Source: Fodinisporobacter ferrooxydans
GTDB taxonomy: Bacteria; Bacillota; Bacilli; Tumebacillales; MYW30-H2
Length of the DNA stretch: 64,000 bases
Assembly (NCBI RefSeq): GCF_022818495.1
Contig: NZ_CP089291.1
Span: 1,909,001 to 1,973,000, forward strand
Direction of reading: 5' to 3'
This document shows, piece by piece, positions 1 to 64,000 of the stretch. The position numbers and the translations under genes were made by a program. The notes under the pieces were generated by a model. That model was given only the letters and a program-made list of their open reading frames with translations, ran no database searches and was not told the origin of the DNA. Each line of letters opens with the position of its first letter. Position 1 is the stretch's first letter.

Positions 1-1149
1 TTTTCCGTTAGTAATACCTGTTGCAACTGAAAAGTGCAAATGGGGACCGGTAGATTGCCCATCACTTCCAACAGCCGCAATTTTTTGCCCGGCCTTGACA
101 CGTTCGCCTGGCTTGACGAATAATCCGTTCCCGTACATATGACCATAGACGGACATCACTCCGCCTGGGTGTTGAATTACGATCCAATGTCCAAAGCCAG
201 CAGCTGATCCCGCAAACAGGACAACTCCATCAGCTACTGCTGTAATGGGTGTATTCATTGGGGCAGCAATATCGATTCCATTATGAAACTCGTTAGCGCC
301 TCCAAAATCACGCCAGCCATACTCTGATGAAATAACATGAGAGGATGGCAATGGCCATTGCCATGTACCAGTCCCTTGTTGGGATTGCGTAGTGTTGGAA
401 TCACCCTGGGATTGCTGTTGTATCGTTGTTTGGATCTGTGCAGCAATCTGATCGAGTGCGGCTTGGTCAGCAGCTAATGTTTTCTGTTCTTTTACACGCT
501 CATTTTGAACCTGCACCAGGGCAGCTTGTTTCTGTTTTTTCTCTTGAACTTGCGTCTGCTTTAAAAGCATCAATTGTTGATATTGCTGTTGACGCTGTTG
601 TTGATCGTTAGTCAACTGTACCTGTTGCTGGTTTAGTAATTGTCGTTTCTGCCTAACTTGATCCAGGATTTTCTTGTCCTGTTGTGCAATGATACTTAAA
701 GTTGACAATCGATCCATAAAATCAGAAAAACTGGTGGAGGATACAATTACATCCAAATAGGAAATTGTTCCATTTTCATACATGACATGAATACGTTTTT
801 TCAGCAAATCATTCTGCAATTCTAAGGCTTTTTGATTTTGTGCAATTTTATTTTTCATATCAGCAATATCCTGATCCATTTTTTTGAGATAATTTTCTGT
901 ATCAGAAATTTTTTGTTTTATCGTTAACAAATTACTACCAATGGAAGAAATTTGGTTCTCTAAAGTGTTCTCCTGACCTTTTAATTCATTGATGTGTTGT
1001 TGACGTTGCGATTGATTTTGTTGGATTTGTTGATATTGCTGTTTTATATCTTGAAGTTGGTCAGCAGCTGAAATGGATGGGAAAAATACTTCGGTTGCCA
1101 AAAACGAAAATAGGACAGTACTTGTAATAGACTTATATAATTTTTTCAT
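1..1149 (-). CDS. M23 peptidoglycan endopeptidase with coiled coil, C-terminus cut by window edge
   Basis: Secreted murein hydrolase of the EnvC/NlpD type. The protein reads in from the edge and starts at 1149 (MKKLYKSIT). Residues 1-28 form a signal peptide. A long Gln-rich coiled coil covers about residues 30-245. The M23 (LytM) zinc peptidase domain covers about 275-383. The metal-ligand motifs are visible: H289-x3-D293 in HNGIDIAAP, and HLHFSV with H370 and H372 near the cut end. The start has an AAAGGGG ribosome binding site. It probably cleaves peptide cross-links in the cell wall, with the coiled coil regulating access. The exact cellular role cannot be told from sequence. Confidence 0.9.
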   Translation of the reverse strand, partial: MKKLYKSITSTVLFSFLATEVFFPSISAADQLQDIKQQYQQIQQNQSQRQQHINELKGQENTLENQISSIGSNLLTIKQKISDTENYLKKMDQDIADMKNKIAQNQKALELQNDLLKKRIHVMYENGTISYLDVIVSSTSFSDFMDRLSTLSIIAQQDKKILDQVRQKRQLLNQQQVQLTNDQQQRQQQYQQLMLLKQTQVQEKKQKQAALVQVQNERVKEQKTLAADQAALDQIAAQIQTTIQQQSQGDSNTTQSQQGTGTWQWPLPSSHVISSEYGWRDFGGANEFHNGIDIAAPMNTPITAVADGVVLFAGSAAGFGHWIVIQHPGGVMSVYGHMYGNGLFVKPGERVKAGQKIAAVGSDGQSTGPHLHFSVATGITNGK

Positions 1150-1413
1150 TACAAAGCTTGTTTCCCCTTTCTTGTCAAAGTGCAGGTATATATTTCGACA
1201 AAAAATTCGCAACTCCTTTGAGATTTTTGTTGAATGACTACAAAATGTAGTTTAGAATGGCTTTATTCGGATCAAAACTAGTAAGAATAGATTCATTCAT
1301 GGGAACTTTTGAGGGAATGGCAGATTAAGTTCGGGTTAATGAATAGAAATGACAAACAGGCTGAACATGATTTCTATTTTCATCAATTTAAGATAAAGTT
1401 GAGGGATTCAAGC

Positions 1414-1563
1414 ATGAAAAAGAAATTCACATTTGTATTGGTTGGAGCTATACTAGCAGGGTTTCTTACTGGCTGTGGAACTAAAAGTGATCAGAAAATG
1501 GATCCTAATATGAAAGGTATAAATCATAGCAATATGCAAATGGATAATGGAAATAAAAAGTAA
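1414..1563 (+). CDS. Small Met/Asn-rich lipoprotein
   Basis: A 49-residue lipoprotein precursor. The N-terminus MKKKFTFVLVGAILAGF is a signal peptide ending in the lipobox LTGC, so the mature protein would be about 30 residues, lipid-anchored, and rich in Met, Asn and Asp with a His-Ser-Asn-Met motif. The start at 1414 is chosen because GAGGG lies 8 bases upstream; an in-frame ATG at 1309 has no such site and would bury the signal peptide. Many nearby genes deal with metals, and a Met/His-rich surface peptide could bind copper, but that is only inference. A terminator follows immediately. Confidence 0.65.
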   Translation: MKKKFTFVLVGAILAGFLTGCGTKSDQKMDPNMKGINHSNMQMDNGNKK

Positions 1564-1581
1564 ACAAAATTTTGTTTAAAT

Positions 1582-1606
1582 GACAGGGTGTAATCCCTGT
1601 CTTTTT
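1582..1606 (+). terminator. Rho-independent terminator after the small lipoprotein
   Basis: Perfect 7-bp stem GACAGGG/CCCTGTC with a 6-base loop, followed by five T. Confidence 0.85.
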
Positions 1607-1667
1607 GTAGAACTTTACAGAAATTTGTTTGTTGTTTACTAAAATCTATCATGAATCGGGATATTAA

Positions 1668-3872
1668 ATGGAACAGATTATTGAAACATGGGTTGTACAA
1701 TTTCAATACATTGGCATGTTTTTTATATTATCGCTTGGAATCGTCGGTCTTCCCCTACCTGATGAAATTCTGATAACATTTATTGGATATCAAGCATCGC
1801 TTGGAAAACTTTCATTACTCGTTTCATTTATGGTTACGTTCTTTGGTTCCGTTCTGGGGATTTGCGGCAGTTATGCATTAGGAGTAAAATATGGCCTTCC
1901 ATTGCTTCAAAAATATGGATCCAAATTCCGATTATCGGAAAGGAAAATCAAACAGACACAGCAGTTTTATATTCAATATGGTCCGTTTTTTGTAACTTTG
2001 GGTTACTTTATACCTGGTATACGTCAACTTGTTGGGTATTTGGCTGGAATTTCGAGGATCCGCTTTCGATCATTTCTTATTTTTGCATGTTTCGGTGGAT
2101 TTTTGTGGTGTGCTCTTTTCCTAGGGTTAGGGTATGTGTTAGGTGGAAATTGGGTAATCATTGGCCAAATGCTATCTTCATATGGGGGATATTTTAGTGT
2201 AGGTATCCTATTCTTATTTGTAGGAGGCTTTTTATATTGGAGAATGTTTAAGTTGCTGGGAGAAAAGGTGACAAATAAAGGGGCGAAATCAATAATGAAT
2301 TCCGGTATGCGCAAATTTTGGAAAGATATTTCAGATAATCCTCAGAAAACATACACGTATTCGACTATTTTTCTTTATATATATGTAACGGCGACTGGTG
2401 CATCCGTTATGGCACTGGAACTTGCCGCATCCAGATTTTTAGCTCCGTATTTTGGTACATCTATGATCGTTTGGGCGAATATTATTGGTCTGATTTTATT
2501 TTCTCTATCTTTGGGATATTTTATTGGCGGACATTTGGCTGACCGCCATCCAGATGGTCGTATTTTAATGTTGATAACACTTTCGGCAGGTGTTTGGTCG
2601 TCGGCACTACCTTTATGGGGGCACTTTATTTTCCGTTATTTATCGGCCGGGATTCTAGGAACACCTATTTTTACCATACTTATTTCATTTCTGGCAATCC
2701 TTCTTGTTTTTGCGCCACCTGTGTTTCTGTTGGCTATGGTAAGCCCTTTTGCGATTCGTCTTGTTGCTGTAGAACCACAGGTTGTGGGGAAAATATCCGG
2801 TAAATTATACGCCTTCTCGACACTTGGCAGTCTGGTTGGCACGTTTGGTACTGCATTTGGCACGATTCCGTTTTGGGGAACCCGGGAAACCTTATTTTTC
2901 TGGTCTGCGATTTTAATCGCAATCAGTGCATGGGGACTCCGCCACGTAAGGATGGGGAGATTTGTCTCATTATTTTTAATGGTTCCCGTGTTCTTTTATC
3001 TTTGGTTTCACGGTCCGGTAAAATCAGGGAAAGGTGTACTTTGGTCGAAAGATACCTTATATCAGTTTGCTCAAGTCATTCGTGAGCCGGATGGTTCGAC
3101 AACACTGGTATATAATGAAGGGGGTGGCATTCAATCCATTCGCCGTCCTCACGACGCTCTTTCCGCCACAGACTATTATGATGATTATCTGATTTTACCG
3201 TATCTCGTTTCCCGTCCTAAGGATATTCTTGTGCTTGGTTCTGCAGGCGGAACAATTCCTCGACTTTTGGCAAAATACGATAAACCGTTTTTTCCCCAGT
3301 TAAGTGTAACTGGTGTCGAGATAGATCCCGACATCATTCCATTGGATTACAAATATTTTGGTCTTAAACCAGAAGACGCGAAGATTGTCAATCAGGATGC
3401 CCGCGTATTTTTAAATCATACATCCAAACGTTATGATATCATTATTGTTGATGCATATTCACAACAAATTTATATTCCGTTTCACTTATCAACTGTCGAG
3501 TTTTTCCGAGATGTTCGTTCCAAATTACAACCTGATGGGATTGTTGCCCTGAATGTGAATGCAACAACACCAGATTCAAAGCTTCTTGTTTCGATGGAAA
3601 AAACGGTTCATACTGTCTTTCCTTACACGTATATACTAAAAGCCCGCGGCCTATACAACTATGTTTTACTGGGTTCTATGAATCCTCTGAATATCAATCA
3701 GCTTGGTAACATGAAAGTTTCCGGTTCGATCCAGCCTATTCTCGACGAATGGCAAAATTCTGTTACACAAATATCTGAGCAGCAAATGCGTAACGGGTTA
3801 GTTTTGACTGATAATCGAGCGCCCGTTGAAATGATGACGGATTCTATGATCTTTCAATTTGTACGTAAATGA
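1668..3872 (+). CDS. DedA-family membrane domain fused to membrane-bound spermidine-synthase-like protein
   Basis: A 734-residue two-part protein. Residues 1-205 match the DedA/VTT family (undecaprenyl-phosphate or phospholipid flippase-like), with the early LPLPDE motif and the G-x-R-PGIRQ-like segment (FIPGIRQLVGYLAG). Residues 230-440 form a second multi-helix membrane domain. Residues 480-734 are a spermidine-synthase-like Rossmann fold with the SAM-site motif VLGSAGGTIPR near residue 520, the acidic VEIDPD turn, and IIVDAYSQQIYIPFHLST. Membrane-spermidine-synthase proteins are known; an N-terminal DedA domain on one is unusual. The substrate is unknown and polyamine synthesis is not assured. 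It is transcribed alone between two terminators. Confidence 0.85.
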   Translation: MEQIIETWVVQFQYIGMFFILSLGIVGLPLPDEILITFIGYQASLGKLSLLVSFMVTFFGSVLGICGSYALGVKYGLPLLQKYGSKFRLSERKIKQTQQFYIQYGPFFVTLGYFIPGIRQLVGYLAGISRIRFRSFLIFACFGGFLWCALFLGLGYVLGGNWVIIGQMLSSYGGYFSVGILFLFVGGFLYWRMFKLLGEKVTNKGAKSIMNSGMRKFWKDISDNPQKTYTYSTIFLYIYVTATGASVMALELAASRFLAPYFGTSMIVWANIIGLILFSLSLGYFIGGHLADRHPDGRILMLITLSAGVWSSALPLWGHFIFRYLSAGILGTPIFTILISFLAILLVFAPPVFLLAMVSPFAIRLVAVEPQVVGKISGKLYAFSTLGSLVGTFGTAFGTIPFWGTRETLFFWSAILIAISAWGLRHVRMGRFVSLFLMVPVFFYLWFHGPVKSGKGVLWSKDTLYQFAQVIREPDGSTTLVYNEGGGIQSIRRPHDALSATDYYDDYLILPYLVSRPKDILVLGSAGGTIPRLLAKYDKPFFPQLSVTGVEIDPDIIPLDYKYFGLKPEDAKIVNQDARVFLNHTSKRYDIIIVDAYSQQIYIPFHLSTVEFFRDVRSKLQPDGIVALNVNATTPDSKLLVSMEKTVHTVFPYTYILKARGLYNYVLLGSMNPLNINQLGNMKVSGSIQPILDEWQNSVTQISEQQMRNGLVLTDNRAPVEMMTDSMIFQFVRK

Positions 3873-3896
3873 GCCAACGTTTTGTGTTAATATAGG

Positions 3897-3925
3897 AAAA
3901 GCAGGCAACTATGCAGCCTGCTTTT
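3897..3925 (+). terminator. Terminator, possibly bidirectional
   Basis: Stem AAAAGCAGGC/GCCTGCTTTT with a 9-base loop. It sits between convergent genes and has A and T runs on both sides, so it could serve both strands. Confidence 0.8.
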
Positions 3926-3979
3926 AAGCCTTATTCAAGATCACCAATTCCTCGATTGATTCAAATAATACTGTTTATT

Positions 3980-4528
3980 TTAAAACATTCGTTTGACGGC
4001 TGTCAGATGTTTATTCCAATAGGAACCAGGCGCGACTGATAAATATCCGACTTTTCCCAGACCGCCACCTTCTTCAATCATCCGATTGTTTCCAGCATAA
4101 ATTCCAGTGTGTCCACCATTATCAAAGATTAAGAGATCGCCAGGTTTCACTTGGCTCTTTGGAACGGGTTTCCCTACGCTGCTTGCTTGAACGCGACTGG
4201 CACCTGATATTTTGTAACCCAAAGCATGACGGTATACATAGGCGGTATAATTTGAGCAATCAAATCCGAATTGTCCACGGTCCTCGTTATGCCCCCAAAC
4301 ATATGGAGTGCCCAACTTGCTTTGCGCAACTTTCAAAACAGCAGCTTCTTTGGCTTGCTCGGATGCATTCCTTGATGCTAACGGGCGAATACTTGTATCC
4401 ATACGGACTCCTGATGGCAATGCACCATTCAAGCCTGTTGTAGTCGCTGCAAACGAACTATTTACCATTCCCGGCGCTAGGGTCAAAAGACCAAGTGATA
4501 CTACACTGATGACTGCTTTTTTCAACAT
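3980..4528 (-). CDS. Secreted NlpC/P60 cell-wall hydrolase
   Basis: A 182-residue precursor. Residues 1-28 are a signal peptide (MLKKAVISVVSLG...SSFAA). The NlpC/P60 domain fills the C-terminal half, with the catalytic Cys in FGFDCSNYT (about residue 91) and the catalytic His in GGHTGIYAG (about 138). It should cleave the D-Glu-diaminopimelate bond of peptidoglycan. The start at 4528 has GGGAG 9 bases upstream; a longer frame to 4618 would translate through the riboswitch. There is no SH3 or LysM domain, so wall targeting is minimal. Expression is probably controlled by the c-di-AMP riboswitch in its leader. Confidence 0.9.
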   Translation of the reverse strand: MLKKAVISVVSLGLLTLAPGMVNSSFAATTTGLNGALPSGVRMDTSIRPLASRNASEQAKEAAVLKVAQSKLGTPYVWGHNEDRGQFGFDCSNYTAYVYRHALGYKISGASRVQASSVGKPVPKSQVKPGDLLIFDNGGHTGIYAGNNRMIEEGGGLGKVGYLSVAPGSYWNKHLTAVKRMF

Positions 4529-4540
4529 AAAAATCCACTC

Positions 4541-4675
4541 CCTTTTACCTTCGAGGTTAGTTGTCGGATTCGGATGATGGATCACCCTACGTACGATGTA
4601 CGATTCACCCCAAGCCATTCACATGGCAAAAAAATCCCCCGTACCAGATTACCTGTCTGGATTCGGCATGTATGG
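4541..4675 (-). promoter_or_regulatory. c-di-AMP riboswitch (ydaO/yuaA motif)
   Basis: On the minus strand the leader shows the conserved ydaO blocks in order: GCCGAATCC, GGTACGGGGGA, TTGGGGTGAATC, GTAGGG, and CCGAATCCGACAACTAACC followed by TCGAAGG. The element ends about 13 bases before the start codon of the NlpC/P60 gene. Members of this class turn off wall-hydrolase and potassium-transport genes when c-di-AMP is bound. The edges are estimated. Confidence 0.88.
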
Positions 4676-4676
4676 A

Positions 4677-4685
4677 AGTATACCA
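4677..4685 (-). promoter_or_regulatory. Extended -10 promoter of the riboswitch transcript
   Basis: TGG-TATACT on the minus strand is a TGn extended -10, about 7 bases before the first riboswitch block. No good -35 is visible. Confidence 0.5.
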
Positions 4686-4689
4686 TGAA

Positions 4690-5257
4690 ATATATACGGT
4701 ATCATTATAAAGACATTGGAAGAATTGGCGGATCGAGCCTATCTATTAAAATTCACCCAGCCTAGCGAATGGAAGAATGCAATATAAAAACTTAAAATGG
4801 ATTTGGGTTTAATACAGAGATTGGTACTTGATAATTGAATAGCTAACTAAGAAATAGTAAAACATCTTTACCATCACTTGCTGAATCCACGATCTCAATC
4901 GCTTTCTGCAGCAATAGCTTCGTATTCCCACGGTTGACACCTGTTTACGTACGATTAGGAACTAAAGTACAGAAATCATTAAATCATCATTGCGATGGAC
5001 TAACGCTACGTTAGAAGGACGTTACAACCGAATTAAAACGTCTCAGCTCCGACCCCTACTTTACTCGTAATCGAATCGCTAAGCCAGGGTATTTTAATTG
5101 AATGCAATCGTAAGCGATTCACAGGTTAATTGAGTCAAGCACTAATTTTGGTGTAAAGCTAGAATTACAAATTTAAATTAAAAAAATTTACTGATATGAT
5201 CGACCAATATCATATGGATGTCAAATACAGCCACGTATAAATGATTGTTTTACACGC
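4690..5257. other. Non-coding stretch
   Basis: I see no convincing gene here on either strand. The last 45 bases (5214-5257) begin a segment repeated at 14160-14204 (see the repeat entry). Confidence 0.5.
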
Positions 5258-5365
5258 TTCATAATTTCTTCATAAGTTTATCATTCTTTCATCACATTTT
5301 TTATTTGTAATCAAGCTCACTAGCCAGGTAACATGGCCTGAGTGCTGTATAACGCAATCAAATGA
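5214..5365 (+). repeat. Diverged promoter-region repeat, copy 1 (copy 2 at 14160-14315)
   Basis: Shared blocks include TCAAATACAGC, ATTGTTTTACAC, the CTTCATAATTTCTTCATAAG array, CAAGC, CCAGG-AACATGG and AATCAAATGAG, in the same order and spacing as at 14160-14315. One copy lies before the peroxiredoxin gene and the other before the PspA operon, so a promoter region seems to have been duplicated. Confidence 0.7.
5258..5311 (+). promoter_or_regulatory. 11-bp-phased direct-repeat operator and promoter, site A
   Basis: Hexamers TTCATA (5258), TTCATA (5269), ATCATT (5280) and ATCACA (5291) lie exactly 11 bp apart. A -10-like TGTAAT follows at 5306. This is the spacing expected for an OmpR/PhoB-type activator binding one face of the helix. 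The next gene downstream is the peroxiredoxin at 5602. Confidence 0.75.
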
Positions 5366-5601
5366 GCGTTAGAATCTGAATAACTGAGTATTCAAGTCAC
5401 ATATATCAATTTAATAATTTAGGCTAATTGAATTTTGATACAGATCGGAATTGTATCCGTTAAAACACTTCTTCAAGAGGGTGATTCAGTCAATTTTGAT
5501 AGAATAATAGTTTTTCACTATAAAAGTAGTTGAAAAACAGTATTGTGAAAACGTTAATATTATATCCATATTGGAAGATTTTAAAGGAGGATAATATTTA
5601 T

Positions 5602-6261
5602 ATGTCACTAACAGAACAAACATTTACATTGCCTCGATTGAATGAACCTGCACCTGAATTCGAAGCAGTTACTACTCAAGGTCCAATAAAGTTGAGTGAT
5701 TTTAAAGGTAAGTGGGTTGTTTTATTCTCCCACCCTGCTGACTTTACTCCCGTGTGTACAACTGAATTTGGTGGTTTCGCAACACAAGCAACTGAATTTG
5801 AAAAACGCAATGTTCAATTAATCGGGCTTTCCGTGGACAGTGTTCACGCTCACTTAGCATGGATTCGTGATATTGAACGCATTTTTGATACAAATGTAAC
5901 ATTCCCTGTTATTGCAGATTTAGATACAAAAATTTCAAACCTCTATGGGATGATTCATCCTGGTGCAAGTACAACAGCAGCTGTTCGTGCAGTATTTGTT
6001 ATTGATGATACTGGAGTACTCCGTGCAATGATCTATTATCCAATGAGTGCCGGACGGAATATTCCAGAAATTCTCCGTGTGATTGACTCTTTACAAACAA
6101 CTGATGCAAATAAAGTGTCGACTCCTGCAAACTGGCAACCAGGCGAACCTGTAATTGTACCAGCCCCATCTACCCCAAGTGCTTTCGAAACAGAAGAGGA
6201 AGCGACCGAGAAAGGATTAGATTATCGAAGCTGGTATTTGCGTTTTAAAAAATTGAATTAA
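5602..6261 (+). CDS. 1-Cys peroxiredoxin (Prx6/AhpC-TSA family)
   Basis: A 219-residue cytoplasmic peroxidase. The peroxidatic cysteine is C52 in the motif ADFTPVCTTEF and it is the only cysteine, so this is a 1-Cys type needing an external thiol for recycling. The long C-terminal arm (PANWQPGEP... to DYRSWYLRFKKLN) is typical of the Prx6-like group. The start at 5602 follows AAAGGAGG by 11 bases; an in-frame start at 5530 lacks such a site. It should reduce hydrogen peroxide and organic hydroperoxides. It lies downstream of operator site A, which suggests control by the envelope-stress two-component system. Confidence 0.92.
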   Translation: MSLTEQTFTLPRLNEPAPEFEAVTTQGPIKLSDFKGKWVVLFSHPADFTPVCTTEFGGFATQATEFEKRNVQLIGLSVDSVHAHLAWIRDIERIFDTNVTFPVIADLDTKISNLYGMIHPGASTTAAVRAVFVIDDTGVLRAMIYYPMSAGRNIPEILRVIDSLQTTDANKVSTPANWQPGEPVIVPAPSTPSAFETEEEATEKGLDYRSWYLRFKKLN

Positions 6262-6526
6262 ACGTCTATTTCAAGATAAGTGACCTTGAGTAGTTTCAGA
6301 TTGTTGATTAACTGATAAATTTCTCATAGGCATGCACACAATATAGGGCTGTCCAAAAGTCATAACTGACTGAAGGACGCTCCTTTGTTTTAAAAAAAGA
6401 TAAAAAGAGATCAATAAATTTGGTGAAAAATCATTTTTATTTCTCAAGCAATCTGCGAATTTCGGAATCTGGGCATCGGAGTCTTTATGATTCTAGGGAT
6501 AATTGCCACAAGTGAGTGACTAATTT

Positions 6527-6748
6527 TTAAAGTCCACTGGATATGTTTTGATCGCTTGCATCAGTATCAATTGTATTTGTACTGTTCAAAAAATTCTGTG
6601 TTAGAGCGAAATCACCGGTATTAAACGCCCCTGATCCAGCACAGGTCTTCGTTGCTTCCTTCGGAACGATGGCAGCGGCATCTCCGACCTGTAAAATACC
6701 ACCGATATTGATACTAATCGCTTTAAACGCACCAATCATTGCAGGCAT
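6527..6748 (-). CDS. GerPA/GerPF-family spore germination protein
   Basis: 73 residues starting MPAMIGAFKAISINIGGI, with the family signature KTCAGSGAFNTGDF and the ending DASDQNIS. GerP proteins help germinants pass the spore coat. They are usually encoded as a gerPABCDEF operon; here the gene stands alone, as GerPF paralogues often do. The start at 6748 fits the family; an ATG at 6772 would add eight residues. It marks the host as a spore former. Confidence 0.85.
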   Translation of the reverse strand: MPAMIGAFKAISINIGGILQVGDAAAIVPKEATKTCAGSGAFNTGDFALTQNFLNSTNTIDTDASDQNISSGL

Positions 6749-6856
6749 TAATATCCCCCTCATTTCATTCATTTCGAATCCACAATAGCCTATGCAAGCG
6801 AATCACTTAAGGTTATTCCGCTTGTATTTTATTTTTTAACATCTTGCTTGGTCGGA

Positions 6857-7080
6857 GTGGTATGGTATACATTGAAGATGTATGGATCGTAACAAAAATC
6901 GTCTGGGATGCGACGTTAGCGTTTGTTGCAATTATCCTAATCTCAATGATTCTGGATGCAGCCTTTTTTTGATTAGTCTGCCTTATTTTATATGGCACGT
7001 TTGGCGAGGGGAAGCGATTTGTAAATATTATATTGCTTGGAACAGTTGTATCACATTTTTTTGAATAACAGCACGTATCA
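6857..7080 (+). pseudogene. Decayed arsenite-pump (ArsB) fragment
   Basis: The forward frame reads DVWIVTKIVWDATLAFVAII, then LISMILDAAFF, close to the second and third membrane segments of ArsB-type pumps. It then meets stops; the matching sequence (SALFYMARLARG, later NIILLGTVV-like) continues across frames. Nothing else of the gene remains. I recognise the family by memory of ArsB sequences, so the call is moderate. Confidence 0.45.
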
Positions 7081-7450
7081 ACAGGTCGGTTATATCGGCA
7101 CAAGTGTAAACGTTTAAATTCGAAGAAAAACGGATATTGCCATTCGTCATGGCTAGCGGCGATTAAACTCTAAGTTATCGAAATTATAGCGTTACGATCA
7201 CTGTTGCAGATTCTTTAACCTTGTATTAAACTAAGCATGATTAATATAAACTTTAATTTTCATGAAAGTCATGGCGCAAACAGTCAACAATGGGAAGTAT
7301 TTCTATACTCCCTAATTTGTTGGCTTTTTGCTTTTTCGATCAAGTGGTAGATGTTACAAAAACAATTCGAATATAATATTGGTAAGTATAAAAGTGGCCC
7401 CTTTGGGAATATTATTTTCGTTACTAATAAAAGAAAGGAAGATCAAGAAG

Positions 7451-7801
7451 ATGAATCATGGAATGGCCACTGTTTCGATTGAGAAGTATCAATCCTGCAT
7501 CGATGCTTGTAAAGCATGCCTTACGGAATGCGAACTATGTGCTACCTCTTGCTGTCGCATGCCAGACGCTTCCCAAATGAGCCAATGTATGGAACATTGC
7601 AGAGACTGCGCTAATATCTGTGAATTAGCTGTACAGTTCATGTCGAGAGACAGCCAATTTGCCAAGCAAGTGTGCGGGCTTTGTGCCACGATTTGCGATG
7701 CATGTGCAACTGAATGCGCCAAGCACCAAAATCCAACTTGCCAAAGCTGTGCAGAGGCGTGCCGTAGATGTGCGGAGGAGTGCCGAAAAATGGCTTCATA
7801 A
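7451..7801 (+). CDS. Cys-rich four-helix-bundle protein, copper-storage (Csp/DUF326) type
   Basis: 116 residues with 21 cysteines in CxxxC spacings along four predicted helices (for example CIDACKACLTECELC and CGLCATICDACATEC). This pattern is that of the four-helix copper storage proteins, which hold many Cu(I) ions inside the bundle. There is no signal peptide, so a cytosolic Csp3-like protein is likely. The start at 7451 is preceded by a GGAAGATC-type site. Two other metal-efflux loci lie downstream in this window. Confidence 0.85.
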   Translation: MNHGMATVSIEKYQSCIDACKACLTECELCATSCCRMPDASQMSQCMEHCRDCANICELAVQFMSRDSQFAKQVCGLCATICDACATECAKHQNPTCQSCAEACRRCAEECRKMAS

Positions 7802-8231
7802 TTTAAAATAGAAGCTTACCGTATGCTTGTAACGCAATTCAAATAAAATCAAATTGTTTTTCAAAATACCATTTTTATAAAAGGAAGTAGGCGTGACTTG
7901 CTATAGTGCTGTTGCGTCTATTTCATTTTATACATGTTGTGTGTATACAGCTGTAAAAATTAGATTCGCAATACTAATGAAATTTAAATATACAGTCGAT
8001 ATAAATCGATCCTGATTTCCATTTATTATAGATCCTGAATCCGTGACGACTGTCGCCGATTGCAGGGAGATGGCACAATAAAACCTCCATCAAAGCACTT
8101 CATAAATTGCTTTGGGAAATATTGAAAAATATTATTGAATAATTAGGTCGGTCGTAGTTTTTTTGAAAACCTAAGCTCAGAATTCCAAATATCTATGAAA
8201 ATCCAGAAAATCAATTAGTATTTGAAAGATA
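7802..8231. other. Non-coding stretch before an insertion sequence
   Basis: AT-rich, no gene, terminator or repeat that I can support. Confidence 0.4.
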
Positions 8232-10443
8232 TTTAACACTACAACGTAGTCTATTTTGACCACTCAAGCGGTACTTTTATGACGCTTTTTTCTGTGTGAA
8301 CGGTAGGCTTTGGCGTTTGATTTTTGGTAATACGCAACATCCCGTACCGCTTTTCTGATGGCGGACGGGTCTTGTGTTAGCGCGGCTATGATTAGGATCA
8401 ATGCTTGCCGCATTGTCAAGATGGAATGGCTGTCGCCGTTTTCGTTTTTTTTTTGAAACTGTTTGCGTACTTCCAATACAAATAGATGCGCAACCATCAC
8501 GAGCAACATGTGCCTATGCCAGCCTATGTAGGATCGCGTTTCGTAATGAGCCATTCCGAGAAAGCTTTTACACTCTTGGAAGCTTTGCTCGATTGGCCAA
8601 CGTAAGGTTGCGGCATGGTGCAACTCGCGGACGTCGATGTCTTCTGGAGCATTGCAAACAGCGTATTTGATCCGTCCATCTTCATACTTGCGGATATAGA
8701 GCCAGAGCTCCTCACCATCCTTGCCATCTTGCAGTTCAATAACACGGCAATATTTGACCAACGTACGCACCGGTCCCTTGGAGCCTTCCATTAATACAAT
8801 TTCTTCCCAGGGCAAAGATTCATCTTGTGCAAGGGAAGAGACCGGGACGGCCGGAACAGAAGGAACCAGCTTGGTTGGCGGTTTCCCGCGACCTTTGCGT
8901 TCTGGCAGCGCCCAGTTCGGACGTTCCCGGAATACACGCTGATTGCTGTGGATATCCGCAAAGAACAAGACGGACTCAGGCAGGCCTTTCCGAAATTCGG
9001 CATCGCAGCCGAAAGCTCCATCGCAACCAATCCATTTGAACTGGAAAGCGTGATGTTTTACGGATTCCTGGATCATTTCAAGTGCAAGTTGCGGCTTGGT
9101 GCGAAACTCAGTTGTTTCCGGAATGCCGCATGATGACCAGTACGCCTTGCGCTCACCATCGAACCACGCCTCGGGCAGATACAGCCTGGCGTCCAGCAAA
9201 CCGTAGCCGCCGATCCCGGAATAACCGATGAATACGCCAGCTTGGCAGTTTTCGACTTTCCCTTTGCTGCCGCAATATTGTCGCCAGACGCCTGCAGATT
9301 TGGTTCCTTTCTTGCCAAAATCGGAGCCGTCTATTGTAATCATACCGTTTGGATCGTTTGCGATAGTGCAGACCCTGCTCTGATAGGTTCGCTTCATTTG
9401 CTGGTCATCCCACGGGGCGTCTTTAAGAAAGAGCTGCAGCGTGCGAACTACCTTTTCATCTTCATACCGCAAGGCAATCGGTTCGATGCTTTTGCGATCC
9501 AGGTCGCTAAGCAGCCCTTTGATATAGGTTTCGCCGTTTTGCTGCTGATCACTGCGAGAAAAGCAGGATGAATAGCGATTCAGGTACTCGGACAGAGCAG
9601 ATCCCAAATCGGCGACAGATTGTTCATTTAATCCGGCTTCGGTAAACAAATCCGGACTCCAATCAGGCGTACTTAGCATCATATCCCATACCCTCACACG
9701 CTCCAAATTGGGATTCGGTCGCAGAGGATATTGGGAAATCAGTTGCAGCAGTTTGCGATTTATCAGGTAAAAGAAAACCCCTTTGCGGTTGCCGTGATAA
9801 ACAAAGGTTTTCCCCACTTTGCCAAAGCCGCGAGTTTCACCCAAGTATCGCCAGTTGGCGGCTTTGTAGCAGGTGCCTTGATAGCAAGTGAAATCTACGA
9901 AGGTTTCCACGGCATAGGGTTGATCGCCATAAATCCTTGGCCAGTCACACTGAAGCAGGCGAAGAGATTGTGATAAGATATGAGAAGCCAGATTCTTAAT
10001 GCGAATCCAAGGCAGAATGAGAAAACGGTTATTGTTGACGATATGATTGAGAAGATTAAGTCTTCCAGTTTCTCCCCAACCCAAATAACTGTCCCTTACG
10101 CCGATTTTTAAAGAAGCACGATGAAAGCTAATTGCGGCGATAGGCATGTCTTTAAACAGCACCAGATACTTGATTCTGGGACCGATCATTTTGTCATAGC
10201 CAAGATAATGCCATGTACGAACCATATGGTTCCAGACGCTTTCATCCTCGGTTCCGTTAACCAAGACGAATGAAAGAGGTTGAAAGTCTCTCAACTTCCC
10301 TACAATAGGCTGCTGGTTTGTCCAGTAATCGTACATGCTGCATCCGTCCTGTCTTTGATGTACCCAACGACCGAATCCCGCTTTCAGCATACACTAATTT
10401 CAGGAGTTTGTCTACCGTTTTTAGACTACGTTGTAGTGTTAAA
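8232..10443 (-). mobile_element. Insertion sequence with DUF4338-IS701-type transposase
   Basis: Inverted repeats AACACTACAACGTAGTCTA lie at 8235-8253 and, reversed, at 10422-10440. They can be lengthened by TTT/AAA on the outside, which blurs the ends. A single transposase gene fills the element. I could not assign a target duplication with certainty. Confidence 0.85.
8264..10390 (-). CDS. Transposase: DUF4338 (DruA-like) domain plus IS701-type DDE domain
   Basis: 708 residues. About residues 20-280 carry a DUF4338 domain (YLGYDKMIGPRIKYLV, ANWRYLGETRGFGK). The C-terminal 400 residues are an IS701/IS4-superfamily DDE transposase with IDGSDFGKKG, IGCDGAFG and the glutamate in WPIEQSFQECKSFLGM. 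The gene ends 30 bases inside the left inverted repeat. Base composition is more GC-rich than the flanks, which fits recent arrival. DUF4338 is also found in DruA of the Druantia defence system, but here it belongs to a transposase. Confidence 0.88.
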   Translation of the reverse strand: MLKAGFGRWVHQRQDGCSMYDYWTNQQPIVGKLRDFQPLSFVLVNGTEDESVWNHMVRTWHYLGYDKMIGPRIKYLVLFKDMPIAAISFHRASLKIGVRDSYLGWGETGRLNLLNHIVNNNRFLILPWIRIKNLASHILSQSLRLLQCDWPRIYGDQPYAVETFVDFTCYQGTCYKAANWRYLGETRGFGKVGKTFVYHGNRKGVFFYLINRKLLQLISQYPLRPNPNLERVRVWDMMLSTPDWSPDLFTEAGLNEQSVADLGSALSEYLNRYSSCFSRSDQQQNGETYIKGLLSDLDRKSIEPIALRYEDEKVVRTLQLFLKDAPWDDQQMKRTYQSRVCTIANDPNGMITIDGSDFGKKGTKSAGVWRQYCGSKGKVENCQAGVFIGYSGIGGYGLLDARLYLPEAWFDGERKAYWSSCGIPETTEFRTKPQLALEMIQESVKHHAFQFKWIGCDGAFGCDAEFRKGLPESVLFFADIHSNQRVFRERPNWALPERKGRGKPPTKLVPSVPAVPVSSLAQDESLPWEEIVLMEGSKGPVRTLVKYCRVIELQDGKDGEELWLYIRKYEDGRIKYAVCNAPEDIDVRELHHAATLRWPIEQSFQECKSFLGMAHYETRSYIGWHRHMLLVMVAHLFVLEVRKQFQKKNENGDSHSILTMRQALILIIAALTQDPSAIRKAVRDVAYYQKSNAKAYRSHRKKRHKSTA

Positions 10444-10838
10444 AGCATGTTCCAATACAATAAACAACTTCTAGAAGAAATTTTAAAAATGGATCAATTA
10501 CATAGTTAAAGGAAGGTTCTGTTAAAGTCCAATGTTGATTTTTGATTGTTGTCCAAAGTCCTCGTATACGTTTTTTTTTCGATTATATTTTGATTACAAT
10601 TTTAATCCATTTTTGTTTGCTTTATCGTTTACTTTACGATTACCATTGCTATATTATAAACATTTTTGCAAGAAGTATTTCTACACTTTCAATATGAATC
10701 GAAATAAAGCAGAAGTCTTGCGTAAAAAAATTCAACATTTCGATAATTTTTCTACTTGTGCAAATGCATATAATATATTAGCATTCATACGTAATAGTAC
10801 AACAAGAAGTAGAAATTACAAATAATTGTATTTGTTTT
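10444..10838. other. Non-coding stretch between two insertion sequences
   Basis: A GGTTCTGTTAAAGTCCAATG block at 10514 resembles a typical IS end, but I find no partner or transposase. Otherwise featureless and very AT-rich. Confidence 0.4.
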
Positions 10839-10870
10839 TTCATCTGGCTTCCACATATGATGGGTATAAT
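10839..10870 (+). promoter_or_regulatory. Probable original prsA promoter, now cut off by an IS
   Basis: TATAAT at 10865-10870 lies 26 bases after TTCATC at 10839, and TCCACA sits at 10850. This matches the last two hexamers and -10 spacing of sites A-E, though the first two hexamers are missing. An IS begins 5 bases later, in what would be the 5' leader of prsA. Confidence 0.4.
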
Positions 10871-10874
10871 GGTA

Positions 10875-12240
10875 ACTATAAATGAGCAAAAATACTTACA
10901 AATTTATACAACAAAAAAGTATAGACTGCCTCTAGGCCAGCTTTAATTGTTGCAAAACAGCTTCAATAGGTACTTGATTCTTTGCAGATTCATAAATCCA
11001 TTGGACGTAGTCCACTTTTACTTGCTTTCGTACCATTATAAGTCCATCTCCAAATTTTGAAGGCTGACCTAAACCGATGGTGCAATATAAATGTGTCAGC
11101 GAAAGTAGTATCCAAAGTCGTTCTATTGCACGAATGGAACGAACTTGATATCCATCAAAACCTAGATTTTGTTTAGTTTGCCGAAAGAAAATCTCGATCG
11201 GCCAACGGCGACTATAATAATCAAGGATGGTTTGTGTCTCTAAGGATACATCTGTACACAGAAAAGCATGTAATACTTTCGAATTTTGAAACGCATCCAA
11301 TGGCCAGCAAAGGAGTACCACCGCATTCTCAATGCCATTTAAAGCTCCTTCATATCGATACACCCAATAGGTTGATCCGTTTACGGTCACGAGGCAAACG
11401 TCCTGTTTGGTCACATACGATGCGAAGGTACTAAGTGAAACTCGAATCCCTTTGGGATAGAGAATACGGTTTGTTTTGAGTGCACCAATCAGATGGTATC
11501 CTCGCTCTGCATAAGTATTCATAAGTTTTGGGCATGTATACCATGAATCGACCAATGCATATCCAGAATAAGGTGGAATCGGCATGGTTTTGGCCAAATC
11601 ACAAGCGTCATCAATTTTGCTTTGGCTCGATTTATCATAACGGTGAATATCATGAATGAGAGAATGTTCTCCACATTGAACAATCGTAGCCTGAACTTGA
11701 TGACCCCAAACGGTTTTTCCTTTTAAGTGGGAATGATGGTAGTCTGTTTGTTCGATTGGGTGTTTTGCCTGTGACGAAGGCTTTGTCTTCTCACTAACCG
11801 TATCATCATGAATCACAAAAATAGGCTGTTCTGTTTGTTTGGCATGAGACAAAACAAATGAAAGCGATTCTTGTTTTACAAGTCTTTGGATATACGATTC
11901 GTCCCAAACACCATCCGAGAGAAAGTGTCCAATGGATGTTCGATGACATGAACTCCATTCCGCTATATCTACCACTTTACCACGATACCCTTTAGCGGTA
12001 GCTGCAATAAAAAATTCTTGAATATGCCGCAAGGCAGGCTTTGAAACATATAAGGATAGCCTACGGCTTTTTAAGAAATTGATTATTGCTTCGTGGTTTG
12101 GTATGGTAGTATTATGAGACATTTGTGAATCCTCCAGGTATGGTTTTGTGTGGTAACTTAATCTATACCACAGGAGAGGACAAATGTCTCTATTGTTTTT
12201 AATTGGTAAAGAAATGGAAGCGAATTTGCTCATTTATAGC
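10875..12240 (-). mobile_element. IS4-superfamily insertion sequence upstream of prsA
   Basis: Inverted repeats CTATAAATGAGCAAA at 10876-10890 and, reversed, at 12225-12239. The flanks show a direct repeat TGGTA(A) at 10870-10875 and 12241-12246, the target duplication. Removing the element rejoins a TATAAT box to the prsA leader. Confidence 0.82.
10932..12122 (-). CDS. IS4-superfamily DDE transposase
   Basis: 396 residues from the ATG at 12122, which has CTGGAGG 8 bases upstream; the frame is open to 12233 but that would include the IS end. The DDE triad is visible in FVIHDDTVSEK, ALVDSWYTC and WPIEIFFRQTKQNLGFDGYQ. The frame is intact, so the element may be active. No passenger gene is present. 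Confidence 0.9.
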   Translation of the reverse strand: MSHNTTIPNHEAIINFLKSRRLSLYVSKPALRHIQEFFIAATAKGYRGKVVDIAEWSSCHRTSIGHFLSDGVWDESYIQRLVKQESLSFVLSHAKQTEQPIFVIHDDTVSEKTKPSSQAKHPIEQTDYHHSHLKGKTVWGHQVQATIVQCGEHSLIHDIHRYDKSSQSKIDDACDLAKTMPIPPYSGYALVDSWYTCPKLMNTYAERGYHLIGALKTNRILYPKGIRVSLSTFASYVTKQDVCLVTVNGSTYWVYRYEGALNGIENAVVLLCWPLDAFQNSKVLHAFLCTDVSLETQTILDYYSRRWPIEIFFRQTKQNLGFDGYQVRSIRAIERLWILLSLTHLYCTIGLGQPSKFGDGLIMVRKQVKVDYVQWIYESAKNQVPIEAVLQQLKLA

Positions 12241-12277
12241 TGGTAAGTAAAATGTACAAAGATTAAGGAGATATTTA

Positions 12278-13216
12278 ATGAAACTAAGTCCGACAAATCT
12301 CGCTCTAGGAGCTGCCGTAGGAGCTCTGATTGTAGGGGGTTCTTGGTATTTCACGGCCAATCGCGGGAACGTTCTCGCAACGGTGGACAACACCCCCATT
12401 ACCCGTTCCGTCTTTTTGAAACAACTAGAAAATACAGGAGGATCTCCGACGTTGTTACAATTGGTTTCTGATCAATTGATCCGGGATGGAGCTAAAAAAT
12501 ATAATATCACATCTTCCCAAAGAGACTTGGACAACGCACTATCCCAATTGAAACAATCCCAAGGCATCACAAGCGATGCCCAATTAAATGCGCTTTTAGC
12601 CCAGCAGCACATGACGCAGAAAGATCTGCATAACCTGCTGGAAACCCAGGTTTTGGTGCAAAAAATTGGGGAAAAAGATGTAAAAATAACGAATGCAGAA
12701 ATTAAAGACTATTATGACAAAAATAAAGATCAATTCGCCACACCGGAATCTGTAACCGCTTCGCATATTCTGGTAAAGACAGAAGATGAAGCAAAGAAAG
12801 TGGAACAACGTCTGAAAAATGGCGAAGATTTTGCGAAAGTTGCAAAAGAGGTTTCCATCGATCCCGGATCAAAAGACAAAGGAGGAGACTTGGGTACGTT
12901 TACCAAAGGCCAAATGGTCCCCGAATTTGAAAAAGTTGCATTCAGCTTAAAACCGGACCAAATTAGTGATCCGGTAAAAACGCAATACGGTTGGCATATC
13001 ATCAAGGTAACGGCACATACACAACCCAAAACGCCTACGTTGGATGAGGTAAAAAAGAAAATTATCGATACGTTGAAACAACAAAAAGCGGTTCCACCTG
13101 TACAAGTCATTGCGAATTTAGCCAAAATTTTCAATGTAAACATTAACGATCCTAAGTACTCGGTTGTACTAACGCAAATTCAGAATGCACAACCAACGAT
13201 TAGCAACGGTCAATAA
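12278..13216 (+). CDS. prsA: PrsA-like parvulin foldase, membrane-anchored
   Basis: 312 residues. A single N-terminal membrane segment (residues 7-27) replaces the lipobox usual in PrsA; there is no cysteine. A SurA/PrsA-like N domain covers 30-150. The parvulin domain covers about 155-250, with [35 protein letters not shown] and the closing [10 protein letters not shown]. It should help extracytoplasmic proteins fold by cis-trans proline isomerisation. RBS AAGGAG lies 8-9 bases before the ATG. An IS now lies between the gene and its likely promoter, so expression may depend on IS-derived transcription. Confidence 0.88.
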
Positions 13217-13252
13217 GATCTATCTGAACCAGTGAGGATTCAGGTAGATCTT
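13215..13252 (+). terminator. Strong terminator after prsA
   Basis: Stem AAGATCTATCTGAA / TTCAGGTAGATCTT, nearly perfect, with TTATT after it. Confidence 0.85.
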
Positions 13253-13513
13253 ATTAAGAATCCTTATTGATCCCTTGATTTTGTCGGCCAAACTTTACTC
13301 CATTATTTTTTGCAACAGCTCACCATCTGTTTGTCGCTGTTTGGTTTTTTCATTCTTGTTCGCCGTTAGAGAGTGACACGGCAACCAAGTATTTAGGAAA
13401 GTACTTTAAAGTTACTATCTTTGGCTAAGGGTTGATCGTAAAAGATGGACTTACAAGTAACGAATATGGATGGATACCGATAATCCATGTTCAAAATAAA
13501 AACGGATGCATAA

Positions 13514-13556
13514 GAAGGGGTAAAGACAACGTTAAAATGTTGTCTTTACCCCCTTC
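13514..13556. terminator. Long perfect hairpin between convergent genes
   Basis: GAAGGGGTAAAGACAAC pairs with GTTGTCTTTACCCC and CTTC around a short loop. It lies 40 bases downstream of the His-rich gene read on the minus strand and may end that transcript, although the T-run is poor. From 13253 to 13513 I see nothing else. Confidence 0.6.
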
Positions 13557-13596
13557 AAAGAACTCCTATCCACGAAATTCAAATAAATCAATATTA

Positions 13597-13842
13597 TTAC
13601 CGGTGATGACCATGACTGTGTTCACCACCATGCTCTCCGTGACCATGACCGTGTTCACCACCGTGCTCTCCGTGACCATGACCGTGTTCACCACCGTGTT
13701 CTCCGTGACCATGACCGTGTTCACCACCGTGTTCTCCGTGACCATGACCATGTTCACCACCGTGCTCTCCATGACCATGACCGTGTCCACCACCATGCTC
13801 TCCATGACCATGGCCAAACAAATCTCGTAATAAACCTGACAT
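13597..13842 (-). CDS. His/Gly/Glu repeat protein, likely metal-binding
   Basis: 81 residues. It opens MSGLLRDLFGHGHGEHGG and then consists of repeats of HGHGHGEHGGE. Almost every second or third residue is His, so binding of Ni, Zn or Cu is likely. It has no signal peptide. The opening MSxxxRxLFG is shared with the His-rich zinc-ribbon protein at 30956-31303, so the two are probably related. The forward-strand reading frame here (Met-Thr-Val-Phe repeats) is the shadow of the repeats. An operator-like promoter (site F) lies just upstream. Confidence 0.7.
   Translation of the reverse strand: MSGLLRDLFGHGHGEHGGGHGHGHGEHGGEHGHGHGEHGGEHGHGHGEHGGEHGHGHGEHGGEHGHGHGEHGGEHSHGHHR
13606..13815 (-). 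repeat. 33-bp coding tandem repeat
   Basis: About six copies of a 33-bp unit, each encoding 11 residues (HGHGHGEHGGE) of the His-rich protein. Copies differ by single bases, so the array may vary in length between strains. Confidence 0.85.
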
Positions 13843-13880
13843 TTACGATCACCTCAATTTTTCTAATGTTTAGCACCTTA

Positions 13881-13912
13881 ACTATACACGTCAATTTTGA
13901 AGAAAGTATGAA
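13881..13912 (-). promoter_or_regulatory. Half operator and promoter of the His-rich gene, site F
   Basis: On the minus strand TTCATA (first base 13912) and TTCAAA (13901) are 11 bp apart, and TATAGT (13886) begins 15 bp after the second. This matches the downstream half of sites A-E. The two upstream hexamers are not recognisable. Confidence 0.55.
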
Positions 13913-14159
13913 GAAAACCTCATGTCCAAGATATTCCTTGATCGAAATGGTTTCCTCAAACATACAACTGAGTGACATTTCTAGAAGGAGATTCTTCGTT
14001 ACAAAGCTGGCACCGCACGGGATTTTCAACCGATTCTCTGTAGTGGCGAGTCCAAACGAACCGTCAGGGTATCCGGAATAATATCTTTGTAACAAGTCCG
14101 ACAATCCATCCGGGATTAATTTAAACAGATTCTGAAAAATCTTGTGTTGCCTGTATTAT

Positions 14160-14315
14160 GCAAATATCAAATACAGCTAAATGTAAAATAATTGTTTTAC
14201 ACACTTCATAATTTCTTCATAAGTTCCTCATTCTTTCATCACAATTTTTATTTATACTCAAGCATACCACCCAGGCAACATGGTTTGATTGCCATATAGC
14301 GTAATCAAATGAGTA
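14160..14315 (+). repeat. Diverged promoter-region repeat, copy 2 (copy 1 at 5214-5365)
   Basis: See copy 1. The -10 here is a better match (TATACT). The bases between 13913 and 14160 hold no supported gene; a short minus-strand CxxC reading frame there is broken by stops. Confidence 0.7.
14205..14258 (+). promoter_or_regulatory. 11-bp-phased operator and promoter, site B
   Basis: TTCATA (14205), TTCATA (14216), CTCATT (14227), ATCACA (14238), then TATACT at 14253. It drives the gene at 14489 and pspA. Confidence 0.8.
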
Positions 14316-14488
14316 TTCGAATATGAAGAATTTGAATAAACGAGTATTTTCAAACTTCTGAATTTTTGGTTGAGAATTTGTATGCAGTATCTGATCATCT
14401 CCAGGCAGAATTCCAATGGAATAAGGAAACATACGTAACGTAAGTTCCTTTTGGATTATTATGTCGTGAACGTATTCGGAAAGGAAAT

Positions 14489-15544
14489 ATGCTGATGTTC
14501 GACCACATTCGCTCGATGTTGACTGGTGAACGAATTTGTTCAAAGGAGCATCTGGACAGTTATAAACGAATTGGTGAGCAAGTATATGAAGTGGAAGTAG
14601 AGATGTCCGATTGCCAAAAGCCGCGAGTGCGGGCATTATTGGCTGCGGCCAAAAGTCTGAACATCATATCGGAAGCACTATTAAAAGAAGTATTTGATAA
14701 TAAACCGGTATCAAGCGTTACACACGAGCAAGCCGAAAAATTTTACGGTTTGATTCCGGATTTGTTGATTGGGATACGTCAAGAAAACGTCATGGACCAT
14801 AGTTCCAAAGTCAAACTTCCGATTTCTTTATCTGATCAAATTGTGTCGGATCGAAGATGCCCCACGCGCCATTTGGCTGGAATGAGGCGGGCGGCTGATG
14901 AAATGGAACGCCTGCTGCAATCATCGATGGAGCGGTTCCGGGCTTCGGATGACAATAAACCTATGCTATTGCGATTTGAAGAAGCACGAATAAAACGGCA
15001 AATTGCGGATGCAATGGTTGGCTCGATCATGCAAGGGCAAAAAGTATCGGAGGAAAGCCATGAAAAAGCGGAAGAAGGATACTGGGATGCGCTTGAAACA
15101 TATTTTAAAATCGCCCAGCAACTGGAAGATCCGAGTATTGCATGGGAAACCGTAAAAAAGCCCCGACATCAGCAAAACAACGATATTTGGCGGATAACAT
15201 CGAGACGTGCCATGCAAGATATTCGTCAATCGGGGGAGTGGGAAGAGGCTGAAAAAGACATTGCCGAGTTTTGGGAAAAACATTCGATTACGGCAATGGA
15301 ACGTGAATATGAAACGATTGTTTCGGAGTTGGAAAACGGAAGGGACATACGGGCAGAAGGCTACTGGAATTGTTGTCCATTTCAACCTGTGTATCGGGTG
15401 TTGCGCGGGCCGCTGGAGATCCTGGGATACACGGTTCCTGCCGGTCACATGTTTGTGTGGGATTACGGAGAAAACGGGCAAGCAGGGCGTTTGATTACAC
15501 AAGCTTCTTTCCAACATGCGGAAAGACAGTATTGTGAAGATTGA
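14489..15544 (+). CDS. Unrecognised protein encoded with pspA
   Basis: 351 residues that I cannot place in a family. It is soluble, charged and mostly helical, without a signal peptide or membrane segments. The C-terminal 60 residues differ in character (YWNCCPFQPVYRVLRGPLEILGY) and end in a compact, aromatic-rich region. It lies 19 bases before pspA and in the same transcript, downstream of operator site B, so a role in envelope stress beside PspA is inferred. An alternative start at 14495 has better spacing to the AAGGAA site. The large open frame on the other strand (14966-16063) is a shadow. Confidence 0.7.
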   Translation: MLMFDHIRSMLTGERICSKEHLDSYKRIGEQVYEVEVEMSDCQKPRVRALLAAAKSLNIISEALLKEVFDNKPVSSVTHEQAEKFYGLIPDLLIGIRQENVMDHSSKVKLPISLSDQIVSDRRCPTRHLAGMRRAADEMERLLQSSMERFRASDDNKPMLLRFEEARIKRQIADAMVGSIMQGQKVSEESHEKAEEGYWDALETYFKIAQQLEDPSIAWETVKKPRHQQNNDIWRITSRRAMQDIRQSGEWEEAEKDIAEFWEKHSITAMEREYETIVSELENGRDIRAEGYWNCCPFQPVYRVLRGPLEILGYTVPAGHMFVWDYGENGQAGRLITQASFQHAERQYCED

Positions 15545-15563
15545 ATCATTGGGGGGAATCCAT

Positions 15564-16244
15564 ATGTCGATATTTGGAAGAATAAAAGACATCGTTCGTG
15601 CGAATATCAATGAAATCATCAGCAAAGCCGAGGACCCGGAGAAAGCTCTCAATTTGTACATTGAAGATGCAATCGAACAATTGCGCCAGTTCAAAGTGGA
15701 AGTGAGCCGCTTTGAAGCAGAACGAATTCGGATTGCAAAAGAGATCCGAACATGTGAGTCGATGATTTCCGATTGGCACGAAAAAGCAAAACTTGCCATA
15801 CGGGAAGAAAAAGAAGACTTGGCTCGCAAAGCGCTTGAAAAAGAGCAGCATGAGCAAGACCGTCTGGAAAAACTGCAACCGCAGTTGGAACAGGCAGAAA
15901 AGACATCTGCCCAACTTAAGGAACAACTGCAGAGCCTTGAGGAAAAACTCGAAGAAGCAAGAGAAAAAAGAGACGATTTGATCAGTAGAAATCGCCTTGC
16001 CGAAACGCAAAAATCTCTTGCAAACGCGGTATCCGGATTGTCCGGCGACGATCCGCTCAGCAAATTCGATCGAATGGAAGAGAAAGTAAAAGCGAAAGAG
16101 GCGGAAGCAGAAGCCGCGAATGTAACACTGCAATCGTCCTTGCGTTATGAATTTGACGAATTGGAAAAACAAGAAAAAAAATCGAAAGTCGATGATGCAT
16201 TAACCAAGTTGCGTGCGGAATTGCATAGCGAATCGAGAGAATAG
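15564..16244 (+). CDS. pspA: PspA/IM30 (phage-shock protein A) family protein
   Basis: 226 residues beginning MSIFGRIKDIVRANINEIIS, the amphipathic N-terminal helix by which PspA binds stressed membranes. The remainder is a long coiled coil (residues 25-190). PspA/Vipp1 proteins form ESCRT-III-like polymers that protect the membrane. The start at 15564 has GGGGGGAAT upstream. It follows the unknown gene at 14489, and operator site B is the probable control point. Confidence 0.92.
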   Translation: MSIFGRIKDIVRANINEIISKAEDPEKALNLYIEDAIEQLRQFKVEVSRFEAERIRIAKEIRTCESMISDWHEKAKLAIREEKEDLARKALEKEQHEQDRLEKLQPQLEQAEKTSAQLKEQLQSLEEKLEEAREKRDDLISRNRLAETQKSLANAVSGLSGDDPLSKFDRMEEKVKAKEAEAEAANVTLQSSLRYEFDELEKQEKKSKVDDALTKLRAELHSESRE

Positions 16245-16285
16245 GGTTGTCTCAAAAGGGTTGCCCCCCATCATTTCACATTGAA

Positions 16286-16317
16286 AACCCGTATTCACTA
16301 GAACAGTGGTACGGGTT
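16286..16317 (+). terminator. Hairpin between pspA and the two-component operon
   Basis: AACCCGTA / TACGGGTT with an inner CACT/AGTG extension. No T-run follows, so termination is uncertain. Confidence 0.4.
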
Positions 16318-16393
16318 AACTGTTTGTAAAAGGTTTTAGTACTATTTCTTTCATGAAAATTAAACGAATAAAAGATCGATCAAGAGGTGTTTG

Positions 16394-17107
16394 ATGAATA
16401 CAAATCGGATACTTGCAGTCGATGATGAGTGGAACATGCGCAATCTAATCCGGATTTACCTTACAAAAAACGGGTTCCATATAACGGAAGCTAAAAATGG
16501 CCATGAGGCAATCGATTTGTTGGAAACACACAGTTTTGATTTGATGATTTTGGATGTCATGATGCCCGATATGAACGGTTGGGAAATATGTGCGAAAGTT
16601 CGTGAAACCAGCCAAATTCCAATTTTGATGGTAACAGCCAGGACAGAGACCAAAGATAAAGTATATGGATTGATGACGGGCGCGGATGATTATGTGGTGA
16701 AACCGTTTGACGCGGAAGAGTTGATGGCACGAGTCTTTGCTTTATTAAGGAGATCCAATGCATTGGAAATTGCAAACTTGCAGCAAATACCGCAAATGAT
16801 TGCACATCAGGAATTAGTCATGGATCCAGAACGTAGGCAAGTGACTGTAAACGATCATCCAATTGAACTTACCATCAAAGAATTTGATGTATTGGTATTA
16901 TTGGCAGAACACCCGCAACGAGTTTTCAGTCGAGAAGCGATATTGGAACGGATTTGGGGGGCGGATTATTCTGGAGGTGAACGTACTGTGGATACGCATG
17001 TGAAAAATGTTCGGCTAAAGCTTCGGGATGGGGGATTATCCTATTCTCCGATCCAGACAGTCTGGGGAATCGGTTATAAATTTCAAAAGCCCGCAGACGC
17101 AAAATGA
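16394..17107 (+). CDS. OmpR/PhoB-family response regulator
   Basis: 237 residues. The receiver domain (1-120) has the acidic pair D10/D11, the phospho-acceptor D54 in MILDVMMPD, and K103 in VVKPFD. The C-terminal winged helix (about 140-235) has the usual IELTIKEFDVLVLLAEHP and GGERTVDTHVKNVRLKL. The ATG at 16394 is preferred over an adjacent TTG. It overlaps the kinase gene by 4 bases. The family binds direct repeats 11 bp apart, just what is seen at five nearby promoters, so this is the best candidate regulator for them. Its regulation of an htrA-like gene would parallel CssRS of Bacillus subtilis. Confidence 0.93.
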   Translation: MNTNRILAVDDEWNMRNLIRIYLTKNGFHITEAKNGHEAIDLLETHSFDLMILDVMMPDMNGWEICAKVRETSQIPILMVTARTETKDKVYGLMTGADDYVVKPFDAEELMARVFALLRRSNALEIANLQQIPQMIAHQELVMDPERRQVTVNDHPIELTIKEFDVLVLLAEHPQRVFSREAILERIWGADYSGGERTVDTHVKNVRLKLRDGGLSYSPIQTVWGIGYKFQKPADAK

Positions 17108-18522
17108 TCGCAAACCGGATTGTATATAAATTAAGCGGTAGTATCTTATTGTTTTTTCTTGGTGTTTTGCTGCCTTTTGGGTTTGTTATCAATCAGATTT
17201 TTACCAATTTTTATTATCAAAATGTGCAGCAAGAAATCGATCAAACGTCATCCAAATTGGCTCAATCGATTGCCCATTATCATGATTCGATGATGATTGA
17301 CATGATGCAAATGATGGCTGAGTTTTCAGGAGCGAAATTATATATTGCGGACGCGCAAGGGAAAATTATTGTGAACACAAGTCTTCCATCCATAACCAAG
17401 CAAGGATTGATTCCGGATCAGGAACTGAAACTTCTGTCAGTTGGAACATCGATCCAAAAACACTATCAAGATCCGATATCGAAAATAAGCTATCTGATTG
17501 TCGGCAAGCCCATTATCGATCAGGGTAGGTTTTACGGTGGTGTATTTGTGGTTTCATCGATCGAATTGATTCATCAATCGATTCTGAAAATACGGCAATT
17601 GTTGATTCTTTCCGGTTTCGGTGCGTTTTTTCTGGCGGTCGGATTTACATTTGTCCTCACAAAAAAGTTATCGAATCCATTGATACGGATGGAGCAAGCC
17701 ACTCGAAAAATTGCGAAAGGAAATTTCTCTATACGACTGGATGTCATGTCGAAGGATGAGATCGGTTCATTAGCTGCCGCGATTAACGACTTGGCGGTCG
17801 AATTGCAACGATATCGGGATACTCGCAGCGAGTTTTTTGCAAATATTTCTCATGAACTTCGAACACCCATCACCTATTTGGAAGGTTACGCGAAAGTAAT
17901 AAAGGAAGGTTTGTATGCTTCAGAAGAAGAGAAAGATCAATATCTGGGTATCATTCAAAAAGAATCGCAACGAATGGGCCGATTGATTTATGATTTATTT
18001 GAGCTGTCCAAGATGGAAGCAGGGAAATTTGATTTAGATCTGGAATGGGTAGACCTGGTGGAAATCATGGAGAATCTGGTTCGGAACACTTCGTTACAGG
18101 CAAAGGAAAAAGGATTGGATATACAGTTGAACATTCGGGATGAACTGCCGCTGATTTTGGGGGACGGATTGCGGATGGAACAAATTTTTATGAATTTGCT
18201 GACGAATGCGATTCGTTATACGAACAAAGGCAAGATCGTTATCGATTTGCAGCGAGTGGCTGACAGGCACGTCCTGGTTTCGATGGAAGATACGGGCATT
18301 GGCATTCCGCAAGAGGAATTGAAACATATTTTTGAACGGTTTTACAGAGTTGAAAAATCGCGATCCCGACAGTATGGCGGCACGGGATTGGGACTTGCCA
18401 TTGTAAAACAATTGGTGGAACTTCATGGCGGACAGATTCAAGTACATAGCCAATCAGGAACAGGTACTCGATTTGAGGTTCGTTTTCCAATGGATCCTGT
18501 CAAGGAAGAAGGAAGAAAATAA
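17104..18522 (+). CDS. Sensor histidine kinase partner
   Basis: 472 residues. Membrane segments near 12-34 and 163-185 enclose an extracytoplasmic sensor of about 125 residues with a PAS-like fold (AKLYIADAQGKIIVNTS) and a Met-rich stretch (MMIDMMQMMAEF). HAMP covers 186-240. The H-box FFANISHELRTP has the phosphorylated H250. The ATPase domain shows NLLTNAIRY, DTGIGIP and GGTGLGLAIV. The start ATGATC overlaps the regulator stop. The Met-rich sensor face could see metal or misfolded protein; this is inference. Confidence 0.93.
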   Translation: MIANRIVYKLSGSILLFFLGVLLPFGFVINQIFTNFYYQNVQQEIDQTSSKLAQSIAHYHDSMMIDMMQMMAEFSGAKLYIADAQGKIIVNTSLPSITKQGLIPDQELKLLSVGTSIQKHYQDPISKISYLIVGKPIIDQGRFYGGVFVVSSIELIHQSILKIRQLLILSGFGAFFLAVGFTFVLTKKLSNPLIRMEQATRKIAKGNFSIRLDVMSKDEIGSLAAAINDLAVELQRYRDTRSEFFANISHELRTPITYLEGYAKVIKEGLYASEEEKDQYLGIIQKESQRMGRLIYDLFELSKMEAGKFDLDLEWVDLVEIMENLVRNTSLQAKEKGLDIQLNIRDELPLILGDGLRMEQIFMNLLTNAIRYTNKGKIVIDLQRVADRHVLVSMEDTGIGIPQEELKHIFERFYRVEKSRSRQYGGTGLGLAIVKQLVELHGGQIQVHSQSGTGTRFEVRFPMDPVKEEGRK

Positions 18523-18728
18523 TGAAATTTACCGAATGGTTGATCGCTCTGTCGTTGATTGTCATCGGTTTATTGTGTCTTACGATGTCAGCAACCGCGA
18601 CAGTAGGTTTGAGTTCCATTCAACCGTTTGTAAGCATGTTATTGCAAATTTGTCTTTGGACGGGTATCCCTCTAGTGATCGCAATGGTCGTATATATCAT
18701 TATCAAAACGAAAAATCAAAAACAATAG
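18522..18728 (+). CDS. Small two-helix membrane protein of the TCS operon
   Basis: 68 residues with membrane segments at about 5-27 and 36-60 and a short charged tail (KTKNQKQ). The ATG overlaps the kinase stop by one base, so it is translationally coupled. No family recognised. It could be an accessory or feedback protein of the kinase. Confidence 0.7.
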   Translation: MKFTEWLIALSLIVIGLLCLTMSATATVGLSSIQPFVSMLLQICLWTGIPLVIAMVVYIIIKTKNQKQ

Positions 18729-18847
18729 AAATATTGTGAAAATAGCCTTTGGGATGACTTCAATGAAAATTGGTTACCGAATTTATGTGGTTGTTTTATT
18801 GATAAAGATTCACAGTTGTATTTGATAAAGAAAGGAATGAATACTGT

Positions 18848-19063
18848 ATGTTCCCAATGATGGCTTGGGGGATGTTTGTGCAATCAATTGTTTGGATTGT
18901 GATCATTGGTTTTGCAATTTTTGGTGTTCTTTCACTGTTTTTGCGTTCTTCGGAACGGAAAGAGGATACAGCAATCCTGATTTTAAAGGAGCGATATGCA
19001 AGAGGAGAGATTAGTGAAGAGGAGTTTAAAGAGAGACGCGATTTTTTAACAACACAAAATTGA
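18848..19063 (+). CDS. Small membrane protein with SHOCT domain
   Basis: 71 residues: one membrane helix (8-32), then a C-terminal SHOCT motif (ILKERYARGEISEEEFKERR). SHOCT domains are short helical oligomerisation modules common at protein C-termini. The start has GAAAGGAATG upstream. It lies 120 bases after the TCS operon and before operator site E. Confidence 0.8.
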   Translation: MFPMMAWGMFVQSIVWIVIIGFAIFGVLSLFLRSSERKEDTAILILKERYARGEISEEEFKERRDFLTTQN

Positions 19064-19103
19064 TTTTTTGATAAAAGCTCGATATGCAACAAAAATTTTT
19101 AAC

Positions 19104-19157
19104 TTCATCGATTCTTCACACATTCATCAAAGATTAAACAAAACTGTTGGCTATACT
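19104..19157 (+). promoter_or_regulatory. 11-bp-phased operator and promoter, site E
   Basis: TTCATC (19104), TTCACA (19115), ATCAAA (19126), AACAAA (19137), then TATACT at 19152. It lies 42 bases before the secreted-protein start. Confidence 0.75.
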
Positions 19158-19198
19158 AATTTCAGTTACACAATCGATACATGGATGGAGGTTGTACA

Positions 19199-19495
19199 AT
19201 GAATAAAAAGAAACTATTAGGAATATCGTTTGCTTTAGCTACTACATTAGTTGCTGGGCAAATGGCCTATGCGGCTACTTCAAACAGCAATCCCACAAGT
19301 GACAACAGTACAGGAACTAGTGCCACGATGAGTAGCAATGATATGTCTGGAATGATGAACAACGGAAATTCCAATGGTATGATGGGGAATGCCAATATGA
19401 GCAAAATGATGAATGCGATGAATTCCCCGGAAGGGCAAAATATGATTAACAGTTGCAGTAAATTTATGAATTCATATGGGAAATCTACTAAGTAA
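19199..19495 (+). CDS. Secreted Asn/Met/Ser-rich small protein
   Basis: 98 residues: signal peptide (MNKKKLLGISFALATTLVAG to AYAA), then a low-complexity Ser/Thr/Asn segment, then repeated Met-Met-Asn motifs (NDMSGMMNNGNSNGMMGNAN), ending with one cysteine. The start at 19199 has GGAGG upstream. Met-rich secreted peptides may bind Cu(I). It lies directly under operator site E and resembles in composition the lipoprotein at 1414. Confidence 0.75.
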   Translation: MNKKKLLGISFALATTLVAGQMAYAATSNSNPTSDNSTGTSATMSSNDMSGMMNNGNSNGMMGNANMSKMMNAMNSPEGQNMINSCSKFMNSYGKSTK

Positions 19496-19537
19496 AAGGA
19501 AGATCCTGAAATTAAAAGCTAACGGAAGGTATGAATC

Positions 19538-19699
19538 ATGGGTTTCTGTGGACCTTCTTCTGGTAGAAAAAATTCGCAGAATGACAAGGATATAGAGAAA
19601 AATGTAAGCTCGTTGGATTTTTTAAAGTTACGACTGGCACGAGGGGAAATTACATTTGAGGAATATGAAAAGATTAAATCGGAATTAATCATCCAATAA
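19538..19699 (+). CDS. Very small SHOCT-like protein
   Basis: 53 residues starting MGFCGPSSGRKNSQND and ending in a SHOCT-like helix pair (DFLKLRLARGEITFEEYEKI). GGAAGG lies 8 bases before the ATG. It lies 42 bases after the secreted protein and probably shares its transcript. The similarity to the SHOCT tail at 18848 suggests the two may interact. Confidence 0.65.
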   Translation: MGFCGPSSGRKNSQNDKDIEKNVSSLDFLKLRLARGEITFEEYEKIKSELIIQ

Positions 19700-19919
19700 A
19701 GAAACCAAGTGTAATTTCGGATTTGTTAACATACTTCGTGATAGCCGCATTCAAAATCATTCGAAGTAAACATGACTGCTAAAACAAACTTTGCTCATTA
19801 GCTGAACTGACGGTGAATTTGAATAGGAAATTCAAAACTTTTAAAAATGGATTTGCATTGTAACTAAAAGTTGGTATTCAGTTTTCTGGATGCCAACTTT
19901 TATTATAAAAATGGAAAAT

Positions 19920-19973
19920 TTCATAAGTTCTTCATAAGTTCCTCAATCTTTCAACACATTTTTTATGTACACT
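19920..19973 (+). promoter_or_regulatory. 11-bp-phased operator and promoter, site C
   Basis: TTCATA (19920), TTCATA (19931), CTCAAT (19942), AACACA (19953), then TACACT at 19968. Downstream are a small frameshifted gene and htrA. Between 19700 and 19919 there is a weak hairpin (AAAAGTTGGTAT/ATGCCAACTTTT) near 19866-19903, probably a terminator. Confidence 0.8.
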
Positions 19974-20158
19974 CGAAACAATCAAGATTAATGAGTGCTA
20001 AAAATGAAATCTGATTATTGAATGAATGTTGGAAACGAATTACTGAGTGCTCTTAATGGTAATCTCTTTGCTCAAGCGTTACAAGAATTATTCATAGAGT
20101 TCATAGAGAGATAGCAAGTTCGTATGCTAATTGAATTCAAAATGGAGATGATAAAACT

Positions 20159-20366
20159 ATGGATATTCTTCAATGGAGTGCAATTATAAGTTTACTTATT
20201 TTAAATATGGTTATCATTAAAAGGGTCTTTCTATCCACGAAGGGATAATTACCAAGCAGATCTTGAAAAAAGAGAACAGTCGAGTGAACATTGGATAACA
20301 GAAATTCAAAAAATTTTCCGTGTAATGAAAGAGGTGGCGCATGAATTTACAAAGTCAAGGAGTTAA
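20159..20366 (+). pseudogene. Small membrane-protein gene with a frameshift, overlapping htrA
   Basis: The frame opens MDILQWSAIISLLILNMVII after a GGAGATG site, then stops after 29 residues. In the next frame the reading continues RRDNYQADLEKREQSSEHWI to a stop at 20366. Joined, they make a plausible 68-residue protein with one membrane helix and a charged tail. Either a one-base indel broke the gene, or the joint is a programmed shift. A sequencing error is also possible. Confidence 0.45.
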
Positions 20367-21149
20367 AGGGGAATCCCAACATTCAGAACGGCTAAAATGG
20401 ATTGTTGCTATCGTGATATCAGTGTTAGTTGGGTCGGCAACGACATTTATCACACTTCCGATTCTGATCAAGGAGAATTGGATTCACTTGCCACACCCCG
20501 TCATCAAATCCAATGACTTGATCCCTACAACTCTGCTCAGCAACCAAACCGTTAAGGAGAGTGGAGGTATAGTTGACGCGGTCAATAAAGTGAAAAAAGC
20601 TGTCGTTGGGGTCGTGAATTATGAAAAAGCATCTGATTTCTTGAATCAAGATTCAAAAACACAGGAGAAAGGTGAGGGTTCCGGAATTATTTTCGATAAG
20701 CAAGGATTTATTATTACCAATGATCACGTAGTACAAGGTGCTGCTAACATAGAAGTACTTTTACCCGATGGAAAAAAAACTAAGGCCAAAGTAATAGGAA
20801 CCGATGCATACAGTGATCTTGCAGTTTTGCAAATTCCTTCATCCTATGTAACAGGTGTCGCAACATTTGGCAACTCAGATGTATTACAAGTAGGGGAGCC
20901 AGTGATAGCAATTGGAAATCCTCTTGGACGTAATTTCAGCCAAACGGTGACCGTTGGGGTCATAAGTGCTACGAAGAGAACGTTATCAATTCCGGACAGA
21001 AATTCTGGACAAACATTACGTACACAAGCAGTTTTGCAGACAGATGCTGCGATCAATCCCGGTAACAGCGGAGGGGCACTGAGTAACATCGTTGGGCAAG
21101 TGATCGGCATCAATCGTGCAAAAATTGCAACTACAGGCGTTGAAGGAAT
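20341..21149 (+). pseudogene. htrA: HtrA/DegP-like serine protease, 5' part, interrupted by IS66
   Basis: The frame gives 270 residues before the IS stop: membrane anchor at 20-42, then a trypsin-like domain with the His in ITNDHVVQG, the Asp in DAYSDLAVLQI, and the Ser in AINPGNSGGAL. The catalytic triad is complete. The IS66 element enters after GVEG, and the sequence resumes at 23687. Operator site C and GAGGTGGCGC lie upstream. HtrA removes misfolded proteins at the membrane; loss of the end of the protease core may abolish activity. Confidence 0.9.
21142..21149 (+). repeat. 8-bp target-site duplication of the IS66 element, left copy
   Basis: GAAGGAAT, repeated at 23687-23694 on the other side of the element. 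Confidence 0.9.
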
Positions 21150-21237
21150 GTAAGCGCTCAATAAACCGGTGCATGGTCAGCATACTTTAATCATGAGAAA
21201 ATACCTCCATAAGAGCAAGAAATGGAGGTATAAAGAA

Positions 21238-21534
21238 ATGGACATTAGCGAAAAACAGGCGATAGTGGCTGAATGCAGAGCTAGCGGGATGACCGCAAAA
21301 GCATGGTGCGAAGCAAAGGGCATTGAATATCGCCAATATGTTGTATGGGCAACGAAAGTAAATCGAGAAGAGCATCATGCACCGCAACAATGGGCTAATG
21401 TAACAATGAAAAAAGATGAGCACATCCCGGACGAAATCCGGCTGACCTGTGGGAAATGGACGATTTGCGTGGTATCTGGGTTCAATCCCATACTGCTTGC
21501 TGACTTACTTCGGGTCGTGGATGAAGTATGCTGA
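21238..21534 (+). CDS. tnpA: IS66 TnpA
   Basis: 98 residues with an N-terminal helix-turn-helix (KQAIVAECRASGMTAKAWCEAKG). AATGGAGG precedes the ATG at 21238. It overlaps tnpB by 7 bases, typical for IS66. It is an accessory protein needed for transposition. Confidence 0.85.
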   Translation: MDISEKQAIVAECRASGMTAKAWCEAKGIEYRQYVVWATKVNREEHHAPQQWANVTMKKDEHIPDEIRLTCGKWTICVVSGFNPILLADLLRVVDEVC

Positions 21535-21890
21535 AAGACATCACAAACTATGACGGGATCTACTTGGCCTGCGGAGCTACAGATCTAAGGCTCTCAGTAG
21601 ACGGCTTGTCCATTATCGTGAAACAGAAATTCGAAATGGATCCATTCGGAAACTACCTTTTCCTGTTCTGTAACAAAAGCCGAAATCGGCTGAAAGGCCT
21701 GAGTTGGGATCGCAACGGCTTTGTCCTCTATTATAAGAGACTTGACGGCGCGGGTGCTCGATTCCAGTGGCCCAAAGAGCCGGCTGATGTAAGAACTATA
21801 ACGATCCGGCAGCTTCGCCTGCTCATGGAAGGCATGTCCATTGACCCTCCCAAAGGTTTCGGAGAAGTCAAAGCCAGGGACTTCTGCTAA
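21528..21890 (+). CDS. tnpB: IS66 TnpB
   Basis: 120 residues, the IS66 Orf2 family: YLACGATDLRLSVDGLSIIV, FCNKSRNRLKGLSWDRNGF and YKRLDGAGARFQWP are the family hallmarks. It is full length. Confidence 0.92.
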   Translation: MLKDITNYDGIYLACGATDLRLSVDGLSIIVKQKFEMDPFGNYLFLFCNKSRNRLKGLSWDRNGFVLYYKRLDGAGARFQWPKEPADVRTITIRQLRLLMEGMSIDPPKGFGEVKARDFC

Positions 21891-22012
21891 GAAAAATACC
21901 CCCTCGACATTGCCGACAATCATTTGTTTTCGGAAACTGACTATCAATGTTCAAATGCATCCATCCCTTGATATTACTCGATTTCCGGGCATTTTTATGG
22001 TAAAATTGAGCT

Positions 22013-23602
22013 ATGAAAACGATCGATTTGGAGAGTCTTTCTCCCGAGATAACTGAATATATTTTAAAACTCGAAACCCAATTACAAGAACAGACGAAAA
22101 CGGTCGAAGACCAAAGGATCCGTATCGACCAACTGATGAATATGCTGTCCAACTTTCAAAAAACTCTGTATGGTCAATCCAGCGAAAAAAGTAAGTATGT
22201 GTTAGGTGAGGATAGTCAGCAGCTTTCTCTGTTCAACGAAGCGGAGGCCGAGTCCAATCGTCATACTCCCGAGCCCGATAACGTCTCTGTTTCCGGGCAT
22301 ACTCGAAAAGCCAAGCGGACAAAGGAAGAAATCGCTGCAAATCTTCCCGTGGTGGAGATCCTTTGTGAGTTGGAAGAAGAAAAACGGGTCTGTGAGGAAT
22401 GCAGCGGAAACATGCGGGTGCTTGGCAAAGAAACGGTCCGGGAAGAGTTAGAGATCATCCCGGCCCAGGTAAGGCGGCTTCGCTATGTCCGACAAAGCTA
22501 TGTCTGCGAAAGCTGCGAGAAAGAAACGGGCGAAGCGACCATCGTAAAGGCACCCACCCCCGCCCCTGTCATAAAACGGAGTCTTGCTTCAGCATCTACG
22601 GTGGCTCATGTCATGTATCAGAAATATGTGAATGGCATGCCGCTATACCGACAGGAAAAAGACTGGGCCAATCAGGGGATCATCCTTTCCCGAGCCACTT
22701 TAGCCAACTGGGTCATTCGAGCTGCAACGGACTGGCTGGTGCCTTTATGGGAGACCATGAAGTCTTATCTCCTGAATCAGGGGGTGATTCACGCAGATGA
22801 AACTGTGATCCAGGTACTCAAAGAGGAAGGGAAGAAACCATCCTCTGATTCGAGAATGTGGGTCTACTGCTCGGGGAATACCGGAGATGCGACAGTGGTG
22901 CTGTTTGAATACCAACCTACACGATCCGGCGAGCATGCGAGACGGTTTCTGGAAGGCTTTCATGGGTTTTTACAAACCGATGGCTACAGTGGATATGACA
23001 AGGTTCCAGAGGTAACCCGATGTGGGTGCTGGAGCCACTTGCGCAGGAAATATCAGGAGGCCATGCCCAAGGGTGGAACAGTGGAAGGCTCCGCTGCCGC
23101 GGTAGGATTTGAATACTGCAACCGATTGTTTGCCATCGAGAGGGATTTGGCACAGCTCTCTCCGGAAAAACGGAAACAACAGCGTCAGGAACGCTCCAAA
23201 CCCGTTCTTGAGGCGTATTGGTCATGGCTCGAAACCGTAAACCCTCTTAAAGGTTCCAAACTGGCAGAGGCTATTACCTATTCTATTAACCAAAAAACGT
23301 CGCTGAATACGTTTCTGGAAGATGGGCGCATTGAATTGTCCAATAATCGAGCCGAGAATGCCATCCGGCCCTTTGTCATCGGAAGAAAGGGATGGTTATT
23401 TGCTGATACGAAAAAAGGAGCACAAGCAAGTGCAGTTGTCTATAGCATTGTAGAAACGGCAAAAGCGAATCAACTCAATGTTTATATGTATCTCGTACAT
23501 ATCTTCAGTAAAATGCCAGGGTTAGACTTCAAGAGCAATCCATCGCTTCTAGAAGATTTGATGCCTTGGTCGCAAAATCTGCCAAACTACTGCCGCAACT
23601 AA
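22013..23602 (+). CDS. tnpC: IS66 transposase TnpC
   Basis: 529 residues. An N-terminal coiled coil (10-50) is followed by a zinc-binding segment with two CxxC pairs (CEECSGN, CESCEKE), then the DDE domain with HADETVIQV, LQTDGYSGYD and the glutamate in LSNNRAENAIRPFVIGRK. It is full length. A poorly defined 120-base gap separates it from tnpB. Confidence 0.95.
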   Translation: MKTIDLESLSPEITEYILKLETQLQEQTKTVEDQRIRIDQLMNMLSNFQKTLYGQSSEKSKYVLGEDSQQLSLFNEAEAESNRHTPEPDNVSVSGHTRKAKRTKEEIAANLPVVEILCELEEEKRVCEECSGNMRVLGKETVREELEIIPAQVRRLRYVRQSYVCESCEKETGEATIVKAPTPAPVIKRSLASASTVAHVMYQKYVNGMPLYRQEKDWANQGIILSRATLANWVIRAATDWLVPLWETMKSYLLNQGVIHADETVIQVLKEEGKKPSSDSRMWVYCSGNTGDATVVLFEYQPTRSGEHARRFLEGFHGFLQTDGYSGYDKVPEVTRCGCWSHLRRKYQEAMPKGGTVEGSAAAVGFEYCNRLFAIERDLAQLSPEKRKQQRQERSKPVLEAYWSWLETVNPLKGSKLAEAITYSINQKTSLNTFLEDGRIELSNNRAENAIRPFVIGRKGWLFADTKKGAQASAVVYSIVETAKANQLNVYMYLVHIFSKMPGLDFKSNPSLLEDLMPWSQNLPNYCRN

Positions 23603-23686
23603 CACATTCCATATAATAAGCGAATCACCGGTACAACTACTGTATCGGTTTTTATTTTTCAATGCGCCTTTTTATTGAGCGCTTAC

Positions 23687-23794
23687 GAAGGAATGGGATT
23701 CGCTATACCAATCAATGAAGCAGTACCAGTTATTCAGGATCTCTTGAAATATAGACATGTAAACTACTCAGCCTTAGGTGTTGGGAGTCGTTAA
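23687..23794 (+). pseudogene. htrA: HtrA 3' part after the IS66 insertion
   Basis: Starting with the second copy of the target duplication, the frame reads EGMGFAIPINEAVPVIQDLL and ends ALGVGSR. This completes the protease core, but the PDZ domain normal in HtrA is absent: a stop follows LGV. The gene may have been PDZ-less before the insertion or have suffered a second mutation. Confidence 0.85.
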
Positions 23795-23904
23795 GCTAGT
23801 TAAGTAGTCAAGCCTTTTTTTGGTACACCCAGAATGGACGTTGGTCTATTGTTGTAAGTACCCAAACTTCAGATTTTAACTTCTACAATTCAAACGGTTT
23901 ATGC

Positions 23905-25104
23905 TCACCCATTCGGTTGCTTCTCTAAGCGAAACAATTGAATTGCCAAAACGGATGCCAGAATTGCAAAGAATCCAAATATAAGTAACGCCATGCGAAA
24001 TCCTAAGAGAAGTGCACCACTGAAAACCAAGCTGCCAACACCAAATCCTAAAAATAAACAGAAAACATTCAACCCCATAGCAAGACCACGCTTGGAAGTC
24101 AAATCTGTCACGATACCCGCCAGCAGCGGCTGGGTCATATCATAGCCGAGGGAAAGGGTCGTGACAAGTAATGCGGCTACAATCACCGGAAGATGCAGGG
24201 AAAGAACAGCGGTTGAAAGTCCTGCGATCACGAAGCCGATTGGAATGAAATGACTTCTTCCCATACGATCGGCCAAGCGGCCAATGACTGGTCCGAAAAG
24301 AAAACCGGGAATTCCATAACCGAGTAGTGCAAGTCCGACGCCCACATCACCTAAACCATACCGCTTAGCAAAATAGTACCCGAGCCATGTAAAGACCCCC
24401 GAATGAAATATGCCGTTAAACAAAACGTACGTATAAGTTCGAGCACCACGTTTGGATTTCAGTAACATAAGCAGCCCCATTCCTACCTGACGAAGGGTGG
24501 ATGGAACGTTGACCGTCACACGTTGATCCAACATTGTTTGGAACGGTATCAATGTGATGAAAACCAGGATCGACAATACAGCGACACCGAGAAAGAGCCC
24601 TTGCCATGTAAGGAAAGGTTCAAGAACGGCTCCCAGTGTTGAACCAAACGCCATCCCGCCAGCCATTGCTCCGAACAGCCACCCGAGCGCACGCCCACGT
24701 TCTTTGTAGTCAAAGTGGTCGCCGACAAGAGCCAACGCAATCGGCACTACACCACTGGCAACAAGTCCCGTAATCAGACGCAGCCAGAATAAAGCAGCTG
24801 CAGAATCGGCGAGTGCCGTGAACCCGGTAAATAAAATGAATCCGGCAAACGATGCGAGAATAATAGTACGTCGCCCCAAACGATCGGAAAGTGGACCGTA
24901 AACGAGTGTTGTCGCTCCATATGGGAGTAAGTAAGCTGGAACGATCAACCCGATGGTTCCAACCGAAACATTGAAAAAACTCGCAAGATGTGGGATGAGT
25001 GGAGCGACCATGAAAGCCTGAAAGAAGATCAGGAAGGTCGCTGCCGAGAGAACCCAAAGAAGGCGGATTCTTGGATCACTTTGCGAACGAACATTAGGCA
25101 CCAC
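23905..25104 (-). CDS. MFS efflux transporter of the metal operon
   Basis: 399 residues, 12 membrane segments. The loop 2-3 motif of drug-efflux MFS proteins is clear (YGPLSDRLGRRTII), and a second copy lies in the C half (GPVIGRLADRMGRSHF). It is the last gene of the minus-strand operon that begins with the P-type ATPase at 27973, 13 bases after the HMA gene. The substrate is unknown; its placement suggests metal or metallophore export. Confidence 0.85.
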   Translation of the reverse strand: MVPNVRSQSDPRIRLLWVLSAATFLIFFQAFMVAPLIPHLASFFNVSVGTIGLIVPAYLLPYGATTLVYGPLSDRLGRRTIILASFAGFILFTGFTALADSAAALFWLRLITGLVASGVVPIALALVGDHFDYKERGRALGWLFGAMAGGMAFGSTLGAVLEPFLTWQGLFLGVAVLSILVFITLIPFQTMLDQRVTVNVPSTLRQVGMGLLMLLKSKRGARTYTYVLFNGIFHSGVFTWLGYYFAKRYGLGDVGVGLALLGYGIPGFLFGPVIGRLADRMGRSHFIPIGFVIAGLSTAVLSLHLPVIVAALLVTTLSLGYDMTQPLLAGIVTDLTSKRGLAMGLNVFCLFLGFGVGSLVFSGALLLGFRMALLIFGFFAILASVLAIQLFRLEKQPNG

Positions 25105-25117
25105 ATATTCCTCCTTA

Positions 25118-25429
25118 TCATTCAGGCCGATAATCGGGTATCACATCCTGAACGTGGTATCCGGCTTTTTCAATTGCTGATTTCATATCATCAATGGTTG
25201 CTTTTTGTGGGTCAAAGATAACCCAGGCATGATCCTTTGGCGGAATCTCGACCTGAAAGCGATAGACGCCGGATATTTTCTTTAGCGCACCCTCGACCGA
25301 GGGCTTACACGCATGCATTCAATGCATGCCGATTCCTTTGAGAAGAACACTTTCCATCCCTTCCGGAACTGTCATTTCGTGCATTGCTTTCTGGCTTTCT
25401 TTTTTGAACAATCGATCAAAAAATCCCAT
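25118..25429 (-). CDS. Small HMA metal-binding protein with an in-frame TGA
   Basis: From ATG 25429 (GAGGGG upstream, overlapping the csoR stop) the frame reads MGFFDRLFKKESQKA to ESVLLKGIGMH, meets TGA at 25321-25319, then continues MHACKPSVEGALKKISGV to 25118. With the TGA read through, the product is 103 residues with a CopZ-like beta-alpha-beta fold in which TGA stands by the first metal-binding cysteine. The spacing to the next Cys is one residue longer than CxxC. A restart at the ATG directly after TGA would give 66 residues lacking the first strand. Either the gene is broken or the TGA encodes selenocysteine (see findings). Confidence 0.55.
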
Positions 25430-25439
25430 AAGAATCCCC

Positions 25440-25742
25440 TCACTTTGCGTATTTATAAATGACATCCATCAGATCATCGTACACTTCATCCGATCCGTTT
25501 TTTATAGCATTCGTGGCACATGTTTGCAGGTACTTGCGCATGACCTCTTTTCCGACACTTCGCAGTGCTTCGTGGATACTGGAAATCTGCGTGAGTATAG
25601 CGACGCAGTTCGATGTATCTTCTTCAATCATCCGTTTGACGCCCCGTACTTGCCCTTCGATCACGGACAGTCTGCGAGCGCATTTTTCGATCCGTTCCTT
25701 GCGCTCGAAATCATCCATCATTGGCAGTTCTTGCATGTTCAC
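25440..25742 (-). CDS. CsoR/RcnR-family metal or sulfur-responsive repressor
   Basis: 100 residues, all helical, DUF156 type. In Cu-sensing CsoR the ligands are Cys, then His-x3-Cys. Here the first Cys is in TSNCVAILTQ and the second in YLQTC, but the residue four before it is Tyr, not His. That is more like CstR-type persulfide sensors or an altered metal site. It lies 23 bases after the P-type ATPase and before the HMA gene, and should repress the operon from the ATACCCCCT elements near 28023-28074. Confidence 0.85.
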   Translation of the reverse strand: MNMQELPMMDDFERKERIEKCARRLSVIEGQVRGVKRMIEEDTSNCVAILTQISSIHEALRSVGKEVMRKYLQTCATNAIKNGSDEVYDDLMDVIYKYAK

Positions 25743-25765
25743 AACTCCTATCGTTTTTTAGTGTG

Positions 25766-27973
25766 TCAAGAAAGATTGGCAGGGTTTTGTGGTTCTCCCA
25801 GAGCGAATCGGCTGAACAACGTGTGGCCAAGTACCACAACCAGCGAGAAAGCCATCGCCAACATGGCCCATAAAGGGTGAACGAAACCTGACAATGAGGC
25901 TACAACGCCAATTCCGTTCACTGACAATGCGAGTAATACATTACGAACCGTCATGGCGTAGCTGGTTCGTGCCAAGATATGTGCTTCCAACACAGCTTTG
26001 AGTCGCTGTCCCGGAAGTACAACGTCGGCAGCATCGATGGCAATATCTGTCCCAGTGCCAATGGCAATTCCCACATCGGCCTGCATCAGAGAGGGGGCGT
26101 CGTTGATCCCGTCGCCGATGAAAGCGACTCGGCGGCCTTCTCTTTGCAGTTGTCGAACGAACGAGAGCTTATCTTCCGGAAGCAACTGTGCATGAACATC
26201 CGTAATACCGAGTTCCTCTGCAACTGCACTGGCTGCTTGCTGGTGATCGCCAGTTGCTAGGATAGCTGAAATTTTTAATTTCTTCAACGAAGCAAGAACT
26301 GATTTTGCATCCGGTTTTATGCGATCCGAAACGGAGATCGCACCGGCAACCTTCCCGTTATATGCTACAAATACGATCGTGCGACCATGCCACTGCTGTT
26401 CTGCTATCCACTCCCGAGCCTCTTTCAAATCATTCAGCCCGCGCTCTGTCATCAGCCGCTCCGTGCCAATCAGCACTTCCTGATCTTCTATTCGGGCTTC
26501 GATGCCTCGACCCGGAAGAGCATGGAAGTGATTCATTGACTGAATGGGTAATCCCTGTTCCTTTGCCGCTGAAACAATCGCCTTTGCAACGGGATGTTCG
26601 GATGCCCAATCGGCAGAAGCCGCCAAGCTAAGTACAGTATCCTCATCGCCATTTAATGTCCATACGGATGCCAGTTGTGGTTTCCCTTCCGTTAACGTAC
26701 CAGTCTTATCGAATACGATCGTGTCCACGAGCCGGAAGACTTGGAAGGCTTCCCCGGAGCGCATCAGGATTCCTCGTTCCGCCGCCTCACCACTTGCCCG
26801 AATGATCGCCAAGGGTGTTGCCATGCCAAGCGCACATGGATAACCCATGACAAGCACGCTGAGGACTGTAAAACCCGCTCGCACCCAGAGTGGGTGACCT
26901 TCGAATACCCAACTGGCGACAACCCATAAAAGCCCACCGATAAGTGCCAGTATCAATACGGTCGGAACATAGATATTCAAGATTCTGTCCACGAGCCGGA
27001 GGATTCCCGGTTTCATCACACGCGCTTCTGTAACTTGGTTTGCCACTCGCTGGAGAAATGAATCTTCGCCAATCCGGGTAACCTCGATGATGAGGCTTCC
27101 GTTTCCATTCAAGGATCCTCCAATCACTTCGTCGCCAGGCTGAGTATCTACTGGCAAGGGCTCGCCTGTGACAAGCTGTTGATCCACCGATGACACACCT
27201 TGGACGATTTTCCCGTCGACAGGAATGCGTTCACCAGGTCGAACCCGAACGTGGTCAGCAAGCGCCAGGCTGTCCACCGGAACCATTTCTTCACAACCGG
27301 TTGGATCCAGTCGAGTTGCTGTTGCCGGTTGGAGCGACAAGAGTTTTTGAACGGATTGTGATGCACGCACATGAACCAGAACCGATGCAAAACCACCCAC
27401 ACCGTGGAAGGCGAGCACAAACGTCGTAGCCCCAAAGAAAGCTGACGACGGGAAGGCCGGCCAAATCAATCCGAGAGCACCACCGACGAGTCCGGCCGCT
27501 GCTGCCGCTGCCGCCAAAACGTCTTGGTTTACGATCCCACGGCGGACCGATTGAAAAGCATTACGGAAGACAAAAGATGCGGGCCCCAATGTAGAGATGA
27601 TGGCGAAAGCCGCCTGCCCAACATCAAATATCATGGAATGTCCTAGCCAAAAGCGCAGAACCATCCATATCGTGGCAAGGGCAACCAGAATACCAACGTG
27701 AATGGCGGTACGCCGGGCATTGTTTAGTTCCTGCTTTTCCACCGCGAAAACATCCGCACGATTCGGCTCTCTCGATGTGTACCCGAGCTGATATAACGTT
27801 TGTGTCATCGTATCGATTCGTACTCGACCTGGATCGTAGTCAATGAGAACTTCCTGGTGTGCGAGACTGACTTGCGCATCCGAAACGCCGTCCAATCGGA
27901 CAAGTGCACGCTGAACGGATTGAGTGCATAGTGAGCAGTGCATGCCTCCCACCTTGAGATGGAGTTTACTCAT
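25766..27973 (-). CDS. P1B-type metal-transporting ATPase with YPC motif
   Basis: 735 residues. An N-terminal HMA domain has GGMHCSLC (residues 9-16). The phosphorylation motif is DKTGTLTEG and the hinge is GDGINDAPS. The transmembrane metal-site motif is GYPCALGMATP, with Tyr where most copper pumps have Cys (CPC). This should alter metal choice, so copper specificity is not certain. The promoter region has two ATACCCCCT elements. First gene of the operon with the CsoR-like repressor, HMA protein and MFS transporter. Confidence 0.9.
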   Translation of the reverse strand: MSKLHLKVGGMHCSLCTQSVQRALVRLDGVSDAQVSLAHQEVLIDYDPGRVRIDTMTQTLYQLGYTSREPNRADVFAVEKQELNNARRTAIHVGILVALATIWMVLRFWLGHSMIFDVGQAAFAIISTLGPASFVFRNAFQSVRRGIVNQDVLAAAAAAAGLVGGALGLIWPAFPSSAFFGATTFVLAFHGVGGFASVLVHVRASQSVQKLLSLQPATATRLDPTGCEEMVPVDSLALADHVRVRPGERIPVDGKIVQGVSSVDQQLVTGEPLPVDTQPGDEVIGGSLNGNGSLIIEVTRIGEDSFLQRVANQVTEARVMKPGILRLVDRILNIYVPTVLILALIGGLLWVVASWVFEGHPLWVRAGFTVLSVLVMGYPCALGMATPLAIIRASGEAAERGILMRSGEAFQVFRLVDTIVFDKTGTLTEGKPQLASVWTLNGDEDTVLSLAASADWASEHPVAKAIVSAAKEQGLPIQSMNHFHALPGRGIEARIEDQEVLIGTERLMTERGLNDLKEAREWIAEQQWHGRTIVFVAYNGKVAGAISVSDRIKPDAKSVLASLKKLKISAILATGDHQQAASAVAEELGITDVHAQLLPEDKLSFVRQLQREGRRVAFIGDGINDAPSLMQADVGIAIGTGTDIAIDAADVVLPGQRLKAVLEAHILARTSYAMTVRNVLLALSVNGIGVVASLSGFVHPLWAMLAMAFSLVVVLGHTLFSRFALGEPQNPANLS

Positions 27974-28022
27974 AAAGAATCACCGCCTTTCGGTTGATAA
28001 AAAGTGAATTATTCCAACACCC

Positions 28023-28085
28023 ATACCCCCTGCATGTATGATTTATTCTACATAATTATACACATATACCCCCTATTAGTGTCAA
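28023..28085 (-). promoter_or_regulatory. Promoter and paired operators of the ATPase operon
   Basis: On the minus strand TTGACA (28085-28080) and TATAAT (28060-28055) are separated by 19 bases, a long spacer. ATACCCCCT occurs twice on the plus strand, at 28023-28031 and 28066-28074, 43 bp apart. The G/C-run elements look like CsoR-type operators; one sits in the spacer and the other downstream of the start. Confidence 0.65.
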
Positions 28086-28162
28086 TGAAAAGAACATAAC
28101 GAATGACAACTTATGCGAGGGATCGCAAATCCTTTCGCAATGATCCAAGTTGGATGCGAATC

Positions 28163-28216
28163 TTCATACATTCTTCATACGTTCCTCAATCTTTCCACAC
28201 ATTTTTCATGTATGCT
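28163..28216 (+). promoter_or_regulatory. 11-bp-phased operator and promoter, site D
   Basis: TTCATA (28163), TTCATA (28174), CTCAAT (28185), CACACA (28196), then TATGCT at 28211. It drives the small membrane protein starting at 28244. Confidence 0.8.
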
Positions 28217-28243
28217 AAACGAAAAAGTGGAGGAGGAATACAC

Positions 28244-28540
28244 TTGAATTGGAGTTTGCTTTTGCTTTTGGCGTGCCCTTTAATGATGCTCTTTTGTATG
28301 AAGGGCATGTTTGGAGGGAAGAAGGATGGAGGATCTCATGGAGAGACAGAAACATCCGTTATTACCCAAACGAAATTCAACAGGATGCAAATCCAGATGG
28401 CGGATTTAATCGAACAAAATCACAATCTCATGAAGGAAATTCAAGCATTGAAAGAGTCTTCCTTACAGGAATCATCGTTCTCAAATGTTGTAGATTTAAA
28501 GGAAAGAGTGACGAATAGCGATAGAAAAGAAATCTCCTAA
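28244..28540 (+). CDS. Small membrane protein, DUF2933-like
   Basis: 98 residues from a TTG start at 28244, chosen because GGAGGAGG lies 7 bases upstream and the frame upstream would cross the promoter. It opens MNWSLLLLLACPLMMLFCMK, one membrane helix, then a basic Gly/Lys linker and a coiled coil (residues 40-75). The beginning resembles the short DUF2933 proteins often found beside copper genes. It lies directly under operator site D and diverges from the P-type ATPase operon. Confidence 0.7.
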   Translation: MNWSLLLLLACPLMMLFCMKGMFGGKKDGGSHGETETSVITQTKFNRMQIQMADLIEQNHNLMKEIQALKESSLQESSFSNVVDLKERVTNSDRKEIS

Positions 28541-28638
28541 ATCAACAGCAGATAACCAGCAATTGGTGAGATAGAATCATAGTCTGATAAACATAACTAT
28601 TAAACCGCGTATTAACATGAAGAATGGGAGAGATGAAA

Positions 28639-29568
28639 ATGGTAAGATTGGCAAAAAATATTACGGAGACAATCGGAAACACGCCATTGGTTCGATTGAA
28701 TAAGCTAAGCGATAAAACGGGTGCTGAAGTATATGGAAAGCTGGAAGCATGTAACCCTGGGGGAAGTGTAAAAGACAGAATCGGTCTTTCCATGATTGAG
28801 GCTGCCGAAAAAGAAGGGATCCTTACAAAAGACAGTATCATTGTTGAAGCAACGAGCGGCAATACGGGAATTGCCTTGGCCATGGTTGCCGCTGCAAGAG
28901 GGTATAAGTTGATCTTGGTGATGCCGGAAACGATGAGTCTTGAAAGACGCAGCTTGTTGCATGCGTACGGAGCAGAACTAGTATTGACACCAGGATCGGA
29001 AGGAATGAAGGGCGCCATAGCAAAAGCAAATGAATTGGTTTCACAACATCCGAATGCTTTTCTGGCGCGGCAATTTGAGAACCTGGCCAACCCGGAAATA
29101 CACCGTAAAACAACAGCGGAAGAAATTTGGAATGATACGGATGGACAGATTGATCTTTTTATTAGTGGAATCGGAACAGGCGGAACGATGACAGGTGTTG
29201 CGGAAGTGATCAAGGAACGGAAGCAAGGGTTTCAAGCTATCGCCGTTGAGCCGGATGACTCTCCTGTCTTATCCGGTGGTACACCAGGTCCCCATAAAAT
29301 TCAAGGTCTTGGGGCCGGTTTTGTACCTGCAATCTTAAACACCGCGTGTTACGATGAAGTGATTCGTGTGAAAAATCAGGAAGCATTTGAAATGGGACGG
29401 AATTTGGCTCGGGAAGAAGGAATTTTAGCAGGGATTTCTTCTGGAGCCGCTTATCAGGCGGCGCATATTGTGGCGCATCGCTCTGAAAATAAAGGGAAAC
29501 TGATCGTAGTCATATTACCTGATACTGGTGAACGCTACCTGTCTACGCAATTGTTTCAAGAACAATAG
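28639..29568 (+). CDS. cysK: Cysteine synthase (O-acetylserine sulfhydrylase)
   Basis: 309 residues, PLP-dependent. The Lys in [11 protein letters not shown] binds PLP, the substrate loop is [12 protein letters not shown], and the phosphate cup is [10 protein letters not shown]. The start at 28639 ([14 protein letters not shown]) is preferred, with GGGAGAG at good spacing; starts at 28633 and 28624 are in frame. It makes cysteine from O-acetylserine and sulfide. It is transcribed alone and ends at a terminator. Confidence 0.94.
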
Positions 29569-29591
29569 GTGCCAAATAAAAAGCACGTGGA

Positions 29592-29630
29592 TGCAAAAGA
29601 TCGTAAACCGTAATGGTGCGATCTTTTGCA
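29592..29630 (+). terminator. Terminator after cysK
   Basis: Perfect 12-bp stem TGCAAAAGATCG / CGATCTTTTGCA with a 15-base loop. Confidence 0.75.
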
Positions 29631-29710
29631 ATAAGATGGGATTGATTTGCATTTGTATTTCGGAAGTTATGGATGTCTTGCTGTGTTGTTGTATTGATAC
29701 GGTGATCAAG

Positions 29711-29911
29711 CTAACGAACGGCTGTAACGATCATATACATGCCATTGCTTAATTTTACGACATCGCCCATAACGGCTAAAGCTATTTCCCGCATGATCAC
29801 CTGTTGCTCTTCTTCATTTTTGGCGCGTATCAAGACAGAATTGCCAGGATTCACGATATTGATATCATGCGCTTCGGTAGCAATGATCGCATAAATGTTA
29901 ATGCCGGACAT
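29711..29911 (-). CDS. Partner subunit of the YIEGIA-type membrane protein
   Basis: 66 residues (MSGINIYAIIATEAHDINIV...). Its start overlaps the end of the 310-residue membrane protein by 14 bases. The pair matches, from memory, the Bacillus pair annotated as YIEGIA protein and its capping-complex subunit. The function is unknown. It is soluble and probably sits on the cytoplasmic face. Confidence 0.7.
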   Translation of the reverse strand: MSGINIYAIIATEAHDINIVNPGNSVLIRAKNEEEQQVIMREIALAVMGDVVKLSNGMYMIVTAVR

Positions 29912-30830
29912 GTTCTTCTTCCCACTTTCTTAAAAAAAGATGCGTTTTTTTGATGCTTTCCAGAACCGGGGTATGCCGAACCACTTGGATCATCGTTTCG
30001 ATATCATGTAGAATCGGGACAACAAAAAAGACAATGCGTCCATCTTCATAATTTTTTCGCGTATAATGGTAGCGTTTCACACCTAGACTTCGCGTGATTT
30101 CAAACAGGATGGCTTGTCTTTGGCCAAAGTTATCAAGAGCGATCCGGTAGTGTTGGGATTTGGGATATACGACAACTGCCATTCCTTCATTCAGGATCAT
30201 TTCCTGGCCACGTTCGATGCCAATCCGATTGGATACAAATATAGTATCGACGTATAATTCATCGTTTTGAATCAAAATCTCCCCTTGCCGTACTTCCGCG
30301 ATGTCTCCGATCCGTTTTCCTCTTGAAAATCTGGTCAATCCAAAGAAAACGGCAAGACCAGCAATGATGCTGACAAGGATGCGCAACAGAATGCTTTTGT
30401 GCTCCAAGACTTCCATACATATACCGATTGCGATCGCAACCAGCAGGGAAATGTAATTTCTTGCTTCAAACGTTTTGGCAATGCCGTCTATGTACGCATT
30501 TCCCCGTTTCGTATATTCCGTTTCTTCTAAAAGTTGCAGACTGTTCAATTCCAATTTTCTTACGTTTTGAAATTGCGTCAATGCAAGAGTCAGAAATGTA
30601 ACGGCTGTAAAATTGTTCGCCATGAGAGCAGGAATGGCCACTGCGCCTAATGTGGAGGCTACGAACCCAAACACTGCCTGATTCAAATATCCGTTTGGAA
30701 ACGAGGGGTATTGCCGGTAATCTTCCCGAAGTGTAGCGATTCGGGCAAGTGTACCGCCAATGATCGCGATGACAATCAGATAGAGGTGTGGAGTTGTCAA
30801 TACAAGTGCTTTCACGAACGTTCTCTCCAT
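29898..30830 (-). CDS. YIEGIA-family membrane protein
   Basis: 310 residues: five to six membrane segments in the first 170 residues, then a soluble C-terminal domain. The family motif appears as GNAYIDGIAKTFEARNYISL (residues near 118-135). The conserved pair with the small downstream protein supports the call. The role is not established; members are common in spore formers. Confidence 0.75.
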   Translation of the reverse strand: MERTFVKALVLTTPHLYLIVIAIIGGTLARIATLREDYRQYPSFPNGYLNQAVFGFVASTLGAVAIPALMANNFTAVTFLTLALTQFQNVRKLELNSLQLLEETEYTKRGNAYIDGIAKTFEARNYISLLVAIAIGICMEVLEHKSILLRILVSIIAGLAVFFGLTRFSRGKRIGDIAEVRQGEILIQNDELYVDTIFVSNRIGIERGQEMILNEGMAVVVYPKSQHYRIALDNFGQRQAILFEITRSLGVKRYHYTRKNYEDGRIVFFVVPILHDIETMIQVVRHTPVLESIKKTHLFLRKWEEEHVRH

Positions 30831-30898
30831 TTTTATATTTCAAACGTGTGGATAAAGTAAAACATAGGTAGTATAACCAGTTTCATTCGGGCAAATGC

Positions 30899-30932
30899 AA
30901 AATCCCCCAACACAGTTGTTTTGGGGGATTTT
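30899..30932 (-). terminator. Terminator after the His-rich zinc-ribbon gene
   Basis: AAAATCCCCCAA / TTGGGGGATTTT, a perfect 12-bp stem with a 10-base loop. The A and T arms allow function on both strands. Confidence 0.8.
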
Positions 30933-30955
30933 CGAATCGCATATCGATGTTCTGT

Positions 30956-31303
30956 CTAACTTTTTAATTTATAGCCACAATTCGGGCAAAATGCGGCATT
31001 TGCCGGCACTTTTTCCCGGCATTGGGGACACGTGGACGGAGTTGTTTCCAGCTTGGTGCCGCATTGAAAACAAAATCGATTCGACATTGCATTTTCTGTT
31101 GAACAATTTGGACAAACAATACCAGGATTACGTAGTGGAGCTTGATTGGGAGGTGGAGTAGGGACATATCTGGGATCCCGCTCATAATACTCACGATCAT
31201 AATGATGATCATGATGACCTCCATGATGACCACCGTGATGCCCTCCTCCGTGGTGTCCTCCATGATGCCCTCCGCCAAATAACTCTCTAAAAAAATCTGA
31301 CAT
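30956..31303 (-). CDS. His-rich protein with double zinc ribbon
   Basis: 115 residues. It opens MSDFFRELFGGGHHGGHHGG and has about 15 His in the first 35 residues. Residues 63-115 form two zinc ribbons (CPNCSTENAMSNRFCFQCG and CPQCREKVPANAAFCPNCG). No signal peptide. The beginning matches the His-repeat protein at 13597, so both may share a membrane- or partner-binding N-terminal tag. It lies between the YIEGIA pair and the zinc/cadmium efflux operon, so a role in metal buffering is plausible. Confidence 0.75.
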   Translation of the reverse strand: MSDFFRELFGGGHHGGHHGGGHHGGHHGGHHDHHYDREYYERDPRYVPTPPPNQAPLRNPGIVCPNCSTENAMSNRFCFQCGTKLETTPSTCPQCREKVPANAAFCPNCGYKLKS

Positions 31304-31389
31304 GTAAAATTCCTCGCTTTCACATTAAATTTATAGAAAAGGTTCAAACATGTTGCAGTTTTTTATAAACAGCCCAATTCGCTGATTTC

Positions 31390-34300
31390 TTATTCATGGT
31401 GATGTTCCGGTTCCTGATCGCAACAAAGGATGGCATCTTTATGCGGGTGACCGTCATCTTCTGTTTGAATGGTTGCATGGCTAATGCCCAAATGGATAAG
31501 ATTATGTTCAATTTCCCGGATAATCGATTGACTCTGGCGAATGGACATACTTCCATCAAGCACTACATGACAAGATAAAGCGTTCTTTCCGCTGGTTATG
31601 CTCCATGCATGCAGGTCGTGTACATCATATACGCCCTTGATCGATCGGATTGCTTGCACGATATCCGGAATGGAAATCCCGCTTGGTGTTCCTTCCATGA
31701 GAATACCAATGGTTTGTTTCAAAATCTTCCATGCGCCAAACGCAATGAGTACGGCGATCAAGAAACTGAGGATGGGATCGACTGCATACCAGCCTGTCGT
31801 TGCAATAATGATGCCGCCAATAATAACGCCCGCGGATGCGGCCGCATCACCCAGCATGTGCAAGACTGCGCTTTTGACATTAATGTTTTCCTCTTTGCTG
31901 AGCCCCAATCCAAGATATAGATTCATAACGAGCCCGACTCCGGCGCTGATAAACATCCAAGTGCTGCTCACAGGTTCCGGAGATTGCAACCGTTTGTATG
32001 CTTCCCATCCGATGACCAAGGCAATGACAATTAACGACAAAGCATTAATAAAAGCAGCCAAAATCCCCGACCGGTGATATCCGTATGTCATTGCTTCGTT
32101 TGGAGGCTTCATCGCTTGCTTCATGGCATACCATGACAAGCCGATCGCCGCAATATCTGTCAAAACGTGTCCGGCATCGGAAAGCAGCGCCAAGCTGTGG
32201 GAAATATAACTTCCGATCAATTCAACAACAAGGATCACAAGGGTTAGAAAAAAAGCAATTTTCATTTTGCCAATCGGGGCATGAGAATGGAAAACCCCAC
32301 TGTGGTCATGATCATGTCCATGATCGTTTGTATGTGAGTGTGTTGTAGCCATCGAATCTCTCCTTTTCAAAGGATCAAAGATCTTTTTACAATTCAACAT
32401 GTAAGACCGGGATCGCAGCAAGCGCAAGCCGTTTAACGTGACGAGCAGTGTTGCTCCCATATCTGTTAGAATTGCAAACCAAAGTGTCAGCCAGCCTGGG
32501 AATACCAGCAATACGGCAATGGTCTTCAGTGCCAAAGCCAAGAAAATATTTTGTTTGATAATGCCAAGTGTCCGTCTGCCTAATGCAACGGCATAAGGTA
32601 TCCTGGATACATCGTCCGACATCAATGCGACGTCTGCAGTTTCCAGCGCAACGTCCGTTCCCGCTTTCCCCATGGAGATCCCGACAGTGGCGGCTGCGAG
32701 TGCCGGAGCGTCATTGATCCCATCGCCGACCATTGCCACCTTTTTTTGTGTTTGCAGCAACTTCTTCAGTTTTTCCAGCTTCTGTTCCGGAAGCATTTCT
32801 CCGTAATACTCCCGAATGCCTACACGTTCCGCAATGGCACGGGCCGTTTGCTGTGTGTCGCCGGATAACATGACGATCTGTTGAATGCCTAAATGATGCA
32901 GCGCTTGAATTGCAGCGGCGCTTTGTTCACGTACCTGGTCCGAGACAGCGATCCAGCCAAGAATCTCGTATTCATCCCCCAGCAGTATCAAGGTTTGGCC
33001 TTGTGCCTGGATCCGGTTGATTTCCTCCTGAACGGTCGACCAATCGATATGCAGGTCATGGAACAAACGGACATTGCCGATATAATAGGTTTTGCCGTCG
33101 ATCCTGCCAGATGCGCCTTTGCCGACAAGGATTTGCATGGTTTCCGCCATTTGCGGGGAACTGACACCCATGGCATCCGCTTTGGCGAGAATCGCGCCGG
33201 CAAGCGGGTGTTCCGAACCTCTTTCCAGCATTGCGGCAAGTGTAAGGATCTCCAGCTTCGAACGTGAGCTTGTGGTATCCCAATCCATGACAACAGGTTT
33301 GCCTTTTGTCAAAGTTCCGGTCTTGTCAAAGGCAATTCCTTTTAATTTCCCCAGTTCCTCCAGATATAAGCCGCCTTTGATCAGAACTCCGTTGCGTGCA
33401 GCCGAGCCGATTCCGGTAACGATCGCGACCGGTGTCGAGATGACGAGTGCACAAGGACAAGCGACGACGAGCAATGCCAAGGCTTCGTATATCCAATGTT
33501 TCCAATCCCCATGAAAGAAGAGGGGAGGAACAAAGGCAGTCATCAATGCCAAGCTCATGACAATCGGCGTGTAATGTTTGGCAAAACGGTCGACAAATGT
33601 TTGGGAAGGAGCCTTTTGGTTTTGTGCCTCTTCCACCAAATGGGTGATTTTTGCCAATGTAGTATCCTGTGCAAGAGCTGTGGCACGCATGCGAATGGTA
33701 CCTGTTTGATTCAAGGTTCCCGCATAAACCGCATCGCCCGCCTGCTTTTCGACAGGCATCGATTCGCCTGTAATCGCCGCTTCGTTGATAGTGGTGGCAC
33801 CTGCCATGATTTCGCCATCGATTGCCAGTTTCTCCCCGGGTTTGACGAGCAGTTCATCTCCGATCGCCAGTTGTTCAACAGGCAGCCGAACTTCACGCCC
33901 GCCGCGAATCACGATGGCTTCTTTTGGCGCAAGATCCATTAACGTCCGGATCGAGGAGCGGGCTTTCTCCATGGAATACGACTCCAGCATTTCACTCACG
34001 GAAAACAGGAAGGCTACGGTTGCTGCCTCTTTCCACTGGCCGATGAACAGTGCGCCAATGACAGCAACTGTCATTAATACGTTCATGTCAAAATCAAGGC
34101 GCATAACATTTCGCAAACCTTTTTTCGCGACCGAATATCCGCCAAGAAGGATGGAAAGAAGCAGAAAGAGCCGTCCCGATGCGAATGACCCAAATCCCCA
34201 TCCCAACAGCAGACATACGAGAGACAAACCGGTTGTCCAAACCTTTTGTGAACGATACCAGGGAAGCTGTATCAAAGATTGGGCAGAACCCTCTTCAGCG

Positions 34301-34503
34301 AAGGAAACCTGTTCGACTTTTCTCGCTTCTTTTTCCAATTGATCTTTGGAAAGCGTACCGATGACCATTAATTTGGCTGTGGCAAAATGTAAAGATACTT
34401 CTGTCAGTTCAGGCAACGCCTGAAGATGCCGCTCAATTTTGGCGGCGCAACCTGCTCAGGTCATGCCTGTTATATGATAGACCGATTTTTTTTCCGCAGT
34501 CAT
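31390..34503 (-). CDS. CadA-like P1B ATPase fused to CzcD-like CDF exporter, with TGA at codon 16
   Basis: From ATG 34503 the frame reads MTAEKKSVYHITGMT, then TGA at 34458-34456, then AGCAAKIERHLQALPEL; read through, it is 1037 residues. The first 45 residues are an HMA domain with TGA where the first Cys of GMTCAGC belongs. Next is a Zn/Cd/Pb-type ATPase with VVACPCALVISTP, FDKTGTLTKG and GDGINDAPAL. From residue 718 (MATTHSHTNDHGHDHDH) a complete CDF exporter of 320 residues follows in the same frame. A strong AAAAGGAGAG site lies 5 bases before that Met, so the second half can also be made alone. The upstream ArsR gene ends 21 bases before the ATG. Confidence 0.8.
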
Positions 34504-34524
34504 GTTGACGTTCGCCTCCTACTC

Positions 34525-34941
34525 CTACTCCTCATCCCATTCGCAATGTCCACAATCATCCGTATTTTCCTGCAGATGGAGAGCTTCCTGAATCAAATGC
34601 CGGATGTGCGGGCTTTGCAAGCTGTAAAACACCATTTTTCCTTCCCGCCGATATTTGGCCAGTCCCATATTTTTTAGCAGACGCAGATGATGGGAAGCGG
34701 TAGCGTTCGACGAGTCGATAATCGTAGCCACATCACATACACAAAGTTCGTTTTCTTTGCTTAGTGCGTATACGATGCGCAACCGAGTTTCATCCGCCAA
34801 GGCCTTGAATAAGGGAACGATCCGATCTGTTCGATTCATTTCGGTTTGGCGGCGTTGGACTTTTTCCGGATCATACATGAAGATATCGCACGTATCGTTA
34901 CAGTCTTGCTGTTTTGGAAGATCATGTTTATCGAAAGCCAA
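34525..34941 (-). CDS. CadC/SmtB-type ArsR-family metal repressor
   Basis: 138 residues from a TTG start (AGGGGG 8 bases upstream). The winged helix (45-110) has ELCVCDVATII, with the Cys pair used by CadC, and the recognition helix SSNATASHHLRLLK. An N-terminal QDCNDTCDIF supplies further Cys ligands as in CadC, and the tail ends DDCGHCEWDEE. It should release DNA on binding Cd, Pb or Zn. It is the first gene of the operon with the ATPase-CDF fusion. Confidence 0.9.
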   Translation of the reverse strand: MAFDKHDLPKQQDCNDTCDIFMYDPEKVQRRQTEMNRTDRIVPLFKALADETRLRIVYALSKENELCVCDVATIIDSSNATASHHLRLLKNMGLAKYRREGKMVFYSLQSPHIRHLIQEALHLQENTDDCGHCEWDEE

Positions 34942-34995
34942 TTCGAAATCCCCCTTGCTAACTATTCAATCAAAGCAACATTTGTATGTGTTTCT

Positions 34996-35036
34996 AGTAT
35001 AAAAATATTCATCATTAAAATCAAATGTTCATTTGA
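34996..35036 (-). promoter_or_regulatory. Promoter and operator of the cadmium/zinc operon
   Basis: On the minus strand TTGATT (35024-35019), 17 bases, TATACT (35001-34996). An inverted repeat TCAAAT-GTTC-ATTTGA at 35021-35036 overlaps the -35 and resembles CadC operators. Confidence 0.75.
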
Positions 35037-35040
35037 ATGT

Positions 35041-35329
35041 TTGAGTGATTTAATTTATGTTTTTATGAGAAAAGCAAAAGCGAAGAGAAATATGCTTAGA
35101 ACAAGAAACCTTAAGATGGGTTTACCAGCTTTTATATCGGAATAATTTTGCTGTTATAACTGGTAATTGTTAGAATTTATTTTCCGAAATACGCATTTGG
35201 ACATTCATTGCTTATAAAATCGATTTGTATTCTCATTTTTCCATTGTTTTTGATGTTTTCGATTTTAGGATGTGTTATCAGGATAAGTGGAAGTTAAATA
35301 TTGGAAAGGCGATTATGGATTCCTTTTCT
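35041..35329. other. Non-coding stretch
   Basis: AT-rich with no supported gene; the far end runs into a transposase remnant. Confidence 0.4.
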
Positions 35330-35592
35330 TGAGAAGCATGGATCAGAGGGTAGATCGGTTAGATGGCAAATATCTAATTGGTACGTATGACAATATGCTT
35401 TTTGCGAAAGACAGACTTGGTGTTTTTTCACAAGCAGTTTGACATGTGAAGCCACCTTTCGATCACTGGAACGACGTAAAGAAGACGAACTTGGAACCGC
35501 CGCTGATTTACCATCCGAACGAAGAACGGATACGAACCCACATTCTGCTTTGCTGGTTGGGGTTACTGTTGATTCATATCATTGAAAACTAA
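35330..35592 (+). pseudogene. IS1634-like transposase C-terminal remnant
   Basis: Broken frames read DQRVDRLDGKYLIGTYDNML, then PPLIYHPNEERIRTHILLC and WLGLLLIHIIEN. These match the last 90 residues of IS1634-type transposases (the RPVYHR-x-RI-H signature). Frameshifts and stops lie between. No inverted repeats found. Confidence 0.65.
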
Positions 35593-35674
35593 ATTAGGTA
35601 ACAAGTGGAACGAGGTAAGGTTTCTGATGCAAACGATGCATATGGTGGAATACCAATCAGGGGTAGCTTTTTAG

Positions 35675-36001
35675 TTGTTGTTTTTTTACTCAGGAACATA
35701 CAACTTTAAGTACTTTCTAGGTATCGACTCCCTTCGTGGTAAGTCAGAACAAGCACAGCCAAAACGGAAACGGCATCCGGCAGAATCCCTTACGCCTGAG
35801 CAGTTGAAAAAAATCGGGTATGTGCGGGGGAGTTTGTACTTAAAGAAACCGCCGCATATGCCCGAAAAGGAGTTCAAAGTGTACCGAAAACGGACGCTGG
35901 ATCTTATTTGGAAAGAGTGGAACATGCACCTTTCCAACAAAAAGGCTTCCTTTCGAAGATTGATGAAGGCGTTGGAAGAAACACAAAAATCCGACAAATA
36001 A
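35675..36001 (+). CDS. Small basic protein upstream of ssb
   Basis: 108 residues, strongly basic (KRKRHPAESLTPEQLKKIGY; many Lys and Arg). The start is uncertain: the first 15 residues are hydrophobic and could be non-coding, and no strong ribosome binding site is visible. It ends 15 bases before ssb and probably shares its transcript. No family recognised. Confidence 0.5.
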   Translation: MLFFYSGTYNFKYFLGIDSLRGKSEQAQPKRKRHPAESLTPEQLKKIGYVRGSLYLKKPPHMPEKEFKVYRKRTLDLIWKEWNMHLSNKKASFRRLMKALEETQKSDK

Positions 36002-36016
36002 CTGGAGGTAGAAAAA

Positions 36017-36511
36017 ATGCTAAATCGTGTGATCTTGATTGGTCGACTCACAGCAGACCCAGAATTGAAATACACGCCGAATGGGATTGCGGTTGCAAAT
36101 TTTACATTAGCGGTTGACCGTGCACGTGCCAACCAAAACGGGGAACGTGAAGCCGATTTTATTCCCGTGGTCGTTTGGCAAAAAGCAGCGGAAGCGTCTG
36201 CTCAATACCTTAAAAAAGGAAAAATGGCAGCCGTAGACGGACATTTGCAAATTCGTTCCTACGAGAACAAAGAGGGACAACGGGTGCGTGTGGCAGAAGT
36301 TGTTGCAGAAAATGTCCGTTTCTTATCGCCTGCCGATCACAATGGTAGTGGCGGAAATGGTCAAGTAAGTCAAAATCGTCAGCCACAACCGTCCTATTCC
36401 GGCGGAACAAGCGGACATGGAGGTGGAGGATATTCCAGCCCCAATCCATTCAGTGACCCGTTTGGTGATGGACGGCCTGTTGATTTAGATTCCGACGATC
36501 TGCCATTTTAA
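36017..36511 (+). CDS. ssb: Single-stranded DNA-binding protein
   Basis: 164 residues. The OB fold covers 1-110 ([20 protein letters not shown]), followed by a Gly/Gln/Ser-rich linker and the acidic tip DLDSDDLPF, which recruits repair proteins. TGGAGGT precedes the ATG. It lies beside a mobile, decayed region, so it may be an accessory copy rather than the housekeeping ssb that sits between rpsF and rpsR. Confidence 0.95.
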
Positions 36512-36559
36512 TTGACACATTCGCAATCTAACGTGCAAACGAACGAGGAGTGAAAAAAT

Positions 36560-36784
36560 ATGGCGATTTTACTTTTAGCGGGATATACTGAATTTGAGGT
36601 GATCCCAATGGATAAAATTGAAAAAATTTTTGAGGAACTCGATAAACTTAATAAAGATGAATTAAATGAATTTAACGAGAGATACATTGAATATATCGAA
36701 AACAAAGGTTGGTTAATTTTATCCGAACAAACTCTATTCGAGGATTGGGACAATGAACAAGATGACGCATATAACGACCTATGA
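36560..36784 (+). CDS. Putative antitoxin of the PemK/MazF-type module
   Basis: 74 acidic, helical residues; its end overlaps the start of the toxin by 32 bases, the usual layout of type II toxin-antitoxin pairs. GAGGAG lies before the ATG at 36560; an ATG at 36608 (MDKIEKIFEELDKLN) also has a good site (GAGGTGAT) and gives a more usual antitoxin start. The family is not recognised; the call rests on context. Confidence 0.6.
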   Translation: MAILLLAGYTEFEVIPMDKIEKIFEELDKLNKDELNEFNERYIEYIENKGWLILSEQTLFEDWDNEQDDAYNDL

Positions 36785-37110
36785 TATAGGGGATGTGTTG
36801 TTGGTTCCATTTCCCTTTAGTGATTTGTCGGAAGTCAAGCAAAGACCAGCTATGGTGATTAACAACAAAGAACATCAAAGAGATACAAATCATGTGATTT
36901 GTATGGTTATCTCTTCAAAAGAGCCAAAAGGAAAATGGGATATTCGCTTAGAAAAATGGAAGGAAGCCGGTTTGTTGTTTCCTTCTATCGTAAAAATTGG
37001 CAAGGTTTTTAGTCTGGATCACTCAGAAGTCAGAAAGTATCTAGTGTAAAATGGCTGAATTATCCAATGACTATGAATCTATGATATACTGTGAAGCAAA
37101 AGATTCATAG
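36753..37110 (+). pseudogene. PemK/MazF-family endoribonuclease toxin with shifted C-terminus
   Basis: The main frame (36753-37049) gives 98 residues with the family signature GDVLLVPFPFSDLSEVKQRP and SKEPKGKWDIRL. It stops after RKYLV. The next frame continues KMAELSNDYESMIYC, which fits the family C-terminus, up to a stop at 37110. So a small indel has cut the last helix. The core fold may still be functional. An IS630 element follows directly. Confidence 0.7.
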
Positions 37111-37127
37111 AATGGGACGGATATATT

Positions 37128-37667
37128 TTGCATAAACAAACCGCAATTAAAATCGTACTGAGCGAACGGCAACGAAAAGTGCTGGAGAAGATGGCCAAAG
37201 GAACCCACACACCGCTGCATTTCATCGAGCGAGCCAAGATCATTTTACTTTCGGCACAAGAGGTCAACAATTGCGAACTGGCTCGACGTCTCAGCCTCAG
37301 TGTCGATACCGTAAAGCGGTGGAGGAAGCGCTGGTCAACTTTTGCGGTGGAACTGGAACAAGTCGAAACCCATCGCCCTCATGTGCTGAAAGCGAAAATT
37401 GAAGCGGCCTTAACCGACGAACAACGATCGGGAAGACCGTCTGCGTTTACAGCCGAGGAAGTCGCCCATATCCTGACCTTAGCCTGCCAGACACCCGAAA
37501 GCTTGGAACTGCCGTTTAGTCATTGGACACCCGGATTGCTTGCCCGCGAAGCGGTAAAACGTGGCATCGTTTCCTCGATTTCGACGCGTCAGGTCGGGCG
37601 TTTTTTAAAACGAAGCGGACTTGAAACCCCATCAAGTGAAAGGATGGCTCAATCCGAAGATCGATGA
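37128..37667 (+). CDS. IS630 transposase, first frame
   Basis: 179 residues with two helix-turn-helix regions (NCELARRLSLSVDTVKRWRKRW; later SSISTRQVGRFLKRSGL). It starts at a TTG near 37128. It overlaps the second frame by 47 bases, so the full transposase is made by frameshifting. Confidence 0.85.
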   Translation: MHKQTAIKIVLSERQRKVLEKMAKGTHTPLHFIERAKIILLSAQEVNNCELARRLSLSVDTVKRWRKRWSTFAVELEQVETHRPHVLKAKIEAALTDEQRSGRPSAFTAEEVAHILTLACQTPESLELPFSHWTPGLLAREAVKRGIVSSISTRQVGRFLKRSGLETPSSERMAQSEDR

Positions 37668-38376
37668 TCCCGAGTTGTACCATCAACAAGTGAAACAGGT
37701 GTGTGACGCTTATCATGAGGCATCGGAACTCGCTGAACAAGGAGTACACGTTTTATGCACGGATGAAAAAACGGGTATTCAGGCGTTAGAACGCGCACAG
37801 GCCACGAAACCGATGAAACCGGGGCAAGTGGAGCGCGTCGAGCAGGAATACATCCGGCATGGCACGACCAGTCTTACCGCTTCACGCGATGTCGTCACGG
37901 GCCAGTTGATCGCTCCGATGATTCAGGCGACACGTAATGAAGCCGACTTTGTGGAGCATATCCGCCAAGTGGTCCGCCATGATCCAACAGCACCTTACCT
38001 GCTCGTGATGGATCAATTGAACACGCATAAGTCCGAGTCTCTGGTTCGTTTCGTAGCTGCGGAGTGCGGCATACCGGAAGAAGCACTTGGTGAAAAGGGC
38101 AAGTCCGGCGTTCTGAAAACGATGGAATCCCGCGCCGCGTTTCTTACCGATCCTAGCCATCGTATTCGCGTGATCTACACGCCTAAACATTCTTCTTGGC
38201 TCAACCAAATTGAATGTTGGTTTAGCATACTCTCACGCCGTCTTCTGAATAAACGCGCCAGCTTTGTGTCAGTCGAAGATTTAGAGCAGCGTATTGCCGC
38301 ATTTATTGATTACTATAACGAACATTTGGCCAAACCCTTTCGTTGGACTTATGCTGGTAAGCTTCTAAAAATGTAA
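37621..38376 (+). CDS. IS630 transposase, catalytic frame
   Basis: 251 residues with the DDE motifs LCTDEKTGIQAL, LVMDQLNTHKS and PKHSSWLNQIECWFSILSRR. It is intact. A frameshift in the overlap with the first frame would join the DNA-binding and catalytic halves. Confidence 0.9.
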   Translation: MKPHQVKGWLNPKIDDPELYHQQVKQVCDAYHEASELAEQGVHVLCTDEKTGIQALERAQATKPMKPGQVERVEQEYIRHGTTSLTASRDVVTGQLIAPMIQATRNEADFVEHIRQVVRHDPTAPYLLVMDQLNTHKSESLVRFVAAECGIPEEALGEKGKSGVLKTMESRAAFLTDPSHRIRVIYTPKHSSWLNQIECWFSILSRRLLNKRASFVSVEDLEQRIAAFIDYYNEHLAKPFRWTYAGKLLKM

Positions 38377-38408
38377 TTATTATAACGCGTTACTTACGCC
38401 ATTACGCA

Positions 38409-38697
38409 CTAGTTTGCCAGATTATCATCCTATTAAAATTATGTATTTCTCTGATCTACAGTACCAACACGGGGTGGATGGGGTGGAGATTGACGGCAGC
38501 AAAGTAAAAATATATGATCGGGAAAAGACAATCTGCGATATCGTTCGTTATAGGGAAAAGATTGGGATTGATATTATGAAGGAAGGATTGAGGAATTATC
38601 TGCAACGGCCAGGAAAAACATCACGAAGCTGGTGGAGTATGCAGAAAAATTGCGAATTAAAACAGTTCTTCTAAAATATCTCGAGGTGCTTTTGTAA
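38409..38697 (+). pseudogene. AbiEi-type antitoxin, C-terminal remnant
   Basis: LPDYHPIKIMYFSDLQYQHG to KEGLRNYLQRPGK matches the C-terminal half of AbiEi. The N-terminal winged helix is missing at the IS630 side. One base is lost in an A-run, after which the correct frame reads ITKLVEYAEKLRIKTVLLKY and LEVLL, ending at 38697. So the gene is both truncated and shifted. Confidence 0.7.
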
Positions 38698-39688
38698 TGA
38701 GTAATATCAAGAATATTCCGGATTCCGTAACATAGCGATTAAGAAATATAGCCAAGCCGAGTGGTAAGGCATTTGATTTGGTTTTGCTCTCATATCTGCA
38801 AGAACGTCTCCTGTATCGATTATCCATTTCGGAATTTAGGGAAAAGTTTGTACTAAAAGGCGGTCTGTTTCTCTTCTCCTTAACACAATTTAAAGCAAGA
38901 CCAACAAAAGATATCGATTTCTTGGCTAGACAGATTGCAAATGATACCGAATTTATAAAAGCTGCTTTTGAAAAGATATGCAATTTAACAGTTGAAGAGG
39001 ACGGCGTAAAATATAATGCTGCGAGTATGACGGTGGAGCGTATTAAGGAAGATACTGACTACGAAGGTGTCCGCATAAAAATATCTGCCTTTTTAGGCCG
39101 AATGAAAAAGTATTGCAGCTGGATATCGGATTTGGGGATGTCATTGTTCCAAAGCCGCAGGATATTGATTATCCTGTACTGTTACATATGGCGTCACCCA
39201 ATATTCAGGCATATTCAACTGAATCTGTCATAGCAGAGAAGTTTGAAGCAATGATCACACTTTCGGTTGTCAACAGCAGAAAGAAGGATTTCTACGATAT
39301 TTATTCGTTACTAACGACAGAGAACTTTGATGACCGAGTCCTAATGGAAGCTGTTTTCGAAGCATTTCAACGCAGAGGAACTCATGTTGAAAGAGAACAT
39401 CCTGTTTTCTCGGCGGCTTTTGCTACAGATCATGCAAGAGTGAAACAATGGATTGCCTTTTTACATCGAATTGGAGTTGCTGAAACTCTGGGTTTTCAAG
39501 AAGTGATGAGGAAGATCATAGAGTTCCTTTCACCTGTTTATCAAGCAGTGATTACGGAAGAGGAATTTTTTAGTTATTGGGATTGTCAATTGCAGGAATG
39601 GTTAATTAAACTCCGGAATACAAAGCTGGTTGATTATTTAGTTGCTCCTGAAAAAGCCAATTTTCAAAATCCGTTCCACTGGATGTAG
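38697..39688 (+). pseudogene. AbiEii-type nucleotidyltransferase toxin, inactivated
   Basis: It begins MSNIKNIPDSVT, meets TAG, then continues RLRNIAKPSGKAFDLVL with the catalytic region FVLKGGLFLFSLTQFKARPT and KDIDFLAR. Near 39105 the frame shifts to LQLDIGFGDVIVPKP and the rest (STESVIAEKFEAMITLS, KKDFYDIYSL) runs to 39688. One stop and one frameshift inactivate it. AbiE is a type IV toxin-antitoxin system giving phage resistance. Confidence 0.75.
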
Positions 39689-39874
39689 TGTTCTTTCTGA
39701 CTTTTAAACGCTATATACAGTATGTCTTTAGTTGTAATTTGGACTTTTTCAGGGGTAACTATTTAAAAGATCTAAATTCCTTCAATTAAAAGGGAAATGG
39801 ACTGAGATTTGCAATTTGTTATAAATATGGGTTTTAGAAAGTACAAAAGCACACTGGGGTTAGGAGGGATGGAA

Positions 39875-40444
39875 ATGTCCTATATCGTTGATTTTAAAAA
39901 TGTGTCTACGGTTGGTTTAGAGTCTTCACCTGTAGTAGAATCGCTTGCTGGTTTACGTGCTAATGAAGCCCGTTACTTCATGAACAAATACAAGCATGAA
40001 TTTACGGTTGTACCAGCTAGCGAAAGCCAGGAGACCCTTGATTATGTGAACCGAATTTTGAAAGAAGAACGTGATATTGAGTTTGCGACCAAACCTTTAG
40101 AAACGTCGCGTTTTCAAGTGGAAAATATCAAAATGGCCTACGTCTTTTATGAGGATGGTCTTGTGGTCAACGTCATGTATACGGTTGATGACCCTAAGAA
40201 GCGGGCCGTTGGTTTTAAGCTTTCTGAGGGGATGGAGGTACCAAAGGAGTTAGAAGGGAAGTTTAAGTTTGCTAGGCAGAAGTCTAAGCTAGCTGGAACA
40301 ATCCGGGGCTCGTTTTTTGTAATTAAAGGAGAAATTAAAGTAAGCAAAAGCGCAAGCACAGCGGTGGATCCTATATTTGCTGAAGGTATTCCAGCAACAA
40401 TGTTTGGCGTTGCAGATGTTCGCAAAGAGTCGAAAGATTATTGA
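39875..40444 (+). CDS. Unrecognised conserved-looking protein
   Basis: 189 residues from ATG 39875, with GGAGGG 6 bases upstream; the frame is open further up but without a ribosome binding site. The protein is soluble with mixed helix and strand (SYIVDFKNVSTVGLESSPVV; LAGLRANEARYFMNKYKHEF). No cysteines, no signal peptide. I do not recognise a family. It stands between the AbiE remnant and a VOC remnant, in an accessory patch. Confidence 0.65.
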   Translation: MSYIVDFKNVSTVGLESSPVVESLAGLRANEARYFMNKYKHEFTVVPASESQETLDYVNRILKEERDIEFATKPLETSRFQVENIKMAYVFYEDGLVVNVMYTVDDPKKRAVGFKLSEGMEVPKELEGKFKFARQKSKLAGTIRGSFFVIKGEIKVSKSASTAVDPIFAEGIPATMFGVADVRKESKDY

Positions 40445-40548
40445 AACACGGCGTAAAGTTTACTATGGAGCCGATAGAAATGGGCGAAGTTACATTAGAC
40501 GTCTTCGACGATACATGCGGTAACCTTATTCAGATAATGCAGAAGTAA
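40444..40548 (+). pseudogene. VOC/glyoxalase-family C-terminal fragment
   Basis: KHGVKFTMEPIEMGEVTLDV then FDDTCGNLIQIMQK, then a stop. This is the last strand and metal-ligand region of a VOC (glyoxalase/dioxygenase) protein. The rest is missing. Confidence 0.6.
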
Positions 40549-40606
40549 CATTATGACTAAATAGAAAATCTGCATAGAAGAGAGCCAACAAATCTTTGCC
40601 TATGGT

Positions 40607-41011
40607 TTGTCAGTTATTTTTTTTATTGCTGGTGCTACCAGTGTTTATGAAGTTCATCAACGAACACATGCGCAAGTTCTTTCGGTATCATCAGTTATGA
40701 TTAATGACAAAAACATACAAAAAGCTCAAGAAGATTTAAAACAGATTATTCATGATGATCAAAAATTGGTTGTACAACTTGATGTTTCAACATCTGATGG
40801 TGAAATGATAGGATCAGGTTTTTTATATGATAACAAAGGTGATATTGTCACTAATTCCCACGTTATAGAAAATGCTTCAAAAGTGGCTGTTAAAATGGCC
40901 GATTCGACGACCTATCAGGGAAGCGTGATTGGAAAAAGTCCAGATATAGATATTGCTTTAGTTCGTGTCGATGCACTTGCAGGAAAAGCTCCGATGAGGA
41001 TTGCAAATTAG
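40607..41011 (+). pseudogene. Truncated HtrA-like serine protease
   Basis: 134 residues: a membrane anchor (2-20), a linker, then the first half of a trypsin-like domain with the catalytic His in IVTNSHVIENA and the Asp in DIDIALVRVDA. It stops at KAPMRIAN, before the serine motif GNSGG. A second broken HtrA-type gene in this window. The frame is open upstream to about 40565 without a clear ATG. Confidence 0.7.
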
Positions 41012-41388
41012 CACCTATAAGTTAACATACCAAACTGGATTTGAAAATAACAAGTTACGTATTATTCAGGGTAATGCAGAAAAAGAGTAAAAGTAGGACA
41101 ATAATTTATCACAATATGGCAGGGGATAGGGAAAGCCAGGATAAATAAATTCAGGGATTAGGAATAGACTCATACAGAACATGTGAACTTATCGAGTCTT
41201 TAAAGTTTTGGTATTTTTCTTTTTTGGGCAATAGGATGCCCGGGCTTGAGGAAACTCATGCATATTTGGATACCTATATTTGTCCAAATATAAGTGAATG
41301 AATGTGCTTTTCATGTATAATGAAAACTAAGATACATGAGATGCACTTCGTTCTTTTAGGAAGACAGTCTAAATTGGCGGTGAGCTTT
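41012..41388. other. Non-coding stretch
   Basis: A short tail NNKLRIIQGNAEKE ends at about 41089 and may be the end of a lost gene. Nothing else supported. Confidence 0.4.
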
Positions 41389-41730
41389 ATGAGACAAATG
41401 GTAACCGACATCGAAATGAAAGCTATACAAGAATTATACACAAAAATCAAAGACGATCTTCAAGTAAATAAAATCATACTTTTCGGATCAAAAGCTAGAG
41501 GAGAAGCAACGGGATATTCCGATGTTGATCTTGTTATCTTAACCGAAAAAGAGAAAACTAAGGAAGATCGAGAAAAACTGTCTCATATATCCGCAGATCT
41601 CAATATTGATTATGGAATTGCTTTGAGTTGTATGTATTTTAATGTTGACGAATGGCTTTCTGGAGAAAATGTAAACCCATTTCTTAAAGATAATATAGAG
41701 AAAGAGGGAGTTGAAATTGTCATACAGTGA
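41389..41730 (+). CDS. Minimal nucleotidyltransferase (MNT family)
   Basis: 113 residues with the catalytic signature LFGSKARGEATGYSDVDLVI (GSxxRG..SDxDL). In MNT/HEPN pairs the MNT protein is the antitoxin and AMPylates the HEPN RNase. The start at 41389 has GGTGAG upstream; an ATG at 41398 is possible. Its last bases overlap the HEPN gene, which is cut short. Confidence 0.8.
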   Translation: MRQMVTDIEMKAIQELYTKIKDDLQVNKIILFGSKARGEATGYSDVDLVILTEKEKTKEDREKLSHISADLNIDYGIALSCMYFNVDEWLSGENVNPFLKDNIEKEGVEIVIQ

Positions 41731-41854
41731 AAAAGCCATTGGAGTTATGTTGAGAAAAGCGAACGAGAAGTACGCTTCTGCTAGTGACGATTTTGAAAAA
41801 GGCCGATATGATAGTTGTATTGGCAACTTGGAGCGCAGGTTTCTGGGAGAGTAG
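41717..41854 (+). pseudogene. HEPN-domain gene truncated into rRNA sequence
   Basis: A TTG start with AGAGGGAG upstream gives SYSEKAIGVMLRKANEKYAS and DDFEKGRYDSCI, the first helices of a HEPN protein. The usual continuation (an AYYA motif) is replaced by GNLERRFLGE and a stop, encoded by the end of a 5S rRNA gene. Confidence 0.7.
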
Positions 41855-41867
41855 GACGTTGCCAGAC
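41825..41867 (+). rRNA. 3' end of a 5S rRNA gene (fragment)
   Basis: TTCTGGGAGAGTAGGACGTT followed by GCCAGAC is the conserved 3' arm of bacterial 5S rRNA. The 5' two thirds are absent. The left edge is estimated. Confidence 0.75.
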
Positions 41868-41877
41868 AATTGAAAAA

Positions 41878-41922
41878 GAAGCTCCACTTGACAATTACGT
41901 GTTGTCAGGTGGAGCTTCTTTA
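41878..41922 (+). terminator. Strong terminator, probably of a former rRNA operon
   Basis: A 17-bp stem, GAAGCTCCACTTGACAA / TTGTCAGGTGGAGCTTC, one wobble pair, then TTTAT. It lies 10 bases after the 5S end, where rRNA operons end. Confidence 0.85.
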
Positions 41923-42093
41923 TGTTGGCTTTATGGTTTGCGCTGGATTGTTACACGATTTTGGTTATATTAGGTAATTAGGTTATAATACATAATAAGA
42001 AAACGGTTACAATCGATTGGAATTCAGGGTATCTTGCAGGGAAAAGAATTAGAGTAGATTATTACAAGTATCTTATGCAGGAGGAGGGGAACC

Positions 42094-43461
42094 ATGAGGT
42101 TAAAAGATCACTTATTATCAATATTAGAATCATTTCATGATGTGGTGCTAGTGATCGCAAAGGATAGTACAATAGCGTATGTTAATCAGGCCTATTCTCG
42201 TCAATTTGGTGTCCCGGTGAATAAAATTATTGGACGAAAACTCAATGAAATAGAATCTAAAGCTCGAATATTAGAGGTCTTGCAAACTGGGATTCCTTTA
42301 ATTAATGATTACAGTTATGTTCATTCATTGAAAAAAAGTATCTGTGCCAACATTACCCCTTTAATCGAAAATGGTGTGATGATCGGAGCGGTAGCAATCA
42401 TGAAAGATATAAGTGAAATACGAGATTTGCAAGAACAACTGGAACGGTATAAAAAATATTCGAACGACTTGGAGGAAAAATTGGTAAAGAGGAATTTTGC
42501 GCTTTTGGAAAGCAGTTCTCCCCCAATGCAAATGGCTGTAAATTTGGCACGCAAAGTAGCTACAACGGATGCTACTGTGCTGATTTATGGTGAAAGTGGA
42601 GTAGGAAAAGAAGTATTTGCAAAATCGATTCATAATGCAAGCAATCGTGAAGGGCAACCGTTTATTGCAATCAATATGGCTTCCATTCCGGAAAACTTAT
42701 TTGAAAGTGAACTGTTTGGGTATGAGGACGGTTCTTTTACCGGTGCAAAAAAGGGTGGGAAAAAAGGGATTTTTGAGTTGGCAAATGGCGGGACCCTTTT
42801 TTTAGATGAAATTGGGGAAATGCCCCTTGCCGCACAGGCCAAAATTTTACGGGTTATACAGGAACGTACGTTTCAAAGGATTGGCGGAACACGCCTGCAT
42901 CCGCTAGACATTCGCATTATATGTGCCACGAATCGCGATCTTCGGGAACAGATTAGGCTTGGAAAATTTAGAGATGATTTATATTATCGATTAAATGTTG
43001 TTCCAATTAAAATTCCACCTCTTCGTGAACGAAAAGAAGATATTCCCTTTTTAGTAAATCATATACTGACAGAATTAAATTTTAAATACAATAAATCTAT
43101 CGTAATTACGGATGAAACTTATAGCCAATTTGAAAAATATGAATGGCCTGGTAATGTACGTGAGTTGTATAACGTAATCGAACATATGATTGCTGTTTGT
43201 ACGAATTCTTATTTTGAGCTTTCGGACATACCGGAATACATAAATAAGCAATTAAAAAATCATCACGCAAATAAATCGTTGAAAGGCAAACCAGCATCTC
43301 ATGAAACAGATAATACTTTGTACCGAATGGTCGAACAGACAGAACGAGAAATGATTGAGGCTGTACTCAAAACTAGTAAAAATCGTTCGGACGCAATTCA
43401 GAAATTAGGGATTAGTCGTAAAGCCTTTTATGCAAAGTTAAGGAAATATGGGCTTTTATGA
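42094..43461 (+). CDS. Sigma-54-dependent transcriptional activator (PAS-AAA-Fis HTH)
   Basis: 455 residues. A PAS domain (10-110) probably senses a small ligand. A short coiled coil leads to the AAA+ domain with Walker A GESGVGKE, GSFTGA (the GAFTGA sigma-54 contact loop), GGTLFLDEIGEMP and the arginine-finger region FRDDLYYRLNV. The C-terminal Fis-type helix-turn-helix ends the protein (AIQKLGISRKAFYAKL). GGAGGAGG lies before the ATG. Three -24/-12 promoters nearby (43635, 50203, 50502) are the obvious targets, so it probably controls the whole acyl-CoA cluster. Confidence 0.94.
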   Translation: MRLKDHLLSILESFHDVVLVIAKDSTIAYVNQAYSRQFGVPVNKIIGRKLNEIESKARILEVLQTGIPLINDYSYVHSLKKSICANITPLIENGVMIGAVAIMKDISEIRDLQEQLERYKKYSNDLEEKLVKRNFALLESSSPPMQMAVNLARKVATTDATVLIYGESGVGKEVFAKSIHNASNREGQPFIAINMASIPENLFESELFGYEDGSFTGAKKGGKKGIFELANGGTLFLDEIGEMPLAAQAKILRVIQERTFQRIGGTRLHPLDIRIICATNRDLREQIRLGKFRDDLYYRLNVVPIKIPPLRERKEDIPFLVNHILTELNFKYNKSIVITDETYSQFEKYEWPGNVRELYNVIEHMIAVCTNSYFELSDIPEYINKQLKNHHANKSLKGKPASHETDNTLYRMVEQTEREMIEAVLKTSKNRSDAIQKLGISRKAFYAKLRKYGLL

Positions 43462-43634
43462 ATAGTATTGAAGCAAAAAGAATCGAAACACAGAGTTGTT
43501 GGCAAACGTATTGAGAGCTTCGATGAAAATAAACTGTTTCATAGAGAAACAACTTGTGTGGTTTGGAAATAGGTAAACCAATTTAAATCCTTACTACTTT
43601 CTCTGAAACGCCTATTCTAATAAGAAATGAAAGT

Positions 43635-43650
43635 TGGCACCAAACTTGCA
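43635..43650 (+). promoter_or_regulatory. Sigma-54 promoter of the SDR/HBD genes
   Basis: TGGCAC-N5-TTGCA, a perfect match to the -24/-12 consensus, 45 bases before the SDR start. Confidence 0.92.
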
Positions 43651-43694
43651 ATTCATTCATTTGACAAGGAATGTATGTATGAGGAGAGGTTGCT

Positions 43695-44453
43695 ATGGAG
43701 ATCTTTAGACTGAAGGATCGGGTAGCGGTTGTTACCGGGGGAAACAAAGGGTTAGGACGGGCAATGGCATTGGGTCTTGCGCGGGCAGGTGCCGATGTCG
43801 TAGTTATCGGCAGGGATGAAAATTCGAATCAACAGGTTGTAGATGAGATTCGTGAGCTTGGCAGAAAAGCCACAAGTTATTCGATCGATCTTCGTAATAC
43901 AACATCCATTCATAACACGATGGATGAGATATCCAAAACATTTACTAAAATTGATATTTTAGTAAATAATGCAGGCAGTTCTTTTACGAAATTTGCGCTT
44001 GAAGTAACAGAGGAAGAATGGGATCAGATTTTGCATTTGAATTTGAAGTCGTTGTTTTTCTGTTGCCAGGCGGCTGCAAAGAAGATGGTTGAACAGGGTC
44101 ACGGGAAGATCATTAACATTGCGTCAATTGCCGGAGCAGTTGGTGAGGTAGGAATCAGTGCCTATACCGCAAGTAAAGCTGCGGTGATTAATCTTACCAA
44201 GTCGTTGGCGTTGGAGTGGGCAAGATATAACATTCAGGTAAATGCAATCGGCCCCGCTTATATTAAAACAGATTTAAATGCAAAACAGCTAGAAAATCCA
44301 AAAGTATATGAAAAAATCATTTCAAAAACTCCCATGAAACGATTGGGGCAGCCAGAGGAATTAGTAGGAACAGCAGTATTGCTCGCATCTGATGCTAGCA
44401 GTTTTATCACCGGCCAAACAATTTTCGTTGATGGAGGATGGCTTGCACAATAG
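43695..44453 (+). CDS. Short-chain dehydrogenase/reductase
   Basis: 252 residues. Cofactor motif TGGNKGLG (14-21), NNAG, catalytic Ser in NIASIAG, Y157 and K161 in YTASKAA. It is a classical SDR closest in style to gluconate-5-dehydrogenase and 3-hydroxybutyrate dehydrogenase groups. GAGGAGAGG precedes the ATG. In this cluster it could reduce or oxidise a hydroxy/keto acyl substrate, as LvaD does in levulinate use. Confidence 0.9.
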   Translation: MEIFRLKDRVAVVTGGNKGLGRAMALGLARAGADVVVIGRDENSNQQVVDEIRELGRKATSYSIDLRNTTSIHNTMDEISKTFTKIDILVNNAGSSFTKFALEVTEEEWDQILHLNLKSLFFCCQAAAKKMVEQGHGKIINIASIAGAVGEVGISAYTASKAAVINLTKSLALEWARYNIQVNAIGPAYIKTDLNAKQLENPKVYEKIISKTPMKRLGQPEELVGTAVLLASDASSFITGQTIFVDGGWLAQ

Positions 44454-44455
44454 GA

Positions 44456-44638
44456 TATGAAGGACCTTTGGCAGTTAAAAGGGCAAAACTGGCGATCGAA
44501 CGTGGTATGCAACTGTCACTTCAAGAGGAACTGGGATGGGAAGCAGAATTGTTTGGACAGTTATGTGAAACAGAGGACCAAAGTGAAGAGGCAAGTGCAT
44601 TTTTGGAAAAGAGGGCTCCGAAATTTGCAGGGAAATAA
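44456..44638 (+). pseudogene. Enoyl-CoA hydratase C-terminal remnant
   Basis: [20 protein letters not shown] to [18 protein letters not shown] is the C-terminal helix region of crotonase-family proteins (the AFLEKR-P-F-GK ending). The crotonase core is missing; the fragment begins inside the end of the SDR gene. It may have been produced by a deletion joining the two genes. Confidence 0.75.
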
Positions 44639-44681
44639 CAAAACTACCAAAACTTCAGAAATAGAAAGGGGTAAAACAAAC

Positions 44682-45530
44682 ATGGTTCAAACAATTGGTG
44701 TTGTAGGAGCAGGGACGATGGGAAACGGAATTGCTCAAGTTGCAGCAGAGGCTGGCTACCAGGTTATTTTGCGGGATATAGAAGAAAAGTTTGTTCAAAA
44801 GGGATTCAACACTATCCAAAATAACCTGAATCGCTCAGTAGCTAAAGGTAAGCTGTCAGAAGAGCGTGCACAGGAGATTTTAGGACGTATTCAAACAACT
44901 GTAGAACTAAAGGATCTAGCCGACGCTGATATTATTATTGAAGCAATTATTGAAAAAATGGAACCGAAAAAAACATTATTGAAGGAACTTGATGCTGTTT
45001 GTAAAGATACCACAGTATTTGCATCAAATACTTCCGGTTTAAGCATTACAGAATTAGCGACTGCGACCAACCGGCCTGACAAGGTATTAGGGATGCATTT
45101 TTTCAATCCCGTTCCGGTTATGAAGTTGGTTGAAATTATCAAAGGACAGGAAACATCGGAAGAATCATTTGGTTTTATAAAAAAACTGGTGGAGAGATTT
45201 GGTAAAGAAGGGATTTTGGTAAACGATGCTCCACTTTTCGCAGTCAATCGGATCCTTGTGCCCATGTTGAATGAAGCGATTTTTGTATTGGCTGAAGGTA
45301 CAGCAAGTGCTGAAGATATTGACAAAGGCATGAAGCTTGGGGCGAATCATCCAATAGGTCCATTGGCGCTGGCAGACATGGTAGGGTTAGACACGTTGCT
45401 CTTTGTTATTGAAACATTATATGAAGAAACAGGTGATTCCAAATACCGCCCGGCACCATTATTAAAAAAATTGGTACGTGCAGGACAGCTGGGTAGAAAG
45501 ACTGGCAAAGGATTTTATAGCTATTCTTAA
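44682..45530 (+). CDS. 3-hydroxybutyryl-CoA dehydrogenase, copy 1
   Basis: 282 residues. The NAD motif is [11 protein letters not shown]. Catalytic features are the ASNTSGLSI loop, [13 protein letters not shown] (His) and the [12 protein letters not shown] segment. Full length for the single-domain HBD family. The start at 44682 is chosen by homology. It oxidises (S)-3-hydroxyacyl-CoA to the 3-keto form. A paralogue lies at 51760. Confidence 0.93.
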
Positions 45531-45539
45531 TCGGCGGAT

Positions 45540-45822
45540 TTGGTGGAAGAACCCATTCAAGCATTGCAGGATGCTGATCGCAACAAGGAAATTAAGGTGA
45601 TCATCCTTTCCGGTGAAGGCAAATCGTTTTGCGCCGGGGGCGATCTGGATACGATGCTGCAACTAGCAGACCCTAGTGTAGTCAACCAATATATGCAAGC
45701 GGCTTCAAAACTTACAAAGGTCCTATCGGATCGCAGAAGGGGATTTGCTGACTGAGGCAACAACATTTGCCGAGATCTTGCGAAAAGGCCCGCCGTTAAG
45801 CAACAAGTTTGTAAAACAATAG
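45540..45822 (+). pseudogene. Enoyl-CoA hydratase remnant with internal deletion
   Basis: VIILSGEGKSFCAGGDLDTM is the crotonase oxyanion-hole region. Near 45725 the frame shifts and jumps to YRIAEGDLLTEATTFAEILR, from the far C-terminal part, ending at 45822. Most of the core is lost and the N-terminus is missing. Confidence 0.75.
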
Positions 45823-45854
45823 AAGTAAGTAAAAGTTAACAAATAAGGAAAGCT

Positions 45855-45893
45855 AAAGTACCCAAGACGTTAATTGTCATCGGGTACTTTTCT
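45855..45893 (+). terminator. Terminator between convergent transcripts
   Basis: AAAGTACCC / GGGTACTTT with an 18-base loop and a T-run. Confidence 0.7.
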
Positions 45894-45945
45894 GTGAGCG
45901 CTTGTATTGGGTGCTGTGTCATAATTTCGCCCTCGAAACCATCAT

Positions 45946-47097
45946 TCATAATGAATCTATGATTTGGTTCGCTATCGAATCATACAAGGTTTCAGAGCTT
46001 TTAAGTTCAAGGCGGGCAATCCGCAATTCTTTATACCACCGTTCAAACGGTATATCATCAGTAAACCCTGCACCACCATGTATCTGAACGCCATTGTCTA
46101 CAATCTTTGATGCTACCTCTGTTGCGGCTATTTTGGCCATTTCCGTTTTTAGGATCCGGTCCTTTGTGTTTGCATCTAAGCTGGTGGCTGCATCCCATAA
46201 CAAGAGTCTTGCTGCCTGGAGCTCTGCTGCTGTACTGGCAAGCATCGTACGGATCGTAGCAAATTGCGATAAAGGCTTTCCTCTTGTGACGCGGATGGCC
46301 GCATATTGCTTGCTTAACTCATGTGCCCGTTTTGCGACTCCAATGCAGCGTGCCGCCATTTGTATTTGTGATTCTGTCAACCAACGCTCAATCAGTTCAA
46401 TTCCTTGACCGACTTCACCGATTCGTTTAGAGTCGTCTATTTCGTAGTTTTGAAAGTCTATTTCAGAAACATGAAGCACATCGATTAATGCAGTTTCTTT
46501 GACACTTAGCTTGTCATCAGGTTCCAGCAAAAATAGAGTTGGCTTGATTTCATTATCAACCATACAATTGACAAGAACAATGCCAAACGCAGCAGTTTGA
46601 ACATTCCTAACAAACGATTTTCTCCCTTGAATCACCCATGTGTTTCCATTGCGTTGTGCACTGCATTGCAACTGGTTCAAGTCGTTGCTTTCATCTGTTT
46701 CCCAGAGTGCAATATAGCATCCTTTTCCAGATTGTGCAGCTGGTCGGATATACGTTTCCAATTGCTGTGTGGAACAAGCAGTCAAGAATGACGGCAGATC
46801 TTCGCCAAAAGCTTTTCCTGCCGTTTGGTAGAATCCAAACCGGTGTTGCGCTGCTTCCTCAAATAGAACAGCTTGTTGAAACAATGTAAGCCCTGCTCCG
46901 CCAAACTCTTTCTTTGTTCCAAGCAACCAGTGTCCACGTTCTTTTGCTTTCTTTTGAAATTGTTGGATGAATTCTTGAGTAAAACCTTTTGTCTGGATTT
47001 CAATTTGTTGCTCCACAGGCAAAACTTGTTCTTTGACAAACGCTTGTATGGTTTTCCGCAACATGTTTAATTCAGGATGTATTAAAATATGTTCCAT
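45946..47097 (-). CDS. Acyl-CoA dehydrogenase, copy 2
   Basis: 383 residues, the standard length. The C-terminal FAD-binding motif is clear (QIHGGAGFTDDIPFERWYKE), and the N domain has GTKKEFGGAGLTLFQQAVLFEE. It is less conserved than its paralogue at 48966 (for example the mid-domain lacks the usual TEP loop and reads ALWETDESND), so its reaction may be atypical. Last gene of the minus-strand operon from the sigma-54 promoter at 50218. Confidence 0.87.
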   Translation of the reverse strand: MEHILIHPELNMLRKTIQAFVKEQVLPVEQQIEIQTKGFTQEFIQQFQKKAKERGHWLLGTKKEFGGAGLTLFQQAVLFEEAAQHRFGFYQTAGKAFGEDLPSFLTACSTQQLETYIRPAAQSGKGCYIALWETDESNDLNQLQCSAQRNGNTWVIQGRKSFVRNVQTAAFGIVLVNCMVDNEIKPTLFLLEPDDKLSVKETALIDVLHVSEIDFQNYEIDDSKRIGEVGQGIELIERWLTESQIQMAARCIGVAKRAHELSKQYAAIRVTRGKPLSQFATIRTMLASTAAELQAARLLLWDAATSLDANTKDRILKTEMAKIAATEVASKIVDNGVQIHGGAGFTDDIPFERWYKELRIARLELKSSETLYDSIANQIIDSL

Positions 47098-47158
47098 AGT
47101 GATTCCCCCATTTGTGAATGTAAGTAGTATGACACGCAGTCAAGCTTTCTGAGTTGCA

Positions 47159-47902
47159 TCAAACATTCCAGGCAACCAGACGATTTTCAACAAGTCTTGG
47201 CACGATCGGCAGAGCTCCAACCTTTGTAACATATTCAATTGAGTCAGGATATCCTAGATTTCTAAGCAGATTCCCCGTTTCAGATGTTCGCAGTACGTTT
47301 GCGAGGTTGTCTGCACAATGTTCATAGAGCCGGAAAGCAGCCTTAGCAGAATCTGTTAATGTCCATGCGGATATATTTTCGTGTACAAGTTCTGAAATCA
47401 GATAACCGGCTCCCAAAAAATCTTCAATCGAAAATCTTCCCTGGGAACCTGAGCAGACCAGCAATATGCTGCTCGTGTCATTTGATTTTTGGAGATCCTT
47501 GGCAACGGCCTGACCATTTAAAAATGAAGCTGTATAGACGGTCTTTGCCAGCATGGATTTTCTGATTGCGACAGTTCCGTTTGTTGTTGATAAAATTATG
47601 GCCTTGTCGGCTATATCCGCGGCAAGCAAGGTTTCAGGATCTGTACCAAGAAATCCATCAAGTGTATGTCCATCTTGTTCCCCACATAGCATATACGTTT
47701 CTTCTGCTAACTCCGAAGCCAACTTTAATCCTTCTTTTTCATCAGCAACTGGAATCACTTCTTTTGCTCCATGGTGCAGAAGTGTTGCAATTGTTGATGT
47801 AGCAAGTAAGACATCAGTGACAACGGCGGTACATGTCTTGATTTGATGTGGTTGAACCGCTTCTTTTTGAGTAATTACGTGAATTTTTCGCATAACAGCC
47901 AT
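47159..47902 (-). CDS. ComB-family (2-phosphosulfolactate phosphatase-like) protein
   Basis: 247 residues of the ComB family: VVTDVLLATSTIATLLHHGA (DxxRATST-like motif), LCGEQDGHTLDGFLGTDPET and ILSTTNGTVAIRKS. ComB removes phosphate from 2-phosphosulfolactate in coenzyme M synthesis, but bacterial members stand in many contexts. Here it is 11 bases from an APH-type kinase in the same operon, which suggests it acts on a phosphorylated intermediate of that pathway. Confidence 0.8.
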   Translation of the reverse strand: MAVMRKIHVITQKEAVQPHQIKTCTAVVTDVLLATSTIATLLHHGAKEVIPVADEKEGLKLASELAEETYMLCGEQDGHTLDGFLGTDPETLLAADIADKAIILSTTNGTVAIRKSMLAKTVYTASFLNGQAVAKDLQKSNDTSSILLVCSGSQGRFSIEDFLGAGYLISELVHENISAWTLTDSAKAAFRLYEHCADNLANVLRTSETGNLLRNLGYPDSIEYVTKVGALPIVPRLVENRLVAWNV

Positions 47903-47913
47903 ATTAGCCCTCT

Positions 47914-48963
47914 TTATAATAATTCTTTGTATTTAGCTCGTATGGATAGCTCCATAAGATTGTTGACACCCATTCCTAACTTCTCGAAGCGATTGTCACT
48001 TGTCTGGCCTTGCTTCCAACGATAATAAATTTGCTGCAGAATCACAGCTACTTTATAGAAAGCAAAAGTTAGGTAGTAATCAATATTTGAAACATCTCTT
48101 CCACTTTTTTCAGCATATAGTTCGACCAAATCTCGGCGCTTTAAAAATCCGGGCAATGTTGTGATCGACGTTAAACCGGTAGCTGGTTCTCCTGCTTCCA
48201 CCCAATAAGCAATAGCTGAACCAAGATCTGTAAGTGGATCACCCACAGTAGACATTTCCCAATCAAAAACACCCACTGTAATTCCAGGATTGTCGGAAGC
48301 CAGCATCAGATTGTTCAATTTAAAATCGTTATGGACGATTGTAGGTCTGGTATATTTTGGAATATTTGCGATTAACCACTGTTCGATCTCCTGAACGATT
48401 GTAATTTCATCAGTCATTGCAGCATGGTAACGTTTAATCCAGCCCAATACTTGTCGTTCCAGGTATCCATCTGGACGTGCAAGCTCCGTTAATTTTGTTT
48501 TTGTATAATTAATTTCATGCAACTGTACCAATGTTTGAATAATACTTTTCGAAATCTGTTGATAGGTTTCTTCTGTTTTCTCGTATTCCGTTGGGATGGA
48601 GTCATCCAATACCACACCTGTTTTTCGTTCCATAATATAAAAGGGACGCTCCATGATCGCCGCATCGTTGCAGAACAGATACGGTTTTGGGGCAAGTGGA
48701 AAGACAGGGTTGACGCTTTGCAAAATTTTAAATTCCCGTTCCATATCATGTGCTTTCGGTGGGATTGGTCCCAACGGTGAGCGCCGAAATACGGCCTCCC
48801 AGTCACCGATTTTTAGTAAATATGTCAAGTTGGAATACCCGGCAGAAAACTGCCTGACGCTCATTGCTTCATTCGCAAGATTTGGGATATTGGAACGAAT
48901 GTGATGTTCAATCGACTTCCAGTTCAACTCTTCTCGCACCTGTATAAGTCCCTGTTCTGTCAC
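47914..48963 (-). CDS. APH-family phosphotransferase, acyl-CoA-pathway type
   Basis: 349 residues, protein-kinase-like fold of aminoglycoside phosphotransferases: FSAGYSNLTYLLKIGDWEAV (nucleotide loop), IVHNDFKLNNLML (catalytic HxDxxxxN), VGVFDWEMSTVGDPLTDLGS (DxE). This subgroup is that of the kinase domain of ACAD10/11 and LvaA, which phosphorylate 4-hydroxyacyl-CoA. It ends 11 bases before the ComB-like gene and starts 2 bases after the acyl-CoA dehydrogenase stop, so the two are coupled. Confidence 0.88.
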   Translation of the reverse strand: MTEQGLIQVREELNWKSIEHHIRSNIPNLANEAMSVRQFSAGYSNLTYLLKIGDWEAVFRRSPLGPIPPKAHDMEREFKILQSVNPVFPLAPKPYLFCNDAAIMERPFYIMERKTGVVLDDSIPTEYEKTEETYQQISKSIIQTLVQLHEINYTKTKLTELARPDGYLERQVLGWIKRYHAAMTDEITIVQEIEQWLIANIPKYTRPTIVHNDFKLNNLMLASDNPGITVGVFDWEMSTVGDPLTDLGSAIAYWVEAGEPATGLTSITTLPGFLKRRDLVELYAEKSGRDVSNIDYYLTFAFYKVAVILQQIYYRWKQGQTSDNRFEKLGMGVNNLMELSIRAKYKELL

Positions 48964-48965
48964 GA

Positions 48966-50162
48966 TTAAATCCCACCATTCTGAAATGACTTGATGATTT
49001 GCCGGGCAACGACCATGCGGTGCACTTCATCAGCACCATCATAAATACGGGCAGCCCGGGCTTCTCGATAAAATCCTTCCAACAAAGTATGGTGCGTAAG
49101 TCCGTACATTCCAAGGACCTGAATCGCTCGATCAATTACTTTTTGCAGGATGTTTGCACCATGAAATTTGATCAGTGAGATTTCTTTGCGGGCTTGGTCA
49201 CCTTGATCCATTTTCCAGGCTGCATGCAATGTGAGCAGACGGGCTGCCTCGATCTCCGCTGCCGAGTCTGCAATAAAGTTTTGGATCGTTTGTGAATCTG
49301 CAAGCGTCCGGCCGGCAGTTTCCTTTTGCAACGCGTACTCAACCATAATTTCGAAGCTCCGTTTGGCAACACCGATCCAGCGCATCGCATGTGTGATACG
49401 GCCAGGGCCAAGGCGTAATTGTGCAAGTTTAAAGCCCTCTCCCCGTTTTCCTAACATACTCGATGCAGGAACTCGGCAATCCGTATAGCGAACTTCACAG
49501 TGGCCACCAACAAAATGATCGCCCATGACAGGTACCTCACGAACAATTTCAAAGCCAGGATTGTCTGCATCCACGATAAACATGCTATAGCGTTGGTGTG
49601 GAGGAGTATCTGGGTCGGTCATAGCCATCACAATGGAGAAGGCTGAACCGACAGCACCCGTGGTAAACCATTTATGTGCCTGAATTACCCAACCATCGTT
49701 GTCTTCAATTGCTCGGGCTTGCAGGAGTGTGGGATCTGAACCGGATACTTCTGGCTCTGTCATGGCAAAACACGAGCGCACATCTCCGTTTGCCAAAGGG
49801 ATTAGGTATTTTTCTTTTTGTTCTGCGGTTGCGGCATGGTACAGGATCTCTGAGTTACCAGCATCCGGTGCCATGGATCCGAAGATATAGGGCGCGATGG
49901 GACTTCTTCCAATTATTTCAGATAGTAACCCTAAGGAAACAAACCCCATCCCCATGCCACCAACATCTTTCGGTAAATGACCGGCCCATAAATTTAAATC
50001 TTTTGCTTTTTGCTGCAATGGTTTCAGAATGTCGTTTGGCAAACCGCGATGTGGCACCATGTACGTTTCATTTGGATATACGAATTGGTTCATAAATTCC
50101 GTAGCTTTTACCAACATTTCTTGTTGTTCGGATGAAGGACAGAAATCAAACATGTAAATCAC
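48966..50162 (-). CDS. Acyl-CoA dehydrogenase, copy 1 (ACAD10/11-like)
   Basis: 398 residues. It has CFAMTEPEVSGSDPTLLQAR, the flavin loop KWFTTGAVGSAF, and QVLGMYGLTHHTLLEGFYRE-type C-terminal motif with ARAARIYDGADEVHRM. The C-terminal pattern (RIYDGADEVHR) is typical of the ACAD10/11 and related group. It is the first gene of the minus-strand operon and is followed without gap by the APH kinase, the same pairing that is fused in eukaryotic ACAD10/11. Confidence 0.9.
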   Translation of the reverse strand: MIYMFDFCPSSEQQEMLVKATEFMNQFVYPNETYMVPHRGLPNDILKPLQQKAKDLNLWAGHLPKDVGGMGMGFVSLGLLSEIIGRSPIAPYIFGSMAPDAGNSEILYHAATAEQKEKYLIPLANGDVRSCFAMTEPEVSGSDPTLLQARAIEDNDGWVIQAHKWFTTGAVGSAFSIVMAMTDPDTPPHQRYSMFIVDADNPGFEIVREVPVMGDHFVGGHCEVRYTDCRVPASSMLGKRGEGFKLAQLRLGPGRITHAMRWIGVAKRSFEIMVEYALQKETAGRTLADSQTIQNFIADSAAEIEAARLLTLHAAWKMDQGDQARKEISLIKFHGANILQKVIDRAIQVLGMYGLTHHTLLEGFYREARAARIYDGADEVHRMVVARQIIKSFQNGGI

Positions 50163-50202
50163 TCCTAAATAGATTCACGATATAAGTACGCTTCAGTCCT
50201 AA

Positions 50203-50218
50203 TGCAATTACCATGCCA
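50203..50218 (-). promoter_or_regulatory. Sigma-54 promoter of the ACAD/APH operon
   Basis: On the minus strand TGGCAT-N5-TTGCA, 41 bases before the ATG of the acyl-CoA dehydrogenase. Confidence 0.88.
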
Positions 50219-50267
50219 AGAGGGTCGGGAATTGGTTGTGTTGAGTTGAACAGGATCGTTTTGAATA

Positions 50268-50286
50268 GTATTTCCTTAGGAAATAC
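50268..50286. promoter_or_regulatory. Perfect 19-bp palindrome between divergent sigma-54 promoters
   Basis: GTATTTCCTTAGGAAATAC, 9 + 1 + 9 bases. It lies 50 bases upstream of one promoter and about 216 upstream of the other, where an enhancer-binding activator would bind. Confidence 0.55.
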
Positions 50287-50501
50287 ATGTTGTATCTTTT
50301 TTGTATCCATAGGAAACAATTTTTGCGGAAAAACGCAATGACACAACGCCCCGAGATGTCGCACTGTAGAGAATGGCAGAGTGGTTGCACGTTTTGTTCG
50401 AATGAAATCTTGTCGGGTTCAAGCGGTGTATCACTGAAAAAACCAATTTATCAGAGATTTTTGACTAAAATATGCCTGAATTATGCGAAAAATGAAGCGG
50501 T

Positions 50502-50517
50502 TGGCATACTTGTTGCA
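50502..50517 (+). promoter_or_regulatory. Sigma-54 promoter of the cyclase/HBD/thiolase/ligase operon
   Basis: TGGCAT-N5-TTGCA, 68 bases before the next start codon. Confidence 0.88.
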
Positions 50518-50584
50518 AGAATGATAAGCCGAACACTCTTAGATGGGTGCATGAATTAAATTTAAACATGTAGGAGATGATCGA

Positions 50585-51547
50585 ATGTCAGCAAACAATA
50601 TCAGCATCTCACAAATTTTAAAAGAAGCGCCTAAAAACTGGGGACGTTGGGGAGCAGAGGATGAGCTGGGGGCAGTCAATTATTTAGACCAGATTCAAGT
50701 ATTGCGAGGAATCGCATCCGTCCAAAGCGGTAGAGTGTTTACGCTGGGCTGTCCAATTGCCAGGAAAGAAGGAGACCCGGTATGGCCAGGCCGCTCCCAA
50801 CCGGGACATCATATGACACAAGACCATGGAACCTACTGTTGCGGCAAGTTACAACCTCTCGGGGCAGGGCTGGAGTATGCTGACGATGTGATTTACATGG
50901 CAGTACAGGGCTCCACTCAATTTGATGCACTTGGGCATGTATGGTATGACGATCAGGTGTATAACGGATTCGATGCAAATACAACAATCGATGGCATGGA
51001 AAAATGCTCGATTATGCCAATTGCTGAGCATGGTGTGGTAGGGCGTGGCATCTTGTTGGATGTTGCCCGCTTTAAAGGGAAAAAGAATCTTGATAAGGGC
51101 GAAGAAATCACACTTGAGGATCTGCTTGCTACGGCGAAGGCACAGGGTGTAACAATTGAAAAACGAGATATTCTTTTAATTCGCACGGGCTGGTTAAGCG
51201 TTTTCTATAATCAAGGATCGTCCGCTTTTTATGAAGGCGATTTCAACGAACCGGGTCTCACATATACACCAGAACTCGTTCAATGGTTCTATGATATGGA
51301 AATCCCTGCATTCGGCACAGATACGATCGCCAATGAGCAAACCGTTTCATGCAGAACAGGCACTGCTCTTCCATTGCATGGAGCATTGTTGCGGAATCTA
51401 GGCGTATCCTTTAACGAAATCAACTGGTTGGAGGATTTGGCAGAAGATTGTGCAAATGACAATCAGTATACATTTTTATATGCGGCTGCACCTCTAAAAA
51501 TTGTGCAGGGAACAGGTGCTCCGGTCAATCCAGTTGTTATTAAGTAG
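50585..51547 (+). CDS. Cyclase-family (kynurenine-formamidase-like) hydrolase
   Basis: 320 residues of the cyclase family (PF04199 type). The metal-site segment is GSTQFDALGHVWYDDQVYNG, a variant of HxGTHxDxPxH, and the later segment includes DILLIRTGW and PAFGTDTIANEQ. Members open or close amide and lactone rings. In this cluster a lactonase for a hydroxyacid lactone is a fair guess. GTAGGAGATG precedes the ATG at 50585. Confidence 0.85.
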   Translation: MSANNISISQILKEAPKNWGRWGAEDELGAVNYLDQIQVLRGIASVQSGRVFTLGCPIARKEGDPVWPGRSQPGHHMTQDHGTYCCGKLQPLGAGLEYADDVIYMAVQGSTQFDALGHVWYDDQVYNGFDANTTIDGMEKCSIMPIAEHGVVGRGILLDVARFKGKKNLDKGEEITLEDLLATAKAQGVTIEKRDILLIRTGWLSVFYNQGSSAFYEGDFNEPGLTYTPELVQWFYDMEIPAFGTDTIANEQTVSCRTGTALPLHGALLRNLGVSFNEINWLEDLAEDCANDNQYTFLYAAAPLKIVQGTGAPVNPVVIK

Positions 51548-51621
51548 ATTTCCTATACTTACGGTGCCGGTTTAAAAAGATTTTTGCCAAGGGAGGCACG
51601 GGCACTCCTAGACAGGCGCCT

Positions 51622-51697
51622 GATGCCTGAAACCAGAGTTTGTTAAGGTGTTGGATACAACCGATACTCTGTCATCCGGCACCTGGTTTCTGGCATC
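51622..51697 (+). repeat. Large imperfect inverted repeat in the operon leader
   Basis: GATGCCTGAAACCAG (51622-51636) pairs with CTGGTTTCTGGCATC (51683-51697), one T-T mismatch. The loop contains GTTG-GATA-CAAC and GAGT/ACTC. It may be an attenuator, a processing site or a small mobile-element remnant. Confidence 0.5.
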
Positions 51698-51759
51698 TGT
51701 TATTCATGAGTTGTTCGGGCCTCTCCGGTTTTAATACTCGGAAAGGGGGAAGGAGCTGC

Positions 51760-52683
51760 ATGAAGATGATTGGTGTGATTGGTGCCGGTACGATGGGGAC
51801 AGGGATTGCCCAGTTGTTTGCAATGTCTGGATATGAAGTTGTTTTTCTTGATATAAAACAGCAAGCAATTGAAACCGGAATCAATCGGATCAAAAGCAAT
51901 CTAGAGCGCATGGTAAAAAAAGCTAAACTATCGGAAAATCAGGCAAATGAAATAGTGGCCAGAATTCACGGCACGACTGACTGGTCAAAACTAGCAACTG
52001 CAGATTATGTAACGGAAGCTGTACCGGAAAAGATGACATTGAAACATGAGGTATATCGTATAATAGAATCGTATTGTAGAGAAGAAATAATTTTTGCAAC
52101 GAATACATCTGGTTTAAGTGTTACCGAAATTGCCTCTGTATTAAAACGTCCTGAGAGATTGATAGTAACACATTATTTTTATCCTGTTCCCATCATGAAG
52201 CTTGTCGAGCTGGTCAGAGGGGCAAAAACCAGTGACGAAACGGTTTTGACAGTTAAAAAATTGCTGACAACACTCGGAAAGAAGTGTATTGAGGTAAAGG
52301 AGTCGCCATTATTTGTTGTCAATCGACTGATCATTCCGATGATCAACGAAGCCATTTTCGTTTTGCAAGAGGGAATTTGTAAAAAAGAAGAAATTGATGA
52401 AGCGATGCTGCTCGGCGCGGATCATCCTGTTGGACCACTTGCTTTGGCTGATATTATCGGCTTGGATACGCTTCTGTATGTTATAGAAACTCTTTATACG
52501 GAAACCAACGACCCGAAATATCGCCCAGCCCCGCTGCTGCGGCAAATGGTTCGATCAGGGAACTTGGGACGAAAAACAGGAAAAGGCTTTTATGAATATG
52601 ACGGAAAGCAAACGAATGATACTCAAACAAATGCCTCTCATACGAATGTTTCTCCAATAAATACGCAAGAGGTGCTAGCATGA
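51760..52683 (+). CDS. 3-hydroxyacyl-CoA dehydrogenase, copy 2
   Basis: 307 residues. VIGAGTMGTGIAQLFAMSG at the start, FATNTSGLSVTEIA, HYFYPVPIMKLVELV, and GADHPVGPLALADIIGLDTL near the end. The last 25 residues (KQTNDTQTNASHTN) are an extra low-complexity tail absent from the paralogue. The start at 51760 has GGGGGAAGGAG. It overlaps the thiolase start by 4 bases. Confidence 0.92.
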   Translation: MKMIGVIGAGTMGTGIAQLFAMSGYEVVFLDIKQQAIETGINRIKSNLERMVKKAKLSENQANEIVARIHGTTDWSKLATADYVTEAVPEKMTLKHEVYRIIESYCREEIIFATNTSGLSVTEIASVLKRPERLIVTHYFYPVPIMKLVELVRGAKTSDETVLTVKKLLTTLGKKCIEVKESPLFVVNRLIIPMINEAIFVLQEGICKKEEIDEAMLLGADHPVGPLALADIIGLDTLLYVIETLYTETNDPKYRPAPLLRQMVRSGNLGRKTGKGFYEYDGKQTNDTQTNASHTNVSPINTQEVLA

Positions 52684-53861
52684 AACCTATTTATATCCTA
52701 AATGGTGCCAGAACTCCATTTAGTGGATTTGGCGGTGCGTTAAAACATGTAACTGCGACAGAGCTGGGGACGATTGCAAGTAAAGGTGCACTCGAACGAA
52801 GCGGCGTGAAACCGGAAGAAATTGAGCACGTGTTTGTCGGAAATGTGATTGCAACCACAAAAAATTCCCCCTACCTTGCAAGGCATGTTGCATTACATGC
52901 AGGTGTGCCAATTGAAAGCCCGGCGTTGACAGTCAATCGGCTTTGCGGTTCAGGCATACAGGCAGTCGTCTCTGCTGCCCAAACCATTCTTTTGGGGGAA
53001 GCAAATGTTGTATTAGCAGCAGGTACAGAAAATATGAGCCAGTCCCCGTATGTTTTACGCAATGCTCGTTTTGGTACAGGGCTGAAAGCGCCGGAAATCG
53101 ACGATATGCTCTGGGGTACTTTGACGGATGAATACATCGGCTGCGGGATGGGAATCACTGCAGAAAATTTAGCGGAACGATACGAAATAAGCCGGCAAGA
53201 GCAAGATGAGTTTGCTGTTCGTTCACAGCAACTCGCCTTACAAGCCCAACGTTCTGGTAGATTTCAGCAGGAGATTGTTCCGGTTGAGACAACCGATAAA
53301 AAGGGGAAGCCTGTAACGGTTGCAGATGATGAACACATACGGGCAGATGCAACGATTGAAAACTTAACCCGGCTGAAACCAGCATTTAAACAGAGTGGAA
53401 CTGTAACTGCAGGAAATTCCAGTGGTATCAATGATGGGGCTGCAGCAGTGGTGATTGCCAATGAAGATTTTGTAAACAGCCATGCCAGTGCACCTCTGGC
53501 CAAAATTTTGTCATGGGGAATTATCGGGGTTGATCCGAACATTATGGGGATTGGTCCAGTTCCAGCATGTCGACTTGCCCTGCAACGAGCAGGCTTGTCA
53601 ATGAATGACATGGATTTGGTCGAAATAAATGAAGCGTTTGCCTCCCAATATCTTGCTGTGGAAAAAGAGCTCGGATTACAGCGCGAAAAGGTCAATGTAA
53701 ATGGTGGTGCTATTGCATTGGGTCATCCGGTCGGCGCGAGTGGTGCACGGATTTTGTATTCATTGGCGGTAGAGCTTAAAAGCAGGAAGCAAAAATATGG
53801 CCTCGCTTCATTATGTATAGGCGGCGGACAGGGTATTGCAATGGTCATTGAGGCAGTTTGA
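52680..53861 (+). CDS. Acetyl-CoA acetyltransferase (thiolase)
   Basis: 393 residues. Active-site Cys C89 in NRLCGSGIQAV, the NEAFASQ motif, His in GGAIALGHPVGASGARI, and the second Cys in CIGGGQG. It cleaves 3-ketoacyl-CoA to acetyl-CoA plus a shortened acyl-CoA, completing beta-oxidation with the preceding dehydrogenase. The ATG overlaps the stop of that gene, so the two are coupled. Confidence 0.94.
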   Translation: MKPIYILNGARTPFSGFGGALKHVTATELGTIASKGALERSGVKPEEIEHVFVGNVIATTKNSPYLARHVALHAGVPIESPALTVNRLCGSGIQAVVSAAQTILLGEANVVLAAGTENMSQSPYVLRNARFGTGLKAPEIDDMLWGTLTDEYIGCGMGITAENLAERYEISRQEQDEFAVRSQQLALQAQRSGRFQQEIVPVETTDKKGKPVTVADDEHIRADATIENLTRLKPAFKQSGTVTAGNSSGINDGAAAVVIANEDFVNSHASAPLAKILSWGIIGVDPNIMGIGPVPACRLALQRAGLSMNDMDLVEINEAFASQYLAVEKELGLQREKVNVNGGAIALGHPVGASGARILYSLAVELKSRKQKYGLASLCIGGGQGIAMVIEAV

Positions 53862-53956
53862 GTCATGCCTGATACGCACGATTCATCTACAATTCAATTC
53901 TGCCTGGTTCGATACAAATTCAGTGCCCAACGTTACTCTTTTGAAAGGGAGCTGTC

Positions 53957-55648
53957 ATGATGAGTTCATTCTATGCAAATAAGCCTTGGTTAAAGCAATA
54001 TGCAGATTATGTACCTAGTGAATTTGCAATTCCCCAGAAAAGCATGATTGATATCTTTGAGGAAGTTGCGGCAGCCCGCCCTGACGCACCAGCGATCCAT
54101 TACTTCCATGATACCATTTCCTATGGGACCCTAAATGAATGGGCCGATCGATTTTCATCATTGTTGGCTGAGAATGGAGTTGGCAAAGGGGATCGTGTTG
54201 CAGTTTATACCCAAAATAATCCGCACTTTTTAATCGTTGTCTATGGCGCATGGAAACGCGGGGCAATTGTTGTTCCGTTAAACCCGATGTTCAAGGAAAA
54301 AGAACTCAAATACCACCTCAATGATTCTGCGGCCAAAGTGTTGGTTGCACTTGATTCCTTGTATGAACAATTTGGCCGATCAGTCGTTCCGAATACACAG
54401 GTGCAAGTCGTGGTAACCTGCCATGAAAGTGATTTTGTTTCAGATATCAGTGCAGTTCCAATGTTGGAAAAAACGCGCAAATTGCCGGTAACAGATACGA
54501 TTGATATGATCACTACTCTCTCGGAAATACAAGTTGACGCGGTTGGGCGCGATCGGGTAGCGGTTGAGCCTGGTGATATTGCATTATTGGTATATACCTC
54601 AGGAACCACGGGGCAGCCCAAAGGAGCGATGAACCTTCACAGCAATCTGGCATTTAATGCCGAAGTGTATCAACGTTGGATGCAGTTGGAGGAGAATGAT
54701 AAAGTTTTGGGGATCGCCCCGTTGTTTCACATTACCGGGATTGTGGCACATATGTGTGTGGCGCCACTTGCTGGCATACCGATTGTACTGCTGCACCGGT
54801 TTGATCCTGAAGCGGTTCTTAATTTCACAGAAAAATGGCAGCCGACGATGACGGTTGGTTCCATTACAGCATATATTGCGCTGATGAATACCCCATCCGC
54901 TGCTATCCGCAATTTCCGCTCGATGGTCAAATGCTACAGCGGGGGTGCCCCCATTCCACCAAGTATTGTAGAAAACTTCCAAAAAAAAATGGGCCCATAT
55001 ATTCACAATGTGTATGGTTTGACGGAGAGCAACTCGCCCTTGACTGCCGCACCATTTGGTGTAGCGGCTCCAGTAGACAAAGCAAGTGGTGCATTGTCTG
55101 TTGGGGTGCCTATCCCGAATTGCGAGGTACGAATTCTTGCACTTGAGGATCCGAACAAAGAAGCCGGTGTGGGTGAGGAAGGTCAGCTCGCTGCAAAAGG
55201 GCCGATGATTTTTGCAGGATATTGGAATAAACCTGAAGCAACTGAAAAAGCGTTTCATGATGGTTTCTTTTTGACAGGCGATGTTGCTGTCATGGATGAG
55301 AATGGTTATCTTTACATCGTCGATCGTAAAAAGGACATGATTATCGTGTCTGGCTTCAAAGTATGGCCACGTGAAGTAGAAGATGTTTTGTATCAACATC
55401 CGGCTGTGAAAGAAGCGGCGGTTGTCGGCGTACCGGATCCCTATCGGGGGGAAACGGTAAAAGCCTTTGTGTCTATCAAGGATGAGTATCTCGGTAACGT
55501 AATGGCAGAAGAGATCAAACAGTTTTGCAAGGAACGTTTAGCTGCCTACAAATATCCTCGGATGGTAGAGATTTTGGATCAAATTCCGAAAACAACATCA
55601 GGTAAATTTTTGCGACGTGAACTTCGGGATCGGACTGTCAACCAGTAA
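53957..55648 (+). CDS. Acyl-CoA synthetase (AMP-forming)
   Basis: 563 residues of the ANL superfamily. P-loop YTSGTTGQPKGAMN, adenine motif VYGLTESNSPL, GYWNKPEATEKAF, hinge VDRKKDMIIVSGFKVWPREVE and the catalytic Lys in KTTSGKFLRREL. It activates a carboxylic acid with ATP and CoA, the entry step of the pathway, comparable to LvaE. Last gene of the operon, followed by a terminator. ATG 53957 or 53960. Confidence 0.93.
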   Translation: MMSSFYANKPWLKQYADYVPSEFAIPQKSMIDIFEEVAAARPDAPAIHYFHDTISYGTLNEWADRFSSLLAENGVGKGDRVAVYTQNNPHFLIVVYGAWKRGAIVVPLNPMFKEKELKYHLNDSAAKVLVALDSLYEQFGRSVVPNTQVQVVVTCHESDFVSDISAVPMLEKTRKLPVTDTIDMITTLSEIQVDAVGRDRVAVEPGDIALLVYTSGTTGQPKGAMNLHSNLAFNAEVYQRWMQLEENDKVLGIAPLFHITGIVAHMCVAPLAGIPIVLLHRFDPEAVLNFTEKWQPTMTVGSITAYIALMNTPSAAIRNFRSMVKCYSGGAPIPPSIVENFQKKMGPYIHNVYGLTESNSPLTAAPFGVAAPVDKASGALSVGVPIPNCEVRILALEDPNKEAGVGEEGQLAAKGPMIFAGYWNKPEATEKAFHDGFFLTGDVAVMDENGYLYIVDRKKDMIIVSGFKVWPREVEDVLYQHPAVKEAAVVGVPDPYRGETVKAFVSIKDEYLGNVMAEEIKQFCKERLAAYKYPRMVEILDQIPKTTSGKFLRRELRDRTVNQ

Positions 55649-55687
55649 GATGTGGTGTAATGGTGTCTTAGAATCATGTAGAGTACC

Positions 55688-55720
55688 CGGATGAGGTGAT
55701 AAACGACTTCATCCGTTTTT
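55688..55720 (+). terminator. Terminator of the catabolic operon
   Basis: CGGATGA / TCATCCG with a 14-base loop and TTTTT. Confidence 0.85.
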
Positions 55721-55857
55721 ACTATTTGTAGCACGCGATATTTAAGTTTTATCTAGTTTTATTATAAAAAGTTTTGTGTATCAATGTCCTATTTCTCCTT
55801 AATTGCTCATTCTATCGAGCAAGTTTATGGAAGTTTACTGTGAAAGGGTGATACATA

Positions 55858-56100
55858 ATGGAAAGATTGCCGGCACAAGTAGCTGAGCGGTTAGTATTGC
55901 CTGTGATTGCTGCCCCGATGTTTCTTGTGTCAAGTCCACAAATGGTTATGGAAGGTTGCAAAGCTGGCATTATCGGGTCAGTTCCATTATTAAATGCTCG
56001 AACTGTAGGATATTTTGGATGAGCGGATGACGCGCATTCGAAATCAATGGGAGACTATGAAAATGTACAGTCGTATGTCTTGCAGGGCGATTATCCTCAT
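55858..56100 (+). pseudogene. Nitronate monooxygenase N-terminal remnant
   Basis: After AAAGGGTGATAC the frame reads MERLPAQVAERLVLPVIAAP, then MFLVSSPQMVMEGCKAGIIG, the start of nitronate monooxygenase (2-nitropropane dioxygenase). It breaks after LNARTVG by frameshift; the next frame gives LDERMTRIRNQWET. The FMN-binding body of the enzyme is missing. Confidence 0.7.
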
Positions 56101-56170
56101 CTGGAAACATTTTAAGCCACTCTGCATTTACAACTTTTTATTATGCAATAAACAAAAAACCATATTCTAA

Positions 56171-56704
56171 TTATAGATTCCTCTCTAACAAAATCCCCAC
56201 TTGCTCTGCCATAACATGAGGTGAATAAGGCATTCCATTCTTGAACCACCATTCCACTATCCCTACGTATGAGGTCACAATAAATTGAAGAATAACATCT
56301 TCATTTAATCCGTGATTTTTTCCTTTTGTTGTATCCACTTCGTTCTTGAACTCTTCGATAAGAAACTCATTGAGCTGACTACGAAAAGAAGGTGCTCCTT
56401 TGCTTGCTAACATGGTCGGAAAAAATAAATAATTCTTTTCGAGGTATTCGAACCAGGGCAAATTGGCCTCAGTAAATTCTACGTCAGCCAACGATTCGCA
56501 CATTTCCCGCATTTCATTAATATGTTCTCCAATTAATTTATCAAGCAAATCATATTTATCCACGTAATGGAGATAGATGGTCCCTCGGCTTACATTTGCC
56601 CTATCCGAAATATTCTGAATCGTTATGTCATCGAAATTTTTTTCAGACATCAGTTCGGAGAAGTAACAGTGAAGAAAAAATCCCTTTGCATAAACATTAA
56701 GCAA
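56171..56704 (-). CDS. TetR-family regulator, N-terminus atypical
   Basis: 177 residues. The TetR helix-turn-helix is visible (ITIQNISDRANVSRGTIYLH YVDKYDLL), and the C-terminal domain is TetR_C-like helical. The first 20 residues (MLNVYAKGFFLHCYF) do not fit the usual first helix, so the beginning may be altered by a frameshift or the start may be wrong. It is divergent from the allantoin-type operon and may regulate it, or the catabolic cluster on its other side. Confidence 0.75.
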   Translation of the reverse strand: MLNVYAKGFFLHCYFSELMSEKNFDDITIQNISDRANVSRGTIYLHYVDKYDLLDKLIGEHINEMREMCESLADVEFTEANLPWFEYLEKNYLFFPTMLASKGAPSFRSQLNEFLIEEFKNEVDTTKGKNHGLNEDVILQFIVTSYVGIVEWWFKNGMPYSPHVMAEQVGILLERNL

Positions 56705-56931
56705 GGGTTTTTTTATTTACAAAATAAATAAGAGTTCCGGAAGCAGTATGCAAAAGTACTCATATTTCAACGGTATTGCTCATCCTTCTGGAACAATCAT
56801 GCACAAAAAAAACGAATAATTTTATCCAAGCAGAACAATGACTTCCTAGTCATTCTCTTCTAGAATGAGACATATGGAATACTTTCTGCGGCAGCTACCA
56901 GAGAAAAAAAGGGAAAACAAGGTTGGGGGAA

Positions 56932-58182
56932 ATGGAATTGCAAAAAGTGGAGCAAGTAAAACTGTCCTATTCAATACCTTATTGGATCAAGGTAGTAATC
57001 GTATTTTTCCTGGGATGGGTGTTTATGTATGCCGACAGGGCTATTCTGAACCCTGTTATGGGGAACATAAAATCGGAATTTGGATTGACTAACTCCCAGG
57101 TTGGACTGATCAACAGTGTATTTTTCTTGACATATGCGGCTACACAAATTCCTTTTGGGATACTCGGGGACAAATTCAGCAGAAAAATGGTGTTGGTGCC
57201 CGGATTTGTCCTGTTTGGTATCCTTACCTGGATTACCGGAACTGTGACAAGCTTAGTTGCTTTTCTGCTCGCGGCTGCGGTTGTGGGGATCGGTCAAGGT
57301 GCATATTATGGTCCTCAGTTTGCATTGTCCTCGGAAGTCATCCCCAAAAAGTACCGTTCTTTGGGTAGCGCATTGATTAACAGCGGCGGTGCTTTTGGAA
57401 TTTCTTTAGGATATATTGCTTCCAGTTCCCTTACACTGGCATGGGGGTACAGCTGGCGCACTTCATTTTATTTGTTTGCGGTTCCTACGGTTTTGGTTGG
57501 ACTGTTCATCTGGAAGGTGATCAAAGAGGAAAGGAAGGATTGGCCGAAAGTCCACAGACAGAAATCTTCTGCGAACACGGGGATTACCCTGGCCTCTCTT
57601 TTCAAAAACCGGAATCTGATTGTCAGTTACATTGTAGTTTTCTGTTCTTTATACGGATTTTTTGTGATTCTCACCTGGTTGCCGTATTATCTTCAAACGG
57701 AACGTGGTCTGCAAGGCAGTCAAGTCGGGTTCATATCTTCTTTGACCGCTTGGGCGGCTATTCCCGGAGCCATTCTCTTTAGTACGATCTCGGATAAACT
57801 GGGCAGAAGGAAGCCGCTTGTCTTCATATTGCTTCCTTGTGCGGCCCTCTCGATTTGTGCGATTGCTTACATTCAAGATTTTTCATTATTGATTGTATTC
57901 TTATTGTGTTACGGATTAACCGGGAAGATCGCTCTCGATCCCGTCCTGGTTGCTTTTGTGGCCGACAATGCGCCGAAACAAGGGTACAGTACGGCGTTTG
58001 GTGTCTTTAACTTCAGTGGAATGTGTTCGTCCATATTGGCACCGTATATTACCGGTTATCTTGCGGACAAAACCGGAAGCATGGCAGCAGGTTTCTATTT
58101 GGCAGCAGCCCTGCTTTTGGTAGGATGTGTTGTGATGACATTTGCACAGGAAGGGAAAAAGGCAGAGGCTGAAGCTGTATAA
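56932..58182 (+). CDS. MFS transporter of the ACS (anion-cation symporter) type
   Basis: 416 residues, 12 membrane segments. The loop motif GILGDKFSRKMV follows segment 2 and FSTISDKLGRRKPLV lies in the second half. ACS members carry organic anions. It is the first gene of the AllF-AllK operon, so it may import an allantoin breakdown product or export oxamate; the substrate is a guess. The start at 56932 is preferred; a TTG at 56923 is also possible. Confidence 0.87.
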   Translation: MELQKVEQVKLSYSIPYWIKVVIVFFLGWVFMYADRAILNPVMGNIKSEFGLTNSQVGLINSVFFLTYAATQIPFGILGDKFSRKMVLVPGFVLFGILTWITGTVTSLVAFLLAAAVVGIGQGAYYGPQFALSSEVIPKKYRSLGSALINSGGAFGISLGYIASSSLTLAWGYSWRTSFYLFAVPTVLVGLFIWKVIKEERKDWPKVHRQKSSANTGITLASLFKNRNLIVSYIVVFCSLYGFFVILTWLPYYLQTERGLQGSQVGFISSLTAWAAIPGAILFSTISDKLGRRKPLVFILLPCAALSICAIAYIQDFSLLIVFLLCYGLTGKIALDPVLVAFVADNAPKQGYSTAFGVFNFSGMCSSILAPYITGYLADKTGSMAAGFYLAAALLLVGCVVMTFAQEGKKAEAEAV

Positions 58183-58208
58183 AGAAACGCAAAAACAGGA
58201 GGAAAAAG

Positions 58209-59939
58209 ATGCTGTACACAGTCATTAAATCAAATTCCTATCAAGACTCTGTAAGTCTGATGCTGTTGACGAACAAGCTGTCCGGCATGGAAGGCATCAA
58301 CCGGATCTCCATCATGATGGGGACTCCCGCCAACAAAGACATCTTTAAAAATACAGGGCTGTTGACCCCGGAAGTGGAAAGGGCCAATCCAAACGATATC
58401 TGTATTGTAATTGATACCGATCATGAGGAGTTGATTGCCCGAGCTGTTGGTGAAGTAGATTCTTTTCTGCAAAATCAGGCCTTGAAGACGCAGGGAGCCA
58501 ATTTCTCAACGGTGCGGACTTGGGAATCGGCACTTCGAACGCTGCCCGAAGCGAATTTGGCCCTTATTTCGATACCGGGCCACTATGCCGCCAAAGAAGC
58601 GGAGAAAGCCGTCGAAAAAGGAATGAATGTATTCATTTTCAGTGACAATATAAGCCTTGAAGAGGAGTACAGACTGAAACAGAAAGCGCGGGAAAAAGGG
58701 GTCTTACTGATGGGGCCGGACTGTGGAACCGGCATTGTCAGTGGTATCCCCTTGGCCTTTGCAAATGTTATAAAATCCGGAAACATTGGAATTGTGGGTG
58801 CATCCGGAACAGGTATTCAAGAAGTTGCCACGATTATTGATCGGTTGGGTAGCGGCGTCAGTCATGCAATAGGAACGGGGGGTCGGGATCTTTCGGAACG
58901 GATCGGGGCTTCTGCAGCAATTGAAGCTTTAAAAGGATTGGCGGCGGATGGCAAAACTGAAGTGATTGTGTTGATTTCCAAACCGCCCGCTGCAAAAGTA
59001 AGAGACAAAGTGATCTCCTTTTTAAAGATGTTAGGCAAACCGGCAGTAGCTGTCTTTATCGGGGAAATCCCGAAGCAGAACCATGATAACATCGTATATG
59101 CCTGGACTTTGGAGGATGCGGCCCGAAAGGCGGTAGAATTATCAAGCTGTATGGTAAATGAATCGCCCGTTTCGGAAAGCATAGAGCCGGTTGCGGGTCT
59201 CGAATCTCTGAAAACGAATCAGGTGCAGCGGTTCATTAAAGGTTTGTATTCGGGAGGAACCCTGGGTGCGGAAGCGGCCATGCTGATTCGCAACGGATTG
59301 GGGGGAATTGACGAAAGTGAACACAAAGATGGAGTTTTGCTCAAAATAGATGGTCACGAAATTATCGATTTGGGAGATGATGTCTATACACAAGGGCGCC
59401 CCCATCCGATGATTGATCCGAGACTCCGTAATGAAATGATTCTTCAGGCGGCCAAAGATCCGGGCGTAGCCGTGATTTTGCTGGATGTAGTACTTGGGTA
59501 TGGCTCACATGAAGATATGGCGGGGTCTCTTGCATCTGCCATTACAAAAGCTAACACGATTGCAGAAGAAGAAGGGAGAAAGCTGATCTTTATCGCATCG
59601 GTATGCGGAACGGCTGGAGATCCGCAAATCTATGAAGAACAAGCTGCAAAATTGGAGCATGCAGGCGTAATTGTCAAAGAGAGCAACGCCAGTGCTGCGC
59701 GTTTGGCGGCAGCAGTTGCCAAACATCTCAACAACGGGGCCGTTTCATCTGTCGAAGAGGCTGACGCGGCAGATTTCGTAAAGAACTTATTGAAGACCAA
59801 GCCTATAGTGATCAATATTGGATTGCGCCACTTTGCAGACACGATTCAGAGGTATGGCGGGCAGGTTGTTCAGTATGACTGGGCTCCCGCTGCCGGCGGC
59901 AATCAAAAGCTGGCCGGTCTATTGGCCAAACTCAAATAA
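58209..59939 (+). CDS. fdrA: FdrA/AllF, oxamate carbamoyltransferase subunit
   Basis: 576 residues resembling succinyl-CoA synthetase: the CoA-binding fold (ISIPGHYAAKEAEKAVEKGM), GPDCGTGIVSGIP and IGIVGASGTGIQEVATIIDR, plus a C-terminal domain ending in NQKLAGLLAKLK. In E. coli FdrA (AllF), YlbE (AllG) and YlbF (AllH) form an oxamate carbamoyltransferase that turns oxalurate plus phosphate into oxamate and carbamoyl phosphate. GGAGG lies before the ATG. Gene order here is the same as in E. coli. Confidence 0.92.
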   Translation: MLYTVIKSNSYQDSVSLMLLTNKLSGMEGINRISIMMGTPANKDIFKNTGLLTPEVERANPNDICIVIDTDHEELIARAVGEVDSFLQNQALKTQGANFSTVRTWESALRTLPEANLALISIPGHYAAKEAEKAVEKGMNVFIFSDNISLEEEYRLKQKAREKGVLLMGPDCGTGIVSGIPLAFANVIKSGNIGIVGASGTGIQEVATIIDRLGSGVSHAIGTGGRDLSERIGASAAIEALKGLAADGKTEVIVLISKPPAAKVRDKVISFLKMLGKPAVAVFIGEIPKQNHDNIVYAWTLEDAARKAVELSSCMVNESPVSESIEPVAGLESLKTNQVQRFIKGLYSGGTLGAEAAMLIRNGLGGIDESEHKDGVLLKIDGHEIIDLGDDVYTQGRPHPMIDPRLRNEMILQAAKDPGVAVILLDVVLGYGSHEDMAGSLASAITKANTIAEEEGRKLIFIASVCGTAGDPQIYEEQAAKLEHAGVIVKESNASAARLAAAVAKHLNNGAVSSVEEADAADFVKNLLKTKPIVINIGLRHFADTIQRYGGQVVQYDWAPAAGGNQKLAGLLAKLK

Positions 59940-59955
59940 ATACGGGGTGATACAG

Positions 59956-61215
59956 ATGTTTCAATCAATCGATGAGGCAAATCGTGCTGTAGTATCGAAA
60001 ATTTTGGAGGCTCAACCCTTCCTGGTGGATGTTGTACCCGCCAAGTTGGTCATTCCTGAACTGAACGGCAAAGTGCTTTTGCATGCCGGGCCGCCGATTG
60101 TGTGGGAAGATATGACAGGGCCCATGCAGGGTGCGTGTATCGGGGCGGCGCTCTTTGAAGGCTGGGCCAAGGATGAAACGGAAGCGAAGGATTTGCTGGA
60201 TAATGGCGGAGTGAAGTTTATTCCGTGTCATCAGATGAATGCTGTGGGTCCGATGGGAGGGATTACCTCAGGGAATATGCCGGTAATGGTGGTTGTCAAT
60301 AAGACTGAGGACAACAAGGCATATTGCACGATGAATGAAGGGATTGGCAAAGTCTTGCGTTTTGGAGCCTACAATTCCGAGGTGATCGAAAGATTGACAT
60401 GGATGCGCGATGTTCTTGGACCTAGTATCTCCAAAGCTTTGAAGTTTACTCAAGAAGGCATTAACCTGAATGTGATAATCGCCAAAGCTATTACGATGGG
60501 TGACGAGTTCCATCAGCGGAATATTGCCGGCTCGATGCTGTTGATGAAGGAACTGACCCCATACCTGCTGCGGGCGGCTATTCCAGCTGATGATTTGGAA
60601 AAAGTGATCAAGTTTTTGGCGGACACCGATCAATTCTTTCTTAACGTTATGATGGCAGCATGTAAAGCTTCTATGGACGCAGCCCGAACCATTCAGGAAG
60701 GAAGCGTTGTAACTGCAATGTCCCGGAATGGAAAGGAATTTGGAATCCGTGTCAGCGGATTGGGGGACCAATGGTTTACGGCTCCTGTTAATACGCCGCA
60801 GGGATTGTTCTTTACAGGGTATGCGCAAGAGGATGCGAATCCGGATATTGGGGACAGCGCAATCACGGAAGCTTATGGAGTTGGCGGGATGGCGATGGTT
60901 GCCGCGCCTGGCGTGACACGATTCCTGGGGGCCGGCGGCTTTGACAACGCACTTTCGATAAGCGAGGAAATGAAGGAGATCTGTGTGGGTTCAAACCCGA
61001 ATTTGCCGATTCCCACCTGGAATTTCCAAGGGGCATGTGTTGGGATTGACATTAGAAAAGTGCTTGAAACAGGGATTACCCCAATCATCAATACCGGTAT
61101 TGCACATAAGCAAGCGGGTATCGGACAAATCGGCGCGGGAACGGTACGCGCTCCGTTGGAATGCTTTGAAAAAGCTCTGATCGCCTTGGCTGAAAAAATG
61201 GGGGTTGAGGCATAA
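59956..61215 (+). CDS. allG: AllG (YlbE, DUF1116), oxamate carbamoyltransferase subunit
   Basis: 419 residues of the DUF1116 family. Typical segments are HAGPPIVWEDMTGPMQGACI, GITSGNMPVMVV and GTVRAPLECFEKALIALAEK. The start at 59956 follows GGGGTGAT; a longer frame would overlap fdrA without support. It pairs with the FdrA upstream and AllH downstream as one enzyme complex in the cytoplasm. Confidence 0.9.
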   Translation: MFQSIDEANRAVVSKILEAQPFLVDVVPAKLVIPELNGKVLLHAGPPIVWEDMTGPMQGACIGAALFEGWAKDETEAKDLLDNGGVKFIPCHQMNAVGPMGGITSGNMPVMVVVNKTEDNKAYCTMNEGIGKVLRFGAYNSEVIERLTWMRDVLGPSISKALKFTQEGINLNVIIAKAITMGDEFHQRNIAGSMLLMKELTPYLLRAAIPADDLEKVIKFLADTDQFFLNVMMAACKASMDAARTIQEGSVVTAMSRNGKEFGIRVSGLGDQWFTAPVNTPQGLFFTGYAQEDANPDIGDSAITEAYGVGGMAMVAAPGVTRFLGAGGFDNALSISEEMKEICVGSNPNLPIPTWNFQGACVGIDIRKVLETGITPIINTGIAHKQAGIGQIGAGTVRAPLECFEKALIALAEKMGVEA

Positions 61216-61227
61216 GGGGCCCGGGAC

Positions 61228-62154
61228 ATGAAAGTAATCGGCTATAATCCCGCCGTAATGGCAGTCATGAATGAAGTTCCGCGGGAAGGTATTGTTCACA
61301 GCAAATTTGCCAGCAGCGTGAATTTGCAATTTGGCGAGAGACTTGTAAATTTGGCAAACGAAGAGCACGGAAAGCTTCCGTTCGGGGTTCTGGTAAACGA
61401 AAAGGAACTGCCGCTTTTGATTCATGCAATTTCTCTTGGAGATTTCGTGTATTGGAATCCGCTAACTGAGGAACTTTCTTTCCGTCTGTCGGGACATGTC
61501 CTGGAATTTAAAGAAGGAAACCGCTTTGCGCAAAAGCCAAGAGTCACAACTTTCGACCTGGACAGGATCAAAAGGAATACCGGGAAATTGATCAACTTGC
61601 TGGTCGATGAAAACAGAAGCAACGGTTTCGGAGGAAGCATGGAAGATACAATCCTGGCGATTTTCGGAAATTTTGCCCGGAATTCCTCCTGTGATTCTTT
61701 TCCTCCAAGCTCTTCATTTGCGGAATCAATACAACAATTAAAACTTGCGTTTGTCAGCAGAAACAACAATTTAATGCAAGAAATTCTCAGATTTTTTATT
61801 GGACGGGGACCGGGATTAACTCCCAGCGGAGATGATCTGTTAATTGGTTTTTTGGTGGCGCTGGTCTATGGCCGGAAGGATACCGATTGGTTCATTTCCT
61901 GCATGGAAGAGTTGATCTTCTCTTCGGGCCGGTTGCTCACCACCCGGGTCAGTGAAGAATACCTTTATTATGCTGCCAGAAAACAATTCGGTTCCCACAT
62001 CCTTGAGCTTTGTGATGCAATCTTTTTCGAGCGCTTTGATGATGTAGACCTTGCATTGCAGAAAGCATTGAAGGTGGGTCATACTTCCGGAATGGATACA
62101 ATTATCGGGATATTATCTGGTCTTAGTTTGATATTGGGAGCGGATATGAAGTGA
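61228..62154 (+). CDS. allH: AllH (YlbF, DUF2877), oxamate carbamoyltransferase subunit
   Basis: 308 residues of the DUF2877 family. The signature GRGPGLTPSGDDLLIGFLVA lies near residue 190-210, and GHTSGMDTIIGILSGL near the end. It starts 12 bases after allG and overlaps the carbamate kinase gene by 4 bases. Third subunit of the transferase that splits oxalurate. Confidence 0.9.
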   Translation: MKVIGYNPAVMAVMNEVPREGIVHSKFASSVNLQFGERLVNLANEEHGKLPFGVLVNEKELPLLIHAISLGDFVYWNPLTEELSFRLSGHVLEFKEGNRFAQKPRVTTFDLDRIKRNTGKLINLLVDENRSNGFGGSMEDTILAIFGNFARNSSCDSFPPSSSFAESIQQLKLAFVSRNNNLMQEILRFFIGRGPGLTPSGDDLLIGFLVALVYGRKDTDWFISCMEELIFSSGRLLTTRVSEEYLYYAARKQFGSHILELCDAIFFERFDDVDLALQKALKVGHTSGMDTIIGILSGLSLILGADMK

Positions 62155-63149
62155 AAAAGAAAACGGTCTTGGCTGCCCTTGGCGGCAATGCAATCCTGCA
62201 GCCCAAGCAGGCGGCGACTTTTGAAAATCAAATGAAGAATGTGATTGAAAGCTGCAAATTTTTGGCAGATTTGGTTGCGAAGGGATACCGTCTGGTAATC
62301 ACTCATGGCAACGGACCTCAAGTGGGGAATATTTTGCGGCAAAACGAAGAAGCGAAAGATGTTATTCCGCCTATGTCTTTGGATGTATGCAGCGCGGAAA
62401 GCCAAGGATTTATCGGCTATATGATCCAGCAGGCGCTGCGTAATGAATTGGAAAAAATCGGTCTGGAGATCCCTGTTGCAAGCCTCGTGACCCGAGTGGA
62501 AGTCTCAATTGACGATGCTGCTTTTCATGATCCGAGTAAACCGATTGGGGGATTCTATACAGAACAAGAAGCGGCGAAACTGATGATCGAGAAAAATTGG
62601 CTCGTAAAGCCGGATGCCAACCGGGGGTGGCGGAGAGTGGTTCCGTCCCCAAAGCCGGTTCGAATTCTGGAATCGGATTCAATCATGAAATTACTGGATA
62701 ACGGGCACATCGTCATCGCCTGCGGCGGTGGCGGAATCCCTGTTGTAAAGGATAAGGATGGAGACGGTGTTTACCGCGGGGTTGAAGCTGTCATCGATAA
62801 GGATCTCAGCGGGTGTAAACTTGCGGAACAAATAGGCGCTGACTTGTTCGTTATTCTAACGGATGTGGAGCATGTATTTATCAACTACGGCAAAGAGAAC
62901 CAAATGGCCCTGCAGTCGGTCAGTGTTGGCCAGTTGGCGGAATATGTCCAACAGGGGCAGTTCAGCAAAGGGAGTATGGGACCGAAGATTGAAGCGGCAA
63001 TTTCCTTTGCTAAAACAGGCGGAAAATCAATTATCTGCGCTTTGGAAAAAGCGGCATTTGCTTTGCAGGGGAAAAGCGGAACGGTTGTTCACTCTGGACT
63101 CGCCGCAAACCACCAGCCAGATGTCAACAAAGGCAAACTGATTGTTTAA
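62151..63149 (+). CDS. arcC: Carbamate kinase
   Basis: 332 residues from a GTG start. Amino-acid-kinase fold: AALGGNAILQ, ITHGNGPQVGNIL, CGGGGIPVVKD, ILTDVEHVFINYG, KGSMGPKIEAA. It makes ATP from carbamoyl phosphate, harvesting the energy of the allantoin pathway, the role of AllK (YbcF) in E. coli. The GTG overlaps the allH stop, so it is coupled. Confidence 0.94.
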   Translation: MKKKTVLAALGGNAILQPKQAATFENQMKNVIESCKFLADLVAKGYRLVITHGNGPQVGNILRQNEEAKDVIPPMSLDVCSAESQGFIGYMIQQALRNELEKIGLEIPVASLVTRVEVSIDDAAFHDPSKPIGGFYTEQEAAKLMIEKNWLVKPDANRGWRRVVPSPKPVRILESDSIMKLLDNGHIVIACGGGGIPVVKDKDGDGVYRGVEAVIDKDLSGCKLAEQIGADLFVILTDVEHVFINYGKENQMALQSVSVGQLAEYVQQGQFSKGSMGPKIEAAISFAKTGGKSIICALEKAAFALQGKSGTVVHSGLAANHQPDVNKGKLIV

Positions 63150-63168
63150 TCTTGTATAATCTCAACGG

Positions 63169-63201
63169 GTTTCAGAGAATGCACTCTGAAACTCTTTTTT
63201 T
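63169..63201 (+). terminator. Terminator of the allantoin-type operon
   Basis: GTTTCAGAG / CTCTGAAAC with a 6-base loop, then TCTTTTTTTT. The following 230 bases to the permease hold only leader sequence. Confidence 0.9.
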
Positions 63202-63429
63202 TAGGGAAATGGATGGCTTGTTTTGCATTGGAACAACTTTTGTGCAACATTAACAAAAGAGGAATTTTATTTTGTATCAGTCAGCTGATGAAACGACGCA
63301 ATATTTCAATTATAATCCGTTATATAAGGTGACACTTAGCGTTAAGGAAATTAACATAAAATAGGAAGGTGCTCACTTCTGCCGTAAGTAAACCAGTTCT
63401 TAACAATTCATGGAGAGAGGGGTCACAAA

Positions 63430-64000
63430 ATGTCTACAAATTCAGAAAGTTACGTTATAAAAGAGATGCAGGTCCAACATGCTACCGGTGTAGATGAATC
63501 ACTAAATCCAAAAACCGTAGAGGATAGAGCTGTTGGTCCGCTATCCTATATGTCTATGTGGATTGGAGACGGCGTTAATTTAGGCAATATGACGCTTGGA
63601 GCTAGTTTGATTGTGGCGGGAACCGCGACGCTAAACATCATTCAGACATTTGCCGCAGCAATCATAGCAATTGGTATCATTTCAACTATTTTTTCTTTAA
63701 ATGACAGGCTCGGATACAGAACGGGAATACCATATGTTGTACAGCTCAGAATGTCTTTCGGGCTGAAAGGCTCCGTCATATCATCACTTTTGCGCGGTAT
63801 TCCCGCCATCGTTTGGTACGGTTTTCAAAGCTGGATTGGCGGCACGGCTTTAAATGAAATTGCGAAGATTATTACGGGCGGCGCCTTTGATAATGTTGCC
63901 ATTTGCTTTGTAGTGCTTCAGTTGGTACAAATTGGGCTTTCACTGTATGGATTCCATGCCATTAAATGGGTGGAATCACTTACGTCTATTGTTATTATAC
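63430..64000 (+). CDS. NCS1-family nucleobase/allantoin permease, 3' end outside window
   Basis: 190 residues are visible, from ATG 63430 (GAGAGGGG upstream). SYMSMWIGDGVNLGNMTLGA and GIPYVVQLRMSFGLKGSVIS match NCS1 transporters (PucI, AllW, CodB type). Given the operon before it, allantoin or a related purine product is the likely cargo. It continues beyond the right edge. Confidence 0.92.
   Translation, partial: MSTNSESYVIKEMQVQHATGVDESLNPKTVEDRAVGPLSYMSMWIGDGVNLGNMTLGASLIVAGTATLNIIQTFAAAIIAIGIISTIFSLNDRLGYRTGIPYVVQLRMSFGLKGSVISSLLRGIPAIVWYGFQSWIGGTALNEIAKIITGGAFDNVAICFVVLQLVQIGLSLYGFHAIKWVESLTSIVII

Follow-up and report, generated by a model that had tools for sequence, protein, structure and literature searches.

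The question raised by this locus is whether the single in-frame TGA of a small HMA-domain gene terminates translation or encodes selenocysteine (Sec). In the window, by which we mean the whole stretch of 64,000 nucleotides that was analyzed, the gene starts with an ATG at 25429, ends with a TGA of its own (25120 to 25118), and keeps the same frame on either side of the internal TGA, with the translation MGFFDRLFKKESQKAMHEMTVPEGMESVLLKGIGMH-TGA-MHACKPSVEGALKKISGV... and the motif GIGMH-TGA-MHACKPSVEG around that codon. The initial annotation had described a small HMA gene in one frame across a TGA, between CsoR-like and MFS genes, and both its coordinates and its assignment to the minus strand are correct (Table 1). 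We consider it very probable that the protein encoded here is a metal-binding HMA protein with Sec as the first metal ligand, the UGA being recoded by SelB and Sec-tRNA(Sec) by means of a downstream hairpin.

Table 1. Positions of the discussed features within the window
Feature	Position	Strand	Basis
Gene with an HMA domain and a single in-frame TGA; 103 residues on readthrough, Sec as residue 37	25118..25429	-	frame, Pfam HMA
In-frame TGA, proposed Sec codon, at the first metal-binding Cys	25319..25321	-	frame and relatives
SECIS-like hairpin	25289..25304	-	bSECIS rules
Perfect inverted repeat (8 bp) around the TGA, which forms the triloop	25311..25329	-	window scan
GAGGGG, which overlaps the CsoR stop and is the likely ribosome-binding site for the HMA gene	25436..25441	-	by eye
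MFS transporter gene, last in the cluster	23905..25104	-	
CsoR-family repressor gene (Pfam PF02583)	25440..25742	-	
First gene of the cluster, for a heavy-metal P-type ATPase whose HMA domain is of Cys type (GMHCSLC)	25766..27973	-	
ZntA-like P-type ATPase, carrying an in-frame TGA within the HMA domain and continuing in frame into a CDF transporter	31390..34503	-	
In-frame TGA of the ZntA-like ATPase	34456..34458	-	

Profile scores of the HMA gene were calculated with the internal TGA read as Cys. The product scored 28.0 bits against Pfam HMA (PF00403), above the gathering cut-off of 24.8, and its best NCBIfam scores were to CopZ-like families, all below their cut-offs (NF033795 CopZ, 50.8 bits versus 91). 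Apart from the TGA, the 103 codons contain no other disruption, and homologous coding sequence is present on both sides of the in-frame UGA. A structure model built from three sequences only (mean pLDDT, 70.4) has the order beta-alpha-beta-beta-alpha-beta, which is that of HMA domains. Its first strand comprises residues 28 to 34, ahead of the Sec position, and the part following the TGA would therefore be an incomplete HMA domain by itself. The ligand spacing, UxxxC, exceeds the usual CxxC by one residue, as had been remarked in the initial annotation, and the two-ligand CxxC arrangement of PF00403 is thus absent.

The initial annotation had also pointed to the ATG that directly follows the TGA, which is indeed present, and had entertained a restart or a dead gene; we regard both as less likely than Sec. 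Were the TGA a true stop, translation restarting at the adjacent ATG would yield two small products or a C-terminal piece alone, and the sequence AAAGGA, seen by eye 15 nt ahead of that ATG, might serve as a ribosome site, albeit at a long spacing. Such a product would lack the first HMA strand as well as the first metal ligand; the stretch ahead of the TGA matches HMA families, and relatives with TGA or Cys at this codon have no ATG directly after it. A restart is consequently improbable.

Comparison with relatives, which had been proposed in the initial annotation, showed that homologues carry either TGA or Cys at the codon occupied by TGA in the HMA gene. TGA was located at the first metal-binding Cys of HMA frames in nine other Bacillota genomes, at one site each, where the motifs read GIGMF-U-QNC (L132), GLT-U-AAC (L135), GIT-U-ESC (L136), GMT-U-GHC (L133 and L134), and GMT-U-AAC or GMT-U-ASC (L159, L160, L162, and L163). 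The spacing is UxxC in all nine and CxxC in the Cys homologues examined; Cys counterparts of the HMA gene were found in Cytobacillus firmus and Planococcus lenghuensis. We view the position of the TGA, which falls exactly on the first metal-binding Cys and is common to nine sites elsewhere, as the strongest support for Sec. SelA scored above the cut-off in each of the nine genomes with a TGA-bearing HMA gene (eleven genomes were tested, all positive), which is weak by itself given that 197 of 299 sampled genomes of the phylum have SelA above the cut-off as well.

Relatives were sought in samples of 398 genomes each, in genome_contigs with narrow patterns, and in plasmids, a scope in which rarer orthologues may be missed. 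Of 21 loci examined in one set, five had TGA at the metal Cys. One genome-sample search gave 22 matches, comprising four HMA frames and 18 others, of which 6 were translated and 12 were judged by their near-identical matched letters; a further search gave two own-ATPase matches and five others, all in HMA frames. No close orthologue of the HMA gene, in which stops elsewhere might have spoken against recoding as proposed in the initial annotation, and no divergent one was found by these searches; the sole near copy was an identical duplicate in the same genome. A protein-based search of genome_contigs yielded 25 pattern stretches, none of them a relative. The strict DNA pattern GM-x-[U/C]-xxx-C-[K/R]-x-x-VE, which misses changes at M, K, or VE, gave 21 stretches in genome_contigs; the 20 that were checked (L105 was not re-found) all lay outside HMA frames, and neither a UxxxC nor a CxxxC relative emerged by this pattern. 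In G399, the HMA gene with TGA (L132, about 8200 to 8580 of a draft contig) shifts frame near its 3' end, and its C-terminus is therefore uncertain.

A hairpin of sequence CCCTC-GGTC-GAGGG, with a loop starting in GG 20 bases past the TGA, had been proposed as SECIS compatible, and published rules bear this out. As set out in PMC13188914, bSECIS elements have a loop of 3 to 9 nt, a stem of 4 to 16 bp, a G in the first two loop positions, a spacing of 16 to 37, and an energy of at most -7.5. The hairpin of the HMA gene (GCCCUC-GGUC-GAGGGU, 25304 to 25289) agrees with these rules in every respect, having a 4-nt loop, GGUC, that opens with GG, a 6-bp stem, a position 20 nt after the TGA, and an energy of -9.0 kcal/mol. 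It was equalled in 22 of 2,000 synonymous recodings within the stated spacing and at 134 of 31,976 sampled window positions, and a hairpin at or below -7.5 followed 1 of 46 TGA stops of window open reading frames of at least 100 amino acids. A plain fold of all 48 nt stood out less (z = -1.79; 14 of 200 shuffles did equally well). No hairpin conforming to the SECIS rules lies behind the terminal TGA of the HMA gene, so that not every TGA is read as sense. L132, the TGA-bearing relative of highest similarity, shares the loop GGUC, here at 17 nt, and its stem differs by one C-G to G-C swap and by one G-C in place of G-U. Over five relatives, covariation was weak (23 of 500 shuffles reached the score) and no single common register emerged.

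A second TGA-bearing HMA gene is present in the window, and the initial annotation had taken the occurrence of two such genes with TGA at the same motif as strengthening the case for recoding. This pairing was confirmed: the second gene encodes the ZntA-like ATPase, which has a single TGA (34458 to 34456) in the motif GMT-TGA-AGC. The hairpin behind it, at 37 nt and -5.7, misses the -7.5 rule. A near-identical copy of this ATPase gene is located at 153 kb of the host genome (98.8% over 2,664 bases), and the two differ at 4 synonymous versus 13 nonsynonymous codons of 706. Most of the nonsynonymous ones fall toward the 3' end, at which one of the two terminates while its counterpart continues into the CDF gene. 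The ATPase-CDF fusion frame comprises 1,037 amino acids in the window; the genome copy, L018, has TAA at codon 701. Elsewhere in the host genome, at 1013 to 1204 of L020, an HMA-like open reading frame has GMNMNAI and lacks both metal Cys residues.

The HMA gene is part of a compact cluster in the order ATPase, CsoR, HMA(U), and MFS, with gaps of 23, 10, and 13 nt. A second copy of the cluster lies at 4.08 Mb and is 100% identical over 3,882 aligned bases, with its MFS gene cut to 301 amino acids. The second copy ends inside the MFS gene near position 4526 of L017, at a junction followed by palindromic sequence that resembles what some mobile elements leave. IS66-type transposase genes adjoin the cluster in the window (21169 to 23602), and a protein of 529 amino acids there matches NF033517.

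These data bear on the reading that the gene died recently, its first Cys codon having become TGA and the lesion having later been copied with the cluster. A change from TGT or TGC to TGA takes one step, the UxxxC spacing is odd, and conservation of the HMA gene itself was seen in no orthologue. Against this reading stand 103 codons free of further disruption, a likely ribosome site and a tight cluster that are both intact, a correctly placed SECIS-like hairpin, identity between the two genome copies over 3,882 bases, and the TGA codon shared with nine other genomes and with the second window gene. We judge decay to be about as improbable as a restart.

The initial annotation had made the recoding idea depend on sel genes in the host, and these are present. 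The host genome, a single contig of 4,856,687 bases, encodes SelA (598.7 bits), SelB (352.5 bits versus a cut-off of 242.25; an open reading frame of 638 amino acids), SelD, and tRNA-Sec (60.5 bits versus a gathering score of 47). Two SelD genes were detected (L125 and L126), both having a single in-frame TGA close to the N-terminus. A relative of formate dehydrogenase with one in-frame TGA (SCNRT-TGA-HAPS) was also found; its 137 bits fall well short of the cut-off set for the formate dehydrogenase-N model used. Leaky UGA reading occurs in bacteria, and an ordinary near-cognate tRNA rather than Sec-tRNA might decode the codon at a low level and give little full-length protein, yet this is the least probable of the alternatives given the full Sec machinery of the host, a hairpin that follows the SECIS rules, and the expectation that only Sec or Cys could act as the metal ligand here. 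Together, the Sec machinery, the hairpin, and the TGA at the same codon in relatives support the recoding idea advanced in the initial annotation, and Sec insertion in the HMA gene is predicted with strong indirect support.

In the proposed mechanism, SelB bound to the hairpin would deliver Sec-tRNA(Sec) to the UGA. Sec37 and Cys41, numbered from the ATG at 25429, would then form a Se-S clamp on a soft metal such as Hg(II), Cu(I), or Ag(I); selenolates hold soft metals more tightly than thiolates. The protein would pass its metal to the neighboring P-type ATPase, a probable exporter, and the cluster would be under the control of the CsoR-family repressor. We infer capture of a soft metal by the HMA protein from its place beside this repressor and the ATPase, and metal binding and hand-over are predicted from family and neighborhood.

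In G006, a genome of the same order, the neighbors of the TGA-bearing HMA gene are genes for CsoR, for a P-type ATPase of the heavy-metal type, and for a Cys-type HMA protein; in G399 they are genes for a regulator of the MerR family, a protein with a thioredoxin domain, and a membrane protein resembling DsbD/CcdA. Plasmid p1 of Cytobacillus firmus carries genes for a 65% identical ATPase, an HMA protein, CcdA, a second HMA protein (GMDCMSC, with Cys at the position of the window Sec), a thioredoxin-family protein, and a CsoR-family protein, and this island adjoins merR, merT, merP, and merA. On a plasmid of Planococcus lenghuensis, an HMA gene has merR on one side and, on the other, a CcdA gene and then merA. 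In the CsoR proteins of the window and of C. firmus, a Tyr stands four positions ahead of the second Cys; at this place G006 CsoR has His, the residue that binds copper in classical CsoR. These mer neighborhoods and the Tyr make mercury, or some other soft metal, a candidate alongside copper.

The extra Met of UxxxC coincides with a perfect inverted repeat around the UGA, GCATGCAT-TGA-ATGCATGC, with ATGCAT on both sides of the TGA. Such arms flank 1 of the 2,374 TGA trinucleotides in the window, namely, the proposed Sec codon alone. The wider spacing may be either a slip fixed by chance or an altered choice of metal. More speculatively, and with rather low confidence, the widened motif (MH-U-MHAC) might define a chaperone in which the extra Met/His together with the Se-S clamp confers a metal selectivity, e.g., for Hg(II) or Ag(I), that has no counterpart in CxxC or UxxC proteins, and the UGA at the apex of an 8-bp hairpin ahead of the SECIS may act as a second recoding control.

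If Sec is inserted, the HMA protein would be a small, readily expressed case of selenium serving as a ligand in metal trafficking rather than as a redox catalyst, and the distance from Sec to Cys in HMA sites could vary. Gene callers may split such HMA genes at the TGA. According to a 2026 review, further work is needed on what such Sec residues do in metal detoxification (PMC13188914).

Proteins of this kind are already known as predicted selenoproteins: PMC2398784, PMC13188914, and PMC9312934 list a heavy-metal ATPase that has UxxC, a mercuric transport protein, the MerP of a marine survey, and a metal-binding protein with UxxU. The heavy-metal ATPase ABB15669.1, as presented in PMC13188914, resembles the window protein in having Sec at the first Cys of an HMA-type metal motif; the former is an ATPase with UxxC, whereas the latter is a stand-alone HMA protein with UxxxC, and it is the ZntA-like ATPase of the window that is of the same listed kind as ABB15669.1. 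NCBIfam includes two selenoprotein families with HMA similarity. NF041115, a UxxU metal-binding (seleno)protein that PMC13188914 lists as a putative mercuric reductase, likewise has an HMA-like domain with Sec as metal ligand, but it has two Sec residues, whereas the window protein has one and scored 35.4 bits against its cut-off of 95. NF045683, a MerT/CopZ fusion-like heavy metal transport selenoprotein, shares a CopZ-like part but is a fusion with a MerT-like part, and the window protein scored 19.4 bits against its cut-off of 375. The mer-linked proteins of C. firmus p1 and P. lenghuensis have a similar HMA domain, and C. firmus p1, like the window cluster, combines the related ATPase with a CsoR-family gene; these HMA proteins differ in having Cys, CxxC spacing, and an extra N-terminal stretch. 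No UxxxC HMA selenoprotein was seen among the nine relatives or by the strict pattern in genome_contigs, and open-licence papers yielded no mention of UxxxC together with selenocysteine. What differs in the window protein is thus the wider UxxxC spacing, which looks new as far as searched.

Follow-up and report, generated by a model that had tools for sequence, protein, structure and literature searches.

A heavy-metal P-type ATPase with a predicted selenocysteine, joined in frame to a CDF exporter in Fodinisporobacter ferrooxydans

The 64,000-nucleotide stretch of the Fodinisporobacter ferrooxydans MYW30-H2 genome that we analysed (hereafter the window) carries on its minus strand a Zn/Cd-type P-type ATPase whose reading frame runs into that of a CDF exporter, and whose codon 16 is an in-frame UGA. 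We consider it probable that this locus encodes a selenium-dependent ATPase-CDF fusion and, from an internal ribosome site, a free CDF, both within a CadC-type operon. An earlier note on this DNA had described a single open frame from 34503 to 31390. The junction between the two exporters is without a stop, as that note stated, but the frame is interrupted by the TGA at codon 16, which went unmentioned. There are strong grounds for reading this codon as selenocysteine, which makes the ATPase part a predicted selenoprotein, so that any fused product would depend on selenium. The features of the locus are as follows.

35021..35036, palindromic: TCAAATGTTCATTTGA, likely operator for an ArsR/CadC-type repressor, a function predicted from its context
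34525..34941, minus strand: ArsR/SmtB-family regulator with a CadC-like CVC motif (PF01022, 56 bits)
31390..34503, minus strand: fused frame of Sec-ATPase, linker and CDF, whose product has 1037 residues if the UGA is decoded as Sec
34456..34458, minus strand: TGA at codon 16, in frame and most likely coding for selenocysteine; first Cys position of the HMA motif, GMT-U-AGC (UxxC)
34408..34448, minus strand: pair of hairpins following the UGA, with a candidate SECIS in the second of them (34424-34408), from folding, pairing in homologues and resampling
32353..32403, minus strand: linker codons 701-717, of which the first (32403-32401) reads TAC, against TAA in the second copy
32358..32367, minus strand: internal Shine-Dalgarno sequence AAAAGGAGAG
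31390..32352, minus strand: CDF exporter with its own ATG at 32352 (TIGR01297, PF01545, PF16916)
30956..31303, minus strand: double zinc-ribbon protein rich in His and Gly, encoded downstream of the CDF (PF13240, PF12773)

The fused frame and its operon

The frame opens at ATG 34503, with a strong Shine-Dalgarno sequence, TAGGAGG, upstream, and ends at TAA 31392-31390. Residues 1-699 form the ATPase and residues 718-1037 the CDF, with no stop between them on the minus strand. Pfam and NCBIfam profiles place an HMA domain at residues 9-65, the heavy-metal P-type ATPase as far as residue 699 and the CDF at approximately 746-1017. The ATPase part passes both the heavy-metal P-type ATPase model TIGR01525 (632 bits, cut-off 346) and the cadmium model TIGR01512 (544 bits, cut-off 313.5). 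It scores below the curated cut-offs of the narrow ZntA equivalog models (644 of 1005 bits for PRK11033 and 572 of 1240 bits for P_type_ZntA), and we therefore class it as ZntA/CadA-like and not as ZntA. The CDF part reaches 275 bits against TIGR01297, where the cut-off is 82 bits. These profile matches bear out the pairing of a Zn/Cd-type ATPase with a CDF proposed in the earlier note.

The translated ATPase contains VVACPCALV (the CPC motif), DKTGTLT, GDGINDAP and LTDMGATLL (the DMGAT motif of TM8). It resembles the ZntA/CadA Zn/Cd/Pb P1B-ATPases in its HMA domain, in the CPC, DKTGT, SEHP and DMGAT motifs and in the ArsR/CadC-type regulator upstream, and the closest solved structure is that of ZntA (4umv). 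Unlike these pumps, the first cysteine position of the HMA motif is encoded by UGA and the C-terminus is extended into the CDF. The second half is similar to the ZitB/CzcD-like zinc exporters, with Cation_efflux and ZT_dimer domains, a His-rich N-terminus, HVLTD and HMLGD motifs and a ribosome site of its own; in contrast to the usual CDF exporter, which is a separate gene following an ArsR regulator, it lies in frame with the ATPase. The motifs of both parts are intact throughout, which leaves either half of the fusion potentially functional. The C-terminus of the ATPase family and the N-terminus of the CDF family are both cytoplasmic, and the join is thus topologically possible. AlphaFold gave only a poor model for the fusion (mean pLDDT 63, pTM 0.41); with the UGA read through, it predicts an N-terminal beta-alpha-beta-beta-alpha-beta HMA fold and a disordered linker, the linker region having the sequence SYMLNCKKIFDPLKRRDS.

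The palindrome is perfect and is the only match in the window, where 0.03 would be expected; it recurs at related ATPase loci. In most relatives the ATPase gene is immediately preceded by a homologue of the regulator. The zinc-ribbon protein is small, contains GGHHGG repeats and is possibly a zinc buffer. The locus is most likely a CadC-type heavy-metal resistance operon.

A second copy and the origin of the join

A second copy of the regulator and ATPase is present in the same genome at C1:153388-155541, about 1.79 Mb away. The two copies are 98.8% identical across 2661 bases, with a stretch of about 1.8 kb (34844-33045) in which there is no difference at all. The differences are concentrated at the 3' end of the ATPase gene, where 7 of the last 61 bases near the junction differ. 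This pattern points to a recent duplication or gene conversion, and the long stretch without any difference suggests that gene conversion has acted recently. The part of the window from 14181 to 35044 is itself largely repeated, inverted, at C1:152847-167051, with approximately 95-99% identity and gaps. We also considered a plasmid origin for the locus and set it aside, as a near match was not found.

In the second copy codon 701 is TAA, where the fused gene has TAC, and the ATPase is unfused; the ATPases of relatives terminate at about this position, a few codons at most from the TAA. The proposal of the earlier note that the fusion arose through loss of the ATPase stop codon is therefore well supported. 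A point mutation cannot have been the whole event, because the CDF sits in a 1.4-kb segment, bearing the CDF and zinc-ribbon genes, that is missing from the second copy. Where relatives of the CDF stand alone, an ArsR gene precedes them, and at three loci (L092, L093 and L094) a related zinc-ribbon gene comes next, which suggests that the segment probably moved in as one unit. Alternatively, it is possible that the CDF and zinc-ribbon genes were deleted from the second copy.

A query spanning the junction found no second genome with the fusion in either a class-wide or a phylum-wide sample of 398 genomes each, the two samples partly overlapping. The view that such a fusion is unusual is upheld by this search, which the earlier note had itself proposed: within these samples the fusion is seen in one gene of a single genome, and no conservation across species was found. 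A search of the open-access literature for P-type ATPase-CDF fusions also returned nothing relevant among the results listed. Four plasmid ATPase-CDF loci from Nostoc, Hymenobacter and Halarchaeum have the same gene order, but in these the stop is present and the proteins are separate. In Nostoc the two genes are in the same frame and only one codon apart after the stop. The plasmid alignments that span the junction there were thus rejected as fusions, and the in-frame, unfused pairs indicate that the evolutionary step to a fusion is short.

Two further candidates were rejected. A match over query residues 9-1030 in the metagenome-assembled genome Bacillota DeMMO6_24 (L053) comes from a CDF with a gene of its own, located upstream of a Sec-ATPase; the order at L053 1303-4790 is regulator, CDF and then Sec-ATPase, with a UGA at the equivalent codon, just upstream of the ATPase open frame. 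A match in Methylocystis is annotated as a different protein beside a CDF gene. On this Methylocystis rosea plasmid (L113, 154-3363) a 1069-residue protein annotated as a tetratricopeptide repeat protein overlaps the alignment to the ATPase C-terminus and adjoins the CDF, and may be either another ATPase fusion or a chance match.

By our estimate, loss of the stop would leave an open, in-frame linker of 16 codons by luck in about 1/7 of cases (1/3 x ~0.46), and the join alone is therefore weak evidence of selection. Given one gene in one genome and a linker that could fairly readily arise by chance, the fusion may have no function of its own. The locus would then hold an ordinary predicted Sec-ATPase with a recent and nearly neutral accident at its end, the free CDF from its own start being the working exporter and the fusion, though made to some extent, having no special role. 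The strong internal ribosome site and the near-identical unfused ATPase elsewhere in the genome fit this account, and the intact motifs of ATPase and CDF, with which both halves could work, speak indirectly against it. We put it at an even chance, and the odds that the fusion is merely tolerated are likewise about even.

It is improbable that the junction is an assembly or sequencing error, in which the true codon would be TAA, or a mix-up of two near-identical copies. The TAA at codon 701 of the second copy and the 1.8 kb of identity make such a confusion conceivable, but the copies differ at many positions near the junction beyond the stop codon itself, and the sequences downstream differ as well, so that reads from the two copies can be told apart. 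Furthermore, the genome was assembled as one contig, of 4,856,687 bases. The genome coverage is 329x, and the strain came from a polymetallic mine (PMC11123200).

Codon 16 and the selenium machinery

Because codon 16 is TGA, there is no stop-free standard-code ORF from 34503, and the ORF begins only at TTG 34416. This TTG lacks a good ribosome site, and a start there would cut away the beginning of the HMA domain; when every in-frame start was scanned, no good site was found just downstream of the UGA either. The UGA aside, there is no inactivating change across 1037 codons, and both copies of the ATPase gene in the genome retain the UGA.

Among homologues of the ATPase, 27 distinct sequences have TGA at the codon equivalent to codon 16 and the remainder have TGT or TGC. 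SelA is present in all 26 of the TGA-coded genomes as against 85 of 398 in the class-wide sample overall (hypergeometric p 1e-19), and in 10 of the 29 genomes that have Cys and no TGA at this codon, a count tallied by hand (Fisher p 7e-8). Relatedness of the genomes makes both p-values optimistic; the repeated swaps between Sec and Cys are, however, separate events. On a maximum-likelihood tree built with the codon-16 column masked there are at least 10 such switches, 8 of them forced by well-supported branches. One apparent exception, a genome with TGA and without SelA (G094), was rejected: its Cys codon is TGT and the TGA sits elsewhere. The recurrence of TGA at exactly the Cys codon in so many relatives is far beyond chance.

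The host genome contains the machinery that decoding would require. SelA scores 525 bits, SelB is above its cut-off and a tRNA-Sec was identified by two methods. A Sec-type selD adjoins selA and needs its own UGA, in AGUGCK, to be read through.

We identified a candidate SECIS in the second of the two hairpins that follow codon 16. It has 7 pairs and a GUU loop, at a spacing of 38 nt from the UGA, or 37 nt to the closing base of the loop. The published bacterial SECIS model has a spacing of 16-37 nt, a loop of 3-9 nt with a G in the first two positions and an energy of -7.5 kcal/mol or lower (PMC13188914). Our hairpin is borderline by this model, its spacing being at the edge of the range. Synonymous-codon resampling gave an equally good stem in 0.35% of trials (p 0.0035) and an equally low energy in 1.5%. 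Most UGA homologues have a hairpin soon after the UGA; in the larger group a GUU loop lies 17 nt downstream, and the group to which this ATPase belongs has two hairpins. The hairpin is mostly absent from the Cys homologues (pairing score, p 5e-8), and the Cys sequences that retain it are close relatives of UGA sequences. Six UGA homologues (L040, L102, L104 and L107-L109) are without the common hairpin, and approximately 8% of the hairpins in the Sec genomes deviate in form.

From these comparisons codon 16 most likely encodes selenocysteine. The reading of UGA as a true stop, as in the standard code, which would leave a decaying pseudogene or an ATPase begun at the available TTG without its HMA motif, is very improbable and was rejected on the co-occurrence with SelA, the alignment of the UGA with Cys codons, its retention in both copies of an otherwise undamaged gene and the ribosome-site scan.

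This ATPase is not the first of its kind. A UxxC E1-E2 ATPase appears in earlier surveys as a predicted selenoprotein (PMC2398784), counted as 32 proteins in 25 organisms (PMC5029168). A further source gives the UxxC motif and TIGR01525 for the family and credits it to a 2007 paper (PMC13188914). The ATPase described here likewise matches TIGR01525, has a predicted UxxC motif with the UGA aligned to the Cys of homologues, and comes from a host with Sec-decoding machinery. It differs in that its frame runs into a CDF with an internal start, a fusion that goes unmentioned for the family in the available parts of these sources. The ATPase half is a new member of a known family of predicted selenoproteins, and as far as the open-access literature shows the locus is set apart by the CDF fusion, by its two starts and by an unfused copy that is nearly identical. 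Searches of the open-access literature for selenocysteine in CadA, P1B or HMA domains returned nothing relevant among the results listed, and no functional study of a heavy-metal pump with selenocysteine in its metal-binding motif was found there. A residue of this kind in that position had been listed in selenoproteome surveys, and the present locus adds the fusion to a second exporter. Such ATPases will be missed or called too short by gene callers for which UGA is a stop.

The internal start and the predicted products

The internal Shine-Dalgarno sequence lies exactly 5 bases upstream of the in-frame ATG at 32352, as the earlier note had reported. We scanned all in-frame ATG, GTG and TTG codons for pairing with the anti-Shine-Dalgarno sequence, and the best two were M1 (-10.2 kcal/mol) and M718 (-8.7 kcal/mol), the starts of the fused frame and of the CDF. 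Standalone relatives of the CDF have the same kind of ribosome site in the same position. The possibility that a free CDF is made from the internal site gains support from both findings.

The frame with its UGA, the lost stop, the internal ribosome site, the Sec machinery and the Sec/Cys pairing are seen in the sequence; which proteins are made, in what ratio, and what selenocysteine and the fusion do are predictions built on it. Metal would release the CadC-like repressor, as expected from its family. Ribosomes starting at 34503 would decode the UGA at codon 16 as Sec through the SECIS hairpin, SelB and tRNA-Sec, and those that pass it would run through the ATPase, linker and CDF to give the 1037-residue fusion. 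Synthesis of the free CDF, by a second set of ribosomes starting at the CDF's own site, would need no selenium; under selenium shortage the free CDF would stay, and levels of ATPase and fusion would fall. Within the UxxC motif, Sec would be a softer metal ligand that ionises more readily, or else a redox-sensitive ligand that serves as a switch; with its low pKa and soft donor atom it would be expected to bind soft metals more tightly than Cys.

A more elaborate reading is a selenium-gated double exporter, in which the fusion is made only with Sec decoding and the free CDF is constant. The proportion of the two pumps would then follow selenium status, perhaps together with damage that soft metals do to selenoprotein synthesis, and the tethered CDF would cooperate with the ATPase. 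We regard this as unlikely. Closely related Sec and Cys pumps, with at least 8 swaps between them, offer a direct way to ask what advantage selenium brings as a metal ligand. For the fusion, a built-in control is at hand in the unfused and almost identical copy that this genome also carries.

Two other features were seen elsewhere in the window. A 734-residue ORF on the plus strand (1668-3872) combines a DedA-type VTT membrane domain with a spermine/spermidine synthase-like domain. On the minus strand, a c-di-AMP riboswitch (4531-4678, 76.5 bits) precedes and overlaps an NlpC/P60 hydrolase ORF at 3980-4618.

What the first reader, a model, noticed from the sequence alone, without database searches (positions are those of the whole stretch)
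34419..34503. In-frame TGA replaces the first Cys of the CxxC metal motif in a CadA-type ATPase: possible selenocysteine
From the ATG at 34503 (GGAGG upstream) the frame is MTAEKKSVYHITGMT-TGA-AGCAAKIERHL and continues unbroken for over 1000 codons. The HMA family consensus here is GMTCAGC, so TGA stands at the position of a metal-binding Cys, exactly where Sec would substitute. Decay would not be expected to pick that codon. The mRNA around it can fold: CCTGA (holding the TGA) pairs with TCAGG, and GCCGC with GCGGC, 42 bases in all. The apical loop lacks the early G common in bacterial SECIS, so the structure is only suggestive. Against: no sel genes in the window; TGT/TGC to TGA is one mutation; the ATPase may also restart at a TTG (34416).
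Basis: partly seen in the sequence, partly recalled or inferred. Interest (0 to 1): 0.9.

Follow-up and report, generated by a model that had tools for sequence, protein, structure and literature searches.

The report
Selenocysteine in a metal-efflux pump
The "stop" codon in this bacterial heavy-metal pump almost certainly codes for selenocysteine in the metal-binding tip of the pump; this kind of selenium-containing pump had already been predicted in other bacteria, so it is a well-supported new example (present twice in the genome) rather than a new kind of thing.

Summary
From ATG 34503 (AGGAGG upstream) the frame reads MTAEKKSVYHITGMT-TGA-AGCAAKIERHL, with TGA at 34458-34456, in a ZntA/CadA-type metal ATPase. 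A second, near-identical copy of the ATPase with the same TGA lies elsewhere in the genome. In a sample of 399 genomes from the same class, 23 genomes (20 genera) carry TGA at exactly this codon and all 23 have selA; only 62 of the 222 genomes with a homologue have selA (Fisher p = 5e-15). Cys occupies the position otherwise. A canonical bacterial SECIS hairpin (UUCAGGC-GUU-GCCUGAA, 7 bp, loop starting with G) lies just downstream, at 34424-34408, conserved with compensatory changes. Its UGA-to-loop spacing is 38 nt, one more than the usual limit. Other lineages have the hairpin 16-17 or 21 nt after the same codon, and most distant Cys homologues lack one. The family (Sec UxxC "cation-transporting ATPase E1-E2") is already predicted in the literature, so this is a new member. 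Sec incorporation and metal specificity remain untested at the bench.

The parts
32404..34503 (-). Zn/Cd/Pb(/Hg)-type P1B ATPase, about 700 codons, with Sec at residue 16; this copy has lost its stop codon
   Evidence: TIGR01525 633 bits (cut-off 346), TIGR01512 545.7 (cut-off 313.5), Pfam HMA + E1-E2 ATPase + hydrolase
34456..34458 (-). TGA read as selenocysteine, replacing the first Cys of the HMA CxxC motif
   Evidence: same codon is TGA in 23 genomes of the class sample plus L026, Cys in the other homologues examined
34408..34424 (-). Most likely SECIS: UUCAGGC-GUU-GCCUGAA, G-first apical loop, UGA-to-loop spacing 38 nt
   Evidence: -8.3 kcal/mol, 0.2% of synonymous recodings as stable, two pairs with compensatory changes in the clade
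34429..34445 (-). Proximal hairpin (core CCGC/GCGG); invariant in this clade, same register as the proximal SECIS (loop 16-17 nt after UGA) of other lineages but without the loop G
34304..34482 (-). HMA metal-binding domain containing the Sec (about residues 8-67)
   Evidence: Pfam PF00403 residues 9-65, 39.5 bits; similar to solved HMA domains of CadA (2aj0), ZntA (1mwy) and CopA
34515..34520 (-). AGGAGG ribosome-binding site of the ATPase
34525..34941 (-). ArsR/SmtB-family regulator with the ELCVCD motif (CadC-like), directly upstream
   Evidence: NF033788 96.3 bits (cut-off 55); also next to the Sec ATPase in copy 2, and in G003 and G005
31390..32352 (-). CDF-family cation efflux transporter; own RBS (AAAGGAG) and ATG at 32352, but in frame with the stop-less ATPase
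   Evidence: TIGR01297 276 bits, PF01545

Best explanation
The gene encodes a selenocysteine-containing P1B-type heavy-metal efflux ATPase (CadA/ZntA group) under a CadC-like ArsR regulator. Ribosomes starting at ATG 34503 reach UGA at codon 16, where SelB with Sec-tRNA(Sec), recruited by a hairpin in the mRNA just downstream (most likely 34424-34408, loop GUU), inserts Sec. The N-terminal HMA domain then carries a Sec-x-x-Cys metal site instead of Cys-x-x-Cys. Shown here by sequence: the TGA, its conservation, the Sec machinery, the hairpin and its covariation, the protein family and the operon. Inferred: actual Sec insertion; that the selenolate/thiolate pair binds soft metals (Cd, Pb, Hg, Zn); and that it tunes metal capture or regulation rather than transport itself, since the membrane CPC motif is unchanged.
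For: Own genome: tRNA-Sec 60.5 bits and ARAGORN SeC(tca), selA 598.7 bits, selB 387.5 bits, two selD with one in-frame TGA each, an Fdh-alpha with TGA. Second copy with the same TGA. Same-codon TGA in 23 of 222 homologue-bearing genomes, all 23 selA-positive against 62 of 222 overall, Fisher p = 5.4e-15; L026, a named MAG, also has it. The one other row with a TGA, in a selA-less genome, has Cys at this codon and the TGA at +182, a real stop. SECIS-like hairpins: mean -7.2 kcal/mol in 24 Sec genes versus -2.0 in 25 Cys genes, p = 5.5e-7. Covariation in the proximal helix among Sec genes (0/500 shuffles reach the score) and none among Cys genes; covariation in the distal helix of the window's clade. 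HMA codons on both sides of the TGA are conserved. Known family.
Against: No direct proof of Sec insertion. The window's best hairpin is 38 nt from UGA, one beyond the published 16-37 nt range (PMC13188914). Its proximal hairpin lacks the loop G. Four of 24 Sec genes (L026, L073, L082, L084) have only weak canonical hairpins. The two TGA copies in this genome are not independent: 1.9 kb around the TGA is 100% identical. The 23 genomes are related, so the Fisher p is optimistic. Genomes with matches beyond the listed rows were counted as non-TGA without inspection.
Confidence: 0.95

Rival explanations
1. TGA is an ordinary stop produced by mutation; the ATPase is made from an internal start (TTG 34416 or later) without its HMA domain, a truncated or decaying gene.
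For: TGC/TGT to TGA is a single change; a TTG lies at 34416; the gene is duplicated, so one copy could decay. HMA domains are dispensable in some P1B ATPases (established knowledge).
Against: TGA at the same codon in 23 genomes, only where selA is present; HMA residues after the TGA are as conserved as in Cys homologues; good RBS and ATG upstream; the TTG sits inside the SECIS loop, with no evident RBS; both copies keep the frame open.
Confidence: 0.03
2. TGA is read by another route (natural suppression as Trp or Cys, or a code change), or is a sequencing error.
For: Read-through by near-cognate tRNA exists in general (established knowledge); no tool result here supports it.
Against: The TGA appears in two separate places of one assembly and in many independent genomes. 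TGA works as a normal stop elsewhere: in the window only this frame joins a conserved domain across a TGA. A dedicated tRNA-Sec with selA/B/D is present, and the phylogenetic pattern follows selA.
Confidence: 0.02

Closest known systems
[quoted passage not shown] example ABB15669.1; 25 organisms and 32 proteins in PMC5029168)
   Same: P1B ATPase with Sec in a UxxC motif, in Sec-decoding bacteria; the window protein scores 633 bits on TIGR01525
Cys-type ZntA/CadA Zn/Cd/Pb ATPases
   Same: Whole architecture, HMA + CPC-type P1B core, ArsR regulator
   Different: Sec replaces the first Cys of the HMA motif
Metal-binding (seleno)protein UxxU (NF041115) and Sec forms of mercuric transport proteins
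   Same: Sec in place of Cys in an HMA-type metal site (weak HMM match, 20.4 bits, below the cut-off of 95)
   Different: Small stand-alone proteins, not ATPases

Membership tests
Sec-containing cation-transporting ATPase E1-E2 (UxxC) | P1B heavy-metal ATPase core | tested here: met
   TIGR01525 633 bits against cut-off 346; TIGR01512 545.7 against 313.5
Sec-containing cation-transporting ATPase E1-E2 (UxxC) | In-frame TGA at the first position of the HMA CxxC, Cys in homologues | tested here: met
Sec-containing cation-transporting ATPase E1-E2 (UxxC) | Host has selA, selB, selC and selD | tested here: met
Sec-containing cation-transporting ATPase E1-E2 (UxxC) | Direct homology to the type example ABB15669.1 | not tested
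   Sequence not available to the tools; filed by COG/TIGR family and motif only
Bacterial SECIS (bSECIS model as given in PMC13188914) | Apical loop 3-9 nt and upper stem 4-16 bp | tested here: met
   7 bp, 3-nt loop
Bacterial SECIS (bSECIS model as given in PMC13188914) | G in the first two loop positions | tested here: met
   Distal hairpin loop GUU; the proximal hairpin fails this
Bacterial SECIS (bSECIS model as given in PMC13188914) | UGA-to-loop spacing 16-37 nt | tested here: not met
   38 nt in the window and most of its clade, 37 in L025; the source says 'for most' elements
Bacterial SECIS (bSECIS model as given in PMC13188914) | MFE of -7.5 kcal/mol or lower | tested here: met
   -8.3 for the isolated hairpin
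Bacterial SECIS (bSECIS model as given in PMC13188914) | Binds SelB and directs Sec insertion | not testable with these tools
   needs a binding or reporter assay
ZntA equivalog (NF033775) | Curated score cut-off 1240 bits | tested here: not met
   573 bits: related to ZntA, not the named equivalog

The most novel reading that the evidence does not exclude
Within one selenoprotein family and at one fixed Sec codon, the SECIS element has moved along the coding sequence: loop 16-17 nt, 21 nt or 37-38 nt downstream in different lineages. The window's lineage uses a distal element beyond the accepted spacing and keeps a proximal stem without its loop G; some relatives have gone to Cys but still carry the SECIS as a relic.
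Probability: 0.6. Interest if true: 0.55.

Novelty: new member of a known kind. Interest (0 to 1): 0.45.

Why it matters
Sec is usually discussed as a redox catalyst. Here it sits in a metal-ligand position of an efflux pump, so the family offers a direct test of Sec as a soft-metal ligand. The mixture of Sec, Cys and Cys-with-SECIS-relic genes makes the gain, loss and relocation of a SECIS traceable. In practical terms such genes can be mis-annotated: a standard ORF caller starts this one at TTG 34416 and so loses the metal-binding motif and the first third or more of the HMA domain.

Tried and rejected
RNAalifold on all 24 Sec sequences together gave no structure, because five sequences of one lineage and L026 put the hairpin elsewhere; the 18 that share the proximal register fold as expected. 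The genome-contig scan gave only two unnamed Bacillota MAG relatives, so the organism was not identified. Literature searches on HMA/P-type ATPase plus Sec added nothing beyond the reviews. The Fisher test assumes independent genomes; a tree shows about 10 Sec/Cys switches, at least 3 forced by strongly supported branches.

Full report
WHAT IS THERE. On the minus strand, ATG 34503 is preceded by AGGAGG (34520-34515), and the frame reads MTAEKKSVYHITGMT-TGA-AGCAAKIERHLQALPEL... with the TGA at 34458-34456. The protein is a heavy-metal P1B ATPase of the Zn/Cd/Pb group: TIGR01525 633 bits, TIGR01512 545.7 bits, both far over cut-off, with Pfam HMA, E1-E2 ATPase and hydrolase domains. Upstream, about 20 nt away, ends an ArsR/SmtB-type regulator with the CadC-like ELCVCD motif; downstream is a CDF cation-efflux gene. 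The frame is longer than 1,000 codons only because the ATPase's stop is lost in this copy (TAC where the second copy has TAA), so it runs into the CDF gene, which keeps its own RBS and ATG at 32352.

SEC MACHINERY. The genome (one contig, 4.86 Mb) has tRNA-Sec (Rfam 60.5 bits, ARAGORN SeC with anticodon tca), selA (598.7 bits), selB (387.5 bits) and two selD genes over cut-off, each with one in-frame TGA, plus an Fdh-alpha gene with an in-frame TGA.

CONSERVATION OF THE TGA. A second copy of the ATPase, with the same TGA, lies at G000:C1:153388. In the order, three other genomes have TGA and one close homologue has Cys at the codon. In a class sample of 399 genomes, 24 genomes had listed rows with one TGA inside the frame. 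In 23 it aligns with the first HMA Cys; in G094 that position is Cys and the TGA is 182 codons on. The 23 genomes fall in 20 genus codes. All 23 have selA over cut-off, against 62 of the 222 genomes with a homologue (Fisher p = 5.4e-15, optimistic because genomes are related and unlisted weaker matches were counted as non-TGA). G094, the exception, has no selA. A named MAG locus, L026, also has GMTUADCAAK. On a tree made without the Sec column, Sec and Cys need about 10 switches, at least 3 on strongly supported branches; the window lies in a clade (support 99) of 7 Sec and 3 Cys genes.

THE SECIS. I tested the published bacterial model (loop 3-9 nt, stem 4-16 bp, G in the first two loop positions, spacing 16-37 nt, MFE of -7.5 or lower; PMC13188914). 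In the window the best hairpin is UUCAGGC-GUU-GCCUGAA at 34424-34408: 7 bp, loop GUU, -8.3 kcal/mol, spacing 38 nt. I let the scan run to 38 after seeing it. Only 0.2% of 500 synonymous recodings do as well. Its clade keeps it as CCAGGC-GGU-GCCUGG, CCGGGC-GUU-GCCCGG and UUCGGGC-GGU-GCCCGGA, i.e. with compensatory changes at two pairs. Other lineages have the same kind of hairpin with an early loop G 16-17 nt after the UGA, with compensatory changes CCGCUC/GAGCGG, CUGCUC/GAGCAG, CUUCUC/GAGAAG and CUGUUC/GAACAG, and one lineage has it at 21 nt with loops such as GAAAA. The own-genome Fdh gene folds with a GUU-containing loop as well. Across sets, Sec genes average -7.2 kcal/mol and Cys genes -2.0 (p = 5.5e-7); Cys genes show no covariation at this helix. 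Three Cys genes keep an intact canonical hairpin (L027, L046, L065); all three are in selA-positive genomes and close to Sec genes, so they look like recent Sec-to-Cys changes. The TTG proposed as a restart codon lies in the distal loop.

HOW IT WORKS. Shown: the codon, its conservation, the machinery, the hairpin, the family, the operon. Inferred: SelB-dependent Sec insertion; a Sec-x-x-Cys soft-metal site in the HMA domain. Solved HMA domains of CadA (2aj0), ZntA (1mwy) and CopA are sequence relatives; that their CxxC cysteines are the metal ligands is established knowledge. The transmembrane CPC motif is unchanged, so I expect the Sec to affect metal capture or regulation and not the transport path. 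Metal specificity (Zn, Cd, Pb, Hg) is inferred from the family, the CadC-like regulator and, for copy 2, a mercuric-reductase-like gene nearby (by eye).

KNOWN OR NEW. [quoted passage not shown] This is therefore a new member. What I did not find described in the papers read is the shift of the SECIS along the gene and the Cys genes that keep the SECIS as a relic. Copy 2 lies about 6 kb from the second selD and near a predicted double-Sec metallo-beta-lactamase-fold protein.

LIMITS.

Noticed in passing
window 32401-32406 and 31390-32352: The ATPase stop codon is lost (TAC; TAA in copy 2), giving one open frame ATPase + linker + CDF transporter; the CDF keeps its own RBS and ATG. Could be a real fusion or simple read-on of a duplicated gene.
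   Followed up: partly
window 33042-34940 versus L038 10951-12849: A 1.9-kb tract between the two ATPase copies is 100% identical while both ends diverge, which suggests gene conversion.
   Followed up: partly
L038 4820-6094, 6256-7005: Second selD (Sec-type) next to a metallo-beta-lactamase-fold (persulfide-dioxygenase-like) frame with two in-frame TGAs, 4-6 kb from ATPase copy 2: a possible selenium-linked cluster.
   Followed up: partly
L027, L046, L065: Cys-type ATPase genes in selA-positive genomes that still carry an intact SECIS-like hairpin: likely relics of recent Sec-to-Cys change.
   Followed up: partly
L083 (G094): ATPase homologue with Cys at the HMA site but an in-frame TGA 182 codons later, in a genome without selA: a truncated gene.
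   Followed up: no
window 25766-27973: Second P1B ATPase (HMA motif GMHCSLC, Cys type), whose HMA domain matches the UxxU metal-binding (seleno)protein model NF041115 at 51 bits, below its cut-off of 95.
   Followed up: no
G000 C1: Four formate dehydrogenase alpha genes over cut-off, only one with an in-frame TGA: Sec and non-Sec isoforms side by side.
   Followed up: no
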